From: Parafrankia sp. EUN1f
GTDB taxonomy: Bacteria > Actinomycetota > Actinomycetes > Frankiales > Frankiaceae
Assembly (NCBI RefSeq): GCF_000177675.1
Contig: NZ_ADGX01000072.1
Coordinates: forward strand, 1 to 43,454
Length of the DNA: 43,454 nucleotides
Direction: 5' to 3'
Every line of letters starts with the position of its first letter. Within the stretch, counting starts at the first letter, position 1. Positions 1-43,454 of the stretch are shown here, piece by piece. Made by a program: the position numbers and the translations under genes. Below the pieces are notes generated by a model that did not search any database, was not told the DNA's origin, and was given only the letters and a program-made list of their open reading frames with translations.

Positions 1-419
1 CCTACAAGCTGGCCGATGTGGACGTCGAGAGGTTCACAAGGAAGATCGTCGCGGCCGCGAGCCGAGGCCCGAAGGCGTCCCGCCCCGGCTCGGCCTACTC
101 GCTCAGCAAGAACTTCGTCATCTGGTACTCCCAGCGGCAGGCTGCGGCGTTCGGCGCGAAGGGCGCCCGCATCCTGTCCGTCTCCCCCGGCTCGTTCGAC
201 ACCGCCATGGGCCGGCTCGAGGAGGCCAGCGGCGCCGGGAAGCTCCTCGACCACGCCGCCCTCAAGCGCTTCGGTCGGGCCGACGAGATCGCCGAGCTAC
301 TCGCCTTCTGCGCCAGCGACCGACCCGGCTACCTCACCGGCACCGACATCCTCTGCGACGGCGGAACCAGGGCCGACCTCACCCTCAAGGGCATGATCGC
401 GATGGCCCGAGGCGCCTGA
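1..419 (+). CDS. SDR family oxidoreductase, C-terminal part (5' end outside window)
   Basis: The C-terminal half of a classical short-chain dehydrogenase/reductase, open from the window edge in the frame beginning at base 3. The catalytic Tyr-x-x-x-Lys is visible as YSLSK near base 100, followed by a helix and the usual substrate-loop segment with SPGSFDTAMG. The C-terminal SDR signature appears as FCASDRPGYLTGTDILCDGG. Such enzymes use NAD(P)H in the cytoplasm to reduce carbonyls or oxidise alcohols. The Rossmann nucleotide-binding motif lies upstream of the window, so cofactor preference and substrate cannot be judged. The family call is secure and the substrate is unknown. Confidence 0.9.
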   Translation, partial: YKLADVDVERFTRKIVAAASRGPKASRPGSAYSLSKNFVIWYSQRQAAAFGAKGARILSVSPGSFDTAMGRLEEASGAGKLLDHAALKRFGRADEIAELLAFCASDRPGYLTGTDILCDGGTRADLTLKGMIAMARGA

Positions 420-467
420 ACGGCCCTGGCATCGGAGCAGCCGTCCCCCGGAGTACGTCGACACTGC

Positions 468-1550
468 TCATGCGACGGCGGGGGTTTCACCGATGGCTTC
501 CTCGATCTCGGACTCGAGGTGCTCGGACTCAAGCTGGTCGCGGTTGCGGCGCACGCCGAGCCAGAAGCACAGGCAGCCGCCCACGAGCCAGCCGAGCAGG
601 ACCAGGAATGGCTGGGTGCTGCCGTGGCCGTCGAAGAGGGCGAGGTCGCGGAGCAGCGTGCCGACTGCGCCCGGCGGAAGGAACTGGCCGACGGCACCCC
701 AGGGCCTCGGCAGCATCTCGGGCGCGCTCGCCAGGCCCGAGAGCGGGTTGCCGAGCACGACGAGAGCGATGGCGGCGATCCCGAGACCGAGTCCGTTGAG
801 CAGGTTGCGCAGCCCGAGGACGGTCATGGCCGTGGCGGCCAGGCCGAGCACTGCGCCCGCCGAGGTGATCAGATAGTTGGTGTCGAAGGTCCCGATTACG
901 AACCGGATGACCGCGGTGAGCGCGAAACCGCCCGCGACCGCGAGGCTGAGAGCAGCGGCGACGCGGCGGCCCGGCGCCTGGATGAGGAGCATGATGACGA
1001 CCGCGCCGATCCAGCCACCCAGCGCCATCGGCAGGGCGCCAGCCGAGAGGCCGGCTCCATGCGTGTCGCCAGCCGGGAAGGGCCGGACATCCTCGACCGT
1101 CGTGGTCGCCCCCCGCGACGAGGCTATGGCGCCGGCCGCCTGCTCAACCAACTGGGCGGCGGAGTAGCTCGATGCCGAGGCGACCTGCACCCGCACCGTG
1201 CCACCCGAGCTGAGGTCGAGGGCGCCGTAGATGTCACGGTGGAGGATCGCGGTCCGGGCCGCGGCGGCGGTGTCGTACCGGGTCACGGTGAAGCCGTGGA
1301 GCTGCTCTGCGGCCTGCTCGGCCCCGGCGGCCCCGGCGCCGTCGGCGACGACGCCGATCGGGACGCCGTGCGCCCCGGTGTTGGACGCCGGGAGCCCGAA
1401 CGCGAGCAGCAGCACGGCCAGGAGGGCGGTCAACCCAAGGACAACCGTGACGATCTTGCGTACTGATACCGAGGCTGAGGCGCTCATGGCGGGGGCGGTC
1501 TCCGACCCGGGCTGGCGGTCAACGGTCGCGGCAGGTGGAGTGCTGGCCAT
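468..1550 (-). CDS. Six-TM membrane protein, ABC-2 permease/YhgE-like
   Basis: A 360-residue integral membrane protein, taking ATG at 1550 because GGGGAGG lies about 6-12 bases upstream. The frame is open 78 bases further, but that would run across the operator region and into the divergent gene's start. It has one N-terminal membrane segment (VTVVLGLTALLAVLLLAFGL), an extracytoplasmic loop of about 140 residues, then five clustered membrane segments and a charged tail. This 1+5 layout with a large first loop resembles ABC-2-type permeases and the YhgE/Pip group. No ATPase is adjacent. The divergent TetR gene and two operator-like repeats suggest an inducible efflux-type or envelope-stress protein, which is inference. 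Confidence 0.7.
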   Translation of the reverse strand: MASTPPAATVDRQPGSETAPAMSASASVSVRKIVTVVLGLTALLAVLLLAFGLPASNTGAHGVPIGVVADGAGAAGAEQAAEQLHGFTVTRYDTAAAARTAILHRDIYGALDLSSGGTVRVQVASASSYSAAQLVEQAAGAIASSRGATTTVEDVRPFPAGDTHGAGLSAGALPMALGGWIGAVVIMLLIQAPGRRVAAALSLAVAGGFALTAVIRFVIGTFDTNYLITSAGAVLGLAATAMTVLGLRNLLNGLGLGIAAIALVVLGNPLSGLASAPEMLPRPWGAVGQFLPPGAVGTLLRDLALFDGHGSTQPFLVLLGWLVGGCLCFWLGVRRNRDQLESEHLESEIEEAIGETPAVA

Positions 1551-1567
1551 GGGACGCCTCCCCATAA

Positions 1568-1605
1568 GAAACGGATCGTATCTTAATTTAGAAACGTAGC
1601 GTATC
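1568..1605. promoter_or_regulatory. Two direct copies of a TetR-type operator in a divergent promoter
   Basis: Two 15-bp sites, GAAACGGATCGTATC (1568-1582) and GAAACGTAGCGTATC (1591-1605), lie 23 bp apart as direct copies. Each is itself an imperfect palindrome of the form GAWACG-N3-CGTATC. They occupy the whole gap between the divergent membrane-protein gene and the TetR gene, so one repressor bound to both could shut both promoters. A possible -10 (TATCCT, 1602-1607) ends about 9 bases before the TetR GTG, which would give a nearly leaderless transcript. Confidence 0.7.
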
Positions 1606-1615
1606 CTATAGGGCT

Positions 1616-2209
1616 GTGACGAAGACAACCCGACGACGTGGCGAGGCCCTGGAGCAGGCGATCCTCGAAGCGGTCACCGCCGAGCTCGCCGAGCACGGCT
1701 ACGCGGGACTCACCTTCGAGGGCGTCGCGGTACGCGCCGAGACCAGCAAGCCCGTGCTCTACCGCCGCTGGCCGACCAAGGCCGAGATGGTCGCCGCGGC
1801 CACCGTGCGAGCGAACTCGACGACAATCGTGTCGCCCGACACCGGGAGTCTCGCCGGCGACCTGCTGGCGCTGCTGGATCAGGTCCGAACGGTCGTCGAC
1901 GCCAGCGACCGCTCCGTGCTGCTCACTCTGATGGCCGAGCTGCCGCCCTCAGCCGCCGAGTCGTTGCGGGAGCTGCTGGTGGCCCGTGGCACCCAGCTGG
2001 TCCAGCCGATCGTCGACCACGCGCGGCAACGCGGCGAGCTCGGCGACGCGCCCCTGCCCAGCCGTCTGCTGGCACTCCCGATCGACCTCGTCCGCCACGA
2101 GATACTCGTGACGGGGACACCGTCCGACGCCGCCCTGCGGTCCATCGTCGACGTCATCCTCATGCCACTTCTCCGAGCAGCCGCCGGTCACGGCCAGCGG
2201 CCCGGCTGA
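1616..2209 (+). CDS. TetR family transcriptional regulator
   Basis: A 197-residue one-domain repressor of normal length for the family. The N-terminal helix-turn-helix is clear: about residues 12-60 contain LTFEGVAVRAETSKPVLYRRW followed by PTKAEMV, the standard TetR_N pattern. The remaining all-helical part is the ligand-binding and dimerisation domain, and no ligand can be deduced. The GTG start at 1616 fits the beginning of the domain. No Shine-Dalgarno is visible and the gene may be leaderless. It is divergent from the membrane-protein gene, with tandem operator-like repeats between them, so auto-repression and control of the neighbour are likely. It is convergent with the gene ending at 2229, only 20 bases away. 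Confidence 0.92.
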   Translation: MTKTTRRRGEALEQAILEAVTAELAEHGYAGLTFEGVAVRAETSKPVLYRRWPTKAEMVAAATVRANSTTIVSPDTGSLAGDLLALLDQVRTVVDASDRSVLLTLMAELPPSAAESLRELLVARGTQLVQPIVDHARQRGELGDAPLPSRLLALPIDLVRHEILVTGTPSDAALRSIVDVILMPLLRAAAGHGQRPG

Positions 2210-2228
2210 CCAGCGCCGGGTGAAATGG

Positions 2229-4016
2229 CTACGAAGGCGATGCTGCCGATGGCCGATCCTCCTCGGCGCCGGCGGGGCCGGTGAGGGCCGGCGGAGGATC
2301 GCCGACGGGAGCGCCGAGCCGGGCGGCGATGAGCCAGACCAGGGCGGCGATCGTGTCCTGTCGATCCGTCCTGTGCCGATCGATGGCCAGCACGAGAGCG
2401 GTGACGTCCCCGACGCGGACGACGGCATGGTGGCGGCCCGCGACGTCCGCCGTGCCGGGTGTGGGCTGGTGCCGGGCAGGCTCCTTCTGGCGCCGGCCGC
2501 CCAGCGCCAGAAGGAGCCTGCCCGGCGGGCGCCGACTCGCCCACAGGCTGACCCTGATCAGCACGGTCGGCGACTGAGGGTGACGGACCACCCATCGCCC
2601 CCAGCCGTTGCTCTTGGCCTTGCCCCCGGGTAGCAGGCGCTCCAGTTCGGCGATGGACAGGACGTCGCGGAGTGCCACCCAGGCCACCGGTGGTCCGGGG
2701 GCGTGTTCGAGGGTGCTCACCGCCCAGGTGGTCTGGCCGCCGTGGCGCGTCAGGCGTACCCGGGCGTGGCGTCTCGGCAGGGGGCCGACGAGGTCGCCGA
2801 TCGGGCGGGCGGGTGTCCGGTCGCCGCGGCCGTCGTCAAGGGCAACCCACATTCCGGACGAGTCGGTCCACGAACGCAGCACGTGGCCGACCACGGTCTC
2901 GGAGCCAGCGATGTCGACGTCGGGGGATGTCGATGTCGCTGGCTGGTCGATGGTGACGAACCGGGGTGTGCCGCCGCGGGAGGTCCAGGATCCTGTGCTG
3001 GACGCGGCGGCGCGGGTGAAGGGAGCGACCGCGGCGGGAGCGCGGCCGAGCGCGGCGGCGTACACGAGTGCGATCCCGAATCGCTCGATCTCGTCCGCGG
3101 TGGCTGTCGCCAGCGCGGGTTCGGCGTCGATCGCTCTCGTCGTCCGCTTCAGCTGTGCGTGGTGGAGCGAGCGGCGCCACCCGCTCGTCCAGGCGTAGAA
3201 AACGCCGGTCACCACCGCGGTCAGCAGCGCACCCGAGAAGAACCCGATGAACCACGCCTGATAGGGCGAGTTCACTGTCTCCTCGGTGCGGACCTCGGGG
3301 GCGTCCCAGAAGTCCGCCTCGATCAGACCGTTGATCATCGCGTAGGTCAGCCCGAACAGCGCGGATGCCACCCAGAGCTTCGTGACCAGCCGCTGGTACT
3401 GCCGTGGCCGGCGCAGTGCGTCGGCCGTCACCCAGTCGTGCCATTTCTCCCCGTCGGGCTGAGCCTCGGTGAGCAGGACGTCGGCGGGAAGCGGGCCGGT
3501 CGCCGTCTCCGCGCTGATGAGGTCGAGCACGGTGGTCTCGTGCCTGACCAGCGGTTCTTCGACGGGCTTGGCTGTCCGCTGGACGAGCAGACCATGTCGG
3601 GCGTCCCGCGAGATGTGGAGGTAGCCCCGGTGGGCCAGGTCCAGGATGGTCGCCGCGACCGCCGGTCCCCAGAACCTGGCCCTCCATTCGGCTCTTTGCC
3701 GGGCGAGTTCCGCCTCCAGCCGCTCCTCCCGTTCGCGCGCGTCCGGGCCCTCGCCGCCATCGGTGTTCATGGAAGGCTCCGGCGGCGCGATCTGCGACGG
3801 GGGCGGCCCCCAGCGGAGGCGGAACCACAACGCGACCCGCAACCGCAGGACCATCAGTTTCAGCCCCAGGAAGAACAATGCGAGTGCGGGGCCGGCCAGC
3901 ACGACATGGCTGACCACCCCGAAGGGGCTCCACGAGGAGAAAGCCTCCGACATGGCGATAACCATGACCGGCAGAAGCGAGGTGCGCAATGTCGGGAATA
4001 CGTCACCGACCCGCAT
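2229..4016 (-). CDS. DUF2207-like membrane protein
   Basis: A protein of about 595 residues with one N-terminal membrane segment (about nt 3910-3840), a soluble part, then two closely spaced membrane segments (about nt 3370-3170) and a long C-terminal soluble region. The stretch AATILDLAHRGYLHI and the following charged region resemble the cytoplasmic winged-helix-like part of DUF2207 membrane proteins. The extracytoplasmic DUF2207 domain itself is not seen. The start is uncertain: ATG codons at 4070, 4016, 3965 and 3953 all lack a good ribosome site, and 4016 is a compromise. The last about 100 codons contain a perfect 23-bp inverted repeat and are Arg/Pro-rich, so the C-terminus may be extended by non-native sequence. 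Function unknown. Confidence 0.6.
   Translation of the reverse strand: MRVGDVFPTLRTSLLPVMVIAMSEAFSSWSPFGVVSHVVLAGPALALFFLGLKLMVLRLRVALWFRLRWGPPPSQIAPPEPSMNTDGGEGPDAREREERLEAELARQRAEWRARFWGPAVAATILDLAHRGYLHISRDARHGLLVQRTAKPVEEPLVRHETTVLDLISAETATGPLPADVLLTEAQPDGEKWHDWVTADALRRPRQYQRLVTKLWVASALFGLTYAMINGLIEADFWDAPEVRTEETVNSPYQAWFIGFFSGALLTAVVTGVFYAWTSGWRRSLHHAQLKRTTRAIDAEPALATATADEIERFGIALVYAAALGRAPAAVAPFTRAAASSTGSWTSRGGTPRFVTIDQPATSTSPDVDIAGSETVVGHVLRSWTDSSGMWVALDDGRGDRTPARPIGDLVGPLPRRHARVRLTRHGGQTTWAVSTLEHAPGPPVAWVALRDVLSIAELERLLPGGKAKSNGWGRWVVRHPQSPTVLIRVSLWASRRPPGRLLLALGGRRQKEPARHQPTPGTADVAGRHHAVVRVGDVTALVLAIDRHRTDRQDTIAALVWLIAARLGAPVGDPPPALTGPAGAEEDRPSAASPS
2471..2526. repeat. Perfect 23-bp inverted repeat inside a coding region
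   Basis: Bases 2471-2493 and 2504-2526 are exact reverse complements around a 10-base loop (cggccgccca). The hairpin sits about 240 bases before the stop codon of the DUF2207-like gene, not after a gene, so it is not a normally placed terminator. It could be a REP-like element or the scar of a small mobile repeat. Confidence 0.85.
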
Positions 4017-4240
4017 CCCACACCATTGATTCCGCGACTCCGAGCCGACGACAAAAAGGGATACCTGCATTGCTCCCACTGGCCCGCGCACGGTCAGGGA
4101 TGGTGCCGATCCGGTCGCGGAAGGCCACACTCCAGGCGGGAGGTCGCCCCGTCCTCCTACAGCACGCGGCACGCGCCTGCCCCGGATCCTCGGTGGCCCC
4201 ACGCGGACGACGGGGGCGACGAACAGGACGGGAGACGGTC

Positions 4241-5215
4241 GTGTCGGAGTTTCCTCGGATCCTGGTGACCGGTGCCGGCGGCGGAGTCGGCGGGGTCGGC
4301 CGGAGGGTGGTCGAGCTGCTGTCCGCCCGGCGGATGCCGGTACGCGCCCTGGTGCATCACGACGACCATCGGGCCCAGGCGCTGCGCGGGCTGCCCGGCG
4401 TGACGGTCGTCGTCGGTGATCTCACCCGCGCCCCCGACGTCGCGGCCGCCATCGACGGTTGCCGGCGGATGTACTTCGGGATGGGTGTGTCAGCCGACTA
4501 CGTGGAGGCGGCGGCCACGGTGGCGGCGGTCGCACGCGAGGCGGGCCCACTCGAACTTCTGGTCAACATGTCGCAGATGACCGTCTCGCAGATGGGTCTC
4601 ACCAGCACCGCCGAGTCCCGGCAGCAGCGGCTGCACTGGCTCGCCGAGCACGTCCTGGACTGGTCGGGGCTGCCGGTCACCCATGTCCGGCCGACGGTGT
4701 TCATGGAGAACCCGCTGTTCAGCATGCTCGCCGCGGCGTCGATCCGACGGGACGCAATGATCAGGCTCCCGTTCGGCGACGGGCGCACCTCTCCGGTTGC
4801 CGCGGGCGACGTGGCCGAGGTGGTCACCGAGGTGTTGATCGACCCACCGCGGCACATCGGCCGGGTCTACGAACTGACCGGCGCCGCGTCGCGGGACATG
4901 AACGCCATCGCCGCCGAGTTGTCCCACCTGCTCGGGCGCGTCGTGACCTACGTCGACGTGCCCTACGAGCAGTGGCTGACGGTGGATCTCGACCCCCTCG
5001 GCCTCTCCCCCCACCTGCGCGACCACATCGCCACCATGGCCCGGCTGCACCGGCAGAACAGGTACGACAGAGCCACCGACGACGTCGCCACCCTGCTCGG
5101 CCGCCCGCCCGCCGGCTTCGACGTCCTCGTCGACCAGGCCTCGGCCCTCCGGGCCCGAACGGGCGGCTCCCCCGGGCTCGTCGACGGACCGCCCGACCTG
5201 ATTCGGTGGTCCTGA
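4241..5215 (+). CDS. NmrA-like / atypical SDR NAD(P)-binding protein
   Basis: A 324-residue protein. The GTG start at 4241 is chosen because GGGAG lies 6-10 bases upstream and the Rossmann motif begins at once (RILVTGAGGGVGGVGRRVVE). It continues with VRALVHHDDHRAQAL, VVVGDLTRA and DGCRRMYFGMG, typical of NmrA/atypical SDRs that bind NAD(P) but lack the classical Tyr-x-x-x-Lys pair. The segment HVRPTVFMENPLF and the later AGDVAEVVTEVL match the conserved core. Family members act as redox sensors or as reductases such as quinone reductase types. No partner gene in an operon is visible. The gene is divergent from the DUF2207-like gene. Confidence 0.88.
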   Translation: MSEFPRILVTGAGGGVGGVGRRVVELLSARRMPVRALVHHDDHRAQALRGLPGVTVVVGDLTRAPDVAAAIDGCRRMYFGMGVSADYVEAAATVAAVAREAGPLELLVNMSQMTVSQMGLTSTAESRQQRLHWLAEHVLDWSGLPVTHVRPTVFMENPLFSMLAAASIRRDAMIRLPFGDGRTSPVAAGDVAEVVTEVLIDPPRHIGRVYELTGAASRDMNAIAAELSHLLGRVVTYVDVPYEQWLTVDLDPLGLSPHLRDHIATMARLHRQNRYDRATDDVATLLGRPPAGFDVLVDQASALRARTGGSPGLVDGPPDLIRWS

Positions 5216-5268
5216 GTCTTTTTCGGGGCGCTGGCGCGGCAGTCAGGTCATGACGGACGTCGGGAGCG

Positions 5269-5343
5269 ATGCGGCCACTGCTGGCCAGGGTCGGCGACGG
5301 CGATCTCAACGCGCTCCGGGAGTTGTACGAACGGCACGCGCCG
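5269..5343 (+). pseudogene. ECF sigma factor N-terminal fragment
   Basis: About 25 codons read LLARVGDGDLNALRELYERH, the hallmark start of region 2 of extracytoplasmic-function sigma factors. It is followed by unrelated sequence with stops, so the rest of the gene is gone. A plausible original ATG (about 5249) is in another frame, so the fragment is also frameshifted. Nothing else is recognised between 5216 and 5446. Confidence 0.6.
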
Positions 5344-5446
5344 TGCCGGAACCGGTCATCTGACAGACGCGAGCACCGGCCCGATCTCCGTGTCACCTGC
5401 CCGCCGGACATCTGTCCCGTTGGTCCGGGTATCGAATCGACCGCGA

Positions 5447-5872
5447 CTACCCGACCCGAGCGGCTTCGGCGTCGGCACGGGCGAGGGTCGCGTCGAGCAC
5501 GGCGAACTCGGCTTCCTCCACCGCCGCCATCGCGAAGTCGATCGCATAGAGAGCGTCGTCCTCGCAGATTTCCGCTCGCCGCTCGGCGCGGTCGGCGCCG
5601 ATCTCAGCCTTCTTCTCCTGGGCCTCGGCGCGCATGCCGCTCACGTGGTCCTTCCAACGGCCCTGGATCTCGCTCCAACGGCCCGAGGCCTCCCGGCCAG
5701 CCTCGTCGACCTTCTCGCGAAGCCCGCTCGCGTGTCGCTCGGCATTAACACGAGCCTGATCGACTCTGGTCGCCAGCTCCGCGCGGGCCTGCTTCTCAGC
5801 CGCGTCCGCGGCATCCTCGGCTCTCTTGGCACGCATGGCCAGGTCGGCCAGCTGCTCGGACAATCGAGCCAT
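5447..5872 (-). CDS. Coiled-coil hypothetical protein
   Basis: A 141-residue soluble, Ala/Glu/Arg-rich protein with no Cys apart from one near the C-terminus. The ATG at 5872 is preceded by GGAGGGAG, a strong ribosome site. Nearly the whole length is predicted coiled coil with heptad patterns, for example LADLAMRAKRAEDAADAAEK and RADRAERRAEICEDDALYAI. There is no signal peptide or membrane segment. Similar short helical proteins are common in actinomycetes without a known role. It stands alone between a sigma-factor relic and a methyltransferase gene on the other strand. Confidence 0.75.
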   Translation of the reverse strand: MARLSEQLADLAMRAKRAEDAADAAEKQARAELATRVDQARVNAERHASGLREKVDEAGREASGRWSEIQGRWKDHVSGMRAEAQEKKAEIGADRAERRAEICEDDALYAIDFAMAAVEEAEFAVLDATLARADAEAARVG

Positions 5873-6074
5873 AACACTCCCTCCTTCGCCTGGTTCTTCA
5901 CAACCTAATTCGGACAGGAACAACCGTAACTCCAGGCGCGTAGGCCGCGCGCGTCGACCGCGCGCAAAGCGAGCCGTGAGGCTTTGTCCGCATATACATC
6001 CGCATATTGCCCGCCGCATGCTGTTACCACATGAACACTGATCCCGCCGACGGCGATCCGGGTAAGGAGCGGGT

Positions 6075-6686
6075 GTGGGACTCTACGACGATCAGGTGCT
6101 GCCGCGAATCATCGACGTGGTGCTCGGACGGATGGTCGACCCGGCACGGGCCCGGGCGGCCGCCGGGCTGAGCGGGGAGGTACTGGAGATCGGCTTCGGC
6201 TCGGGGCGCAACCTGCCACACCTGCCGGCGCAGGTCACCCGGCTGCTGGCGGTCGAGCCGGCGGCGACCGGCCGGCGGCTCGCGCAGCGGCGAATCGCCA
6301 CGACGCCTGTACCGGTCGAGTTCGTCGGCCGGGATGGGCAGCGGCTGGAACTCGCCGACGCCTCGGTCGACCACGTGCTGGTCACCTGGACGCTGTGCAC
6401 GATCCCCGACGTCGACCGGGCGCTGCGGGAGGTCCGTCGCGTCCTGCGGCCCCAGGGGACACTGCACTTCACCGAGCACGGCCGGTCCCCACGGGCGCGG
6501 GTCGCCCGCTGGCAGGAACGGCTCACCCCGGCCTGGGGCCGGCTGTTCGGCGGCTGCCACCTAGACCGCCCCATCGACGAGCTCGTCACGAAGGCCGGAC
6601 TGACGTTGGAGAGCCTCGACAACTACCGGATCGGCCCGGAGATCATCGGCTTCGGCTACGAGGGCGTCGCGGTCCGACGCGACTGA
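6075..6686 (+). CDS. Class I SAM-dependent methyltransferase
   Basis: A 203-residue methyltransferase of UbiE/Methyltransf_11 type. The SAM-binding motif I is VLEIGFGSGRNLPHL at about residues 36-50, with the acidic residue of motif II in LLAVEPAATGRRLA. A further motif, DASVDHVLVTWTLCTIPDV, precedes the helix ALREVRRVLRPQGTLHFTEHG, a pattern shared with ubiquinone/menaquinone and small-molecule methyltransferases. The GTG start at 6075 has AAGGAG at 6064-6069. It is a single gene, convergent with the YcaQ-like gene 20 bases away. The substrate is not apparent. Confidence 0.92.
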   Translation: MGLYDDQVLPRIIDVVLGRMVDPARARAAAGLSGEVLEIGFGSGRNLPHLPAQVTRLLAVEPAATGRRLAQRRIATTPVPVEFVGRDGQRLELADASVDHVLVTWTLCTIPDVDRALREVRRVLRPQGTLHFTEHGRSPRARVARWQERLTPAWGRLFGGCHLDRPIDELVTKAGLTLESLDNYRIGPEIIGFGYEGVAVRRD

Positions 6687-6706
6687 ACCAAGCCGGTCAT
6701 CTCCGG

Positions 6707-8248
6707 TCAGACCGCCGCAGACGCAGCCAGGGCGCGGCGCAGCGGGCCGGCGAGGGTGCCCCGCGGGGCCACCTCGACCGGGCCGAGTTCCAGCCAGGCC
6801 GACATGCCGAGCAGTTCGATGGCGAGCGCCTCGGCCACCACCACCGCCGCCGGCGGCTGGCCGCCGGCCGTCGACGGCCGGGCGCTCGCCATCGCAGGGA
6901 CCGACGCCGGCGCCGCCACGCCGCCGACGAGTTCGGCCGGGTCGGCCGGCTCGGTGAGTTCGCCGGGTCCGGCGGGTTCGGCGGGTTCGGCGGGGTCGGT
7001 GGGTTCGGTGGGGTCGTGCGCCCAGGCGGCGAGAACCCGCAGGACACCGGCGGCCCGGTCGGCTTTCAGGTCGACCCGTGCGACGAGCCGGTCACCCAGC
7101 AGGAACGGCAGCACGTAGTAGCCGTAGCGACGGCGCGGTGCCGGCGTGTAGACCTCGAGCTTCACGTCCATGCCGAACAGCCGCCTGGTCCGCGAACGCT
7201 CCCAGATCAGCGAGTCGAACGGTGACAGCAGTGCGGCGGCGTCGACTCGGCGCGGTATGACGAGCCCAGGGCGCAGGTAGGCCGGTGACGACCAGCCCTC
7301 CACCCGCACCGGCAGCAGGTCACCCGCCTCGACAAGCTCGGCCAGTCGAGGCCGGGCCAACCTGGCCGGGAGCCGGAAGTAGTCGGCGAGGTCACCGGCG
7401 GTGGCCACGCCCAGCCGGTCCGCCGCGTGCAGCAGCAGAGCGCGGTGTGCCTGGGCCGGCTCCGGTGTGGGCACGGCGAGGACGTCGGCGGGCAGCACCC
7501 GCTCGGGCAGGTCGTAGACACGCTCGAAGGTCGCCCGGCGCCCGGCCGCGCACACCTGCCCGGTCCAGAACAGGTATTCCAGCGCGCGTTTGCCGTCCGT
7601 CCACCCCCACCAGGAGCCGCCGCCACGGCCCGGGCCGGGCAACTCGGCCGCGCTGATCGGCCCACGTCGGGTCACCTCGGCGAGTGCCGCCGCGACGTAG
7701 TCGGCGCGTTCCCGCCCGAAGGCCGCGACGCCTCGCCACATCCCTTCGCCTGCCAGGGCCGCCTCGGCTCGCCACCGCAGCAGCGGCTGCCAGGCGACCG
7801 GCACCACGGACGCCTCGTGCGCCCAGTACTCGAAGGCGCGGCGCTCCCGGTGGACGTAGTCGTCGAGAGCGGCCCGCGAGTACGGCCCGAGGCGCGACCA
7901 GCCCGGCAGGTAGTGCGACCTGGCCAGCACGTTCACCGAATCGATCTGGAGGAGGCCGACGCGGTCCAGCAGCCCGCGCAGGTGGCGGCGCCCGGGCAGC
8001 GCGACGGGCCGGGGCCGCCCGAAGCCCTGGACGGCGAGCGCGAGCCGGCGGGCCTGCGCGGCGCTGAGCTGTTCGGGCCTCACCCGGCGCGCCCGCGGGC
8101 CCATCGCGACCACCGGACCCGGCACCTGGGCTGGCAGCGGCTTTCGCGCCCCGGGCGGTGCCGCGGCCGGACCCTGGCCCGATGCCGCTGGCGGCGGACC
8201 AGCGGGAACGGCGGGAACGGCGGAATCGCCAGCCGAGTCGCCAGCCAT
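6707..8248 (-). CDS. YcaQ-family winged-helix DNA glycosylase
   Basis: A 513-residue member of the HTH_42/YcaQ family, whose characterised members unhook interstrand DNA crosslinks by glycosylase action. Recognition rests on ARRLALAVQGFGRPRP, the catalytic-type Q-x-D motif in LLQIDSVNVLARSHYL (Gln101, Asp103) and FEYWAHEASVVPV. The later DSLIWERSRTRRLFG and the Y-rich strand RRYGYYVLPFLLGDRLVARV are also family features. The ATG at 8248 has a poor ribosome site; ATG at 8104, just before the conserved domain, is a good alternative because the first 48 residues are Ala/Pro/Gly-rich. Near the C-terminus a low-complexity Pro/Glu/Thr/Ala stretch is inserted. Confidence 0.88.
   Translation of the reverse strand: MAGDSAGDSAVPAVPAGPPPAASGQGPAAAPPGARKPLPAQVPGPVVAMGPRARRVRPEQLSAAQARRLALAVQGFGRPRPVALPGRRHLRGLLDRVGLLQIDSVNVLARSHYLPGWSRLGPYSRAALDDYVHRERRAFEYWAHEASVVPVAWQPLLRWRAEAALAGEGMWRGVAAFGRERADYVAAALAEVTRRGPISAAELPGPGRGGGSWWGWTDGKRALEYLFWTGQVCAAGRRATFERVYDLPERVLPADVLAVPTPEPAQAHRALLLHAADRLGVATAGDLADYFRLPARLARPRLAELVEAGDLLPVRVEGWSSPAYLRPGLVIPRRVDAAALLSPFDSLIWERSRTRRLFGMDVKLEVYTPAPRRRYGYYVLPFLLGDRLVARVDLKADRAAGVLRVLAAWAHDPTEPTDPAEPAEPAGPGELTEPADPAELVGGVAAPASVPAMASARPSTAGGQPPAAVVVAEALAIELLGMSAWLELGPVEVAPRGTLAGPLRRALAASAAV
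6931..7015. repeat. Low-complexity GGTTCGGCG-type repeat inside the YcaQ-like gene
   Basis: Imperfect tandem units of 9-15 bp (ggcgggttcggcgggttc and variants) encode a run rich in EPA, EPT and DPA on the minus strand. Frame is kept because unit changes are multiples of three. It probably forms a flexible insert and is a likely site of length variation. Confidence 0.75.
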
Positions 8249-8429
8249 CGTGTAATCACCCTGACGGTCACAGCCGCACCGTACGACCAGGTACCGACAG
8301 CTTCACCCCTCCGGAGTCCGCCTGATCCCGCTGAGCTGTCGCTGAATCATGAGGTGCACGGATGCCAGTGACCTACACCGCGTTGTTACTCCCGGCAGCG
8401 CTGATAAGCACCAAGGAGACGCACATGCG

Positions 8430-9926
8430 TCACGCTCCGTGAGACGGCGAAGGCACCTCGTAGAGCTGGTCGAGAGTGATGGCCGCGGTGCGGTCGGCCG
8501 TGGAAGCTGTGACGGACGGGTCGAAGCCAGCGCCGCTGTAGCAGGTCAGGGTCGTGTCGCGGGTGTCGTAGCCGCGGGCGGCGAGCAGGTCGCGGGCACG
8601 GCGGAGTCGGTCGACGTGGCGGGAACCCATGACATCGCCCCATTTCGCCTCGCCGAGGGACAGGACGCGGCGCGGCTCGCCAGGCACCTGTGGGGCCAGC
8701 ACGGCCACGTCGATCTGGATCTGGGTCCTGCGCTCGGGGTCGGCGACGACGCCGGCACCGACCTCGCCGGGAAGCTCACCGAACAGCTCGGGCGGGGCGA
8801 AGGCCGCGTGGTCGCGACAGAGCTGCTCGAAATGGGGGCCGAGGACCTGCGCGGAGAAGCGAGGACGGGCGTCACGCCAGACCGCGGCGGCCCGCCCACT
8901 CTCCAGGAATCCCCAGCGGGGCCTCATGACGACCTGGTAGAAGACGATCAGCGGCTCGGCGATCCGATACACCGCACGGCCCTGGCGGAACAGGTCCTCC
9001 TCCCTGCGCAGCAGCCCACAGTCCTCCAGGACACCCAGATGGTGGGAGATGTCGGTGGCCTTCCGGCCGACGTAGCTCGCGATGCCGCCGCGGGTGTTGG
9101 AACCACCGGCGACAGCCGCGAGCACCGAGTGGTACATCGCCGTATCCCGGACGCCGGCCTCCTCGTCGAGGAGGTAGCGGGCCTCTCGGAACAGCGGGCT
9201 GCCCGGGTTGAGAACCGTGCGCAACACCCAGTCGTCGAAGTCGCCCGGACCGGCGGGGACGTCGTCGTTGACGAACCTGCGATACGCCGGGGTGCCGCCG
9301 ACGACGGCGTGCTGTGCGACCGCCAGCCGCGGATCCGTGATGCCCCAGAACCGGGCCGCCAGCGGGTACTCGAACGGGTGGACCACGATTTCCAGGTTCG
9401 CCCGGCCGCGCAGCGGCGCGCTGCCGGCCAGCAGGCGTCCCATCACCGACAGCGCCGAGCCGCACAGCAACAGGGACAGTCCCGGCTCGCCCCGCTGTGC
9501 TGCCGATGCGGCGCGGTCGAGCTCCCGCTGCAGGATCGACGGCAGCGCCGGCGACGCCGCGCTCAGGTAGGGGAACTCGTCGATCACCACTGGACCCGGC
9601 AGGGTCGCACCGACCGAGAACAGGTACCGAACGGCCTCGTCCCAGGTTGCGAACCGCAGCGGCGCCGGCAGCCGGGTCGCCTCCGCGAGCGCCTCGGCGA
9701 ACAGCGCCCTCGACTCGGTCTCGGTCGCCTCGGTCGCACCGAAGTAGAGCCCACCGGTCTGCCGCGCCAGTGCCTCCAGCAGGAACGTCTTGCCCTGCCG
9801 CCGCCGCCCGCTGACCACCCCCAGCTGCGCGGGCCCGCCCGCACGGGCCGCGAAGCGCGCCAGGTGGCCCCACTCGAAGTCGCGATCGAACACGTGCGCA
9901 GGCTTCTCGATCACATCCGCCACCAC
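8430..9926 (-). CDS. Archaeal-type ATPase with C-terminal DUF234 domain
   Basis: A 498-residue STAND-like ATPase of the PF01637/DUF234 group. The N-terminal part binds ATP: Walker A GRRRQGKT at residues 40-47 and Walker B VVIDEFPYL near 113-121. The middle contains a winged-helix segment (ASYVGRKATDISHHLGVLED). The DUF234 part follows, with IVFYQVVMRPRW and a nuclease-like strand LSLGEAKWGDV (E-x-K) that recalls restriction-endonuclease folds. Members occur singly in bacteria and archaea. Some are linked to defence or mobile elements, but the function is not established. The GTG start at 9926 lacks a strong ribosome site. Confidence 0.85.
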   Translation of the reverse strand: MVADVIEKPAHVFDRDFEWGHLARFAARAGGPAQLGVVSGRRRQGKTFLLEALARQTGGLYFGATEATETESRALFAEALAEATRLPAPLRFATWDEAVRYLFSVGATLPGPVVIDEFPYLSAASPALPSILQRELDRAASAAQRGEPGLSLLLCGSALSVMGRLLAGSAPLRGRANLEIVVHPFEYPLAARFWGITDPRLAVAQHAVVGGTPAYRRFVNDDVPAGPGDFDDWVLRTVLNPGSPLFREARYLLDEEAGVRDTAMYHSVLAAVAGGSNTRGGIASYVGRKATDISHHLGVLEDCGLLRREEDLFRQGRAVYRIAEPLIVFYQVVMRPRWGFLESGRAAAVWRDARPRFSAQVLGPHFEQLCRDHAAFAPPELFGELPGEVGAGVVADPERRTQIQIDVAVLAPQVPGEPRRVLSLGEAKWGDVMGSRHVDRLRRARDLLAARGYDTRDTTLTCYSGAGFDPSVTASTADRTAAITLDQLYEVPSPSHGA

Positions 9927-10327
9927 CGCTCACCGGCAAGCTAGAACTGTACTTCTAAGAAGCGTACTTCCAGATCTCTGGGAAGCTGCCGCGCCCCAGC
10001 GGCTCGCCTCCCGCGAGCGCCCGCGTGAGCAAGATCTTCGGGTTTACCCAGTGCGCCCCGGTCCGGGCCGGAAGGACCTGGTAGGACGTGGTCACGAACT
10101 GGTCGGCCCACTACCGCGACAGCCCGGCACATCGCGCCCCCACCAGACTGTCGCGAGAACTGGCCGCCGATCGGATGCCGCGGACGTCGATCGCGTCGCC
10201 GGACTGCCTGGTCTGCGACTGACTGCGACAGACCAATCGACTGTCTCGGTCCTCTGACGGGCCCGGAGGTCGCGGTATCCGGACGGCTGATGTCGAGGCG
10301 TCCCCCGGACCCCGCCCCCGGCTCAGC
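9927..10327. other. Intergenic, no gene recognised
   Basis: This 400-base gap holds the upstream region of the DUF234 ATPase gene, including a pair of GTACTTC words near 9949-9970 that might be regulatory. Short frames are open on both strands but resemble no family. Confidence 0.5.
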
Positions 10328-10783
10328 TCAGCTCCGTTCGAGTAGCACGATCGGGATGTCGCGATCCGTACGGCTCTGGTACGCGTCGTACTCCGGCCAG
10401 AGCGCCGTCATCACAAGCCACAGGCGGGCTTTCTCGGCGGGCTCCGCCACGCGTGCATTCGCTGGGAACCGTTCCGCCTCGACCTGCAGCTCGGCCTCCG
10501 GATGGGCGAGCAGGTTCAGATACCACAGCGGATGCTCGGGAAAGCCGGCCTTCGAAGCGACGATGACGTAGTCGTTCCCGTCCCGGCCGTAGATCAGGGG
10601 TGTGCGGCGCGGCTTCCCGCTGCGACGGCCCCGCGTCGTCAACAGCAGCGTCGGGGCTCCCTGGGTGAACGAGCCGTCGATGCCGTACCAGAGGTGCCCA
10701 TCGGCACCGTCGCTGTCGAGATAGCGGCGGGTGTGATCAGCAATGAAGTCCATCGGGCTGTCGCCGGGGGTCGTCTCGGTCAT
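10328..10783 (-). CDS. F420-dependent nitroreductase (DDN-like) family protein
   Basis: A 151-residue protein of the deazaflavin-dependent nitroreductase family, which uses reduced F420 or related flavins to reduce quinones and nitro compounds. The signature is LLLTTRGRRSGKPRRTPLIY followed by YVIVASKAGFPEHPLWYLNL and AHPEAELQV. The C-terminal WPEYDAYQSRTDRDIPIVLL is also typical. The ATG at 10783 has GGAG at about -8; a longer frame to 10852 lacks family similarity. It is a single gene. F420 use is known for the family and inferred here, and it supports an actinobacterial origin. Confidence 0.9.
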   Translation of the reverse strand: MTETTPGDSPMDFIADHTRRYLDSDGADGHLWYGIDGSFTQGAPTLLLTTRGRRSGKPRRTPLIYGRDGNDYVIVASKAGFPEHPLWYLNLLAHPEAELQVEAERFPANARVAEPAEKARLWLVMTALWPEYDAYQSRTDRDIPIVLLERS

Positions 10784-10938
10784 GCGATCTCCAGACGAGT
10801 TGGCGTCTCCGCCCCACCGCGGCGGCGGCTCCGGTACCGCTGATCTTCGCATCTGGTGTCCGGGCGCGGTGTGGCGTTGCGGCGATGTTCCGGGCTCGCG
10901 CGTCGACGTATCCCCGGTCGTTCACGGTACGCAGCAGG

Positions 10939-11559
10939 TCACCGCTCCCGGACTGCGTACGTCAGGTGCGTCACCCGCGGGGAAGGCTCCGCGCGAACCG
11001 GCTCCAGGGCGACGCGGCCCGCGTCCACGCCCTCGAACAGGCGGATTCCGGAGCCGAACAGCACGGGTGAGAGCGCGATCGTGAACTCGTCGACCAGGCC
11101 GGCGTTCACATACTCCAGGATCGTTGCGCCGCCGCCCGCGATGCGGACATCCCGGTCGCCGGCGGCCTCGCGGGCCTGGTCTAGCGCGGGCTTGATGCCG
11201 TCGTTGACGAAGTGGAAGGTGGTCCCGCCCGGCCGTTCCCAGGGGTCACGCCTCTCGTGCGTCAGGACGAAGACCGGCGTGTGGAACGGCGCCTCCGCCG
11301 GCCACGCGTGCTCGCCGGCATCGAACATGCGCTTGCCCATGACACTCGCGCCGGTGCGCTCGAACGTCTCCCGCGCGATGTCGTTGTCACGGCCCTCCTC
11401 ACCGCCCTCACCGAGCTTCAGGTTCTCCCGGAAGAAACGCAGCGGGAAGGCCCACTGCTGCAGTTCCATCCACTGCTGCCCCATCAGCTCCTCGGCGGAC
11501 CCGGGCGCGATGAACCCGTCCAGCGACATCGAAACGCTGAAGAACACCTTCCCGGCCAT
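10939..11559 (-). CDS. Dihydrofolate reductase family protein (RibD C-terminal-like)
   Basis: A 206-residue protein of the RibD_C/DHFR-like fold. The start FFSVSMSLDGFIA is diagnostic, followed by ETFERTGASVMGKRMFDAGE and the NADPH-binding type segment DVRIAGGGATILEYVNAGLV. The last part, EFTIALSPVLFGSGIRLFEG, is also conserved. Actinobacterial members are NADPH-dependent reductases of mostly unknown substrate. Its ATG overlaps the stop of the SRPBCC gene (TGATG, shared T at 11559), which implies translational coupling. It is the third gene of an ArsR-SRPBCC-DHFR operon. Confidence 0.92.
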   Translation of the reverse strand: MAGKVFFSVSMSLDGFIAPGSAEELMGQQWMELQQWAFPLRFFRENLKLGEGGEEGRDNDIARETFERTGASVMGKRMFDAGEHAWPAEAPFHTPVFVLTHERRDPWERPGGTTFHFVNDGIKPALDQAREAAGDRDVRIAGGGATILEYVNAGLVDEFTIALSPVLFGSGIRLFEGVDAGRVALEPVRAEPSPRVTHLTYAVRER

Positions 11560-12065
11560 CAGCGCCGCGCTCCCTTCCGAACGATCTCGGTGACGTACGC
11601 AGCCAGGTTGCCCAGGGTCTGCTGGCCGCCCTCGATCGCGTGGTACTTCTCGACCGCCTCGTCGCGCAGCTCCTTGGTGGGGAACAGCGTGCGCATCTCG
11701 ATCCGGGTCGCCACACCGGCGGGCTCGAACGTCAGAACCGACTCGAAGGCGTTCGGGTCGCCGCGCCGCTCACCGTGCAGCAGCGCGATCCGCTCCGGCG
11801 GGGCGATCTCGGTCCAGGAGATCCACTCCTGGTAGTCCGTCCCGTCCGGGCCGTGCATCACGAACTCCCACTCCCCGCCGACGCGGAACTCGAACGCCCG
11901 CGTGGTGGTGGTGAAACCTTCCGGCCCCCACCACCGCGACAGGTGCCGGACCGCGGTGAACGCCTCGAACACCAGCTCCCGTGGGGCGTCGATGACCCGG
12001 GAGATGACGATCTCGCGGTCGGCCGCCGCGGACTGCGCCGGCGCTCCTCGTCCCGTCACGCTCAT
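11559..12065 (-). CDS. SRPBCC (AHSA1/START-like) domain protein
   Basis: A 168-residue protein of the AHSA1 branch of the SRPBCC superfamily, a hydrophobic-pocket fold. The N-terminal strand and helix are IVISRVIDAPRELVFEAFT, followed by HLSRWWGPEGFTTTT, EFRVGGEWEFVMHGPDG and the C-terminal helix EGGQQTLGNLAAYV. In actinobacteria such genes are very often paired with an ArsR-type regulator, as here. A strong ribosome site (GGAGGAG) lies inside the end of the ArsR gene. No enzyme activity is assigned; binding of a small ligand is the usual assumption. Confidence 0.93.
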   Translation of the reverse strand: MSVTGRGAPAQSAAADREIVISRVIDAPRELVFEAFTAVRHLSRWWGPEGFTTTTRAFEFRVGGEWEFVMHGPDGTDYQEWISWTEIAPPERIALLHGERRGDPNAFESVLTFEPAGVATRIEMRTLFPTKELRDEAVEKYHAIEGGQQTLGNLAAYVTEIVRKGARR

Positions 12066-12068
12066 CAG

Positions 12069-12410
12069 CTACTCCTCCTGCCTTGCCTGCTTGAGGTCCT
12101 GCACGTATGCATCCAGCCGGTCGAAGCTCCCGTTCCAGAACCGCTCGAACCCGCCGATCCACTCGTGGACCGGCCGCAGCCCGCGGGCGTCCAGGCCGTA
12201 CATGCGCTGCTTGCCCACCCTGCGGTCCCGCACCAGCCCGACCTCCCGGAGCACCCGCAGGTGCTTGGACGCCCCCGGCTGGGTCATCCCCAGCTCCTGG
12301 GCCACCTCGGTCACCGGCCGCTCCCCCGCCCGCAGCAGCACCAGGATCTGCCTGCGCTGCGGCTCGGCGATCGCGTTGAAGACGTCCGACGTCGTCGCTG
12401 CTCGCGCCAC
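12069..12410 (-). CDS. ArsR-family transcriptional regulator
   Basis: A 113-residue winged-helix repressor. Motifs are VFNAIAEPQRRQILVLL, ERPVTEVAQELGMTQPGASKH (recognition helix) and LRVLREVGLVRDRRVGKQRMY. The C-terminal WIGGFERFWNGSFDRLDAYV is the form that usually accompanies SRPBCC partners. I prefer GTG at 12410 (protein beginning with ARAATTSDVF) because homologues start there and because the in-frame ATG at 12437 lies inside a perfect palindrome that looks like the operator. No metal-binding Cys set is seen. It is the first gene of a three-gene operon and probably autoregulates it. Confidence 0.92.
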   Translation of the reverse strand: MARAATTSDVFNAIAEPQRRQILVLLRAGERPVTEVAQELGMTQPGASKHLRVLREVGLVRDRRVGKQRMYGLDARGLRPVHEWIGGFERFWNGSFDRLDAYVQDLKQARQEE

Positions 12411-12421
12411 GCCAGCATCAT

Positions 12422-12437
12422 ATGCCGATATCGGCAT
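12422..12437. promoter_or_regulatory. 16-bp perfect palindrome, probable ArsR operator
   Basis: ATGCCGATATCGGCAT (12422-12437) is an exact palindrome that begins 12 bases upstream of the preferred GTG start of the ArsR gene. Its position fits an autoregulatory operator. Confidence 0.7.
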
Positions 12438-12685
12438 GCGTCAAGGATGTCGCGTCGGGGCGCGGGCTGTTATCGGCGCTGGTCGTGGCGCTTTGTGTGC
12501 ACTGGGCGCCCGTACCGTTCATGCTTGATGCGGATCGTGATGATCCGATGCCATACGCGCGACCTCGACCCCACGAGGCAGGAGGCGGTTCCGGGGCCGC
12601 CTCGGGCGAGGTCGGACGGACGTGTGGCCTGTTTCCGCAGCTCCCGGTCCCTGCACAGACAGGATCTCCGCTGGAGGGAAAAGTC

Positions 12686-13114
12686 ATGCGTCCACGTGCT
12701 GCCGTCGTCGTCGCAGCCCTGTTCTTCACGCTGTTGTCCGTCGTGCTGACGTCTCCCGCGCACGCGTCCGGAACCTGTTCGGGGGCTGCCAGCCTCCCCG
12801 GCTGGTCGGTCACCGTCTCCAAGAACCCGAGGTCGTGGTCCGGGAACCCCGTCCTGGACGCCGGCATCCAGGTACAGGTGCTGCAGAACACGAGTACCGG
12901 GACGAAGATGATCCGTTTCCGGAACATCTCCGCTGTTCCCCGGTCACCGGTGAACGGTTCCGCCTACGCCACACCGGGCGGAAACGAGTACGGGCAGACG
13001 AGCACGATCGTGGCGGGCCCCGACGGGGGATGGTGTTCCGACGAGGCTCCCGCGAACACCACGATCTACGGGTTCCTCGGGTACGGGAACCTGTTCGCCG
13101 GCGTCAGCGGCTGA
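12686..13114 (+). CDS. Small secreted protein of unknown function
   Basis: A 142-residue protein with a clear Sec signal peptide: MRPR, a hydrophobic core AAVVVAALFFTLLSVVLT, then a likely cleavage after SPAHA or HASG. The mature part (about 114 residues) contains two Cys that could form a disulfide (GTCSGA and GGWCSDE). It is rich in Gly, Ser, Asn and Thr and looks beta-structured (IQVQVLQNTSTGTKMIRFRN). The ATG at 12686 has GGAGGG 7-12 bases upstream. A symmetrical terminator follows. No family is recognised. Confidence 0.75.
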   Translation: MRPRAAVVVAALFFTLLSVVLTSPAHASGTCSGAASLPGWSVTVSKNPRSWSGNPVLDAGIQVQVLQNTSTGTKMIRFRNISAVPRSPVNGSAYATPGGNEYGQTSTIVAGPDGGWCSDEAPANTTIYGFLGYGNLFAGVSG

Positions 13115-13235
13115 CCCGCGGGGTCGGTGGATGACGCCGTCCGCTCCCCGCGCTCGACGGGCTGACGGCATCAGGCCCCCCGTCAGGTCTGGAAGACCCT
13201 GACCGAGGACAGGGCCGATCGAGCGGAACGATCGC

Positions 13236-13265
13236 AGGGGCCTCAACAACGTTGTTGAGGCCCCT
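13236..13265. terminator. Bidirectional terminator, 30-bp perfect palindrome
   Basis: A 30-base exact palindrome (AGGGGCCTCAACAAC then its reverse complement) lies between two convergent genes, 121 bases after the secreted-protein stop and 22 bases after the nuclease-gene stop on the other strand. It has no T-run, as is common for hairpin terminators in high-GC actinobacteria. Confidence 0.8.
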
Positions 13266-13287
13266 CGCGGTGCCGGTGGATCAGGGC

Positions 13288-14742
13288 TCAGTACACCGTT
13301 CCGTCGGCGCGCTGGCCGGGCGAGCTGGACAGCGAGCTGATGGTGTTGTGCTTGACCCAGACACCGGTCCCCGAGCCGTCGGGGCTCCGGTTGAGGGACA
13401 CACCGTCGGAGTTCACCTGGCTCGAGGTGTAGGTCAGCGACTGGACCGTCGTTCCGGCCGAATCCCGCAGGATCACCTGGTCACCGCTGTTGGCCAGGTT
13501 GAGGTCGCCGGTGCTGGCCGCCACCGCCACGATGCCGCCGGGGATCGCGGAGGCCGCGCCGAACACGGTGATCGCCTTGCCGGGCTGCAGCGTCGTACCG
13601 GCGGCGAACGTGTGCCGCAGTGCCGAGCTGTCCCGAACGGTCCAGCCGGCGATGCTGATCGCCGTGCCACCGGTGTTCACGATCTCGACGGCCTCGCCGG
13701 CGGTACTGCTGCCCGGTTCGTTGGCCAGCACCTCGTTGATGATGACGTTGGCGGGTGTGCCGCCACCGCCGCCACCGCTGTCACCGCCGATGACGTAGTC
13801 GTAGCGAGCCAGCACCGGGTAGTGGTCGCTGGTCGTCGTCGCGTAGTTCGAGACGTAGGCCTGGGGCTGGAAGGCTTTCGCCGAGCCGGTGACGTACTTC
13901 GCCTGCACCTCGTTGGTGGTGAGCTGGTGGTCGATGAAGTCCGAGTAGCTCGCCGTCGACGCCACGCCCGCCAGCGACAGGGCCCGCGTCGGGAACGTGT
14001 AGCGCGCCGTGTCGTTCACGAAGTTGGCGTAGGGCGAAGCGTTCCCGGATGTGATGGACGTGTCGACGTCGTCGTTCCAGTCACCGATGACGAAGACGTT
14101 CTGCGTGGGGTAGGTCGTGTCGAGGTAGGCCTTGAGGGCCTGCGACGCCGGGTTGCGCAGGTTCCACGCGTCCTGGGTGGACCCGGCCTTAGCGTGCAGG
14201 ACGATGAAGACGAGGTCACGGGTGACGCCGTCGAACGTGCCGCGCAACGTGAACTCCACCGGCGGGCGGCCGGCGAAGTTGCTGTTCTGGCTGGTCAGGA
14301 TTACCTTCGCGCTCACCAGGGTGGCAATGCTGGAACGCCAGACGAGGGCGACCTTCTGCTCGGTGTTGCTGAAGTCCGAGTAGTACTGCGCGCCGTTCGT
14401 CACGATCGGGTCGTTGGCCACGACCCCGGTGTACCCGGGCATGCCGGCCACGAGTGTGTTGAACGCCGAGGTGCTGACGACCTCGGAGAGGCCCCACACG
14501 TCCATATCGGCGCCCGCCATGACGTCGCGGACGTTCTGCTGTTGAAGCGCCTCGTTGGTCGGGCCGTAGCCCGTCGCACCGAACCATTCGACGTTCCAGT
14601 TGCCGACGTCAAGCAGTGTCGACGATCCCTGCGAAGGAATCGTGGCAGCGTTCGCCGCGGGGGCGGTGGTGAGCATGGTGAGCGTTGCCATCGTCGCGGC
14701 GGCGGCCAGGGTCCCCACGAGCGCGCGGAGCCGGAGTTTCAT
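13288..14742 (-). CDS. Secreted endonuclease/exonuclease/phosphatase protein with lamin-tail domain
   Basis: A 484-residue exported protein. ATG at 14742 begins a signal peptide (LRALVGTLAAAATMATLTML ending TAPAANAA). Residues about 40-320 form an endonuclease/exonuclease/phosphatase domain: NWNVEWFG, NVFVIGDWNDDVD and the catalytic-type SDHYPVLARYD. A Gly-rich linker (GGDSGGGGGG) leads to a C-terminal lamin-tail domain: NVIINEVLANEPG, AVEIVNTGGTAISIAGWTV and LQPGKAITVFG. Secreted nucleases of this layout degrade extracellular DNA or act as phosphohydrolases. The ribosome site is GGAAGGG. It is a single gene facing a shared terminator. Confidence 0.9.
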   Translation of the reverse strand: MKLRLRALVGTLAAAATMATLTMLTTAPAANAATIPSQGSSTLLDVGNWNVEWFGATGYGPTNEALQQQNVRDVMAGADMDVWGLSEVVSTSAFNTLVAGMPGYTGVVANDPIVTNGAQYYSDFSNTEQKVALVWRSSIATLVSAKVILTSQNSNFAGRPPVEFTLRGTFDGVTRDLVFIVLHAKAGSTQDAWNLRNPASQALKAYLDTTYPTQNVFVIGDWNDDVDTSITSGNASPYANFVNDTARYTFPTRALSLAGVASTASYSDFIDHQLTTNEVQAKYVTGSAKAFQPQAYVSNYATTTSDHYPVLARYDYVIGGDSGGGGGGTPANVIINEVLANEPGSSTAGEAVEIVNTGGTAISIAGWTVRDSSALRHTFAAGTTLQPGKAITVFGAASAIPGGIVAVAASTGDLNLANSGDQVILRDSAGTTVQSLTYTSSQVNSDGVSLNRSPDGSGTGVWVKHNTISSLSSSPGQRADGTVY

Positions 14743-15135
14743 CGAAAAGAAACCCTTCCGAGTTGGCGTGCGGGACTGGCCCGCGACCCTGCTGTTGGCG
14801 GGTTGGGGGAAGTGTCCCGACCCGTCCTCGGGGGCATCTCGCGCATTCTGCAACGTTCAGCCAGGTGTGGGTGAACATTCGCCTGCCGGACCGATCGACG
14901 GGGACGACCGACGGCTGGCCGCACCACGCGACGCGGCGGGTGGATTCCAGGGCCTCGGTCTGACCGAATGACCACCATCGGCGACGCTGACCGCCCTGTT
15001 CCTCCCGGCCTCGGCCTCCTGATCTCGACAACACGTCGCGGCGCCGCAGCCGTGTGGTCTGCTCGGCGGATGCCCGCAGGTCAGGACGGGGAATGCACGC
15101 TGGGGAGCGAGCGACGGCCGGATGGGGTGGCGACA
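14743..15135. other. Divergent promoter region, no gene recognised
   Basis: About 390 bases separate the divergent nuclease and sulfite-oxidase-like genes. I see no operator palindrome and no convincing frame, so it presumably holds both promoters. Confidence 0.5.
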
Positions 15136-16233
15136 TTGAGATGGGGCAAGCGGGACGACATGGTCGTACATGAATGGGAGCCGTTCAACGCCGAGCCGCC
15201 ACCCGGAGTGTTGGCGGAGGCCCCGATCACGCCGGTCGAGGCGTTCTACAGCCGGAACCACGGACCCGTCCCGGACACGGATCGGGACAGCTGGCGGCTT
15301 GCCGTGGCCGGGCTGGTGGACCGCCCGCTGAGTCTCTCGTTGTCCGATCTGCGCCGTGACTTCGAGCCGTGCACGCTGGCGGTGACCCTGCAGTGCGCCG
15401 GCAACCGGCGGGCCGGGATGGCGGCCGTGCGGGAGATTCCCGGGGAGGACCCGTGGGGGGACGGTGCCACGTCGACGGCCGAGTGGACCGGGGCCCGGCT
15501 CGCCGATGTCCTTGTCGCCGCCCACCCGTCCGGCCGGGCCGCGCACGTGGCCTTCGAGGCTGTCGACGTCTCCCCCCTCGCCAGGCCCGCACAGCCCTAC
15601 GGCGCCTCGATCCCGTTCTCCAAGGCGAGCGCGCCGGAGGTGCTGCTGGCCTGGGCGATGAACGGCCGGCCGCTGCCGGCCGCGCACGGCGCACCGCTGC
15701 GCGTCGTCGTGCCGGGTTACATCGGGGCGCGCAGCGTCAAATGGGTCCGGCGGGTCGTCGCGCGGGCCGAGCCGTCGGACAACTACTTCCAGGCGGTCGC
15801 CTACCGGCTCCTGCCCCCGGACGCCGATCCCGACCGGGCGGGGCCGGGAGACGGCCTGTCGCTGGGACCGATCGCGCTGAACAGCGCGATCCTGCGCCCC
15901 GCCGACGGGACGTCGGTACCTCCCGGCCGGACGACCGTGCGCGGCTACGCGCTGGCCGGCGAGCACCGCCGGGTGGCCCGGGTCGACCTGTCCGCCGACG
16001 GCGGCGCGAGCTGGCGCCAGGCGGAACTCGACCCTGCGGCCGGTGCGTACACCTGGCAGCTCTGGCACGCCGACGTCACGCTTCCTCCCAGCTCGGACGT
16101 CGAGCTGGTCGCGCGGGCCTGGGACGACACCGGGGCGCTGCAACCCGAGTCGCCGCGGGCGCTGTGGAACCCGAAGGGCTACGCCAACAACTCCTGGCCC
16201 CGTGCCGCGATCCACATCTCGCCCAGCCCCTGA
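15136..16233 (+). CDS. Sulfite oxidase-like molybdopterin enzyme
   Basis: A 365-residue enzyme of the sulfite oxidase family. The molybdenum-ligating Cys is in VTLQCAGNRRAGM. Other features are FYSRNHGPVPD, WTGARLADVL, ARPAQPYGASIPF and LPAAHGAPLRVVVPGYIGAR, then SVKWVRRV. The C-terminal Mo-co dimerisation domain (about residues 250-365) includes VARVDLSADGGASWRQAEL and GYANNSWPRAAI. There is no cytochrome b5 domain and no Tat signal, so it is probably cytoplasmic with an unknown acceptor. The TTG at 15136 is chosen because homologues begin with RWGK; GTG at 15127 and ATG at 15160 are alternatives. The family assignment is firm, the substrate sulfite is only likely. Confidence 0.9.
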   Translation: MRWGKRDDMVVHEWEPFNAEPPPGVLAEAPITPVEAFYSRNHGPVPDTDRDSWRLAVAGLVDRPLSLSLSDLRRDFEPCTLAVTLQCAGNRRAGMAAVREIPGEDPWGDGATSTAEWTGARLADVLVAAHPSGRAAHVAFEAVDVSPLARPAQPYGASIPFSKASAPEVLLAWAMNGRPLPAAHGAPLRVVVPGYIGARSVKWVRRVVARAEPSDNYFQAVAYRLLPPDADPDRAGPGDGLSLGPIALNSAILRPADGTSVPPGRTTVRGYALAGEHRRVARVDLSADGGASWRQAELDPAAGAYTWQLWHADVTLPPSSDVELVARAWDDTGALQPESPRALWNPKGYANNSWPRAAIHISPSP

Positions 16234-16288
16234 GCCGACGATCCGCGATCCGGTGACAGGCCACGACCAACGCTCCGAGCGCGTGCCG

Positions 16289-16855
16289 CTACAGGTGGGT
16301 GAGGTCGATCTTCACCGCGAAAGGGGTTGTGGCTTCGACGGTCCCGACGTGGACGCCTGCCTCGTTGTACGTCGCGGCCGCCGGATCCAGTATGTAGGCG
16401 TAGACGACCGGCACGCCGGTGGAAGGTTGCTCGACCCTCCAGTAGTGGGCGACCCCCGCCCGCGCGTACTGCTGGGGCTTGAAAATCCGATCTGTGCTCT
16501 CCGAGCCCGGCGAGACGATCTCAGCGACGAGGAGCACGTCTTCTGGACGCGCCGGCATTGTCCTGATCGCTTCCGCGCGGTACACGACGACGTCCGGCCG
16601 ACGGTTGGTGAGCGGTACATCCTGTAGCCGGACGTCGAAGTCGTAGTCGGCGTTCCAGGCGGACCCACCTGCCGCGTCCAGCGCGTTCGTGATAATCCTG
16701 GACAGCCGGTTGTGCAGTATGGAGGCGCTGGGGACCACGACGACCATCCCGTCCACGATCTCGATGCCCGCGCACTGCTCCTCGGACCAGGAGTCGTACT
16801 GCTCCGCGGTGATCTGCTGGTGCATCCAGTCGGGAGCGATCATCTCCATAGTCAC
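16289..16855 (-). CDS. Uma2 family nuclease-fold protein (DUF820)
   Basis: A 188-residue protein of the Uma2/DUF820 family, a PD-(D/E)XK nuclease fold abundant in cyanobacteria and actinobacteria. Conserved parts are EIVDGMVVVVPSASILHNRL, the Asp in RRPDVVVYRAEA, the Glu in VLLVAEIVSPGSES and the helix KPQQYARAGVAHYWRVE. The GTG at 16855 has GAGGGG about 6 bases upstream; ATG at 16849 is possible. The role is not known. Many copies lie in accessory regions, as this one does at the edge of a scarred stretch. Confidence 0.9.
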   Translation of the reverse strand: MTMEMIAPDWMHQQITAEQYDSWSEEQCAGIEIVDGMVVVVPSASILHNRLSRIITNALDAAGGSAWNADYDFDVRLQDVPLTNRRPDVVVYRAEAIRTMPARPEDVLLVAEIVSPGSESTDRIFKPQQYARAGVAHYWRVEQPSTGVPVVYAYILDPAAATYNEAGVHVGTVEATTPFAVKIDLTHL

Positions 16856-16916
16856 GACACCCCCTCAGGTGACCGGACGCCCCTGATCCCTTCGCCCAAG
16901 CGTACCGTGGCCGCTC

Positions 16917-17030
16917 TGATCTTCGGCAGTGCACGAACGCGCCTCCCATCGACGAACGCACCACGATCACCACCGCGACCAGGTCACCGTCGGGATCTCA
17001 GGAGAGCGACGACGCGTAGTCGGAGGCGGG
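16917..17030. pseudogene. Chimeric scrap: 3' end of an AAA-ATPase gene joined to an rhs fragment
   Basis: Bases 16917-16983 match the 3' part of the ATPase gene at 19649-19715 (shared run catcgacgaacgcaccacga). From about 16972 the sequence instead matches rhs shell sequence at 22941-22992 (accgcgaccag, ccgtcgggatc, cgacgacg, gtagtcgg), about 88 percent by eye. The two matches overlap at the shared word accgcgaccag. It codes for nothing intact and records a junction between two neighbouring gene families. Confidence 0.75.
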
Positions 17031-17218
17031 TCGCCCGGAGGCCGAGCGGGCCGAGCGTCGACGTCGGGAAGTCGACGAGGCTCGCGGTGACGATGGCGTG
17101 CGCGCCGCCACGGACGGCGGTCGCGACGACGTGGCGGTCGTCGGAGGCGTGCAGCGTGATCCCGGCCTCGAGATCTTCCTAGCCTTCGACGAGGGCGTCG
17201 TCGACTCGAGTGGACACC
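17031..17218 (-). pseudogene. PIN-domain toxin remnant
   Basis: The minus strand reads DALVEG-stop-EDLEAGITL, then ASDDRHVVATAVRGGAHAIV and TASLVDFPTSTLGPLGLRA. This is the second half of a PIN_3-type ribonuclease toxin (pattern DPDDRHVLAAA, IVTFNLKDFP), including the late acidic residues. A Tyr codon has become TAG and the N-terminal half is missing. The C-terminal end runs into the rhs-derived scrap. It is inactive. Confidence 0.75.
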
Positions 17219-17230
17219 AGAGGTGCAGAA

Positions 17231-17243
17231 TCTGATCATCAGA
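17231..17243. promoter_or_regulatory. Inverted repeat upstream of antitoxin gene
   Basis: TCTGATCATCAGA (17231-17243) is a 6-1-6 inverted repeat that ends 10 bases before the antitoxin ATG. Type II toxin-antitoxin operons are usually repressed by the antitoxin bound at such a site. Confidence 0.6.
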
Positions 17244-17253
17244 AAGGATGGAC

Positions 17254-17511
17254 ATGCGGACGATGACCGCCACCGAGGCATCCCGGAGCTTCTCCGACCT
17301 GCTCGACGCCATCGAGCGTGGCGAGACCGTGACCATCACCCGGGGCAACCATCCCGTCGCCGAGATCGGACCCGCCCGCAGGCGAACCGGCGCGGACCTC
17401 CGGGCGGCCCTCGCCGACATCCCAGCACCCGACAACCGATTCGAAAGCGACATCGCGACGGCGGTGGGCCTGCTGGACGCCGAGCGTGGTGACCCGTGGG
17501 CCGACGCCTGA
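17254..17511 (+). CDS. Phd/YefM-type antitoxin
   Basis: An 85-residue antitoxin. The N-terminal half is the DNA-binding Phd/YefM fold: TATEASRSFSDLLDAIERGE then TVTITRGNHPVAEIGPARR. The C-terminal part (DIPAPDNRFESDIATAVGLL, ending WADA) would wrap the toxin. ATG at 17254 is preferred over 17248 because AAAGGA is then about 5-7 bases away. Its end overlaps the toxin start by 16 bases, giving translational coupling, and an inverted repeat just upstream is a likely operator. The antitoxin frame is intact even though its toxin partner looks damaged. Confidence 0.9.
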   Translation: MRTMTATEASRSFSDLLDAIERGETVTITRGNHPVAEIGPARRRTGADLRAALADIPAPDNRFESDIATAVGLLDAERGDPWADA

Positions 17512-17897
17512 TCCTCGACATCAACGTCCTGATCGCCTACGAGCGCGGCACGATCGACCGGTCAGCCCTTGGCGACGGCGAACTCGCCGTCGCCGCGATC
17601 ACCATCGCCGATTTACCGAGTCGGGATCGAACTGGCCGACACCGTCGAACGCACCGCCTCGCGGGCACGTGCTCGGGCCGCGATCGAAAGCGTTGCGACG
17701 CCCTCGCCTACACCCCCACGACAGCGGCCCACCGCGCCCGCCTCATCGCCCACCTGCGCAGAACCGACACCCGGCGCGGCGCACACGATCTCCTCATCGC
17801 CGCTCACACCGCCGAAACCGGACGCACTGTCGTGACCAGTGACCTCAAGGCCAGCTTCACGGACCTTCCCGGCGTCCTCGCCGTCGACATCCCCTGA
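17496..17897 (+). pseudogene. VapC-type PIN toxin with two compensating frameshifts
   Basis: The reading frame stays open for 133 codons, but the middle is out of register. Residues 1-38 are normal VapC (LILDINVLIAYERG with the first catalytic Asp, then AVAAITIAD). From about 17612 the family sequence (YRVGIELADTVERTASR, then ARAAIES) continues in the next frame. It returns to the first frame near 17700 with DALAYTPTTAAHRARL, GAHDLLIAAHTAETG and TVVTSDLKASFTDLPGV. The first shift destroys the catalytic Glu expected in IAEYRVG. Either the toxin was inactivated by an insertion and rescued in frame by a deletion, or both are base-call errors. Confidence 0.8.
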
Positions 17898-17972
17898 AAC
17901 CCGCAACCACTCCAGCGAGGCCAGCCAGGAGGCGTGATGTTGTGTACACATCGGTGCACAAGGAGGGTTGCA

Positions 17973-18057
17973 TGGCCACGACCAAGGTGGGGATCCGCAG
18001 GAGATCGATGAACTCGTCGAGGACTACAAAGAAGCCCGACGCGGAGAGAACCGGTAA
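17973..18057 (+). pseudogene. Short frameshifted ORF with strong ribosome site
   Basis: AAGGAGGG precedes ATG at 17973, which starts MATTKVG. One base appears missing in the G-run around 17990; restoring it gives a tail EIDELVEDYKEARRGENR and stop at 18055, a charged peptide of about 28 residues. No family is recognised. It may be the scar of a small antitoxin-like gene. Confidence 0.35.
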
Positions 18058-18170
18058 TAGGAATCCACCGGCGGCTGGTTCCACATGGAGGAATCACTCG
18101 TCACAAAGGTAGATCGTCGATCACAGGTAGGCTGCAAGTGAGGTAGCGAGCCAGGCGGGGAGGAGGACCG

Positions 18171-19751
18171 GTGCGTCGTCGGTTCAACACGGCTGGGCCG
18201 TGCATCCCCACGGAGCACTACATGATCCCGGCGCTGTCCCGCCTCCCGGAGGCGCCCAGGCTGGTGGATCTCAGAGCCTACTTCGTCGTCCACGCTCCCC
18301 GCCAGACAGGGAAGACGACGGCACTGCGCGCACTCGCGGCCGACCTGACCGCGCAAGGCCAGTACGCCGCGGTGCACGTCTCCTGCGAGACCGGGCGGGC
18401 CTGGGGAGACGACATCCGCGCCGCGTCCCGGGCGATTCTCGACCGGCTCCGCTCCAGCGCCGAGGACACCCTGCCCGCGCAGATGCGACCGGCGCCGTGG
18501 CCGGAGACCTCCGACGGCACCCTGATCGTCGAGGCGCTCGGAGCCTGGGCCCGGATCTGCCCACGCCCACTCGTCCTGTTCCTCGACGAGATCGACGCCC
18601 TCCAGGGCCAGTCACTGATCAGCGTGCTCAGCCAGGTGCGGGACGGCTTCAGCTCCCGCTCCACCGCACCCTTCCCTGCGTCGGTCGTGCTATGTGGTCT
18701 CCGTGATGTCCGCGATTACAAAGCCGCGGCCGGTGGTGACCCGTCGCGGCTTGGCACGTCGAGCCCGTTCAACATCAAACTCAAGTCGCTCAGGCTCGGC
18801 GACTTCACCCCGGACGAGGTGGCGGAGCTCTACGGGCAGCACACCGCCACCACCGGCCAGCCGTTCACGCCGGGCGCGATCGAGCACGCCTACGAGCTCA
18901 CAGGCGGCCAGCCGTGGCTGGTCAACGCGCTGGCCCGCGAGGTCGTCGAAGAGATGGCCGTGCCCGCCGCAGAAACGATCACACCTGAGCATCTCGAAAC
19001 CGCGAAGGAGCGGCTCGTCCTCGCACGCGCCACCCACCTGGACTCACTGGCCTCCAAGCTGGCCGAACCCCGTGTCCGTGGGATCATCGCCCCGTTGATC
19101 GCCGGGGACCCGCTCGTCCTCGACCCGTACGACGACGACGTCAGCTATGTCCGCGATCTCGGCCTCATCGCGCCCGACCCACCAGTACGGGCCGCGAACC
19201 CGATCTACCGCGAGGTCATCGTCCGCGTCCTGTCCTCCTCCGTGCAGGAGAGCATCACCACCGATCCCCGCACCTTCATCCGCCCGGACGGCAGTTTCGA
19301 TCTTCCGCGGGTCCTCGCCGACTTCGCGGACTGGTGGATCGAGAACGGCGAGTTCCTCACCAGCCGCGGGTACTACGACGAGGCCGCGCCCCAGCTCATT
19401 CTCATGGGCTACCTCCAGCGCGCCGTCAACGGCACCGGCCACGTCGAACGCGAATACGCACTCGGATCCGGCCGCATCGACCTTCACCTCCGCTGGCCCT
19501 ACGCACCCCTCGGAGGACCGCACCACGTCCAGCGCGAGGGTCTCGAGATCAAGGCCTGGCGCACCGGCAGACCCAACCCGCTCAAGGCCGGGCTCCTCCA
19601 GCTGGACCGCTACCTCGACCGCCTCCAGTTGCCGACCGGCACCCTTGCGATCTTCGACCAGCGCACGAACGCGCCCCCCATCGACGAACGCACCACGATC
19701 ACCACCGTGACCAGCCCAGCCGGGCGCCGCATCACCCTCCTCAACGGATGA
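18171..19751 (+). CDS. AAA-like ATPase fused to a PD-(D/E)XK-like nuclease domain
   Basis: A 526-residue protein. The N-terminus carries Walker A APRQTGKTT (residues 42-50) and Walker B LVLFLDEIDALQ (about 132-143). These are followed by a sensor-type strand ASVVLCGLRDVRDYK and a winged-helix-like part (ELTGGQPWLVNALAREV). The C-terminal part (about 370-526) has GRIDLHLRWPYA and GLEIKAWRTGR, an acidic residue plus E-x-K spacing as in PD-(D/E)XK nucleases, then a helix with KAGLLQLDRYLDRL. The GTG start has GGGGAGGAGG upstream. Similar AAA-like/nuclease fusions are widespread and probably belong to defence or mobile-element conflict; that role is inference. A fragment of its 3' end is found at 16917-16983. 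Confidence 0.82.
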   Translation: MRRRFNTAGPCIPTEHYMIPALSRLPEAPRLVDLRAYFVVHAPRQTGKTTALRALAADLTAQGQYAAVHVSCETGRAWGDDIRAASRAILDRLRSSAEDTLPAQMRPAPWPETSDGTLIVEALGAWARICPRPLVLFLDEIDALQGQSLISVLSQVRDGFSSRSTAPFPASVVLCGLRDVRDYKAAAGGDPSRLGTSSPFNIKLKSLRLGDFTPDEVAELYGQHTATTGQPFTPGAIEHAYELTGGQPWLVNALAREVVEEMAVPAAETITPEHLETAKERLVLARATHLDSLASKLAEPRVRGIIAPLIAGDPLVLDPYDDDVSYVRDLGLIAPDPPVRAANPIYREVIVRVLSSSVQESITTDPRTFIRPDGSFDLPRVLADFADWWIENGEFLTSRGYYDEAAPQLILMGYLQRAVNGTGHVEREYALGSGRIDLHLRWPYAPLGGPHHVQREGLEIKAWRTGRPNPLKAGLLQLDRYLDRLQLPTGTLAIFDQRTNAPPIDERTTITTVTSPAGRRITLLNG

Positions 19752-19805
19752 CCGAAGCGTCACACCCGAGGTGCCAGGACGAGGTGCGACGCCATCGAGC
19801 GCACC

Positions 19806-20134
19806 GAGCGGGTGTCTCAGCCGGGACTGCACAGAGGGGCACGGCCTCCGTCGATTCACGGCTACGCCGTATGCGCAAGCTGCGCGCGGACAAGGCCTAC
19901 GACAGCGACGACCTGCGCCGGTTCCTGCGCGACCGCGGGGTCGTTCCCCGGATCGCCCGCAAAGGCATCGAGTCCAGCGAGAAGCTCGGCCGCCACCGCT
20001 GGACGATCGCCTGGCTCGGCGGCTACCGCCGTCTCACCATCCGCTACGAACGCAACGGCCATAACTTCCTCGGATTCCTCACCCTGGCAGCGACGCTGGC
20101 CTGCTGGAAGAAACTGGCCACGTGAGACACGCTC
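19806..20134 (+). mobile_element. Internally deleted IS5-type element, about 329 bp
   Basis: Imperfect terminal inverted repeats are visible: GAGCGGGTGTCTCA at 19806-19819 and TGAGACACGCTC at 20123-20134, which match when two Gs are looped out. Between them lies only the C-terminal part of a DDE transposase. The size and structure fit an IS with its middle deleted, or a MITE-like derivative. A clear target duplication is not seen. Confidence 0.7.
19871..20125 (+). pseudogene. IS5-family transposase C-terminal remnant
   Basis: The last 84 codons of an IS5-type DDE transposase: KLRADKAYDSDDLRRFLRDR, VPRIARKGIES, then GRHRWTIAWLGGYRRLTIRY and FLGFLTLAATLACWKKL. The catalytic Glu region (normally W-x-V-E-R-T after GRHRW) is deleted or altered, and the N-terminal two thirds are absent. 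The stop codon lies within the right terminal repeat. Confidence 0.85.
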
Positions 20135-20459
20135 TTAGGATATCAACCGATTGCGAGCGATGTTGTAGCTCTGAGAGTTCCCCGGAAGAAGATTTGACAT
20201 TTTTTCGAAGAAGTTTTCTCCGGCGGACCTGAGGGTGCCGATGAATTCACTCTCGCCGACACTAACCCGCCTCAAGTCGCCGCCGACCCGGCACGATACA
20301 AGGAGCCTGGCTGAATCGTTCCGGCGAAACTCAAGCATGATCGGTTGATCTGGAAAATATGTCGATACCTCCCCTTGCTTTGAGAGCTGGTGGACCATCT
20401 CGGAAATATACGACCACAACTGGTCGACATAGTCCCATTCGGTGATGGAAAGAAGTGTG
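20135..20459 (-). pseudogene. 5'-truncated immunity-like gene remnant (third tip cassette)
   Basis: About 105 codons end in the stop at 20135, directly against the IS repeat. They read LLSITEWDYVDQLWSYISEM, YFPDQPIMLEFRRNDSARLL, VGESEFIGTLRSAGENFFEK. Composition is clearly AT-richer than the surrounding genes, like the other two immunity genes here. No start codon exists at the upstream junction, because at 20460 it passes into the antisense of a GGDEF-gene relic. Size and position downstream of a displaced toxin cassette suggest an immunity gene. The toxin that went with it is missing. Confidence 0.55.
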
Positions 20460-20794
20460 ACGGCGTGTGGGTCCTCGACTAGGGCACCGGTTCCGTGATC
20501 CGCGTCATCGAAGTCTACCGCGACGTCGACCCGGATGCGGTCGGGTCGGTCATCGAGGACGCCGGCAGGCTGCCGCCCCGCCTTCACCTACACCACAGCC
20601 AGTGGAAACCCGGACGGGTAGGCCATCCGCATGCCCGGTGTGACGCACCCGCTCAGGAACTGGCTGACACTGCCGTCGCCACGCTGAGCTACGTCCCAGC
20701 GGTCGTCGCGCTCGCCGCCCACCACGGTACGGACGGCGCGACGGGCCTCGGCGGAACGGGCGGTGCGGGCGGGGTCGGCCCGCAGGCCGCGGTG
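20460..20794. repeat. Direct repeat copy A (335 bp)
   Basis: It runs from acggcgtgtgggtcctc to ggccgcggtg and matches copy B at 23344-23681 in the same orientation, roughly 88 percent by eye with small indels. The two copies bracket the displaced rhs tip and its immunity gene (21129-23296). Confidence 0.85.
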
Positions 20795-20995
20795 GAGCGT
20801 ATGGTCCTCAACACCGCGACGACCGCCTACGACACCGCCCACCTGAACGAGGAGGCCCGGGACTCGACCACAACCGACCCCCTCACCGGCCTGCCCAACC
20901 GGCGGCACTTCATCGAGCAGGCAACCGTGAAAGCGGACTCCGCGCTGCCCACCGACCGGCCGGTCTCCGCCGCCGTGCTCGACGTCGATCTAGAG
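20460..20995 (+). pseudogene. GGDEF (diguanylate cyclase) gene relic A
   Basis: The first part (20460-20794) is nearly identical to relic B. Beyond it the frame reads AVERMVLNTATTAYDTAHLN, then DPLTGLPNRRHFIEQATVKA, the unmistakable start of a GGDEF domain, ending at AAVLDVDL where foreign AT-rich sequence begins (about 20995). The GGDEF signature loop itself is lost. The upstream part contains frameshifts relative to relic B (IRVIEVYRDVDPDAVGSVIE). It is not functional. Bases 20996-21128 hold no recognised gene. Confidence 0.75.
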
Positions 20996-21128
20996 ACAAT
21001 CATGAAGTTTTCTTGCTAACCGATAGCCTTACCGGCGCCCTGCGCAACGTCGCCAGGGGGCTCGAACTTCCCAGCTTCAAGACCTACTCCCCTTGCTTCA
21101 ACTCGCAATTCTCGCACTCTGAAGAGAC

Positions 21129-21509
21129 TCATATCTCGGTCGGATAGAATTCCAGATCGTCTGCAACGAGAATAACCGGGTCGCCAACCGATTCTCCGGG
21201 TGATTCGTCGATCATCTCCAGCAGGATGATAGATGCCCCAACCTGAAGCGCCACCGTTCGATCCTCAAAGACCTCGACGATACACCCGCGAACAACACTT
21301 GCCACACCTTCGGATATACTCTGCTGCCCCTCCGCTGCGATTAGATCCGACCAGTGGCGGGGGCGTCGGATTTCGAGTTCGACGTCGAACGTCTGCCCTG
21401 CGTGGATCGGAGACTTCCCACGCCACACCCCCCGAAGCGGCCCGGAGCCCGATGAGACCGTCAGAATTTTGCCGGTCTCGCTCGCGTCATGCAACGCAGT
21501 AACTCTCAC
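21129..21509 (-). CDS. Probable immunity protein for the displaced RHS toxin
   Basis: A 126-residue soluble protein. Its GTG (21509) shares the G of the toxin's TAG stop (TAGTG), so translation is directly coupled to the toxin. The sequence is beta-rich and acidic: RVTALHDASETGKILTVSSG, GVWRGKSPIHAGQTFDVELE, GASIILLEMIDESPGES, ending DDLEFYPTEI. It is AT-richer than the rhs shell. No named immunity family is recognised; the immunity role is inferred from position, size, composition and overlap. An acidic protein could mask a basic nuclease surface. Confidence 0.7.
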   Translation of the reverse strand: MRVTALHDASETGKILTVSSGSGPLRGVWRGKSPIHAGQTFDVELEIRRPRHWSDLIAAEGQQSISEGVASVVRGCIVEVFEDRTVALQVGASIILLEMIDESPGESVGDPVILVADDLEFYPTEI

Positions 21510-23296
21510 TACCAGGACCCCTTCGGGAAGGGAACTCGGACAACCACATTGTCGATGTTCCAGATTTGCGCGGTCGGATCGAAGCTCCAGGTCTCCTCAT
21601 GGTAGTGGAATTTTGTCGGTGAACTTCCCATCTCGTGGGCTCCGAATCGGATCGAGCGAGCACCGTCGGCCGAGACGATACGATTGGCGTCCGGCAGTCC
21701 CGTCCGCGGGTGAGCGTTCGTATGTGGCCCGGGTCCGAGGAAGTCCTCCCAGCGGTCGACAGCTTGCCCAGGCTTCACCGGCTTCGATGCGATGCGCTCG
21801 ACCTCGTTGACCGAGCGGCCGGCTTTGGCGGCGGCGCTGCTGGTGGCTTCGGCGGCGCGGCTGGCTCTGGCGACGCCGCCGGTGACTTCGGCGGCGCGGC
21901 CCGCTTTGGCGGCGATGCTGCCGGCGCGGACGGCGCGGACGGCGACGACGGCGCCGCGGACGACGGCGACCTCGGGTACGAAGACCGAGCCAATGGTGAG
22001 GACGGTCTCGACCGGGTGGGCCTTGGCATAGGAGATGGTGGATTTGACGGCGCCGCCGACGACTTTGTTGGCTTTGTTGACGGCGCTGCTGATTGTGCAG
22101 CCGTACCAGGGGCAGTCCTTCTTTGCCGGGGCCGGGGCCGGGGCGGGTTTCGGTGTGGCTTTCGGCTTCGCGGGGGCGGGCGGCCTCACCCCGGCCTGGT
22201 AGGCCCTGACACCGGCCCAGAACTTGTCCGCTCCCATCGAGGCGATCTGGCGCTGCGCCTCCGGGCTCAGCGCCGGGGGCCGCGGAGGGGCGGGGGCGGG
22301 TGGTTTCACCCCGGCGAGAGAGGCCCTGACACCGGCCCAGAACTTGTCCGCTCCCATCGAGGCGATCTGCCGCTGCGCCTCCGCGCTCAACGGCGCGGGC
22401 TGCGCGGGCACTGGTTTGATCCCAGCCCGCCGGAAGGCGAGAGCGGCGTTGACACCGGCCCAGAACTTGTCCTCTGCCGACTGGACCCACTGACGCTGCG
22501 CCGCCGGCTTCAGGACCATGGGTGGCCGGAACACCGGCGGGGCCGGCGCCACCACCCTTCTGACGGCGGCGGCGGCCGCTTTGGCCATGTTGGAGAAAGC
22601 GAAGAAGCCGGTGGGGTCGTTGTAGGTCAGCGGGTTCGCGGCGGCGTAGGTGTACCGGTTCGCCGCGGCGGTCCCGCTGATCGGCAGGCTTGCCGTGTCA
22701 CGGCTCGCGAACGTCCCCGTACCCGGGGTGTACCAGCGGGCCTGGGCGGAGACCCGGTCGGTGTCCGGATCGGTCCAGCTGCCCTGGAAACCGACATGCA
22801 CCGCCGGGTTACCGCCGACGACAGGATCACCGAACGGGTCGTAGCTACGACTGTCGGTGAGCGCCCCCGCGGTGGTGAACGCGGCCACGAGATCACCATG
22901 GGTGTCGGTGACGGTCGCCCAGTTCCCCGCCGAGGTGCCAACCGCGACCAGATCGCCGTCGGGATCACGGGAGAACGACGACGAGTAGTCGGTCGCCGGT
23001 TCCTTCTCCAACCCGGCGTAGGTGAACGGGGCGCTGTTACGGGTGGCGAGGCGGTCGAGACCGTCGTAGGTGTAGTTCTGGACGGTGCCGCCCTGGTTGT
23101 CGGCGACCAGCCTGCCGAAGGCGTCGAACACGGTGGTCGTCACCGTCGACCCCTGGGTCTTGGTGTCCAGGGTGCCGCGGGGGGTGTACGTGTAGGTCGC
23201 CGTGCCGTCCGAGGTGAGCCGGTTACGGGCGTCGAAGGTGGAGGTGACACCGTTCTTCGCGGTGCGGTTACCCGCGGCGTCCCAGCCGTACGTCGG
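21509..23296 (-). CDS. Displaced RHS C-terminal tip with toxin domain (no 5' end)
   Basis: Open from a junction at about 23296 to the stop at 21509, with no proper start (GTG at 23143 is merely internal), so probably silent unless recombined. Up to about nt 22600 it matches the end of the main rhs shell nearly base for base, through the closing motif NRYTYAAANPLTYNDPTG. Then follow three spacer repeats (AQRQIASMGADKFWAGV type), a Pro/Ala/Lys linker, DCPWYGCT, a hydrophobic pretoxin stretch (AHPVETVLTIGSVFVPEVAV) and an Ala-rich part. The toxin is the last about 90 residues: RWEDFLGPGPHTNAHPRTGL, RIVSADGARSIRFGAHEMGS, FHYHEETWSFD. The His/Glu cluster suggests a nuclease, which is inference. 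No HINT domain is present. Confidence 0.8.
   Translation of the reverse strand, partial: PTYGWDAAGNRTAKNGVTSTFDARNRLTSDGTATYTYTPRGTLDTKTQGSTVTTTVFDAFGRLVADNQGGTVQNYTYDGLDRLATRNSAPFTYAGLEKEPATDYSSSFSRDPDGDLVAVGTSAGNWATVTDTHGDLVAAFTTAGALTDSRSYDPFGDPVVGGNPAVHVGFQGSWTDPDTDRVSAQARWYTPGTGTFASRDTASLPISGTAAANRYTYAAANPLTYNDPTGFFAFSNMAKAAAAAVRRVVAPAPPVFRPPMVLKPAAQRQWVQSAEDKFWAGVNAALAFRRAGIKPVPAQPAPLSAEAQRQIASMGADKFWAGVRASLAGVKPPAPAPPRPPALSPEAQRQIASMGADKFWAGVRAYQAGVRPPAPAKPKATPKPAPAPAPAKKDCPWYGCTISSAVNKANKVVGGAVKSTISYAKAHPVETVLTIGSVFVPEVAVVRGAVVAVRAVRAGSIAAKAGRAAEVTGGVARASRAAEATSSAAAKAGRSVNEVERIASKPVKPGQAVDRWEDFLGPGPHTNAHPRTGLPDANRIVSADGARSIRFGAHEMGSSPTKFHYHEETWSFDPTAQIWNIDNVVVRVPFPKGSW
22213..22500 (-). 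repeat. Three spacer repeats in the displaced tip
   Basis: Three units, each carrying gcccagaacttgtccgc or a close variant on the + strand at about 22213, 22335 and 22459, encode AQRQ(I/W)-x-(S/Q)-(M/A)-(G/E)-ADKFWAGV. The period is about 120-126 bases. The same module occurs three times in the main tip. Confidence 0.85.
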
Positions 23297-23768
23297 ACGC
23301 CCTGCACAAGGGGCCGGACGCGACCCGACCGGTACGCCGCATCACGGCGTGTGGGTCCTCAACCAAGGGCAGCGGTTCCGCGATCCGCGTCATCGAGGTC
23401 TACGGCGACGTCGACCTGGACGCGGTCGGATCGGTCATCGAGGACGCCGGCAGGCTGCTGCGCCCCACCTTCGCCGGCACCACAGCCAGTGGAAACCCGG
23501 ACGGGCAGGCCATCCGCCTGCCCGGTGTGACGTGCCCGCTCAGGAATCGGCTGACGCTGCCGTCGCCACGCTGAGCCACGTCGCAGCGGTCGTCGTGCTC
23601 GCTGCCCACCACGGCACGGACGGCGCGACAGGCCTCGGCGGACCGGACGGTGCGGGCAGGGTCGGCCCGTAGGCCGCGGTGCTTAGCCACGCCGACCGGT
23701 CGCTGTACGCCGCCAAGAGCGCCAGCCGCGACAGACGGTCACCGCACGCCCCTGAACCGCTGTGAGCC
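23297..23768 (+). pseudogene. GGDEF gene relic B with internal deletion
   Basis: Starts at the rhs junction and reads DALHKGPDATRPVRRITACG, then SAIRVIEVYGDVDLDAVGSV and GRLLRPTFAGTTASGNPDGQ. The part 23344-23681 matches relic A. At 23681 it jumps straight to VLSHADRSLYAAKSASRDR and a stop, which is the last helix of a GGDEF domain (pattern ADRALYAAKRAGR). Relic A has the beginning of the GGDEF domain and relic B its end, so both derive from one gene family and neither is active. Bases 23769-23901 hold no recognised gene. Confidence 0.7.
23344..23681. repeat. Direct repeat copy B (338 bp)
   Basis: Partner of copy A (20460-20794), same orientation, start-to-start distance 2884 bases. It lies immediately upstream, in the direction of rhs transcription, of the displaced tip, just as copy A lies upstream of the third immunity-like remnant. 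Confidence 0.85.
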
Positions 23769-23901
23769 GGTGCGAAGCCGCCAGATCAGGTCGATCGACT
23801 CGCCCCCGTCCAGCGCCTGCCAGCTCGCCCGCGGAGCAGCCAGCCTCGCCGAAGCTCGCGCCGGCAGGCCCCGGGGGAAGGATGGGACGTCCGCGCGTGG
23901 T

Positions 23902-23935
23902 AATCGCCCCGGCCTACATCGAGACCGGGGCGGTT
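23902..23935. terminator. Hairpin terminator of the rhs operon
   Basis: AATCGCCCCGG (23902-23912) pairs with CCGGGGCGGTT (23925-23935), allowing one G-T pair, around a 12-base loop. It lies about 40 bases past the stop of the immunity gene at 23976, in the minus direction. Confidence 0.7.
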
Positions 23936-23975
23936 CAGACCTGACCGTGACCGGTTACACCACGACGCACGTAGA

Positions 23976-24371
23976 TTAACTTTTCAGCCGACCATCTACG
24001 GTTTTGCGAATTTCATCCCAGGGGTCAGATCGAAGAGATTCCAATGTCTCCATCGAAGTATTCTTATGTCGCGCAACACTCAATCTAATCGACTCGTTCG
24101 AATCTTTGGCCAATCGCCCAAGAAGGCTCGGGGATAACTTTTTCTTCATAGCTACCATAGATCGTACACGAGCATCGGGGTCGTCGATAAGCGATTCCAG
24201 CACCACGAGCGGAATGGTCTTATTTAGAACAACCGCCACCCGCTCTTCCGGGTATCGATCAATGATTTCCATCCACACTTGCTCGGATGCTTCATCTACC
24301 CTAGCCCTGCGATACTCCCCCAGGTCCGAACTCCTGCACAGTCGAACAAACTCCTCGGCGGACTCGATCAC
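23976..24371 (-). CDS. Immunity protein with HEAT/LRV-like repeats
   Basis: A 131-residue all-helical protein. Three or four short repeats are visible: LVVLESLIDDPDARVRSMVA, SPSLLGRLAKDSNESIRLSV and SMETLESLRSDPWDEIRKTV, with the D-x-(D/N)-x-x-(V/I)-R pattern of HEAT or leucine-rich-variant repeats. Its GTG (24371) shares the G of the toxin TAG stop (TAGTG), the same coupling as in the displaced pair. It is AT-richer than the rhs shell. The position directly after the toxin makes it the cognate immunity protein by inference. Helical-repeat proteins of this type are plausible inhibitors because the concave surface can hold the toxin. Confidence 0.78.
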   Translation of the reverse strand: MIESAEEFVRLCRSSDLGEYRRARVDEASEQVWMEIIDRYPEERVAVVLNKTIPLVVLESLIDDPDARVRSMVAMKKKLSPSLLGRLAKDSNESIRLSVARHKNTSMETLESLRSDPWDEIRKTVDGRLKS

Positions 24372-25844
24372 TATTTCACACCCCTTAGACTGCTGTTAGG
24401 GATGAATTTCCCCGTGCCACCCTTCCACTTTCCAACGATATAGGTGCCAAATTCGTCGGCATCCGCGATCCAATTAAGCCCCGTGCCAGTCTCTTCATAG
24501 ACCTTGAACGCCGATCCGGCGTGACCCGTCACATCTGAAGTCCACCACGTACCATCCGAGGAACTCTTGTAGAAGGTTGTCCGGAATGGCCCTCCATTCA
24601 TGATTTTCGAAGAGCCCTCCTTGGTCAGTTGCCAAAGTCCTCTGCCGGCATCCTCACACGTACCTCCAGAATTATGAACCAGGACCGGGGTGGTGCCGGC
24701 GAGGACATAGTACGTGTGGAGGTCGTCGACGGTGAGGTTGTAGACGGTGTGGGTTTCCTGGTAGGTGCGGGTGGTGGTGACGGGGATGGCGCCGGTGGGG
24801 GTTTGGAGCCGGTCGGTGGGGTTGAGGTCCTCGGCGTCGGTCCAGGTGTGGTCGGTGGTGTCCCAGAAGGGGTGGTGGTCGGTGGCGGTGAGGGTGGCGG
24901 GGCCGGTGGGGGTGGCGACGGTGATGTCGACGAGGTGCTTGTCGCCGGTACCGGTGATGAGGGCGGTGACGGTGCGGGGTCCGGTATGGGCGGTTTCGGG
25001 GTTGGTGGCCCAGACCTTGTCACCGACCTTGATGTCGGAGATTTTCCGGGTGGTTCCGTCGGCCATGAGGACGTGGGTGTTGCCGTCGAAGCTGTGGGGT
25101 TTGAGGCAGCTGCGGGCGGCCTGGCCGAGCTTGCTGGCGCCGCCGGTGGCTTCGACGGCCCGGTCGGCTTTGGCGACGCCGCCGGCGACTTCGGCGGCGC
25201 GGGTCGCTTTGGAGGCAGCGGAGATGCCCCGGGCACCGAGGGCGACGACGCGGAGACCGACGCCGACGGTTGCGGTGGGAGGTATGACCGAGAGAACGGT
25301 GAGGCCGGCCTCGACCGGGTGGGCCTTGACATAGGAGACGGTGGATTTTACGGCACCGCCGACGACTTTGTTTACTTTGTTGACGGCGCCGCCAAGCATG
25401 CAGCCCAAGCCGCATTTCTTTGCCTGGGCCTGGACGGGTTTCGCTTTGGCCGAGGCGGTCGCGGTGGGTGGTTTCACCCCGGCCTTCTTGTACGCGAGGG
25501 CGGCGTTCACGCCTGCCCAGAACTTGTCCGCTCCCATCCGGGCGATCTCACGCTGCGCCGCAGCGTTCTCCGCGTCCCGCATGAAGGCTGGCTTCATCTG
25601 CGCGCTCGCCTTGAAGGCGAGAGCGGCGTTGACACCGGCCCAGAACTTGTCCGCTCCCATCCGGGCGATCTCACGCTGCGCCGCGGCGCTCAACGGCGCG
25701 GGCTGCACGGCCACTGGTTTGATCGCAGTCTTCCGGAAGGCGAGGGCGGCCCTGACGCCGGCCCAGAACTTGTCCGCTCCCATCCGGGCGATCTGGCGCT
25801 GTGCCGCCACGTCCAGGACCAGGGGCGGCCGGGGGCCGGGGGGG
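24371..25844 (-). CDS. RHS tip: spacer repeats, pretoxin-HINT and C-terminal toxin (shifted frame)
   Basis: The tip of the main RHS protein, about 490 codons, in a different frame from the shell; one extra C in the run at 25838-25844 would join them (PPGPRPPLVLD). It starts with three spacer repeats (AQRQIARMGADKFWAGVRAA and variants), then a hydrophobic segment (AHPVEAGLTVLSVIPPTATV) and an Ala-rich helix region. A pretoxin-HINT autoprotease-like domain follows, from SFDGNTHVLMADGTTRKISD through DHHPFWDTTDHTW to YVLAGTTPVLVHN. The last about 95 residues are the toxin: GPFRTTFYKSSSDGTWWTSD, GHAGSAFKVYEETGTGLNWI, GTGKFIPNSSLRG. I cannot assign it to a named toxin family. The HINT domain would release the toxin by cleavage after VHN. 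Confidence 0.85.
25515..25800 (-). repeat. Three spacer repeats in the main RHS tip
   Basis: Units at about 25515, 25639 and 25761 on the + strand each contain gcccagaacttgtccgctcc and encode AQR(Q/E)IARMGADKFWAGV. They are the same module as in the displaced tip and lie exactly at the shell-tip border, where homologous exchange of tips would be expected. Confidence 0.85.
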
Positions 25845-28800
25845 TATTCGTGCGGCGGGCCGCCAATCTGTCGATGGAGGCGTACAGCGCGGCCTTGGTG
25901 GAGAAGAAGCCGGTGGGGTCGTTGTAGGTCAGCGGGTTCGCCGCGGCGTAGGTGTAACGGTTCGCCGCGGCCGTGCCGCTGATCGGCAGGCTTGCGGTGT
26001 CACGGCTCGCGAACGTCCCCGTGCCCGGGGTGTACCAGCGGGCCTGCGCGGAGACCCGGTCGGTGTCCGGATCCGTCCAGCTGCCCTGGAAACCGACGTG
26101 CACCGCCGGGTTCCCCGCCACGACGGGGTCACCGAACGGGTCGTAGCTACGGCTGTCGGTGAGCGCCCCGGCGGTGGTGAACGCGGCCACGAGATCACCA
26201 TGGGTGTCGGTGACGGTCGCCCAGTTCCCCGCCGAGGTGCCAACCGCGACCAGATCGCCGTCGGGGTCGCGGGAGAACGACGACGAGTAGTCCGTCGCCG
26301 GTTCCTTCTCCAACCCGGCGTAGGTGAACGGGGCGCTGTTACGGGTGGCGAGCCGGTCCAGACCGTCGTAGGTGTAGTTCTGCGCGGTGCCGCCCTGGTT
26401 GTCGGCGACCAGCCTGCCGAACGCGTCGAACACCGTCGTCGTCACCGTCGACCCCTGGGTCTTGGTGTCCAGCGTCCCGCGCGGGGTGTACGTGTAGGTC
26501 GCCGTGCCGTCCGAGGTCAGCCGGTTACGGGCGTCGAAGGTGGAGACGACACCGTTCTTCGCGGTGCGGTTACCCGCGGCGTCCCAGCCGTAGGTCGTCG
26601 TCACCGACGACTGGTTCGTCCACGACGTCAGCTGGTCGGCCCAGTCGTAGCCATAGCTCTGCGTACCGGCGCCGACGACACCGGCCGGGCCGATGACGGT
26701 CGTCAACCGGTTGTCGTTGTTGTCGTAGGTGTAGGTCTGGGTCCGCCGGACGGTGGAACCGGCGGTGAGTGTGTCACTCGTCGTGCGGCCCAGGTTGTCG
26801 TAACCGAAGGTGCGGGTCGCCCCGGAATAGGTGACCGACGTGATCTGCCCGGCGTCGTCGTAGCCCAGGGTCCGGCTGCCACCGGTGACCGTGCCACTCA
26901 CCGTGGCGAGCTCACCGCGGGCCGTGTAGGTGAAGTTCGACGTACCGGCCGGGTCGGTGCGCTGCGACATCCGCCCGGTCGAGTCGTAGGCGAAACTGCT
27001 CGCCCCACCCGGACCGGCCGCGCCGGTGATCAGACCACGGTCGTTGTAGGTGAACGTCTCGGTGCCACCGGGATGGTTGACCGCGACGAGTTGCCCGAGC
27101 AGGTCGTAGGACAGCGCCCGCGACGCCGACGCGGTGCCCACCCCGGAACCGGCCTCGGCGGTCAGACGGCCGAGCTCGTCATAGGTCGACGTCCGGGTGA
27201 CCCCACCCGGAGCGACGACCGTCACGGGCTCACCGGCAGCGTCGTAACTGCTGGTCCAGGTCCGATCGGCCAGGTTCGGATGCGCGGTCGTCGACGGCTC
27301 GATCACCTTCTCGGCCAGGCCCAGCGAGTTGTACGTCGTGATCGTGGGGTTACCACGGCCGTCGGTGACCCGGGTGGTGTTACCGGCCAGGTCGTAGCCG
27401 ATCGACGTCGTGATGTTGGTGGAGCCGTTCACGGGGACGGTGATGGTGCGCCGCTGGTTGCGGGCGTCGACGGTGGCGGTGGTCGGGTGGCCGTTCGCGT
27501 CGGTCTCGGAGGTGACGTTGCCTGCCGCGTCGTAGCCGGTGGACGTGGAGCGGAGCAGGACGTCGGTGGGTGAGTACTCGCCGACGGTGGTGGGCCGGCC
27601 AGCGCGGTCGTAGGTGGTGCGGGTCTCCCGGCCGAGCGGGTCGGTGGTCGAGGTGCGCCGGCCGGCGAAGTCGTAGGTGTAGGTGGTCGTCTTCCCGAGC
27701 TCGTCATGGGTGGCGGTCAGGTCGCCGGCGCCGTTGTAGTCCGAGGTGGCGGACGCGCCGGTGGCGGCGTTGCCGGGGGTGAGGACGCGGACGAGGTCGC
27801 CGGCGTCGTTGTAGACGGTGTAGGTGGTGAACGTCTGGGTCAGCCACTGCTCGGTGGCGGTGGTCGCCCAGCGCCGGTCGAGGTCGTCGTAGGCGTAGAA
27901 CGTCCACCCGTCTTCCTGGTTGACCTCGGTGAGCAGGTTGTCGGCGTCGTCGTAGATCCTGCGGGTGACGCCGGCCGCGGCCTGGCCGGTGACCTGGGGG
28001 TCGGTGATGGCGACGGGCCGGTCGCGCCGGTCGTAGACGGTGGTGGTGGTCTTGCCGCGGGTGTCGATGTGGGTGGTCGGGTTGCCGTTGTTGTCGTACT
28101 GCCACTGCTCGGTCGGTGTGATCGCGGTGCCGCCGGCGGGTGGGGTGTAGGACGGGTAGGTCTTCTGGGTGACCTGGCCGAGGTGGTTGTAGCTGGTGAC
28201 CGTCACCTGGTTGCGGGCGTCGCGGGCGTGGGTCGGCTCGCCGAAGGTGTTGTAGCCGACCTCGGCGGAGGGCCGGTCGGTGGTTGCGGCGGCGCCGTTC
28301 TCCTCGACCTGCACCGGCGGGGAGATCGTCTGGACGAGGTTGCCGGCCGCGTCGGTGACCTGGTCGGTCACGTAGGCCGGGTTCGGCGCGCCGCCCGGCA
28401 CGTAGCCGCGGGGGTCGACGGTGCTGGTGACCTCGCCGCGCTGGTCGTAGGCGACCGCGCTGGTGAACCGCTGCACTCCGTCGCCGAAGATCGTCCGTGA
28501 TGTCGGCCGGGAGTTGTCGTCGAAGGTGTCCTCGACGCGTCCGGTCGCCGTCGTGCCCGCCGCGGAGAAGTCCTGGGCGGTGACGTTGTCGCCGGCGTCG
28601 TAGGTGAGGTCGGTCCGGCGGGCCACGCCCTGCGGGTCGTCGATGGTGGCGGTGGTCCGGCCGGCCGCGTCGTACTCGGTCGAGGTCGTGCGCAGCCCGC
28701 CGCCGGTGATGGTGGTGACCTCGTTGCCGGCGCCGTCGTAGGCGTGCTCGGCCAGGATGACGTCGTAGGCGCCGGGGCCGGACAGGACCCCGTTGACCAG

Positions 28801-31800
28801 GTCCGGGGGCCGGTAGCCGTCGAGGATCTCCCGGAACGGCAGGTCGTCGAGCCAGTACAGGTAGCGGACGGTGCGGCCCTCGGCGTCGGTGACGGAGGCG
28901 AGGCGGCCGGCCGGGTCGTAGGCCAGCGACTCCAGCACCACGTCGCGCGGCGAGGAGCCGGCGACCGGGTCGTCGACGAAGTCCTCCAGCGTGGTCGTCG
29001 CCAGCTGGTCGTGGGCGGTGTAGGTGTACGAGGTGATCGTGCCGTTCGGGTCCGTCGACGTCGCGACGTTGCCGTTCGGGTCGTAGGTCGTCGCGTAGGT
29101 CGACCAGGGGAAGCTGCCCGCGCCGACGGTGCGGTAGATCTCCCGGTCGTCGTCGTCGTAGCCGTAGCTGGTGGTGCGGGCGGTGTCACCGCCGGTGGCG
29201 TCGGAGACCGTGGTCTGGGTGAGGTTGCCGTTGGCGTCGTAGGTGTTGGTCGCGACCGGGGTGTGCACCACCGAGGTGATCAGGTTGGTGACGCCGGGTT
29301 CGGTGATCTGCGCGGGCAGGCCGAGCTTGGTGTAAGCGGTGGTGGTGGTCAGGCCGGCGGGGAAGGTGTCGGAGATCTCGGTCGACGTCAGCCGGCGGCC
29401 GAGCTCGTCGTAGGTGTAGGTGCGGACCAGGCCGGCCGGGTCCTGGTCACGGCGCAGGTCGCCCTTGACGTCGTAGCCCGAGGTGGTCGTCTTGCCGCCG
29501 GTGTCGGTGTGGGAGACCTCCAGGCCGCGTGGGATCGTCCCGCCGCCAGCCACCGCCGCCTCACCGCCGGTGGAGTAGACCCAGGCCTCGGTGCGGCCGT
29601 ACGGATAGCCCGGTGTCGGCGGCGTCGTCTCGAAGACCTGGTCGCCGAAGCTGTTGTAGCTGTAGTAGGTCGCGTAGGTGTTGTCCGTCGGCGAGGCCGA
29701 CCGGCCGTCCCGGTAGACGCTGATCAGGTCGTTGCGCGGGTCACCGGGCGGGCCGAGATAGTAGCTGTAGTACTCGGTGTTGACGAACAGAACATTGGCG
29801 TAGTAAGCGCGGGCGACCGAACGGGCGAGGACGTTGCCGCGGGCGTCGGTCTCGGTCTGGACGATGTTGCCGTTCTCGTCGATGACCTGGTGCAGGAATC
29901 CGAGGTCGTTGTAGACGAACGACCGGTTCCCGATGTCGTCGCGCTCGGAGATCAGCTTGCCGTCGTGGTACTCGAACTCGGTCTGGTGGGCCCGCGGGTC
30001 GGTCACCCGGACGACCGTGTTCGGGCTGGTCGACAGCACCGCGTAGGTGGTGCGGTTACCCAGCCCGTTCTCCCGCCACGCCACGGTGTTGTCGGTGTTG
30101 TATCCGATGGTCGTGTCGATGTTGCCCTCGGGCAGGGTGATCTGCCCGAGTTTGTCGTTGTACGCGTAGCTGTAGGTCGTCGGGTTGGCCGAGTGAGGGG
30201 CGGTGACCGAGGTCAGCTTGTCGCCGGAATAGGCGTAGCTCCAGGTCAGCGCGCCACCGTGGGCGGCGACGTTCTGGGTGGACACGGCGGTGACGTGGGT
30301 GCCGGTCCAGGTCAGCGACAGCGTCCGCTGGGTGGTCAGGTTGGCCACCGAGGTCAGCCGGGCGTTGCTGTTGTAGGTCAGCTCCAGCTGCCGGCCGGCC
30401 GCGTCGGTGACCACTGCCAGCCGGCCGTCGGAGCGGAACGTGTACGCGCTCCCGGACTTCTCGGTCAGTGTGGTCGCCGCGGTCGCGGAGACGTCGTCGA
30501 TCCGCCCGGACCCGGTCGCCTCCGCGAACGGGCCGGCGCGGCTGCCGTAGACGACCGCCGGGTCGTTCACCGCCAGGATCTGGGTCCCGTTGCGCTGGAC
30601 CCGGATGTCCGGTCCGTCCGTGATGACCGTCAGCGCGTCCGACGCGGTGCAGCACTGCCCCGCGCTCGACGTCGCGACCACCGTCTCGGCCCCGCCGACG
30701 CGTTTGACCAGCTGCCACGTCCCCGCCGACGGCTGGGCCACCACCCGCCAGTAGTTGTTCGGGTCCGCGTAGCGGAACGCCAGTCCCAGCCCGGTCTGCG
30801 CCACCGGCATCTTGAAGGAGAACAGGCCGTCCGCGGCCGCGGACACGGTCGCGACGTTGCGGTTCCCCGACGCGGCGGCCAGGTAGGCCGCGTTCCCGGA
30901 AATGCCCCAGGTGCCGTTACCCAGCCCCGGCAGCGACTGCGTCTGCCACTCCTCACCGGTGTCGCCCGTCCCCAGTTCGGTCGACGAGTTCGCCCGGGTG
31001 AAGCTGTCGCGGTGCTGGTCGTCGACGATCGTGACCGACCCGATCCGCCCGGTACCGGTGGCCTGCGCGAACAGGCCCGCCTTCGTCGCGGTCGAGAACT
31101 GCGAGTCGGTGGCCGACCCGACGACCTGGTCGTTGCGGTAGACCGTCAGCGCCGAGCCCGCCATCCGCACCGCGTACGTGTCACCCGCGGCGCAGCAGGC
31201 GCCGGTGAACGTCGCGACCGTCGTCTTCGTCCCGCCTACCCGCTTCGCCAGGATCAGCGCGTTGCTCGAGGGCTGCGTCTGCAGGATCCACAGGTTGTTG
31301 GCGTCCTGAACCCGGAACGCGACCCCGAGATTGTCCTGCGCGACCGGGGCGGTGAACCGGACCAGCCCCTCGGACGGGGCGGGCATCACCGCCGTGCCAT
31401 ACGTCCCCGACACCAGGTAGGCGTTGTTCCCGTTGATCCCCCACGTTCCGGACAGGACCTGCCAGGTCTCACCCGTGTCCGCATCACCCAGCGTGATGGT
31501 CGAGTTGGCTGCGGTGAACGACGCCACCTGCGGGCTCGGCGCCTGCATCAGCGAGTAGTAGCCGTCCTGCGGCGTGAACATGCCCAGCCCGTTCCGGCCG
31601 AACCTGGTGTCCCGCCCGTCCGGGTAACGCACGACCAGGTTGCCCTCACCGGAGTCGTCGGCCCGGACGCTCATGTCCCACTGCGACGACCAGCCCGCCC
31701 CGAAAAGGCCCACCGACGGGTTACCGCTGTTGTACGTCCGGGTCAGCCCCAGCTCGGGCCCCGCTCCGTCCACCGAGATGTCCGTCGCCGACGACGCGTA

Positions 31801-34287
31801 GCTCCGGATCAGCGGCGACACCGAATCCACCGACGGCGCGTAGGGGTCCCCGCCGAAGTGCGCGCTCGTCACCGGCTCCGGGATCTGGGTGTAGATCGTC
31901 ATCGGCGCGGTCCACGCGCTGGTGACCCCGCCCGACTTGACCCGCCCTCGCCAGTAGTACGGATACCCCCAGCTCAACGCGTTCGCGGTCACCCGCCACG
32001 ACGAGCTCGTGATGAAACCCCCCGACGTCCAGCAGAAGCCGCTGGCCGCGTCCGGGTTCGAGCAGATCTGGAACTCATACGTCGGGCTCGACTGGTTGCT
32101 GGAAAGCGTGAGCTCCGGGCGCAGCGTGTTAACCCGCTCCGCGTCCAACGGCGTCGACCCGGTCACCTGCACCCCGGTCGCCGGCGGCGCGACCAGCGCC
32201 ACCGGCAGCATCGAAACACCGTGTGTGGAGAAGAACGCCCCGCCCGACCCGGTGTCCTGCATGTCGAACTTGACGATGTAACTGCCCGCCGGCGGCGGGC
32301 TGACGATCGCCTGCACGTCGACCGACTGCCCACGGGCGACCGCCACCGGCAGATTCGTCTGATATCCCTGCGCCACGATTTCGGTGGTCCCAGTGATGTC
32401 ATAGACGTGGTACGACAGCTTGTACTGGCCGCCCGCCGGCCAGGTGTTCTTTCCGCGGTTCGTCACCCGAACCTTGATCTTGCCCGGCTGGGTCGCGGTC
32501 AACGCCTGGTCCCACACCGGCGACCCCGACGGCCACGCGTACGCCGCGTCATACGGCGACCAGGTGATGTTCATCTTCGGCCGGTGGTCCCCCGACGTCC
32601 CCGCCGCCGTGCAGGCACAGTCCTGCGAGTCGAACTCCTTGTACTCGGCGACATTCCACGACGACGCCCGCACCGACAGGCCCTGGTTTGCCGTGGTGCC
32701 GTCGTTCCAGTCCTCGACCAGCTCCGTCAGCCGCGAGTCGGAGAACGTCTCCCAGCCGGCGTCACACCCCGTGTTCCCGCTCTGGTGCGAGAAAGTGCCC
32801 TGCGCGACCTCACCGCCGGTCGTCGCACCCGGCCACACCATCGTGGTGCCGTTCCACGCCTGCGTCACCTGGTACAACGACACCGGATGCGCCGTGCACG
32901 CGTCGTGCGAGTCCGTGTTGAACAGCGACACCTGCGCCGACAGGACGTTCGCGTTCGCCAGCGCCGAATTGTTCGGGAAATGCAGGTAGCCGTGGTTCAG
33001 GTCGCCGCTGGCCCGCAGCCCGACCCGCAGCTTCCCGTCCGACGGCTGCGGCGTGTTCGGCGTCGCCGACGACACCCAGGTGTCGTCGGCACTCGCCGCC
33101 AGCTGGGTGACCGTCGGGTCGACCCGCACCGGGAACACCCGCTCCGGCGCCGCCAGCCAGTCGGCGTCCAGGTCGACCCGCAGTGCCGGCGCACCGCCGT
33201 CCGCCCCCTCGACCAGGCTGTAGGTAACGCCTTCCGACGTCGCCGGCTCCGGCGACGAGTCCTCCATCCACCCCCGCGGGATCAGCGCGACCGGCGAGCC
33301 CGACCCGTCGGAGAGAACCACCTGGCCCTGCTCGTCCAGGCTCGCGGTCAGCCCTTCCAGCGCCAGCGGGAACGTCCAGCTCGTCGGCGCGTCGGGTGAG
33401 CGCAGGACGATGACCTCCTTGAGCCCCGACCCCGTCGCCGACAGCTCCAGATCCGCTTGCTCCCGAACCTCGGCGAACGTCACCGACTGCGCGTCGGCCT
33501 CCCCCGGCGACGCCGCCGCTCCCTCCAGCGCGAACCCCGCCGACACGTCCTCACCCAGCTCGACCCGGGCCAGCTGCGGGTCGTCCGCCTCCTCGGCGAA
33601 CGTCACCGGCGCCGCCACCGCCCGCGCCTCGAACCCGCCGCCGCTCTGCTCCACCAGCGCGGTGTCCACCTCCGCCCACTCGCCCTGGGCATCCCTGAAC
33701 CGCACCGGCTCCGCCGACAGCTCCGTCGAATACGTCCCGTCCGGGTTACGGAACACCGTCGCGTTCTCCGACCGGGCCGACTCGACCTCCACCCGGCCCG
33801 ACTGCACCGTGCCCGGATCCCGCGCCCCCGGCGCCAGCTCCTCCTCCGACGGCAGCTCCGCGCCCGCCGGCACCTCCGGCAGCTCCACCTCCCCCTGCGG
33901 CGCGTCCGGGCCGGTCGGGTGCACCACCCGCCGCGGCGCCACCTCCGGCGTCACCGGCACCGCACCCTCGACCGGCTTCACCCGCGACGCCAGCTCCGCC
34001 TCCCCCGGCGTAGCGTCCCGCGACGTCTCCTCCGCCGCTACCAGATGCTCCCGGCCCTCAGCAGTGCCATTCGACGACTCAGGCAGCTTCACATCCCGAA
34101 ACGGGTTCCGCTCCGAGATCGGCACCAGCTTCGGATCCTTCACCCGGTCCAGCGCCACCAACGCGATCCCGGTCATGACCAGCGCCGGCACCAGCAGCAG
34201 CGCCACCCGGCGCAGCCTCCGGTGCCGCCGCAACATTCGACGGCCAAACGACAAAGAAGTACGCGGGGAAGGGTGCCGGGCGGTCAT
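25690..34287 (-). CDS. RHS/YD-repeat polymorphic toxin protein, shell part
   Basis: A shell of about 2790 residues before the frame break, stopping at 25690. ATG at 34287 has GGAG at -9 and gives the N-terminus MTARHPSPRTSL, then one membrane anchor (RRVALLLVPALVMTGIALVA). In order follow a DNRLRE domain (about nt 33090-32600: DDTWVSSATPNTPQPSDGKL, GYLHFPNNSALANANVLSAQ) and an Ig-like region. The DUF6531 start (about 31830: GAGPELGLTRTYNS, FGAGWSSQWDMSV) comes next, then two LamG-like inserts (31500-30490), then dozens of YD repeats (for example YDANGNLTQTTV) and the closing motif NRYTYAAANPLTYNDPTG near 25930. The YD shell forms a hollow cage around the toxin. With its tip restored the product is about 3300 residues. 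No T6SS or PAAR gene is nearby; export is probably anchor- or Sec-linked. Confidence 0.9.
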   Translation of the reverse strand: MTARHPSPRTSLSFGRRMLRRHRRLRRVALLLVPALVMTGIALVALDRVKDPKLVPISERNPFRDVKLPESSNGTAEGREHLVAAEETSRDATPGEAELASRVKPVEGAVPVTPEVAPRRVVHPTGPDAPQGEVELPEVPAGAELPSEEELAPGARDPGTVQSGRVEVESARSENATVFRNPDGTYSTELSAEPVRFRDAQGEWAEVDTALVEQSGGGFEARAVAAPVTFAEEADDPQLARVELGEDVSAGFALEGAAASPGEADAQSVTFAEVREQADLELSATGSGLKEVIVLRSPDAPTSWTFPLALEGLTASLDEQGQVVLSDGSGSPVALIPRGWMEDSSPEPATSEGVTYSLVEGADGGAPALRVDLDADWLAAPERVFPVRVDPTVTQLAASADDTWVSSATPNTPQPSDGKLRVGLRASGDLNHGYLHFPNNSALANANVLSAQVSLFNTDSHDACTAHPVSLYQVTQAWNGTTMVWPGATTGGEVAQGTFSHQSGNTGCDAGWETFSDSRLTELVEDWNDGTTANQGLSVRASSWNVAEYKEFDSQDCACTAAGTSGDHRPKMNITWSPYDAAYAWPSGSPVWDQALTATQPGKIKVRVTNRGKNTWPAGGQYKLSYHVYDITGTTEIVAQGYQTNLPVAVARGQSVDVQAIVSPPPAGSYIVKFDMQDTGSGGAFFSTHGVSMLPVALVAPPATGVQVTGSTPLDAERVNTLRPELTLSSNQSSPTYEFQICSNPDAASGFCWTSGGFITSSSWRVTANALSWGYPYYWRGRVKSGGVTSAWTAPMTIYTQIPEPVTSAHFGGDPYAPSVDSVSPLIRSYASSATDISVDGAGPELGLTRTYNSGNPSVGLFGAGWSSQWDMSVRADDSGEGNLVVRYPDGRDTRFGRNGLGMFTPQDGYYSLMQAPSPQVASFTAANSTITLGDADTGETWQVLSGTWGINGNNAYLVSGTYGTAVMPAPSEGLVRFTAPVAQDNLGVAFRVQDANNLWILQTQPSSNALILAKRVGGTKTTVATFTGACCAAGDTYAVRMAGSALTVYRNDQVVGSATDSQFSTATKAGLFAQATGTGRIGSVTIVDDQHRDSFTRANSSTELGTGDTGEEWQTQSLPGLGNGTWGISGNAAYLAAASGNRNVATVSAAADGLFSFKMPVAQTGLGLAFRYADPNNYWRVVAQPSAGTWQLVKRVGGAETVVATSSAGQCCTASDALTVITDGPDIRVQRNGTQILAVNDPAVVYGSRAGPFAEATGSGRIDDVSATAATTLTEKSGSAYTFRSDGRLAVVTDAAGRQLELTYNSNARLTSVANLTTQRTLSLTWTGTHVTAVSTQNVAAHGGALTWSYAYSGDKLTSVTAPHSANPTTYSYAYNDKLGQITLPEGNIDTTIGYNTDNTVAWRENGLGNRTTYAVLSTSPNTVVRVTDPRAHQTEFEYHDGKLISERDDIGNRSFVYNDLGFLHQVIDENGNIVQTETDARGNVLARSVARAYYANVLFVNTEYYSYYLGPPGDPRNDLISVYRDGRSASPTDNTYATYYSYNSFGDQVFETTPPTPGYPYGRTEAWVYSTGGEAAVAGGGTIPRGLEVSHTDTGGKTTTSGYDVKGDLRRDQDPAGLVRTYTYDELGRRLTSTEISDTFPAGLTTTTAYTKLGLPAQITEPGVTNLITSVVHTPVATNTYDANGNLTQTTVSDATGGDTARTTSYGYDDDDREIYRTVGAGSFPWSTYATTYDPNGNVATSTDPNGTITSYTYTAHDQLATTTLEDFVDDPVAGSSPRDVVLESLAYDPAGRLASVTDAEGRTVRYLYWLDDLPFREILDGYRPPDLVNGVLSGPGAYDVILAEHAYDGAGNEVTTITGGGLRTTSTEYDAAGRTTATIDDPQGVARRTDLTYDAGDNVTAQDFSAAGTTATGRVEDTFDDNSRPTSRTIFGDGVQRFTSAVAYDQRGEVTSTVDPRGYVPGGAPNPAYVTDQVTDAAGNLVQTISPPVQVEENGAAATTDRPSAEVGYNTFGEPTHARDARNQVTVTSYNHLGQVTQKTYPSYTPPAGGTAITPTEQWQYDNNGNPTTHIDTRGKTTTTVYDRRDRPVAITDPQVTGQAAAGVTRRIYDDADNLLTEVNQEDGWTFYAYDDLDRRWATTATEQWLTQTFTTYTVYNDAGDLVRVLTPGNAATGASATSDYNGAGDLTATHDELGKTTTYTYDFAGRRTSTTDPLGRETRTTYDRAGRPTTVGEYSPTDVLLRSTSTGYDAAGNVTSETDANGHPTTATVDARNQRRTITVPVNGSTNITTSIGYDLAGNTTRVTDGRGNPTITTYNSLGLAEKVIEPSTTAHPNLADRTWTSSYDAAGEPVTVVAPGGVTRTSTYDELGRLTAEAGSGVGTASASRALSYDLLGQLVAVNHPGGTETFTYNDRGLITGAAGPGGASSFAYDSTGRMSQRTDPAGTSNFTYTARGELATVSGTVTGGSRTLGYDDAGQITSVTYSGATRTFGYDNLGRTTSDTLTAGSTVRRTQTYTYDNNDNRLTTVIGPAGVVGAGTQSYGYDWADQLTSWTNQSSVTTTYGWDAAGNRTAKNGVVSTFDARNRLTSDGTATYTYTPRGTLDTKTQGSTVTTTVFDAFGRLVADNQGGTAQNYTYDGLDRLATRNSAPFTYAGLEKEPATDYSSSFSRDPDGDLVAVGTSAGNWATVTDTHGDLVAAFTTAGALTDSRSYDPFGDPVVAGNPAVHVGFQGSWTDPDTDRVSAQARWYTPGTGTFASRDTASLPISGTAAANRYTYAAANPLTYNDPTGFFSTKAALYASIDRLAARRTNTPPAPGRPWSWTWRHSARSPGWERTSSGPASGPPSPSGRLRSNQWPCSPRR
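25838..25844. other. Seven-G homopolymer at the shell-tip frame change
   Basis: The + strand has ccGGGGGGGtatt. On the coding strand the shell frame reads RRTNTPP and then leaves the family sequence, while the tip frame picks up at GPRPPLVLD. An eighth C/G restores one continuous reading frame. It could be a phase-variable tract, a slippage site or a base-call error. Confidence 0.75.
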
Positions 34288-35280
34288 CACAGCTCCGAAA
34301 CGCGCGGGGAACAGGCACGAGCCACGCAGAACACACAGAACACGGCCCCCAGGCGGACAGCCCGACGGCCGCACACACCCCGGACCCGGCCGCCGCTTTC
34401 CCCGCCGACGAGAACGAGGAGGGCACGGCAGACTCACCGGCGTGCGCACACCACAAAGAAACGAGCCCAGGGAACGGCCAGGCCGCCCCGGCCACGCGGA
34501 CGCAGGGAATGCGGCAGAACCCGCCGGCGAGAGCAGGCGGTGAAACACCGGCGCCAGTGCCGGTGACCTGCCCAGCCACACCAGCCAACGGACAGCTGGC
34601 GACACGCGGGCAGCACAGATCGATAGTCATGGAACGGGAAAGAACAAAGACACGCCGGCACAGCGCCGTACACGGCGAAAACCCACCGGCAGCCAGGATG
34701 AACCCGGGGCGACCGGCAGGACAACGAGCAGGGAACCCAGGCCACCGCAGCAGCCTTGAAGCAAGCGCCGCAAAGCATGGCACGCCCAACAACCAGGTGC
34801 AAGAAATTACTCAAAGTTCCCACGGAAGATCAAAGATGACGCTCCGCAAGCGTCGGGCAACCAGTAAGGAAGACGCGCGCGGATACCACCAGTCCGGCAG
34901 AAGCGCGAAGTCGTCAGAGGACCGCGGGCTGACGGCTGACGACGTCACGCCGCGCGGGCAGGGACCACCCTCGGACGTCAGGTCGGCAGCGCACGGACGT
35001 CAGGTCGGCAGCCCACGGACTAGGCGCCCGACTCACAGGCAACACACAGAATTTTCAGCAAACCGTCAGCGAGGGCCGGCCGCGGTCTGCCATAGTGACT
35101 CACCGCCCCCGCGCCACCACCACACCAAGTCCTCCACACACAACCCGGCCCACCTACCCCCAGCACCCCGCCAGACACGGCCCGGGCAACCGGCCGTGCC
35201 CGAATCTGGCCCGCCACACGCAAACCCACGGCTCACCGGCCCGAAGTCGAGCCGAATCCCACCCATACCCAATACCCCAT
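34288..35280. other. About 1 kb of T-poor, A-rich (+ strand) DNA upstream of rhs
   Basis: By hand count of 34321-34800, T is 21 of 480 bases (about 4 percent), while sampled lines have A at about 27 percent; bases 34321-34380 have no T at all. The bias continues more weakly to about 35280 and then stops. Frames open here give Arg/Pro-rich sequence on one strand and Cys/Val-rich on the other, and resemble no protein. It may be an untranslated leader of the rhs transcript with U but hardly any A. From 35281 to 35659 I see no gene either. Confidence 0.65.
34972..35020. repeat. 22-bp tandem repeat, 2.2 copies
   Basis: The unit cggacgtcaggtcggcagcg(c/-) is present at 34972-34993 and 34994-35015, and the next bases (cggac) start a third copy. 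It lies in the unexplained region upstream of rhs. Confidence 0.8.
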
Positions 35281-35659
35281 GCCCCGTGCCTTCCGCCGGC
35301 ATCGCGCCGCGCGGTCGGCCTCACGGCGGCCGGGGTGAGGAACAACCAAACCGCCACGTTCGCGGCCGGTGTTCTCACCTGCGAGAACAGCGCCACGGCG
35401 CGGGTGTCGTCGGCCCTTTCCAGAAAGGAAAACGCGCGGGTGAGCCAGCGTGACCGCCTCCTCCGCGGACCAGGCAGGCCGGCCACCTCGCGGCGGCCTG
35501 TTCCCGAGTACGCGGCACGCTCCACGCACCTCCAACCGCCGCCACGCGGCCTTTCCCCCGAGCCGCCGCCAGCGCCGAACGGTGCCAGCGCCGACCAGCC
35601 GTCCCGTCTACTACAGGTGGAAGACATCCCGCGTGCCGCCCCCACCGTCTTATCCGGGC

Positions 35660-35692
35660 AAAGAGAAACCCCGGCCTGGACCCAGACCGGGG
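35660..35692 (-). terminator. Intrinsic terminator of the small TTG-start gene
   Basis: On the minus strand CCCCGG-T-CTGG loops over GT to CCAG-G-CCGGGG (35692 to 35669), followed by TTTCTCTTT (35668-35660). It begins 17 bases past the stop of the gene at 35709 and is the most classical rho-independent terminator in the window. Confidence 0.85.
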
Positions 35693-35708
35693 CGCTCGTG
35701 GTCGCCGG

Positions 35709-35957
35709 TCAGCCGGCCGTCGGCACCGCCGCGGTCTCCTCGACGACGGTGAACAGGCCACCATCAACCGCGCTCCAGTCGCTGACGGAGCGGAAACCGA
35801 GGGTCGCGAGCAGCTTGTCGGCGGCCTCGCTGAGGGCGGGGACGTCGGCGGCGTCGAGGCGGCCGACGATGGTGCCTTCCGTGTCAGCCGCACCACGGAC
35901 GATCCGGACGTCGAGGGTGTCAGCGTCGACGAACGCGTAGGTGTTCGTGTCAGTCAA
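35709..35957 (-). CDS. Small hypothetical protein with TTG start
   Basis: An 82-residue protein. TTG at 35957 is chosen because AAGGAGG sits 6-12 bases upstream, a near-perfect ribosome site, and because the sequence before it is not protein-like. It reads TDTNTYAFVDADTLDVRIVR, GTIVGRLDAADVPALSEAAD, KLLATLGFRSVSDWSAVDGG, LFTVVEETAAVPTAG. It is acidic and soluble, with mixed alpha/beta pattern, no Cys and no signal peptide. It is a stand-alone unit closed by a strong terminator. No family is recognised. Confidence 0.75.
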   Translation of the reverse strand: MTDTNTYAFVDADTLDVRIVRGAADTEGTIVGRLDAADVPALSEAADKLLATLGFRSVSDWSAVDGGLFTVVEETAAVPTAG

Positions 35958-37169
35958 GGAAGCCTCCTTGGGACATGGGAGAGATCGGTCCGATCCGTAC
36001 GAGGGCCAGCCTCTCGCAGCGACGCGGACCCGAACCACGCGCCTCCCGAGGTGTCAGGCCGCACGGAGTTATGGCGTGTCGTGGTCGTCCCACGAGGCCA
36101 ATCCCAAACCGATGGCGGCCAAGTCCGGTCCAACCGCAGCTGTGCAGGCGCTAAATGGTAGATGTCGTGGGGCGCCAGTCCGCGACCGGATGATGTGCGG
36201 CCCAGCGCGGTTGGGAACTGCCGGTCCGTGCCTCTGAAGTCCCGTCGGCGGGGTCGATGCCAAGCCGGTCGACGAAGAACTCTCCGCAGTTGGCGACGGC
36301 CAGATCCGGGGTGACTCGGCACGCTCGGCCAGGCGCGACGGGGGCACCTTGTCCGCAGCCGGGTACCCAGGTCTCACGCGAACCGCTACTCGACCGCACC
36401 GTCATGTTGAACGTCGTGAAGGCGTTCACCTCCATCATTTGGACGAACGCGGGGTTTCACTGAGGCAAGAGGGAGACCATCCACTACAAATCGGCGTGCG
36501 GGGGAGCGAGCGGGTTTCTCAACCGAGAGCGACACGGAGAGGAACGACTTCGGGTGGGAATCCGCGGGGACCGGTCGGTGCCGCGCGAGCCAGGCGGGCT
36601 GCCGTTCGTGATCGGCATTGGCAGATCCACGATTTCAACCATACCTGTCTCCCCGGCCCATCTGCCCTGAGCGCGATTTTCCTGGCCTCATCCGGGATGC
36701 CTCGTTCATGCCAGCAATAGTCCACATCCAGGCCACGTTATTCGACCGCTCCTGCGGCCCGGCACATGGAGACATCGCCGAGGAGCGGCGAACAATCCCT
36801 CGGCGCACCGGGAAATCTGTCGTCGCAGGTGGCGGGGAGTCCGACGTCTCCCGACCCGCCTGGAAGGCGGTGATCGAAGCCATAACCGAAAATCCGGTGG
36901 TGGTCAAACAGAACCGGACGGCGCAATGGCCCGTGGGTGGCGTCCGTCGCTGATTTGGTCGAGGCGCTCCACATTCGGGCACGGGAATTCGTGGTCCGTG
37001 GCCGACGACCGCCACCTCACATGCCGGCATATTGGGCACCGCTGATGTTACCGGTCGGCCACCTGTCCACCCGGCCGCCAGTGTCGGCACCGGCGCGCGA
37101 CGCGGTCGCGGCCAGGTGCGGAATGCTGCGCGGTCCGGGTCGGCCCGCCTCCGACGAAAGCGGTTGCCC
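35958..37169. other. 1.2 kb without a recognisable gene
   Basis: Several short frames are open, but none shows a family motif together with a ribosome site. The best candidate is a minus-strand frame at 36151-36438 (MEVNAFTTFNMTVRSSSG onward, three Cys), which I leave unassigned. The region is slightly AT-richer than its surroundings around 36600-36960 and may be decayed sequence. Confidence 0.5.
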
Positions 37170-38711
37170 ATGAAACCTCACCCATCCACCAAAAGCGTCT
37201 TACCTGGCGAGGCCGGTACCGGACCCCGCCGAGTTCCCCGCTGGCTCCGGCGGACGACGGTCACCGTCGCCTCCGTCGCGGTGCTGTCACTGACAGCCTG
37301 TCTGCCACCCGGCGGTGGCGGCGGACCGGGCCCTGTCCCGCCCGGTCCGGCCGCGGACCTGTCGCAGGAGCTGACGGGCGGGAACGGCCCGTTCATCGGC
37401 ACCGCGATCCCGGTGGACCTGCAGCAGGCGGGCTACGTCCAGCATGAGTACGCCGCGGCGGGTACCGCGACGTCGTACAAGGCCGCCGGCACCCTCAGCG
37501 GGGACGGCAGGTGGACCTTCCAGCCCGACGGGACGGCGCCCTACCGAACCCGGGTACTGGTACGCCAGCCGGCGGACACAGCACGGTTCAGCGGCAACGT
37601 CGTCGTGGAGTGGCTCAACGTCAGCGGTGGCGTCGACGCCGACCCTGAGTGGGCGACCCTCCATGAGGAGATCATCCGATCCGGCGACATCTGGGTCGGG
37701 GTATCGGCCCAGCGGCTTGGCATCCTCGGCGGGCAGATACTCGTGCAGGTTCCCGCACCGGGCGCGGAGAATGCCGGCAAGGGCCTGAAGACGATCGACC
37801 CGGCCCGCTACGGGACCCTGGACCATCCCGGTGACGGCTTCGCCTACGACATCTTCACCCAGGTGGCCCGCGGTATCCGTGCCGGAGCCGGGATCGGTGG
37901 GCTGCAGCCGCAGCACCTGATCGCCTCCGGCCAGTCGCAGTCGGCGTTCGCCATGACCACCTATTACAACGGCGTACAGCCACTGACCACCGCGTTCGAC
38001 GGCTTCTACGTACTCAGTCGGGGCGCGGCCGGACTGCCCCTGGTCGGGCCCGGCCAGAACGCGGACCTGTCCAGCGCGATCATCGGCGGCACGACGACCA
38101 CATTCCGCACCGACGTGGCCGCGCCGATCATCGACGTGCAGGCCGAGTCCGACCTGACCAGCGTTCTCGGCTCCGCCAAGGCCCGTCAGCCTGACAGCGA
38201 CCGCTTCCGGCTGTGGGAGATCGCCGGCACCGCGCACGCCGACGCGCACCTGCTCGGCTCGTCCGGCGCGACCATCGACTGCGGCGCGCCGATCAACGAC
38301 GGTCCGCTGCACCTGGTCGCGAAGGCCGCGCTGCGCGGGCTCACCACCTGGCTCGACACCGGCCAGGCACCGGCGGTCGCCGCCCGTATCGACGTCGCGG
38401 ACGGGCTGTTCCCGTCGGTCCGCCGCAACGCCGACGCCATCGCCCTCGGCGGGGTCCGCACACCGCCCGTGGACGTTCCCGCCGTCGTGCTGTCCGGCGA
38501 ACCGGGGCCGACGCTCTCCCCGATCTGCCTGCTGATCGGTTCGAGCAAGCCGCTGTCGGCGGCCCGGCTCGCGGCGCTGTATCCCTCCCGGGCGGACTAC
38601 GTACAGCGCTACAGCAGCAGCGCGGACGCCGCCGTCGGAGCGGGATTCGTCCTCGCCGAGGACCGCCCCGCGCTGATCGCCTACTCCAGACCACAACTCG
38701 TCGCCGGCTGA
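37170..38711 (+). CDS. Lipoprotein alpha/beta-hydrolase domain protein (Abhydrolase_10-like)
   Basis: A 513-residue exported protein. A twin-Arg-free lipoprotein signal ends in the lipobox VLSLTAC (Cys44), so it should be lipid-anchored outside the membrane. A Gly/Pro linker is followed by the hydrolase part: TRVLVRQPADTARFSGNVVV, EWLNVSGGVDADPEWATLHE and the nucleophile elbow ASGQSQSAFAM with Ser256. Later come PIIDVQAESDL (likely acid region) and WEIAGTAHADAHLL with the likely His. This pattern matches the alpha/beta-hydrolase domain PF20091, found in secreted actinobacterial proteins of unknown substrate. The ATG at 37170 has a weak ribosome site. A long hairpin terminator follows. Confidence 0.85.
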   Translation: MKPHPSTKSVLPGEAGTGPRRVPRWLRRTTVTVASVAVLSLTACLPPGGGGGPGPVPPGPAADLSQELTGGNGPFIGTAIPVDLQQAGYVQHEYAAAGTATSYKAAGTLSGDGRWTFQPDGTAPYRTRVLVRQPADTARFSGNVVVEWLNVSGGVDADPEWATLHEEIIRSGDIWVGVSAQRLGILGGQILVQVPAPGAENAGKGLKTIDPARYGTLDHPGDGFAYDIFTQVARGIRAGAGIGGLQPQHLIASGQSQSAFAMTTYYNGVQPLTTAFDGFYVLSRGAAGLPLVGPGQNADLSSAIIGGTTTTFRTDVAAPIIDVQAESDLTSVLGSAKARQPDSDRFRLWEIAGTAHADAHLLGSSGATIDCGAPINDGPLHLVAKAALRGLTTWLDTGQAPAVAARIDVADGLFPSVRRNADAIALGGVRTPPVDVPAVVLSGEPGPTLSPICLLIGSSKPLSAARLAALYPSRADYVQRYSSSADAAVGAGFVLAEDRPALIAYSRPQLVAG

Positions 38712-38720
38712 TCCGTAGGA

Positions 38721-38766
38721 CTGCCGCCGGCGCCGGCACCACTCCCGGTGCCGGCGCCGGCGGCAG
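38721..38766. terminator. Hairpin terminator, 20-bp perfect stem
   Basis: Bases 38721-38740 (ctgccgccggcgccggcacc) pair exactly with 38747-38766 around the loop actccc. It begins 9 bases after the hydrolase stop codon and has no T-run. Confidence 0.85.
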
Positions 38767-38802
38767 CCGCACCGACACGTGCGGACGCGTCCCATCACCG
38801 AG

Positions 38803-38863
38803 GTGGCACTCACCGTAGGCGGCACTCACCGTAGGCGGCACGCACCGTAGGCGGCACCCGCGG
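38803..38863. repeat. 16-bp tandem repeat, about 3.5 copies
   Basis: Units of gcggcactcaccgtag lie at 38803-38818, 38819-38834 and 38835-38850, each with at most one change, and a partial fourth follows. It is non-coding and stands between a terminator and the Mut7-C gene. It might bind a regulator. Confidence 0.85.
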
Positions 38864-38968
38864 CCCGCGCAGCAGCAGCGACGTAATGCGCGACGAGGGG
38901 TCCCATGGCCGGCGCCGCGAGTCGGGACGCTGACGCTGGGGGCGCTGTCGGGTGGGTAGACCACGGGT

Positions 38969-39709
38969 GTGGTGGTACTGGACGTCGCCGAGGACCTGCG
39001 GCCGTTGCTGTACGGGTCCTGGCGTCGGGCGCGCAGAGGCGGGCTGGTCGGCGGACCGCCGCCGGATCCGGACGCCACGCTGGGCCACGTCGTGCAGTCT
39101 GTCGGGGTGCCGCTGACCGAGGTCGGAGCGCTGCGGCGGGCAGACGGCACGGTCCTCGGCCCGTCCTGCCGGCCCGGGCTGGACGACATCGTGCGGGTCG
39201 AGCCGGCGGCACGTCCCCAGCCGTTGGCCGAGCCGCGGTTCGTCCTCGACGTGCACCTGGGCGCGTTGTCCCGTCGGCTACGACTGCTCGGCCTGGACGT
39301 GGCCTACCGCAACGACTCCGCCGATGACGAACTCCTCGCCCAGGCGATCCGAGAGCGCCGGGTCCTGCTGACGCGAGACCGGGGCCTGCTGTTCCGGCGC
39401 AGCCTGCCGCGCGGCGCATACGTCCGCGGCGATCGGCCGGACGACCAGGCACACGATGTCCTTGACCGGTTCGCGCCGCCGCTGGCACCGCTCACCCGTT
39501 GTGTCTCCTGCGGCGCCGAACTGCGGCCGGTGCCACGGGAAGAGGTCCTCGCCGAGGTCGAGCCCGGCACCCGCCGCACCGCGACCCATTTCACCCGCTG
39601 CATCGCCTGCAGCCAGATCTACTGGCGCGGCGCGCACGCCCGCCGCCTCGACGCCTTCATCGCCACGACCAGCGCGGATCATCCCGCTCCTGGAGTCGCT
39701 CACCCCTGA
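38969..39709 (+). CDS. Mut7-C RNase domain protein with ubiquitin-like N-terminus
   Basis: A 246-residue protein. The N-terminal about 85 residues (VLDVAEDLRPLL to GLDDIVRVEPAA) fit the ubiquitin-fold Mut7-C ub domain. Then RFVLDVHLGALSRRLRLLGL, DVAYRNDSADDELLAQAIRE and RVLLTRDRGLLFRR form the PIN-like Mut7-C RNase core with its acidic residues. A zinc ribbon closes it: RCVSCGAEL and FTRCIACSQIYWRGAH (two C-x-x-C pairs). The family is thought to act in RNA processing or as a toxin-like nuclease. The start may be GTG 38969 or 38972. It is a single gene. Confidence 0.92.
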   Translation: MVVLDVAEDLRPLLYGSWRRARRGGLVGGPPPDPDATLGHVVQSVGVPLTEVGALRRADGTVLGPSCRPGLDDIVRVEPAARPQPLAEPRFVLDVHLGALSRRLRLLGLDVAYRNDSADDELLAQAIRERRVLLTRDRGLLFRRSLPRGAYVRGDRPDDQAHDVLDRFAPPLAPLTRCVSCGAELRPVPREEVLAEVEPGTRRTATHFTRCIACSQIYWRGAHARRLDAFIATTSADHPAPGVAHP

Positions 39710-39944
39710 CAGCCTGCGTCGGCGAGTCAGGACGGTGTCAACCTGGCAACGTGGGTATCCCGCTCTGCCGCGCGGGTCCCGACCAGGATGGTCGCGCTGA
39801 CCGTCCTGCGGGCGAGAACATTGAGGCGCACGAACCTGATGCGCGGCTCGCCAAGCCGGTCGGCGGCGTGAGCGTCCAAGTGCCACGTTGCTGTTGGCAG
39901 TTGCCGTCTCTCGGCATACCTGAGATCGCCTGTGGCGCTGGAGA

Positions 39945-40526
39945 CTATTGGCCTGGAGCAGGACCGTCTTCCGCATTGAGCCGAAAGGCGGCGCGAAGCC
40001 CGCGGAGCTGCTCCCTGTACGGATGGTGCTTGTTGTCAGTCCCGTTGAGGGGCGGCTCCATGGCAGCGATCACTGCGGCTTCAACCTCGGCGGGATCGTG
40101 CCTGGCTACCCAGGAGACGTGCAGATGGGAGACCTGCCACCGGAGCAGCCAGTCAAGCTGGTCACGCGGGAGCAAGGTCTTCTTCCCCTTCCTGTACGGA
40201 GTCAGGCCCCCCTCGATCAGAAGATGGGACGCGAGCGTGAAGCGGAGGGTCGAGGAGCCCGTGTTCGCGGCGAGATGCCGACTCACGATCCGCTGCCGAA
40301 GGCTCGTGCTGGCGATGCCCACGTACAGCAGGCCGAGCGGCAGAGATGAGTGAGCCGCCGTCGGAACCTCTGGGAGCACCCCTGGAGCCACCCACCATGC
40401 GTACAAGCCTGGATCATCTGGCACCGATCTCGGATCGGGGCCGAGAAGGCTGCTCGCTGGCACGGGCACTGCGCGTAGCGCCTGACAGACTTCGGCGGTC
40501 AGAGCTCCACCATCCGGATTGTCCAC
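39945..40526 (-). CDS. GIY-YIG nuclease-fold protein
   Basis: A 193-residue protein with the GIY-YIG pattern near its N-terminus: PGLYAWWVAPG (GLY at residues 40-42) and PLGLLYVGIASTSLRQRI (YVG at 68-70, followed by the catalytic-type Arg). Further features are HLHVSWVARHDPAEVEAAVI with the likely catalytic Glu, and MEPPLNGTDNKHHPYREQ with the conserved Asn. The order and spacing fit a complete catalytic domain, with no extra DNA-binding domain. Such stand-alone proteins occur in actinobacteria with unknown role. The GTG start at 40526 lacks a good ribosome site. The 235 bases to the convergent Mut7-C gene show nothing else. Confidence 0.85.
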   Translation of the reverse strand: MDNPDGGALTAEVCQALRAVPVPASSLLGPDPRSVPDDPGLYAWWVAPGVLPEVPTAAHSSLPLGLLYVGIASTSLRQRIVSRHLAANTGSSTLRFTLASHLLIEGGLTPYRKGKKTLLPRDQLDWLLRWQVSHLHVSWVARHDPAEVEAAVIAAMEPPLNGTDNKHHPYREQLRGLRAAFRLNAEDGPAPGQ

Positions 40527-40572
40527 CTTGCATAGTTTGACGCCCGGCCGCAGAAGATCAGCACCCTATCCG

Positions 40573-40750
40573 TCAATGTCGAAACAGTCCCGAGATGGCG
40601 GCGGCCGCGGAACCGTGCCCCGCGGCGGTGAGGCTCATGGTGCTGGTGGCGGCGGTCTCGAGGGCGGTGCGGGCGGCGGTGAGGTCGGCGCGGAGGGTGT
40701 CGGGCAGCGCGGGCCACAGGCGGGGCCAGCAGATGACGGTGTTGATGCAA
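40573..40750 (-). pseudogene. C-terminal fragment of an unknown protein
   Basis: A protein-like stretch reads INTVICWPRLWPALPDTLRA, DLTAARTALETAATSTMSLT, AAGHGSAAAAISGLFRH and stop, with no start codon or ribosome site upstream. It follows the PSD-like gene and its terminator. It may be the decayed end of a lost gene. Confidence 0.3.
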
Positions 40751-40771
40751 CGACGTCGGCTGGCCCCGGTC

Positions 40772-40802
40772 GCGGCAGCGGGGCCGGTGCCCCCGCTGCC
40801 GC
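40772..40802. terminator. Hairpin terminator after the PSD-like gene
   Basis: GCGGCAGCGGGG (40772-40783) pairs exactly with CCCCGCTGCCGC (40791-40802) around a 7-base loop, starting 22 bases past the stop of the gene at 40824. Confidence 0.8.
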
Positions 40803-40823
40803 TCCGCTGGGCGAGGTCTGTTC

Positions 40824-42077
40824 TTAGCGGTTCGCGGTGGCGATCTGCTTGTTGAGCTGGATCGGTGGCGTGTTGAAGTCGAACGGCGGCTTGGGTACCC
40901 AGCTTCGGATGACGCCTGGCTCGAAGATCAGGCAGTGGGTGGAGCCGCCGTACTGGAAGTAGCCGATCTCGTCGCCCTTGGTGACACGCTGTCCGGCGCT
41001 GACCCCGATCTTGCAGGAGGAGATCTCGGCCATGCCGACGAAGACGCAGGCGACGGTGCCGATGTTCTTGTCGTCGCAGGCGATCACGATCACGGCGCGG
41101 GTCGCGACCTGGCTGATGTAGCCCTGGGAGTCGTTGGGGCCGCCGGGGTCGAGTCCTTCGGCTTCGAGGTCGGAGTAGTAGGTGCCGTCCAGGTTGTAGG
41201 TGGTGACGATGGTGCCGGTGACGGGTGCGTGCCAGCGGTGGTAGTTGTAGGCGCTGAGGAATGCCTGGTAGATGTCGCCGCCGACGAACTGTTCGGCGAG
41301 TGTCCGGTGTTCGCTGGTGAAGATGTCCAGAAGGGAGTAGGGCTGGGCCTTCATCCAGAAGCGGTCGGTGAGCTGCACGTTGTTCTGGATGTTGTAGGGG
41401 GTTGCCTCGCAGGCACTGACGATGACCGTGTCGTCGCCCGGTCCATCTACCGGCCGGACGCCTTTTTTGAACACTCGGGTGAAGAACGCGTTCCACGACG
41501 CGAAGCCGTAGTACGGCTGGGTCTCGTCGTGGACGTAATCTGCTATGTGGATGTAGGCGTCGGCCTTCTGAGAGAACCATCCGCCTTTGTCGTCTTTGGT
41601 GAGGTACGTCCGCGAGCCGGCTCCACTGAGGAACTCACACCAGTACTCCAGCACGACCTTGAGCTGGGCGTTCAGTTGCGGGAAGCGGAACAGCGGGAAG
41701 CCGGCGGGCATGCACATGGGCCAGTCGAGCAGCGCGTTGAGGGGACAGCCGACCAGCTCGGTCGTGTCGAACGGCGGGGCGTAGGTCATGAGCTCGTCGA
41801 TCAGGACCATGAGCTCGTCGATGGTGTGGTAGCCGAGGTCATAGCCGGCCGCGATCGCCTGCTCGATCGCCTGGGTGAGGTACATCCGCAGAACAGGGTC
41901 GGTGTTCACGAGAGTCGCGAGGTCCTGCACGGGCGGCGTGAGCCGTGCGCCGGGTGCGCGTCTTTTGGCTTTCTCGGCCAGATTGTGGCGGAAGGCGACG
42001 AGTGCTTCCTCGCGGACGGGTAGCCACCGCCCGCGCCGGCTGGCCTGGACCGCGATTGTCTGGGCGTCGTTGTTCAT
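40824..42077 (-). CDS. Phosphatidylserine decarboxylase-family enzyme (PsiD-like)
   Basis: A 417-residue protein. An N-terminal helical region of about 130 residues resembles the PSDC-type domain (IDELMVLIDELMTYAPPFD, CPLNALLDWPMCMPAGF). The catalytic PSD domain follows: FASWNAFFTRVFKKGVRPVD, YNYHRWHAPVTGTIV, and the pyruvoyl-forming cleavage site in YFQYGGSTHCLIFEPGVI. Cleavage between Gly and Ser379 should generate a pyruvoyl group. This two-domain form without a membrane segment is the one seen in L-tryptophan decarboxylase PsiD and related amino-acid decarboxylases rather than in housekeeping lipid enzymes. The substrate is unknown; no other pathway gene is adjacent. The ATG at 42077 has GAGGGA about 12-17 bases upstream. 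Confidence 0.9.
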   Translation of the reverse strand: MNNDAQTIAVQASRRGRWLPVREEALVAFRHNLAEKAKRRAPGARLTPPVQDLATLVNTDPVLRMYLTQAIEQAIAAGYDLGYHTIDELMVLIDELMTYAPPFDTTELVGCPLNALLDWPMCMPAGFPLFRFPQLNAQLKVVLEYWCEFLSGAGSRTYLTKDDKGGWFSQKADAYIHIADYVHDETQPYYGFASWNAFFTRVFKKGVRPVDGPGDDTVIVSACEATPYNIQNNVQLTDRFWMKAQPYSLLDIFTSEHRTLAEQFVGGDIYQAFLSAYNYHRWHAPVTGTIVTTYNLDGTYYSDLEAEGLDPGGPNDSQGYISQVATRAVIVIACDDKNIGTVACVFVGMAEISSCKIGVSAGQRVTKGDEIGYFQYGGSTHCLIFEPGVIRSWVPKPPFDFNTPPIQLNKQIATANR

Positions 42078-42147
42078 GCGATGAGTCCCTCACTTCCCGA
42101 TGGAAAGGGGAATGACTGATACCGTCGGCGACCGGCCGCGTCTTCTG

Positions 42148-42169
42148 GTCGACATGTCACGATGTCGAC
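42148..42169. promoter_or_regulatory. Inverted repeat upstream of the PSD-like gene
   Basis: GTCGACAT (42148-42155) and ATGTCGAC (42162-42169) form an 8-6-8 inverted repeat about 70 bases upstream of the start codon. It could be an operator or a leader hairpin. The rest of 42078-42485 shows only the terminator listed next. Confidence 0.45.
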
Positions 42170-42253
42170 GGCCACGGTTTTCTCGATCGTCTGCGACCTC
42201 GCCGCGCGGCGCCTGACCCTAACACGGGAACGCGTGGCGCCGATTCCGGGAAG

Positions 42254-42287
42254 CCGTCACCCGAATAGGCAGGATTTCGGGTGACGG
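42254..42287. terminator. Hairpin, probable terminator of the helicase gene
   Basis: CCGTCACCCGAA (42254-42265) pairs with TTCGGGTGACGG (42276-42287) around a 10-base loop. It is about 200 bases beyond the helicase stop on the minus strand, and ahead of the PSD-like promoter region. Confidence 0.65.
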
Positions 42288-42485
42288 TCCCGCCGGCTTC
42301 ATGGCCGTTTCAGGTCTCTCGCCTCGCGCCGATCTGCTGGGCGCCGGCCGGGTAGGGCAGAAGGGCGGCGAATGAACGACTCGGGACATTCGCCGAGTTG
42401 GAGTCGCTCGGTTGCGTCGGGGTGGCGCGCGGCGGCCCGATCGTGCGGAACGCCCTGATGTTCTGACGGCGTCTACGGCGTGACG

Positions 42486-43454
42486 TCAGGCTGGGCGGCG
42501 CGTCCTGCGGGCGGAGGGGGCGGGTTTTCCTCGGCGGCCGGTGCCGGGCCGCGCGCCGGATTCCCGGCTCGGCCGTTCGGCGCGCAGGTTGAGGGGCTGG
42601 CCGGCGATGCGGGTGCGGGTCAACGCCCGCTGGGTGGCCTTGGTCAGGTCGGCGGGAAGTTCGACGAGACTGTAGTCGGCCCGGATGTCGATCCGGCCGA
42701 AGTCCGCCCGGGCCAGGCCACCCTCGTTGGCGAGCGCCCCGACGATCTGGCCCGGGGTGACCCGCTGGCGATGCCCGACCCCGATCCGGTAGACGGCATA
42801 GACCCGCCGCGGCCCGCCCACCCCGCGGGCGGGCCTCTCCCGGACAGGCGGGGCGGAGTCCGGCGGGAGGAGGAACTCCCCCGGTTCCTGGCGGGTCATC
42901 ACAGCAAGCGCCGCGGCGATGTCGGCGAGCGGCACGTCATGCTCACGGGTGTAGCCAAGGACCAGGTCCCTGAACACGGCGTGGGCCGGCGCGTCGAGCG
43001 CGGCGGTGATCGCGTCGTGGAACTTCGCGACCCGCCGGGCGTTCACATCCTCCGCGGTCGGCAGTTCCATCTCGGCGAGCGGCTGGCGAGTCGCCTTCTC
43101 GATCGCGGCGAGCAGGCCCTTCTCCCTCGGGGTGACGAGCAGCAGCGCCTCACCGCTGCGCCCGGCGCGGCCGGTACGGCCGATGCGGTGGACGTAGGAC
43201 TCCGGGTCGGTGGGGATGTCGTAGTTGACGACGTGGGTGACCCGTTCGACGTCGAGGCCGCGGGCGGCGACGTCCGTGGCGACGAGAAGGTCGAGAGCGC
43301 CGTCACGGAGCTGGGCGATGAGCTTCTCCCGCTGCGGCTGGCCGAGGTCGCCGTTGATCGCCTCGGTGGCGAACCCGCGGCTGCGCAGCCGCTCGGCGAC
43401 GTCCTCGGTCGCCGACTTCGTCCGCACAAAAATGATCATCGCTTCGAACGGTTC
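42486..43454 (-). CDS. deaD: DEAD-box RNA helicase, C-terminal part (5' end outside window)
   Basis: The second RecA-like domain and tail of a DEAD-box ATP-dependent RNA helicase. Visible motifs are IIFVRTKSATEDVAERL, INGDLGQPQREKLI, LLVATDVAARGLDVERV (motif V) and YVHRIGRTGRAGRSGEAL (motif VI). After a helical region comes a DbpA-type RNA-binding domain: AVYRIGVGHRQRVTPGQIV, LARADFGRIDIRADYSLVEL. A basic tail ends GRRGKPAPSARRTRRPA. This layout is that of DeaD/CsdA, which unwinds RNA during ribosome assembly and cold adaptation. The N-terminal ATP-binding domain lies beyond the window. Confidence 0.93.
   Translation of the reverse strand, partial: EPFEAMIIFVRTKSATEDVAERLRSRGFATEAINGDLGQPQREKLIAQLRDGALDLLVATDVAARGLDVERVTHVVNYDIPTDPESYVHRIGRTGRAGRSGEALLLVTPREKGLLAAIEKATRQPLAEMELPTAEDVNARRVAKFHDAITAALDAPAHAVFRDLVLGYTREHDVPLADIAAALAVMTRQEPGEFLLPPDSAPPVRERPARGVGGPRRVYAVYRIGVGHRQRVTPGQIVGALANEGGLARADFGRIDIRADYSLVELPADLTKATQRALTRTRIAGQPLNLRAERPSRESGARPGTGRRGKPAPSARRTRRPA

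What the first reader, a model, noticed from the sequence alone, without database searches (positions are those of the whole stretch)
34288..35280. One kilobase of extreme A-over-T strand asymmetry upstream of rhs
Hand counting gives about 4 percent T on the + strand in 34321-34800 against about 27 percent A, with one 60-base line lacking T entirely. Coding or neutral DNA here does not look like this, and the bias ends near 35280. As an rhs leader the RNA would be rich in U, G and C with hardly any A, hence poorly structured in A-dependent motifs. It could reflect transcription-linked mutation, an R-loop region, or an unknown element.
Basis: seen in the sequence. Interest (0 to 1): 0.65.

Follow-up and report, generated by a model that had tools for sequence, protein, structure and literature searches.

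The report
A-poor leader of rhs toxin genes
The stretch with almost no T on one strand is the untranslated front end of a giant toxin-type (rhs) gene in a Frankia-family bacterium; its sister genes mostly share the odd composition, many share a conserved RNA hairpin there, and the imbalance continues into the gene, which points to a process tied to transcription.

Summary
The skew is real: T 4.4% against A 26.9% on + in 34321-34800. In the 300 nt before the rhs start, T-over-A on the rhs strand is 0.74; the maximum of 268 other upstream spacers from three Frankiaceae genomes is 0.39. It recurs: 19 of 26 close rhs homologues in the family exceed that maximum.

The stretch does not look coding. 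It looks like a long 5' leader: a weak promoter-like site at 34774-34802 puts the inferred start near 34766. 20 of 26 leaders carry an RNA element absent from Rfam: a hairpin followed mostly by GUCRC, its helix paired in 98.3% of cells with compensatory change at one pair. But all six leaders without the element are skewed, and all seven that are not above background have it, so the element does not explain the skew.

The asymmetry continues into rhs: at fourfold sites of codons 61-450, G exceeds C in 22 of 22 loci tested (pooled 0.45; background mean -0.05) and T exceeds A in 19 of 22. That favours a transcription-linked process over leader-only selection. Transcription and function are inferred.

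The parts
25690..34290 (-). rhs gene downstream of the leader: RHS repeats and DUF6531; N-terminal basic stretch and one hydrophobic segment (read by eye); start GTG 34290 / ATG 34287
   Evidence: Pfam hits; translated N-terminus
34291..34766 (-). inferred untranslated leader (476 nt), A 4.2%, T 26.9% on the rhs strand
   Evidence: composition; homologues; not coding by indels and substitution phase; start site inferred from promoter position only
34293..34297 (-). ribosome-binding-site-like CGGAG before GTGATG
   Evidence: sequence, present in all 8 aligned leaders
34503..34625 (-). conserved RNA element (model R1)
   Evidence: covariance model match; pair counts
34608..34613 (-). 5' arm of helix P1 (CTGCCC)
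34568..34573 (-). 3' arm of helix P1 (GGGCAG), followed by GTCACC
34774..34802 (-). proximal promoter-like site TTGCAC-N17-CATGCT (weak match to consensus)
   Evidence: lines up with TTGTGA-N18-(A/G)ATGCT of three other-genus leaders
35084..35097 (-). distal conserved block CACTATGGCAGACC
   Evidence: 14 hits in 35 genomes, 10 upstream of group A rhs genes found and one more at a contig edge
34968..35020 (.). 2.4 copies of a 22-bp tandem repeat, partly lost in G005
35668..35693 (-). terminator-like hairpin after the small upstream ORF
35709..35957 (-). small upstream ORF (about 82 aa), no Pfam match
   Evidence: no family; caller

Best explanation
The region is a long untranslated 5' leader of an rhs gene, of a kind found before rhs homologues in Frankiaceae. 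Its skew is the strongest part of a strand asymmetry that runs from the leader into the 5' part of the rhs gene; most likely it comes from a process tied to transcription that pushes C to T and A to G on the non-template strand (mutation or biased repair, perhaps helped by strand exposure). In most of these leaders there is in addition a conserved RNA element that probably acts in cis on rhs expression. Shown: the skew, its recurrence, lack of coding signal, the asymmetry at synonymous sites, the conserved helix, a distal conserved block. Inferred: transcription from the proximal site, the mutational cause, the regulatory role.
For: 19 of 26 group A rhs loci exceed the maximum of 268 background spacers; 5 of 10 tested loci of a second rhs type do too, two of them near-identical copies. 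In the 13 loci where I assigned a promoter the skew from the inferred start to the start codon (0.48-0.73) is higher than in the 200 nt before the promoter (0.03-0.41). Fourfold sites, codons 61-450, 22 loci: G over C in 22 of 22 (0.24-0.77, pooled 0.45; of 206 background genes with at least 15 A+T none reaches 0.4), T over A in 19 of 22 (pooled 0.36 against 0.19). In the window's rhs the G-over-C value falls from 0.70 in the first 286 codons to 0.09 by codons 1144-1430 and below zero after. The index (T/C)/(A/G) of the first 500 codons is above all 233 genes tested, and that of the leader above all 246 spacers tested. The C-T over A-G exchange bias does not differ between leader and fourfold sites (7 comparisons, p 0.09-0.95), as one process in both would give. 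RNA element: two weak R1 hits in whole genomes lie just upstream of group A rhs genes; in 26 rhs loci the five best hits (E 5e-6 to 2e-3) are in rhs leaders; helix P1 98.3% paired in 20 leaders, covariation score and cells with double change reached by 0 of 500 shuffles, slid controls 17-58% paired. Not coding: substitutions 10/11/13 over the phases, 1-nt gaps.
Against: No transcript or mutation data. The promoter scan found no site at its threshold, and the promoters of the 13 loci were chosen by me from candidates. The 200 nt before the promoter are skewed too (0.28-0.41 in 12 of 13), so the step at the inferred start is partial. Why rhs and not other genes is unexplained; G over C at fourfold sites could be codon choice, and in the leader itself G and C are nearly equal. 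7 of 26 loci are not above background. P1 arms in divergent leaders were picked with pairing in view; the double changes all sit on one pair, and two of five measures do not beat shuffles there; in the first 8 leaders no measure does. All six leaders without the element are skewed and all seven unskewed ones have it. The sixth best R1 hit is not in a leader. The 26 loci are related copies, not independent cases.
Confidence: 0.5

Rival explanations
1. Selection on the leader RNA: in a leader held together by pairing with G, C-to-U keeps the pair as G-U while G-to-A breaks it, so U builds up and A is purged.
For: C-T exchanges exceed A-G in the leader; G is the most conserved letter (0.82) and A the least (0.42), though rare letters score low for that reason alone; conserved helix P1; sense folds are more stable than antisense and than A/T-swapped versions in 12 of 12 leaders, as G-U pairs would give; leader identity is above fourfold identity in two comparisons within the second genus (0.77 and 0.73 against 0.61).
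Against: Normalised for base content, the exchange bias is the same at fourfold sites, and the asymmetry continues into codons. Leaders are not more stable than shuffles or A/T-redrawn versions (z -1.6 to +1.3, 12 leaders). The element does not track the skew. Leader identity equals or is slightly below fourfold identity in the other five comparisons.
Confidence: 0.25
2. R-loops in the leader and 5' rhs expose the non-template strand and cause the asymmetry.
For: G over C on the rhs strand at 34950-35399 and at fourfold sites of the first codons.
Against: Little G-over-C excess in the leader itself. No mapping data.
Confidence: 0.08
3. The T-over-A composition serves a protein that binds U-rich, A-poor RNA (for example a cold-shock protein, S1, Rho or a NusG-type factor; names recalled).
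For: U-rich 300 nt in 19 of 26 loci, including the six without the hairpin.
Against: No motif, no data; the asymmetry goes on in codons.
Confidence: 0.08
4. The region is coding, as an N-terminal extension of rhs or an antisense gene.
For: Long open frames, among them a 314-aa + frame and an rhs frame open to 34605.
Against: Few stops follow from the composition; substitutions are even over the phases and 1-nt gaps occur; start and ribosome site are conserved at 34290 in 8 leaders.
Confidence: 0.02

Closest known systems
Transcription-associated strand asymmetry (recalled)
   Same: Shift to T and G on the non-template strand, strongest at the 5' end of a transcription unit
   Different: Far above other upstream spacers and genes sampled here; concentrated on rhs genes
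Cis-regulatory mRNA leader RNAs (riboswitches, attenuators, protein-binding leaders)
   Same: Long 5' leader, conserved hairpin, tied to one gene family, just before the start
   Different: No Rfam match, no shared ribosome-site pairing found, hardly any A, ligand or partner unknown
Long leaders of large exported-toxin operons with RfaH/ops-type control (recalled, no call)
   Same: Long leader before a very long exported-toxin-type gene
   Different: No ops sequence was looked for and no factor is known here

Membership tests
Transcription-associated strand asymmetry | Same direction of shift in non-coding and synonymous sites of the unit | tested here: met
Transcription-associated strand asymmetry | Biased mutation rates on the non-template strand | not testable with these tools
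   Only fixed differences available; C-T over A-G in leader and fourfold sites alike
Known Rfam family | Match to a covariance model | tested here: not met
   34000-36100, both strands, no match up to E 1
Structured cis-regulatory leader RNA | Compensatory change in a helix | tested here: met
   Helix P1, 20 leaders, double changes at one pair; not above shuffles in the first 8
Structured cis-regulatory leader RNA | Tied to one gene family | tested here: inconclusive
   The 8 model sources and 2 of 13 weaker hits precede rhs; the other 11 have no rhs N-terminus within the fetched flanks and look like chance; two hits outside the family lie inside genes
Structured cis-regulatory leader RNA | Transcribed and alters expression | not testable with these tools
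   No RNA data
Transcription attenuator with intrinsic terminator | Conserved terminator in the leader | tested here: inconclusive
   8 terminator-like matches in 34200-36100 against 2.5 expected; conservation of each was not tested
R-loop region | G over C on the RNA strand | tested here: inconclusive
   Not in 34350-34949; present at 34950-35399 and in fourfold sites of 5' rhs
Protein-coding gene | Phase-dependent substitution, gaps in threes | tested here: not met

The most novel reading that the evidence does not exclude
Rhs toxin-type genes of Frankiaceae carry a new family of regulatory leader RNA, and their 5' ends are hot spots of transcription-linked strand-asymmetric change, so that the toxin loci evolve under a mutation regime of their own; strong T-over-A skew in high-GC non-coding DNA could then be used to find such units elsewhere.
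Probability: 0.3. Interest if true: 0.75.

Novelty: new member of a known kind. Interest (0 to 1): 0.5.

Why it matters
How bacteria switch on very large polymorphic-toxin-type genes is poorly known, above all in actinobacteria. A conserved leader RNA before rhs would give a direct handle on it. A strand asymmetry this strong, confined to one gene family, would be a natural test bed for mutation tied to transcription.

Tried and rejected
Coding on either strand. Extra fold stability (the script printed '100 controls' but ran 40). A shared pairing partner of the ribosome site: none. Alternative pairing GCAGG/CCTGC in the element: broken in G005, 45 of 500 shuffles reach its score. Similar DNA in plasmids or phages: none. 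A simple pattern for the element: about as frequent as its reversed control, so not specific; its listing was cut short. R1 outside the family (E up to 1e-4, stricter filters): two hits in the 296 genomes of the class, both inside genes and taken as chance. The order-level protein search returned the same 35 genomes as the family. One Streptomyces homologue (L019): upstream T-over-A at most 0.29 in 150-base bins.

Changed on checking: an earlier version argued that fourfold sites lack the C-T excess of the leader and so favoured selection on the RNA. Searches, run for the check, show that this was an effect of base content and that the asymmetry goes on into codons. Odds were moved from RNA-level selection to a transcription-linked process. 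The claim that one-sided changes in helices are wobble-compatible was dropped, since it holds by definition.

Dropped before counts: of 27 group A loci that I took, G009 (contig edge) was left out, which leaves 26; G027 contig C42 (no rhs start found) and G015:C313 (partial) are not counted. Group B is 10 of 25 distant rhs places. One search left out G002, G004, G005 and G022 (start uncertain or frame broken early) and so covers 22 of 26. The 8-leader alignment is 8 of 26. Only one gene of 4,500 bases or more was called in the two 400-kb samples; its upstream skew is 0.05, so 'other large genes' remains nearly untested.

Papers: search listings only; none was opened. One search (Frankia, rhs, leader) listed one paper, PMC3482391; (rhs gene, untranslated region, polymorphic toxin) none. 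That is the whole basis for saying that I found no description of this leader in print.

Full report
Observation. The strong part ends near 34800; a milder part (T 9-10%) runs to about 35280.

Setting. The region lies between the start of an rhs gene on the - strand (start 34290; RHS repeats and DUF6531) and a terminator-like hairpin at 35693-35668 after a small upstream ORF at 35709-35957. On the rhs strand the stretch is T-rich and almost free of A. The genome belongs to Frankiaceae: G029 of the same family has contigs of the lengths of Frankia nepalensis CN7. The window's own genus is not named by any search.

Background. Genes were called with a simple script in 400 kb of G003, 400 kb of G031, 58 kb of G000 and the window. 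In 268 upstream spacers of 300 bases or more, T-over-A in gene direction has mean 0.00, sd 0.16, max 0.39; the rhs leader of the window has 0.74. The maximum belongs to a spacer that is probably coding. Two other strongly skewed windows are not coding: one mostly masked by N and one repeat-filled spacer between converging genes.

Recurrence. The N-terminal 500 residues of Rhs searched in 35 genomes of the family gave close relatives, mostly of 3,000 residues or more (group A, 27 loci), and distant ones of about 2,100 (group B, 25 places). Of group A 26 could be read upstream: 19 exceed the background maximum; G031c, G029f, G029e, G031e, G017, G002 and G004 do not, and the start of G002 is uncertain. 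Of group B I read 10 and 5 exceed it, two of them near-identical copies. These loci are related and not independent. One Streptomyces homologue shows no strong skew.

Anatomy. DNA similarity of 67-71% to another genus covers up to 425-504 nt upstream of rhs, and a separate short block further up matches too. That block, CACTATGGCAGACC at 35084-35097, has 14 matches (GACC or GGCC form) in the 35 genomes: 10 lie upstream of group A rhs genes on the rhs strand, one (G027 C42) points off a contig edge beside leader-like DNA, three lie elsewhere. Nearer the gene, six homologues have good promoter matches, TTGACG-N17/18-(G/C)ATATT or CATAGT; the window has a weak counterpart, TTGCAC-N17-CATGCT, which puts the start near 34766. 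The generic scan did not report it. In 13 loci with a promoter assigned by me, the skew is 0.48-0.73 from the inferred start to the start codon and 0.03-0.41 in the 200 nt before the promoter.

Not coding. Substitutions between the window and G003 fall 10/11/13 over the phases and 1-nt gaps occur.

RNA element. Eight leaders align over most of their length; one lacks the 5' part. A 117-position model (R1) of window 34503-34625 found its 8 sources and 13 weaker hits in the 35 genomes; two of the 13 lie just upstream of group A rhs genes on the right strand (G029 C26, G028), the other 11 have no rhs N-terminus in the fetched flanks. In 26 rhs loci (98 kb, filters off) the five best of 31 hits are in rhs leaders; the sixth is not, the seventh is. 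The core is UGCUGC, a hairpin of varying length, GCAG, then mostly GUCRC. I could place it in 20 of 26 leaders; G029a-d and G031a, b lack it. Helix P1 in the 20: 98.3% of cells paired; one pair is C-G in 14, G-C in 3, G-U in 2 and unpaired in 1; the covariation score, the paired cells and the cells with double change are reached by 0 of 500 shuffles, the other two measures by 422 and 137. Related sequences can exceed shuffles without structure, and the arms in divergent leaders were chosen with pairing in view, though UGCUGC and GCAGGUC anchor most of them. In the first 8 leaders alone the structure did not beat shuffles. Rfam has no match. In 296 genomes of the class R1 hit outside the family twice, both inside genes; scores of 28-33 bits thus occur by chance, and the weaker rhs hits (18-27 bits) count only because of where they lie.

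Element and skew do not go together. The six leaders without the element all exceed the background skew; the seven leaders that do not exceed it all have the element. So the element is not the cause of the composition.

Cause of the skew. In six leader comparisons at 67-77% identity, C-T exchanges number 50-66 and A-G 13-22; at fourfold sites of the first 500 codons 2-6 and 2-7. I first took this for a leader-only bias. Normalised for the bases present, the bias is the same in both (7 comparisons, interaction p 0.09-0.95). The base make-up agrees: at fourfold sites of codons 61-450 in 22 group A loci, G exceeds C in all (pooled 0.45; background mean -0.05, none of 206 genes at 0.4) and T exceeds A in 19 (pooled 0.36; background 0.19). 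In the window's gene the G-over-C value falls from 0.70 to 0.09 over about 1,400 codons and then turns negative. So pyrimidines are shifted to T and purines to G on the rhs strand, in the leader and in the 5' part of the gene. A transcription-linked process accounts for both at once; selection on the leader RNA would need a second cause for the codons. Codon choice could contribute to G over C, and in the leader G and C are nearly equal, so this is a preference, not a proof. Fold energies do not single out the leader.

Verdict. It marks a long rhs leader whose composition recurs across a family of rhs genes, runs on into the gene, and is most simply tied to transcription; most leaders hold in addition an RNA element that I found in no library searched. 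That the leader is transcribed and regulatory is inference.

Noticed in passing
window 35084-35097 (-): CACTATGGCAGACC, a nearly rhs-specific 14-mer about 560-820 nt upstream of rhs in Frankiaceae; could be an operator or a distal promoter.
   Followed up: partly
window 25690-34290 (-): Fourfold sites of rhs are G-rich in the first 1,100 codons or so and C-rich from about codon 1,430 to 2,290; the 5' G excess recurs in 22 of 22 homologues tested.
   Followed up: partly
window 24371-25810 (-): Open frame overlapping the end of the rhs ORF, with a pretoxin HINT domain match (PF07591).
   Followed up: no
window 23976-24371 (-): 131-aa frame with leucine-rich-variant and HEAT repeat matches just downstream; possible immunity protein, by position only.
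   Followed up: no
L015 (G005), about 7,650-8,400: In G005 the leader is conserved but the rhs open frame is only 242 codons long.
   Followed up: no
L167 (G031 C1 3268138-3268466): Spacer between converging genes with two copies of a repeat and strong strand asymmetry.
   Followed up: no
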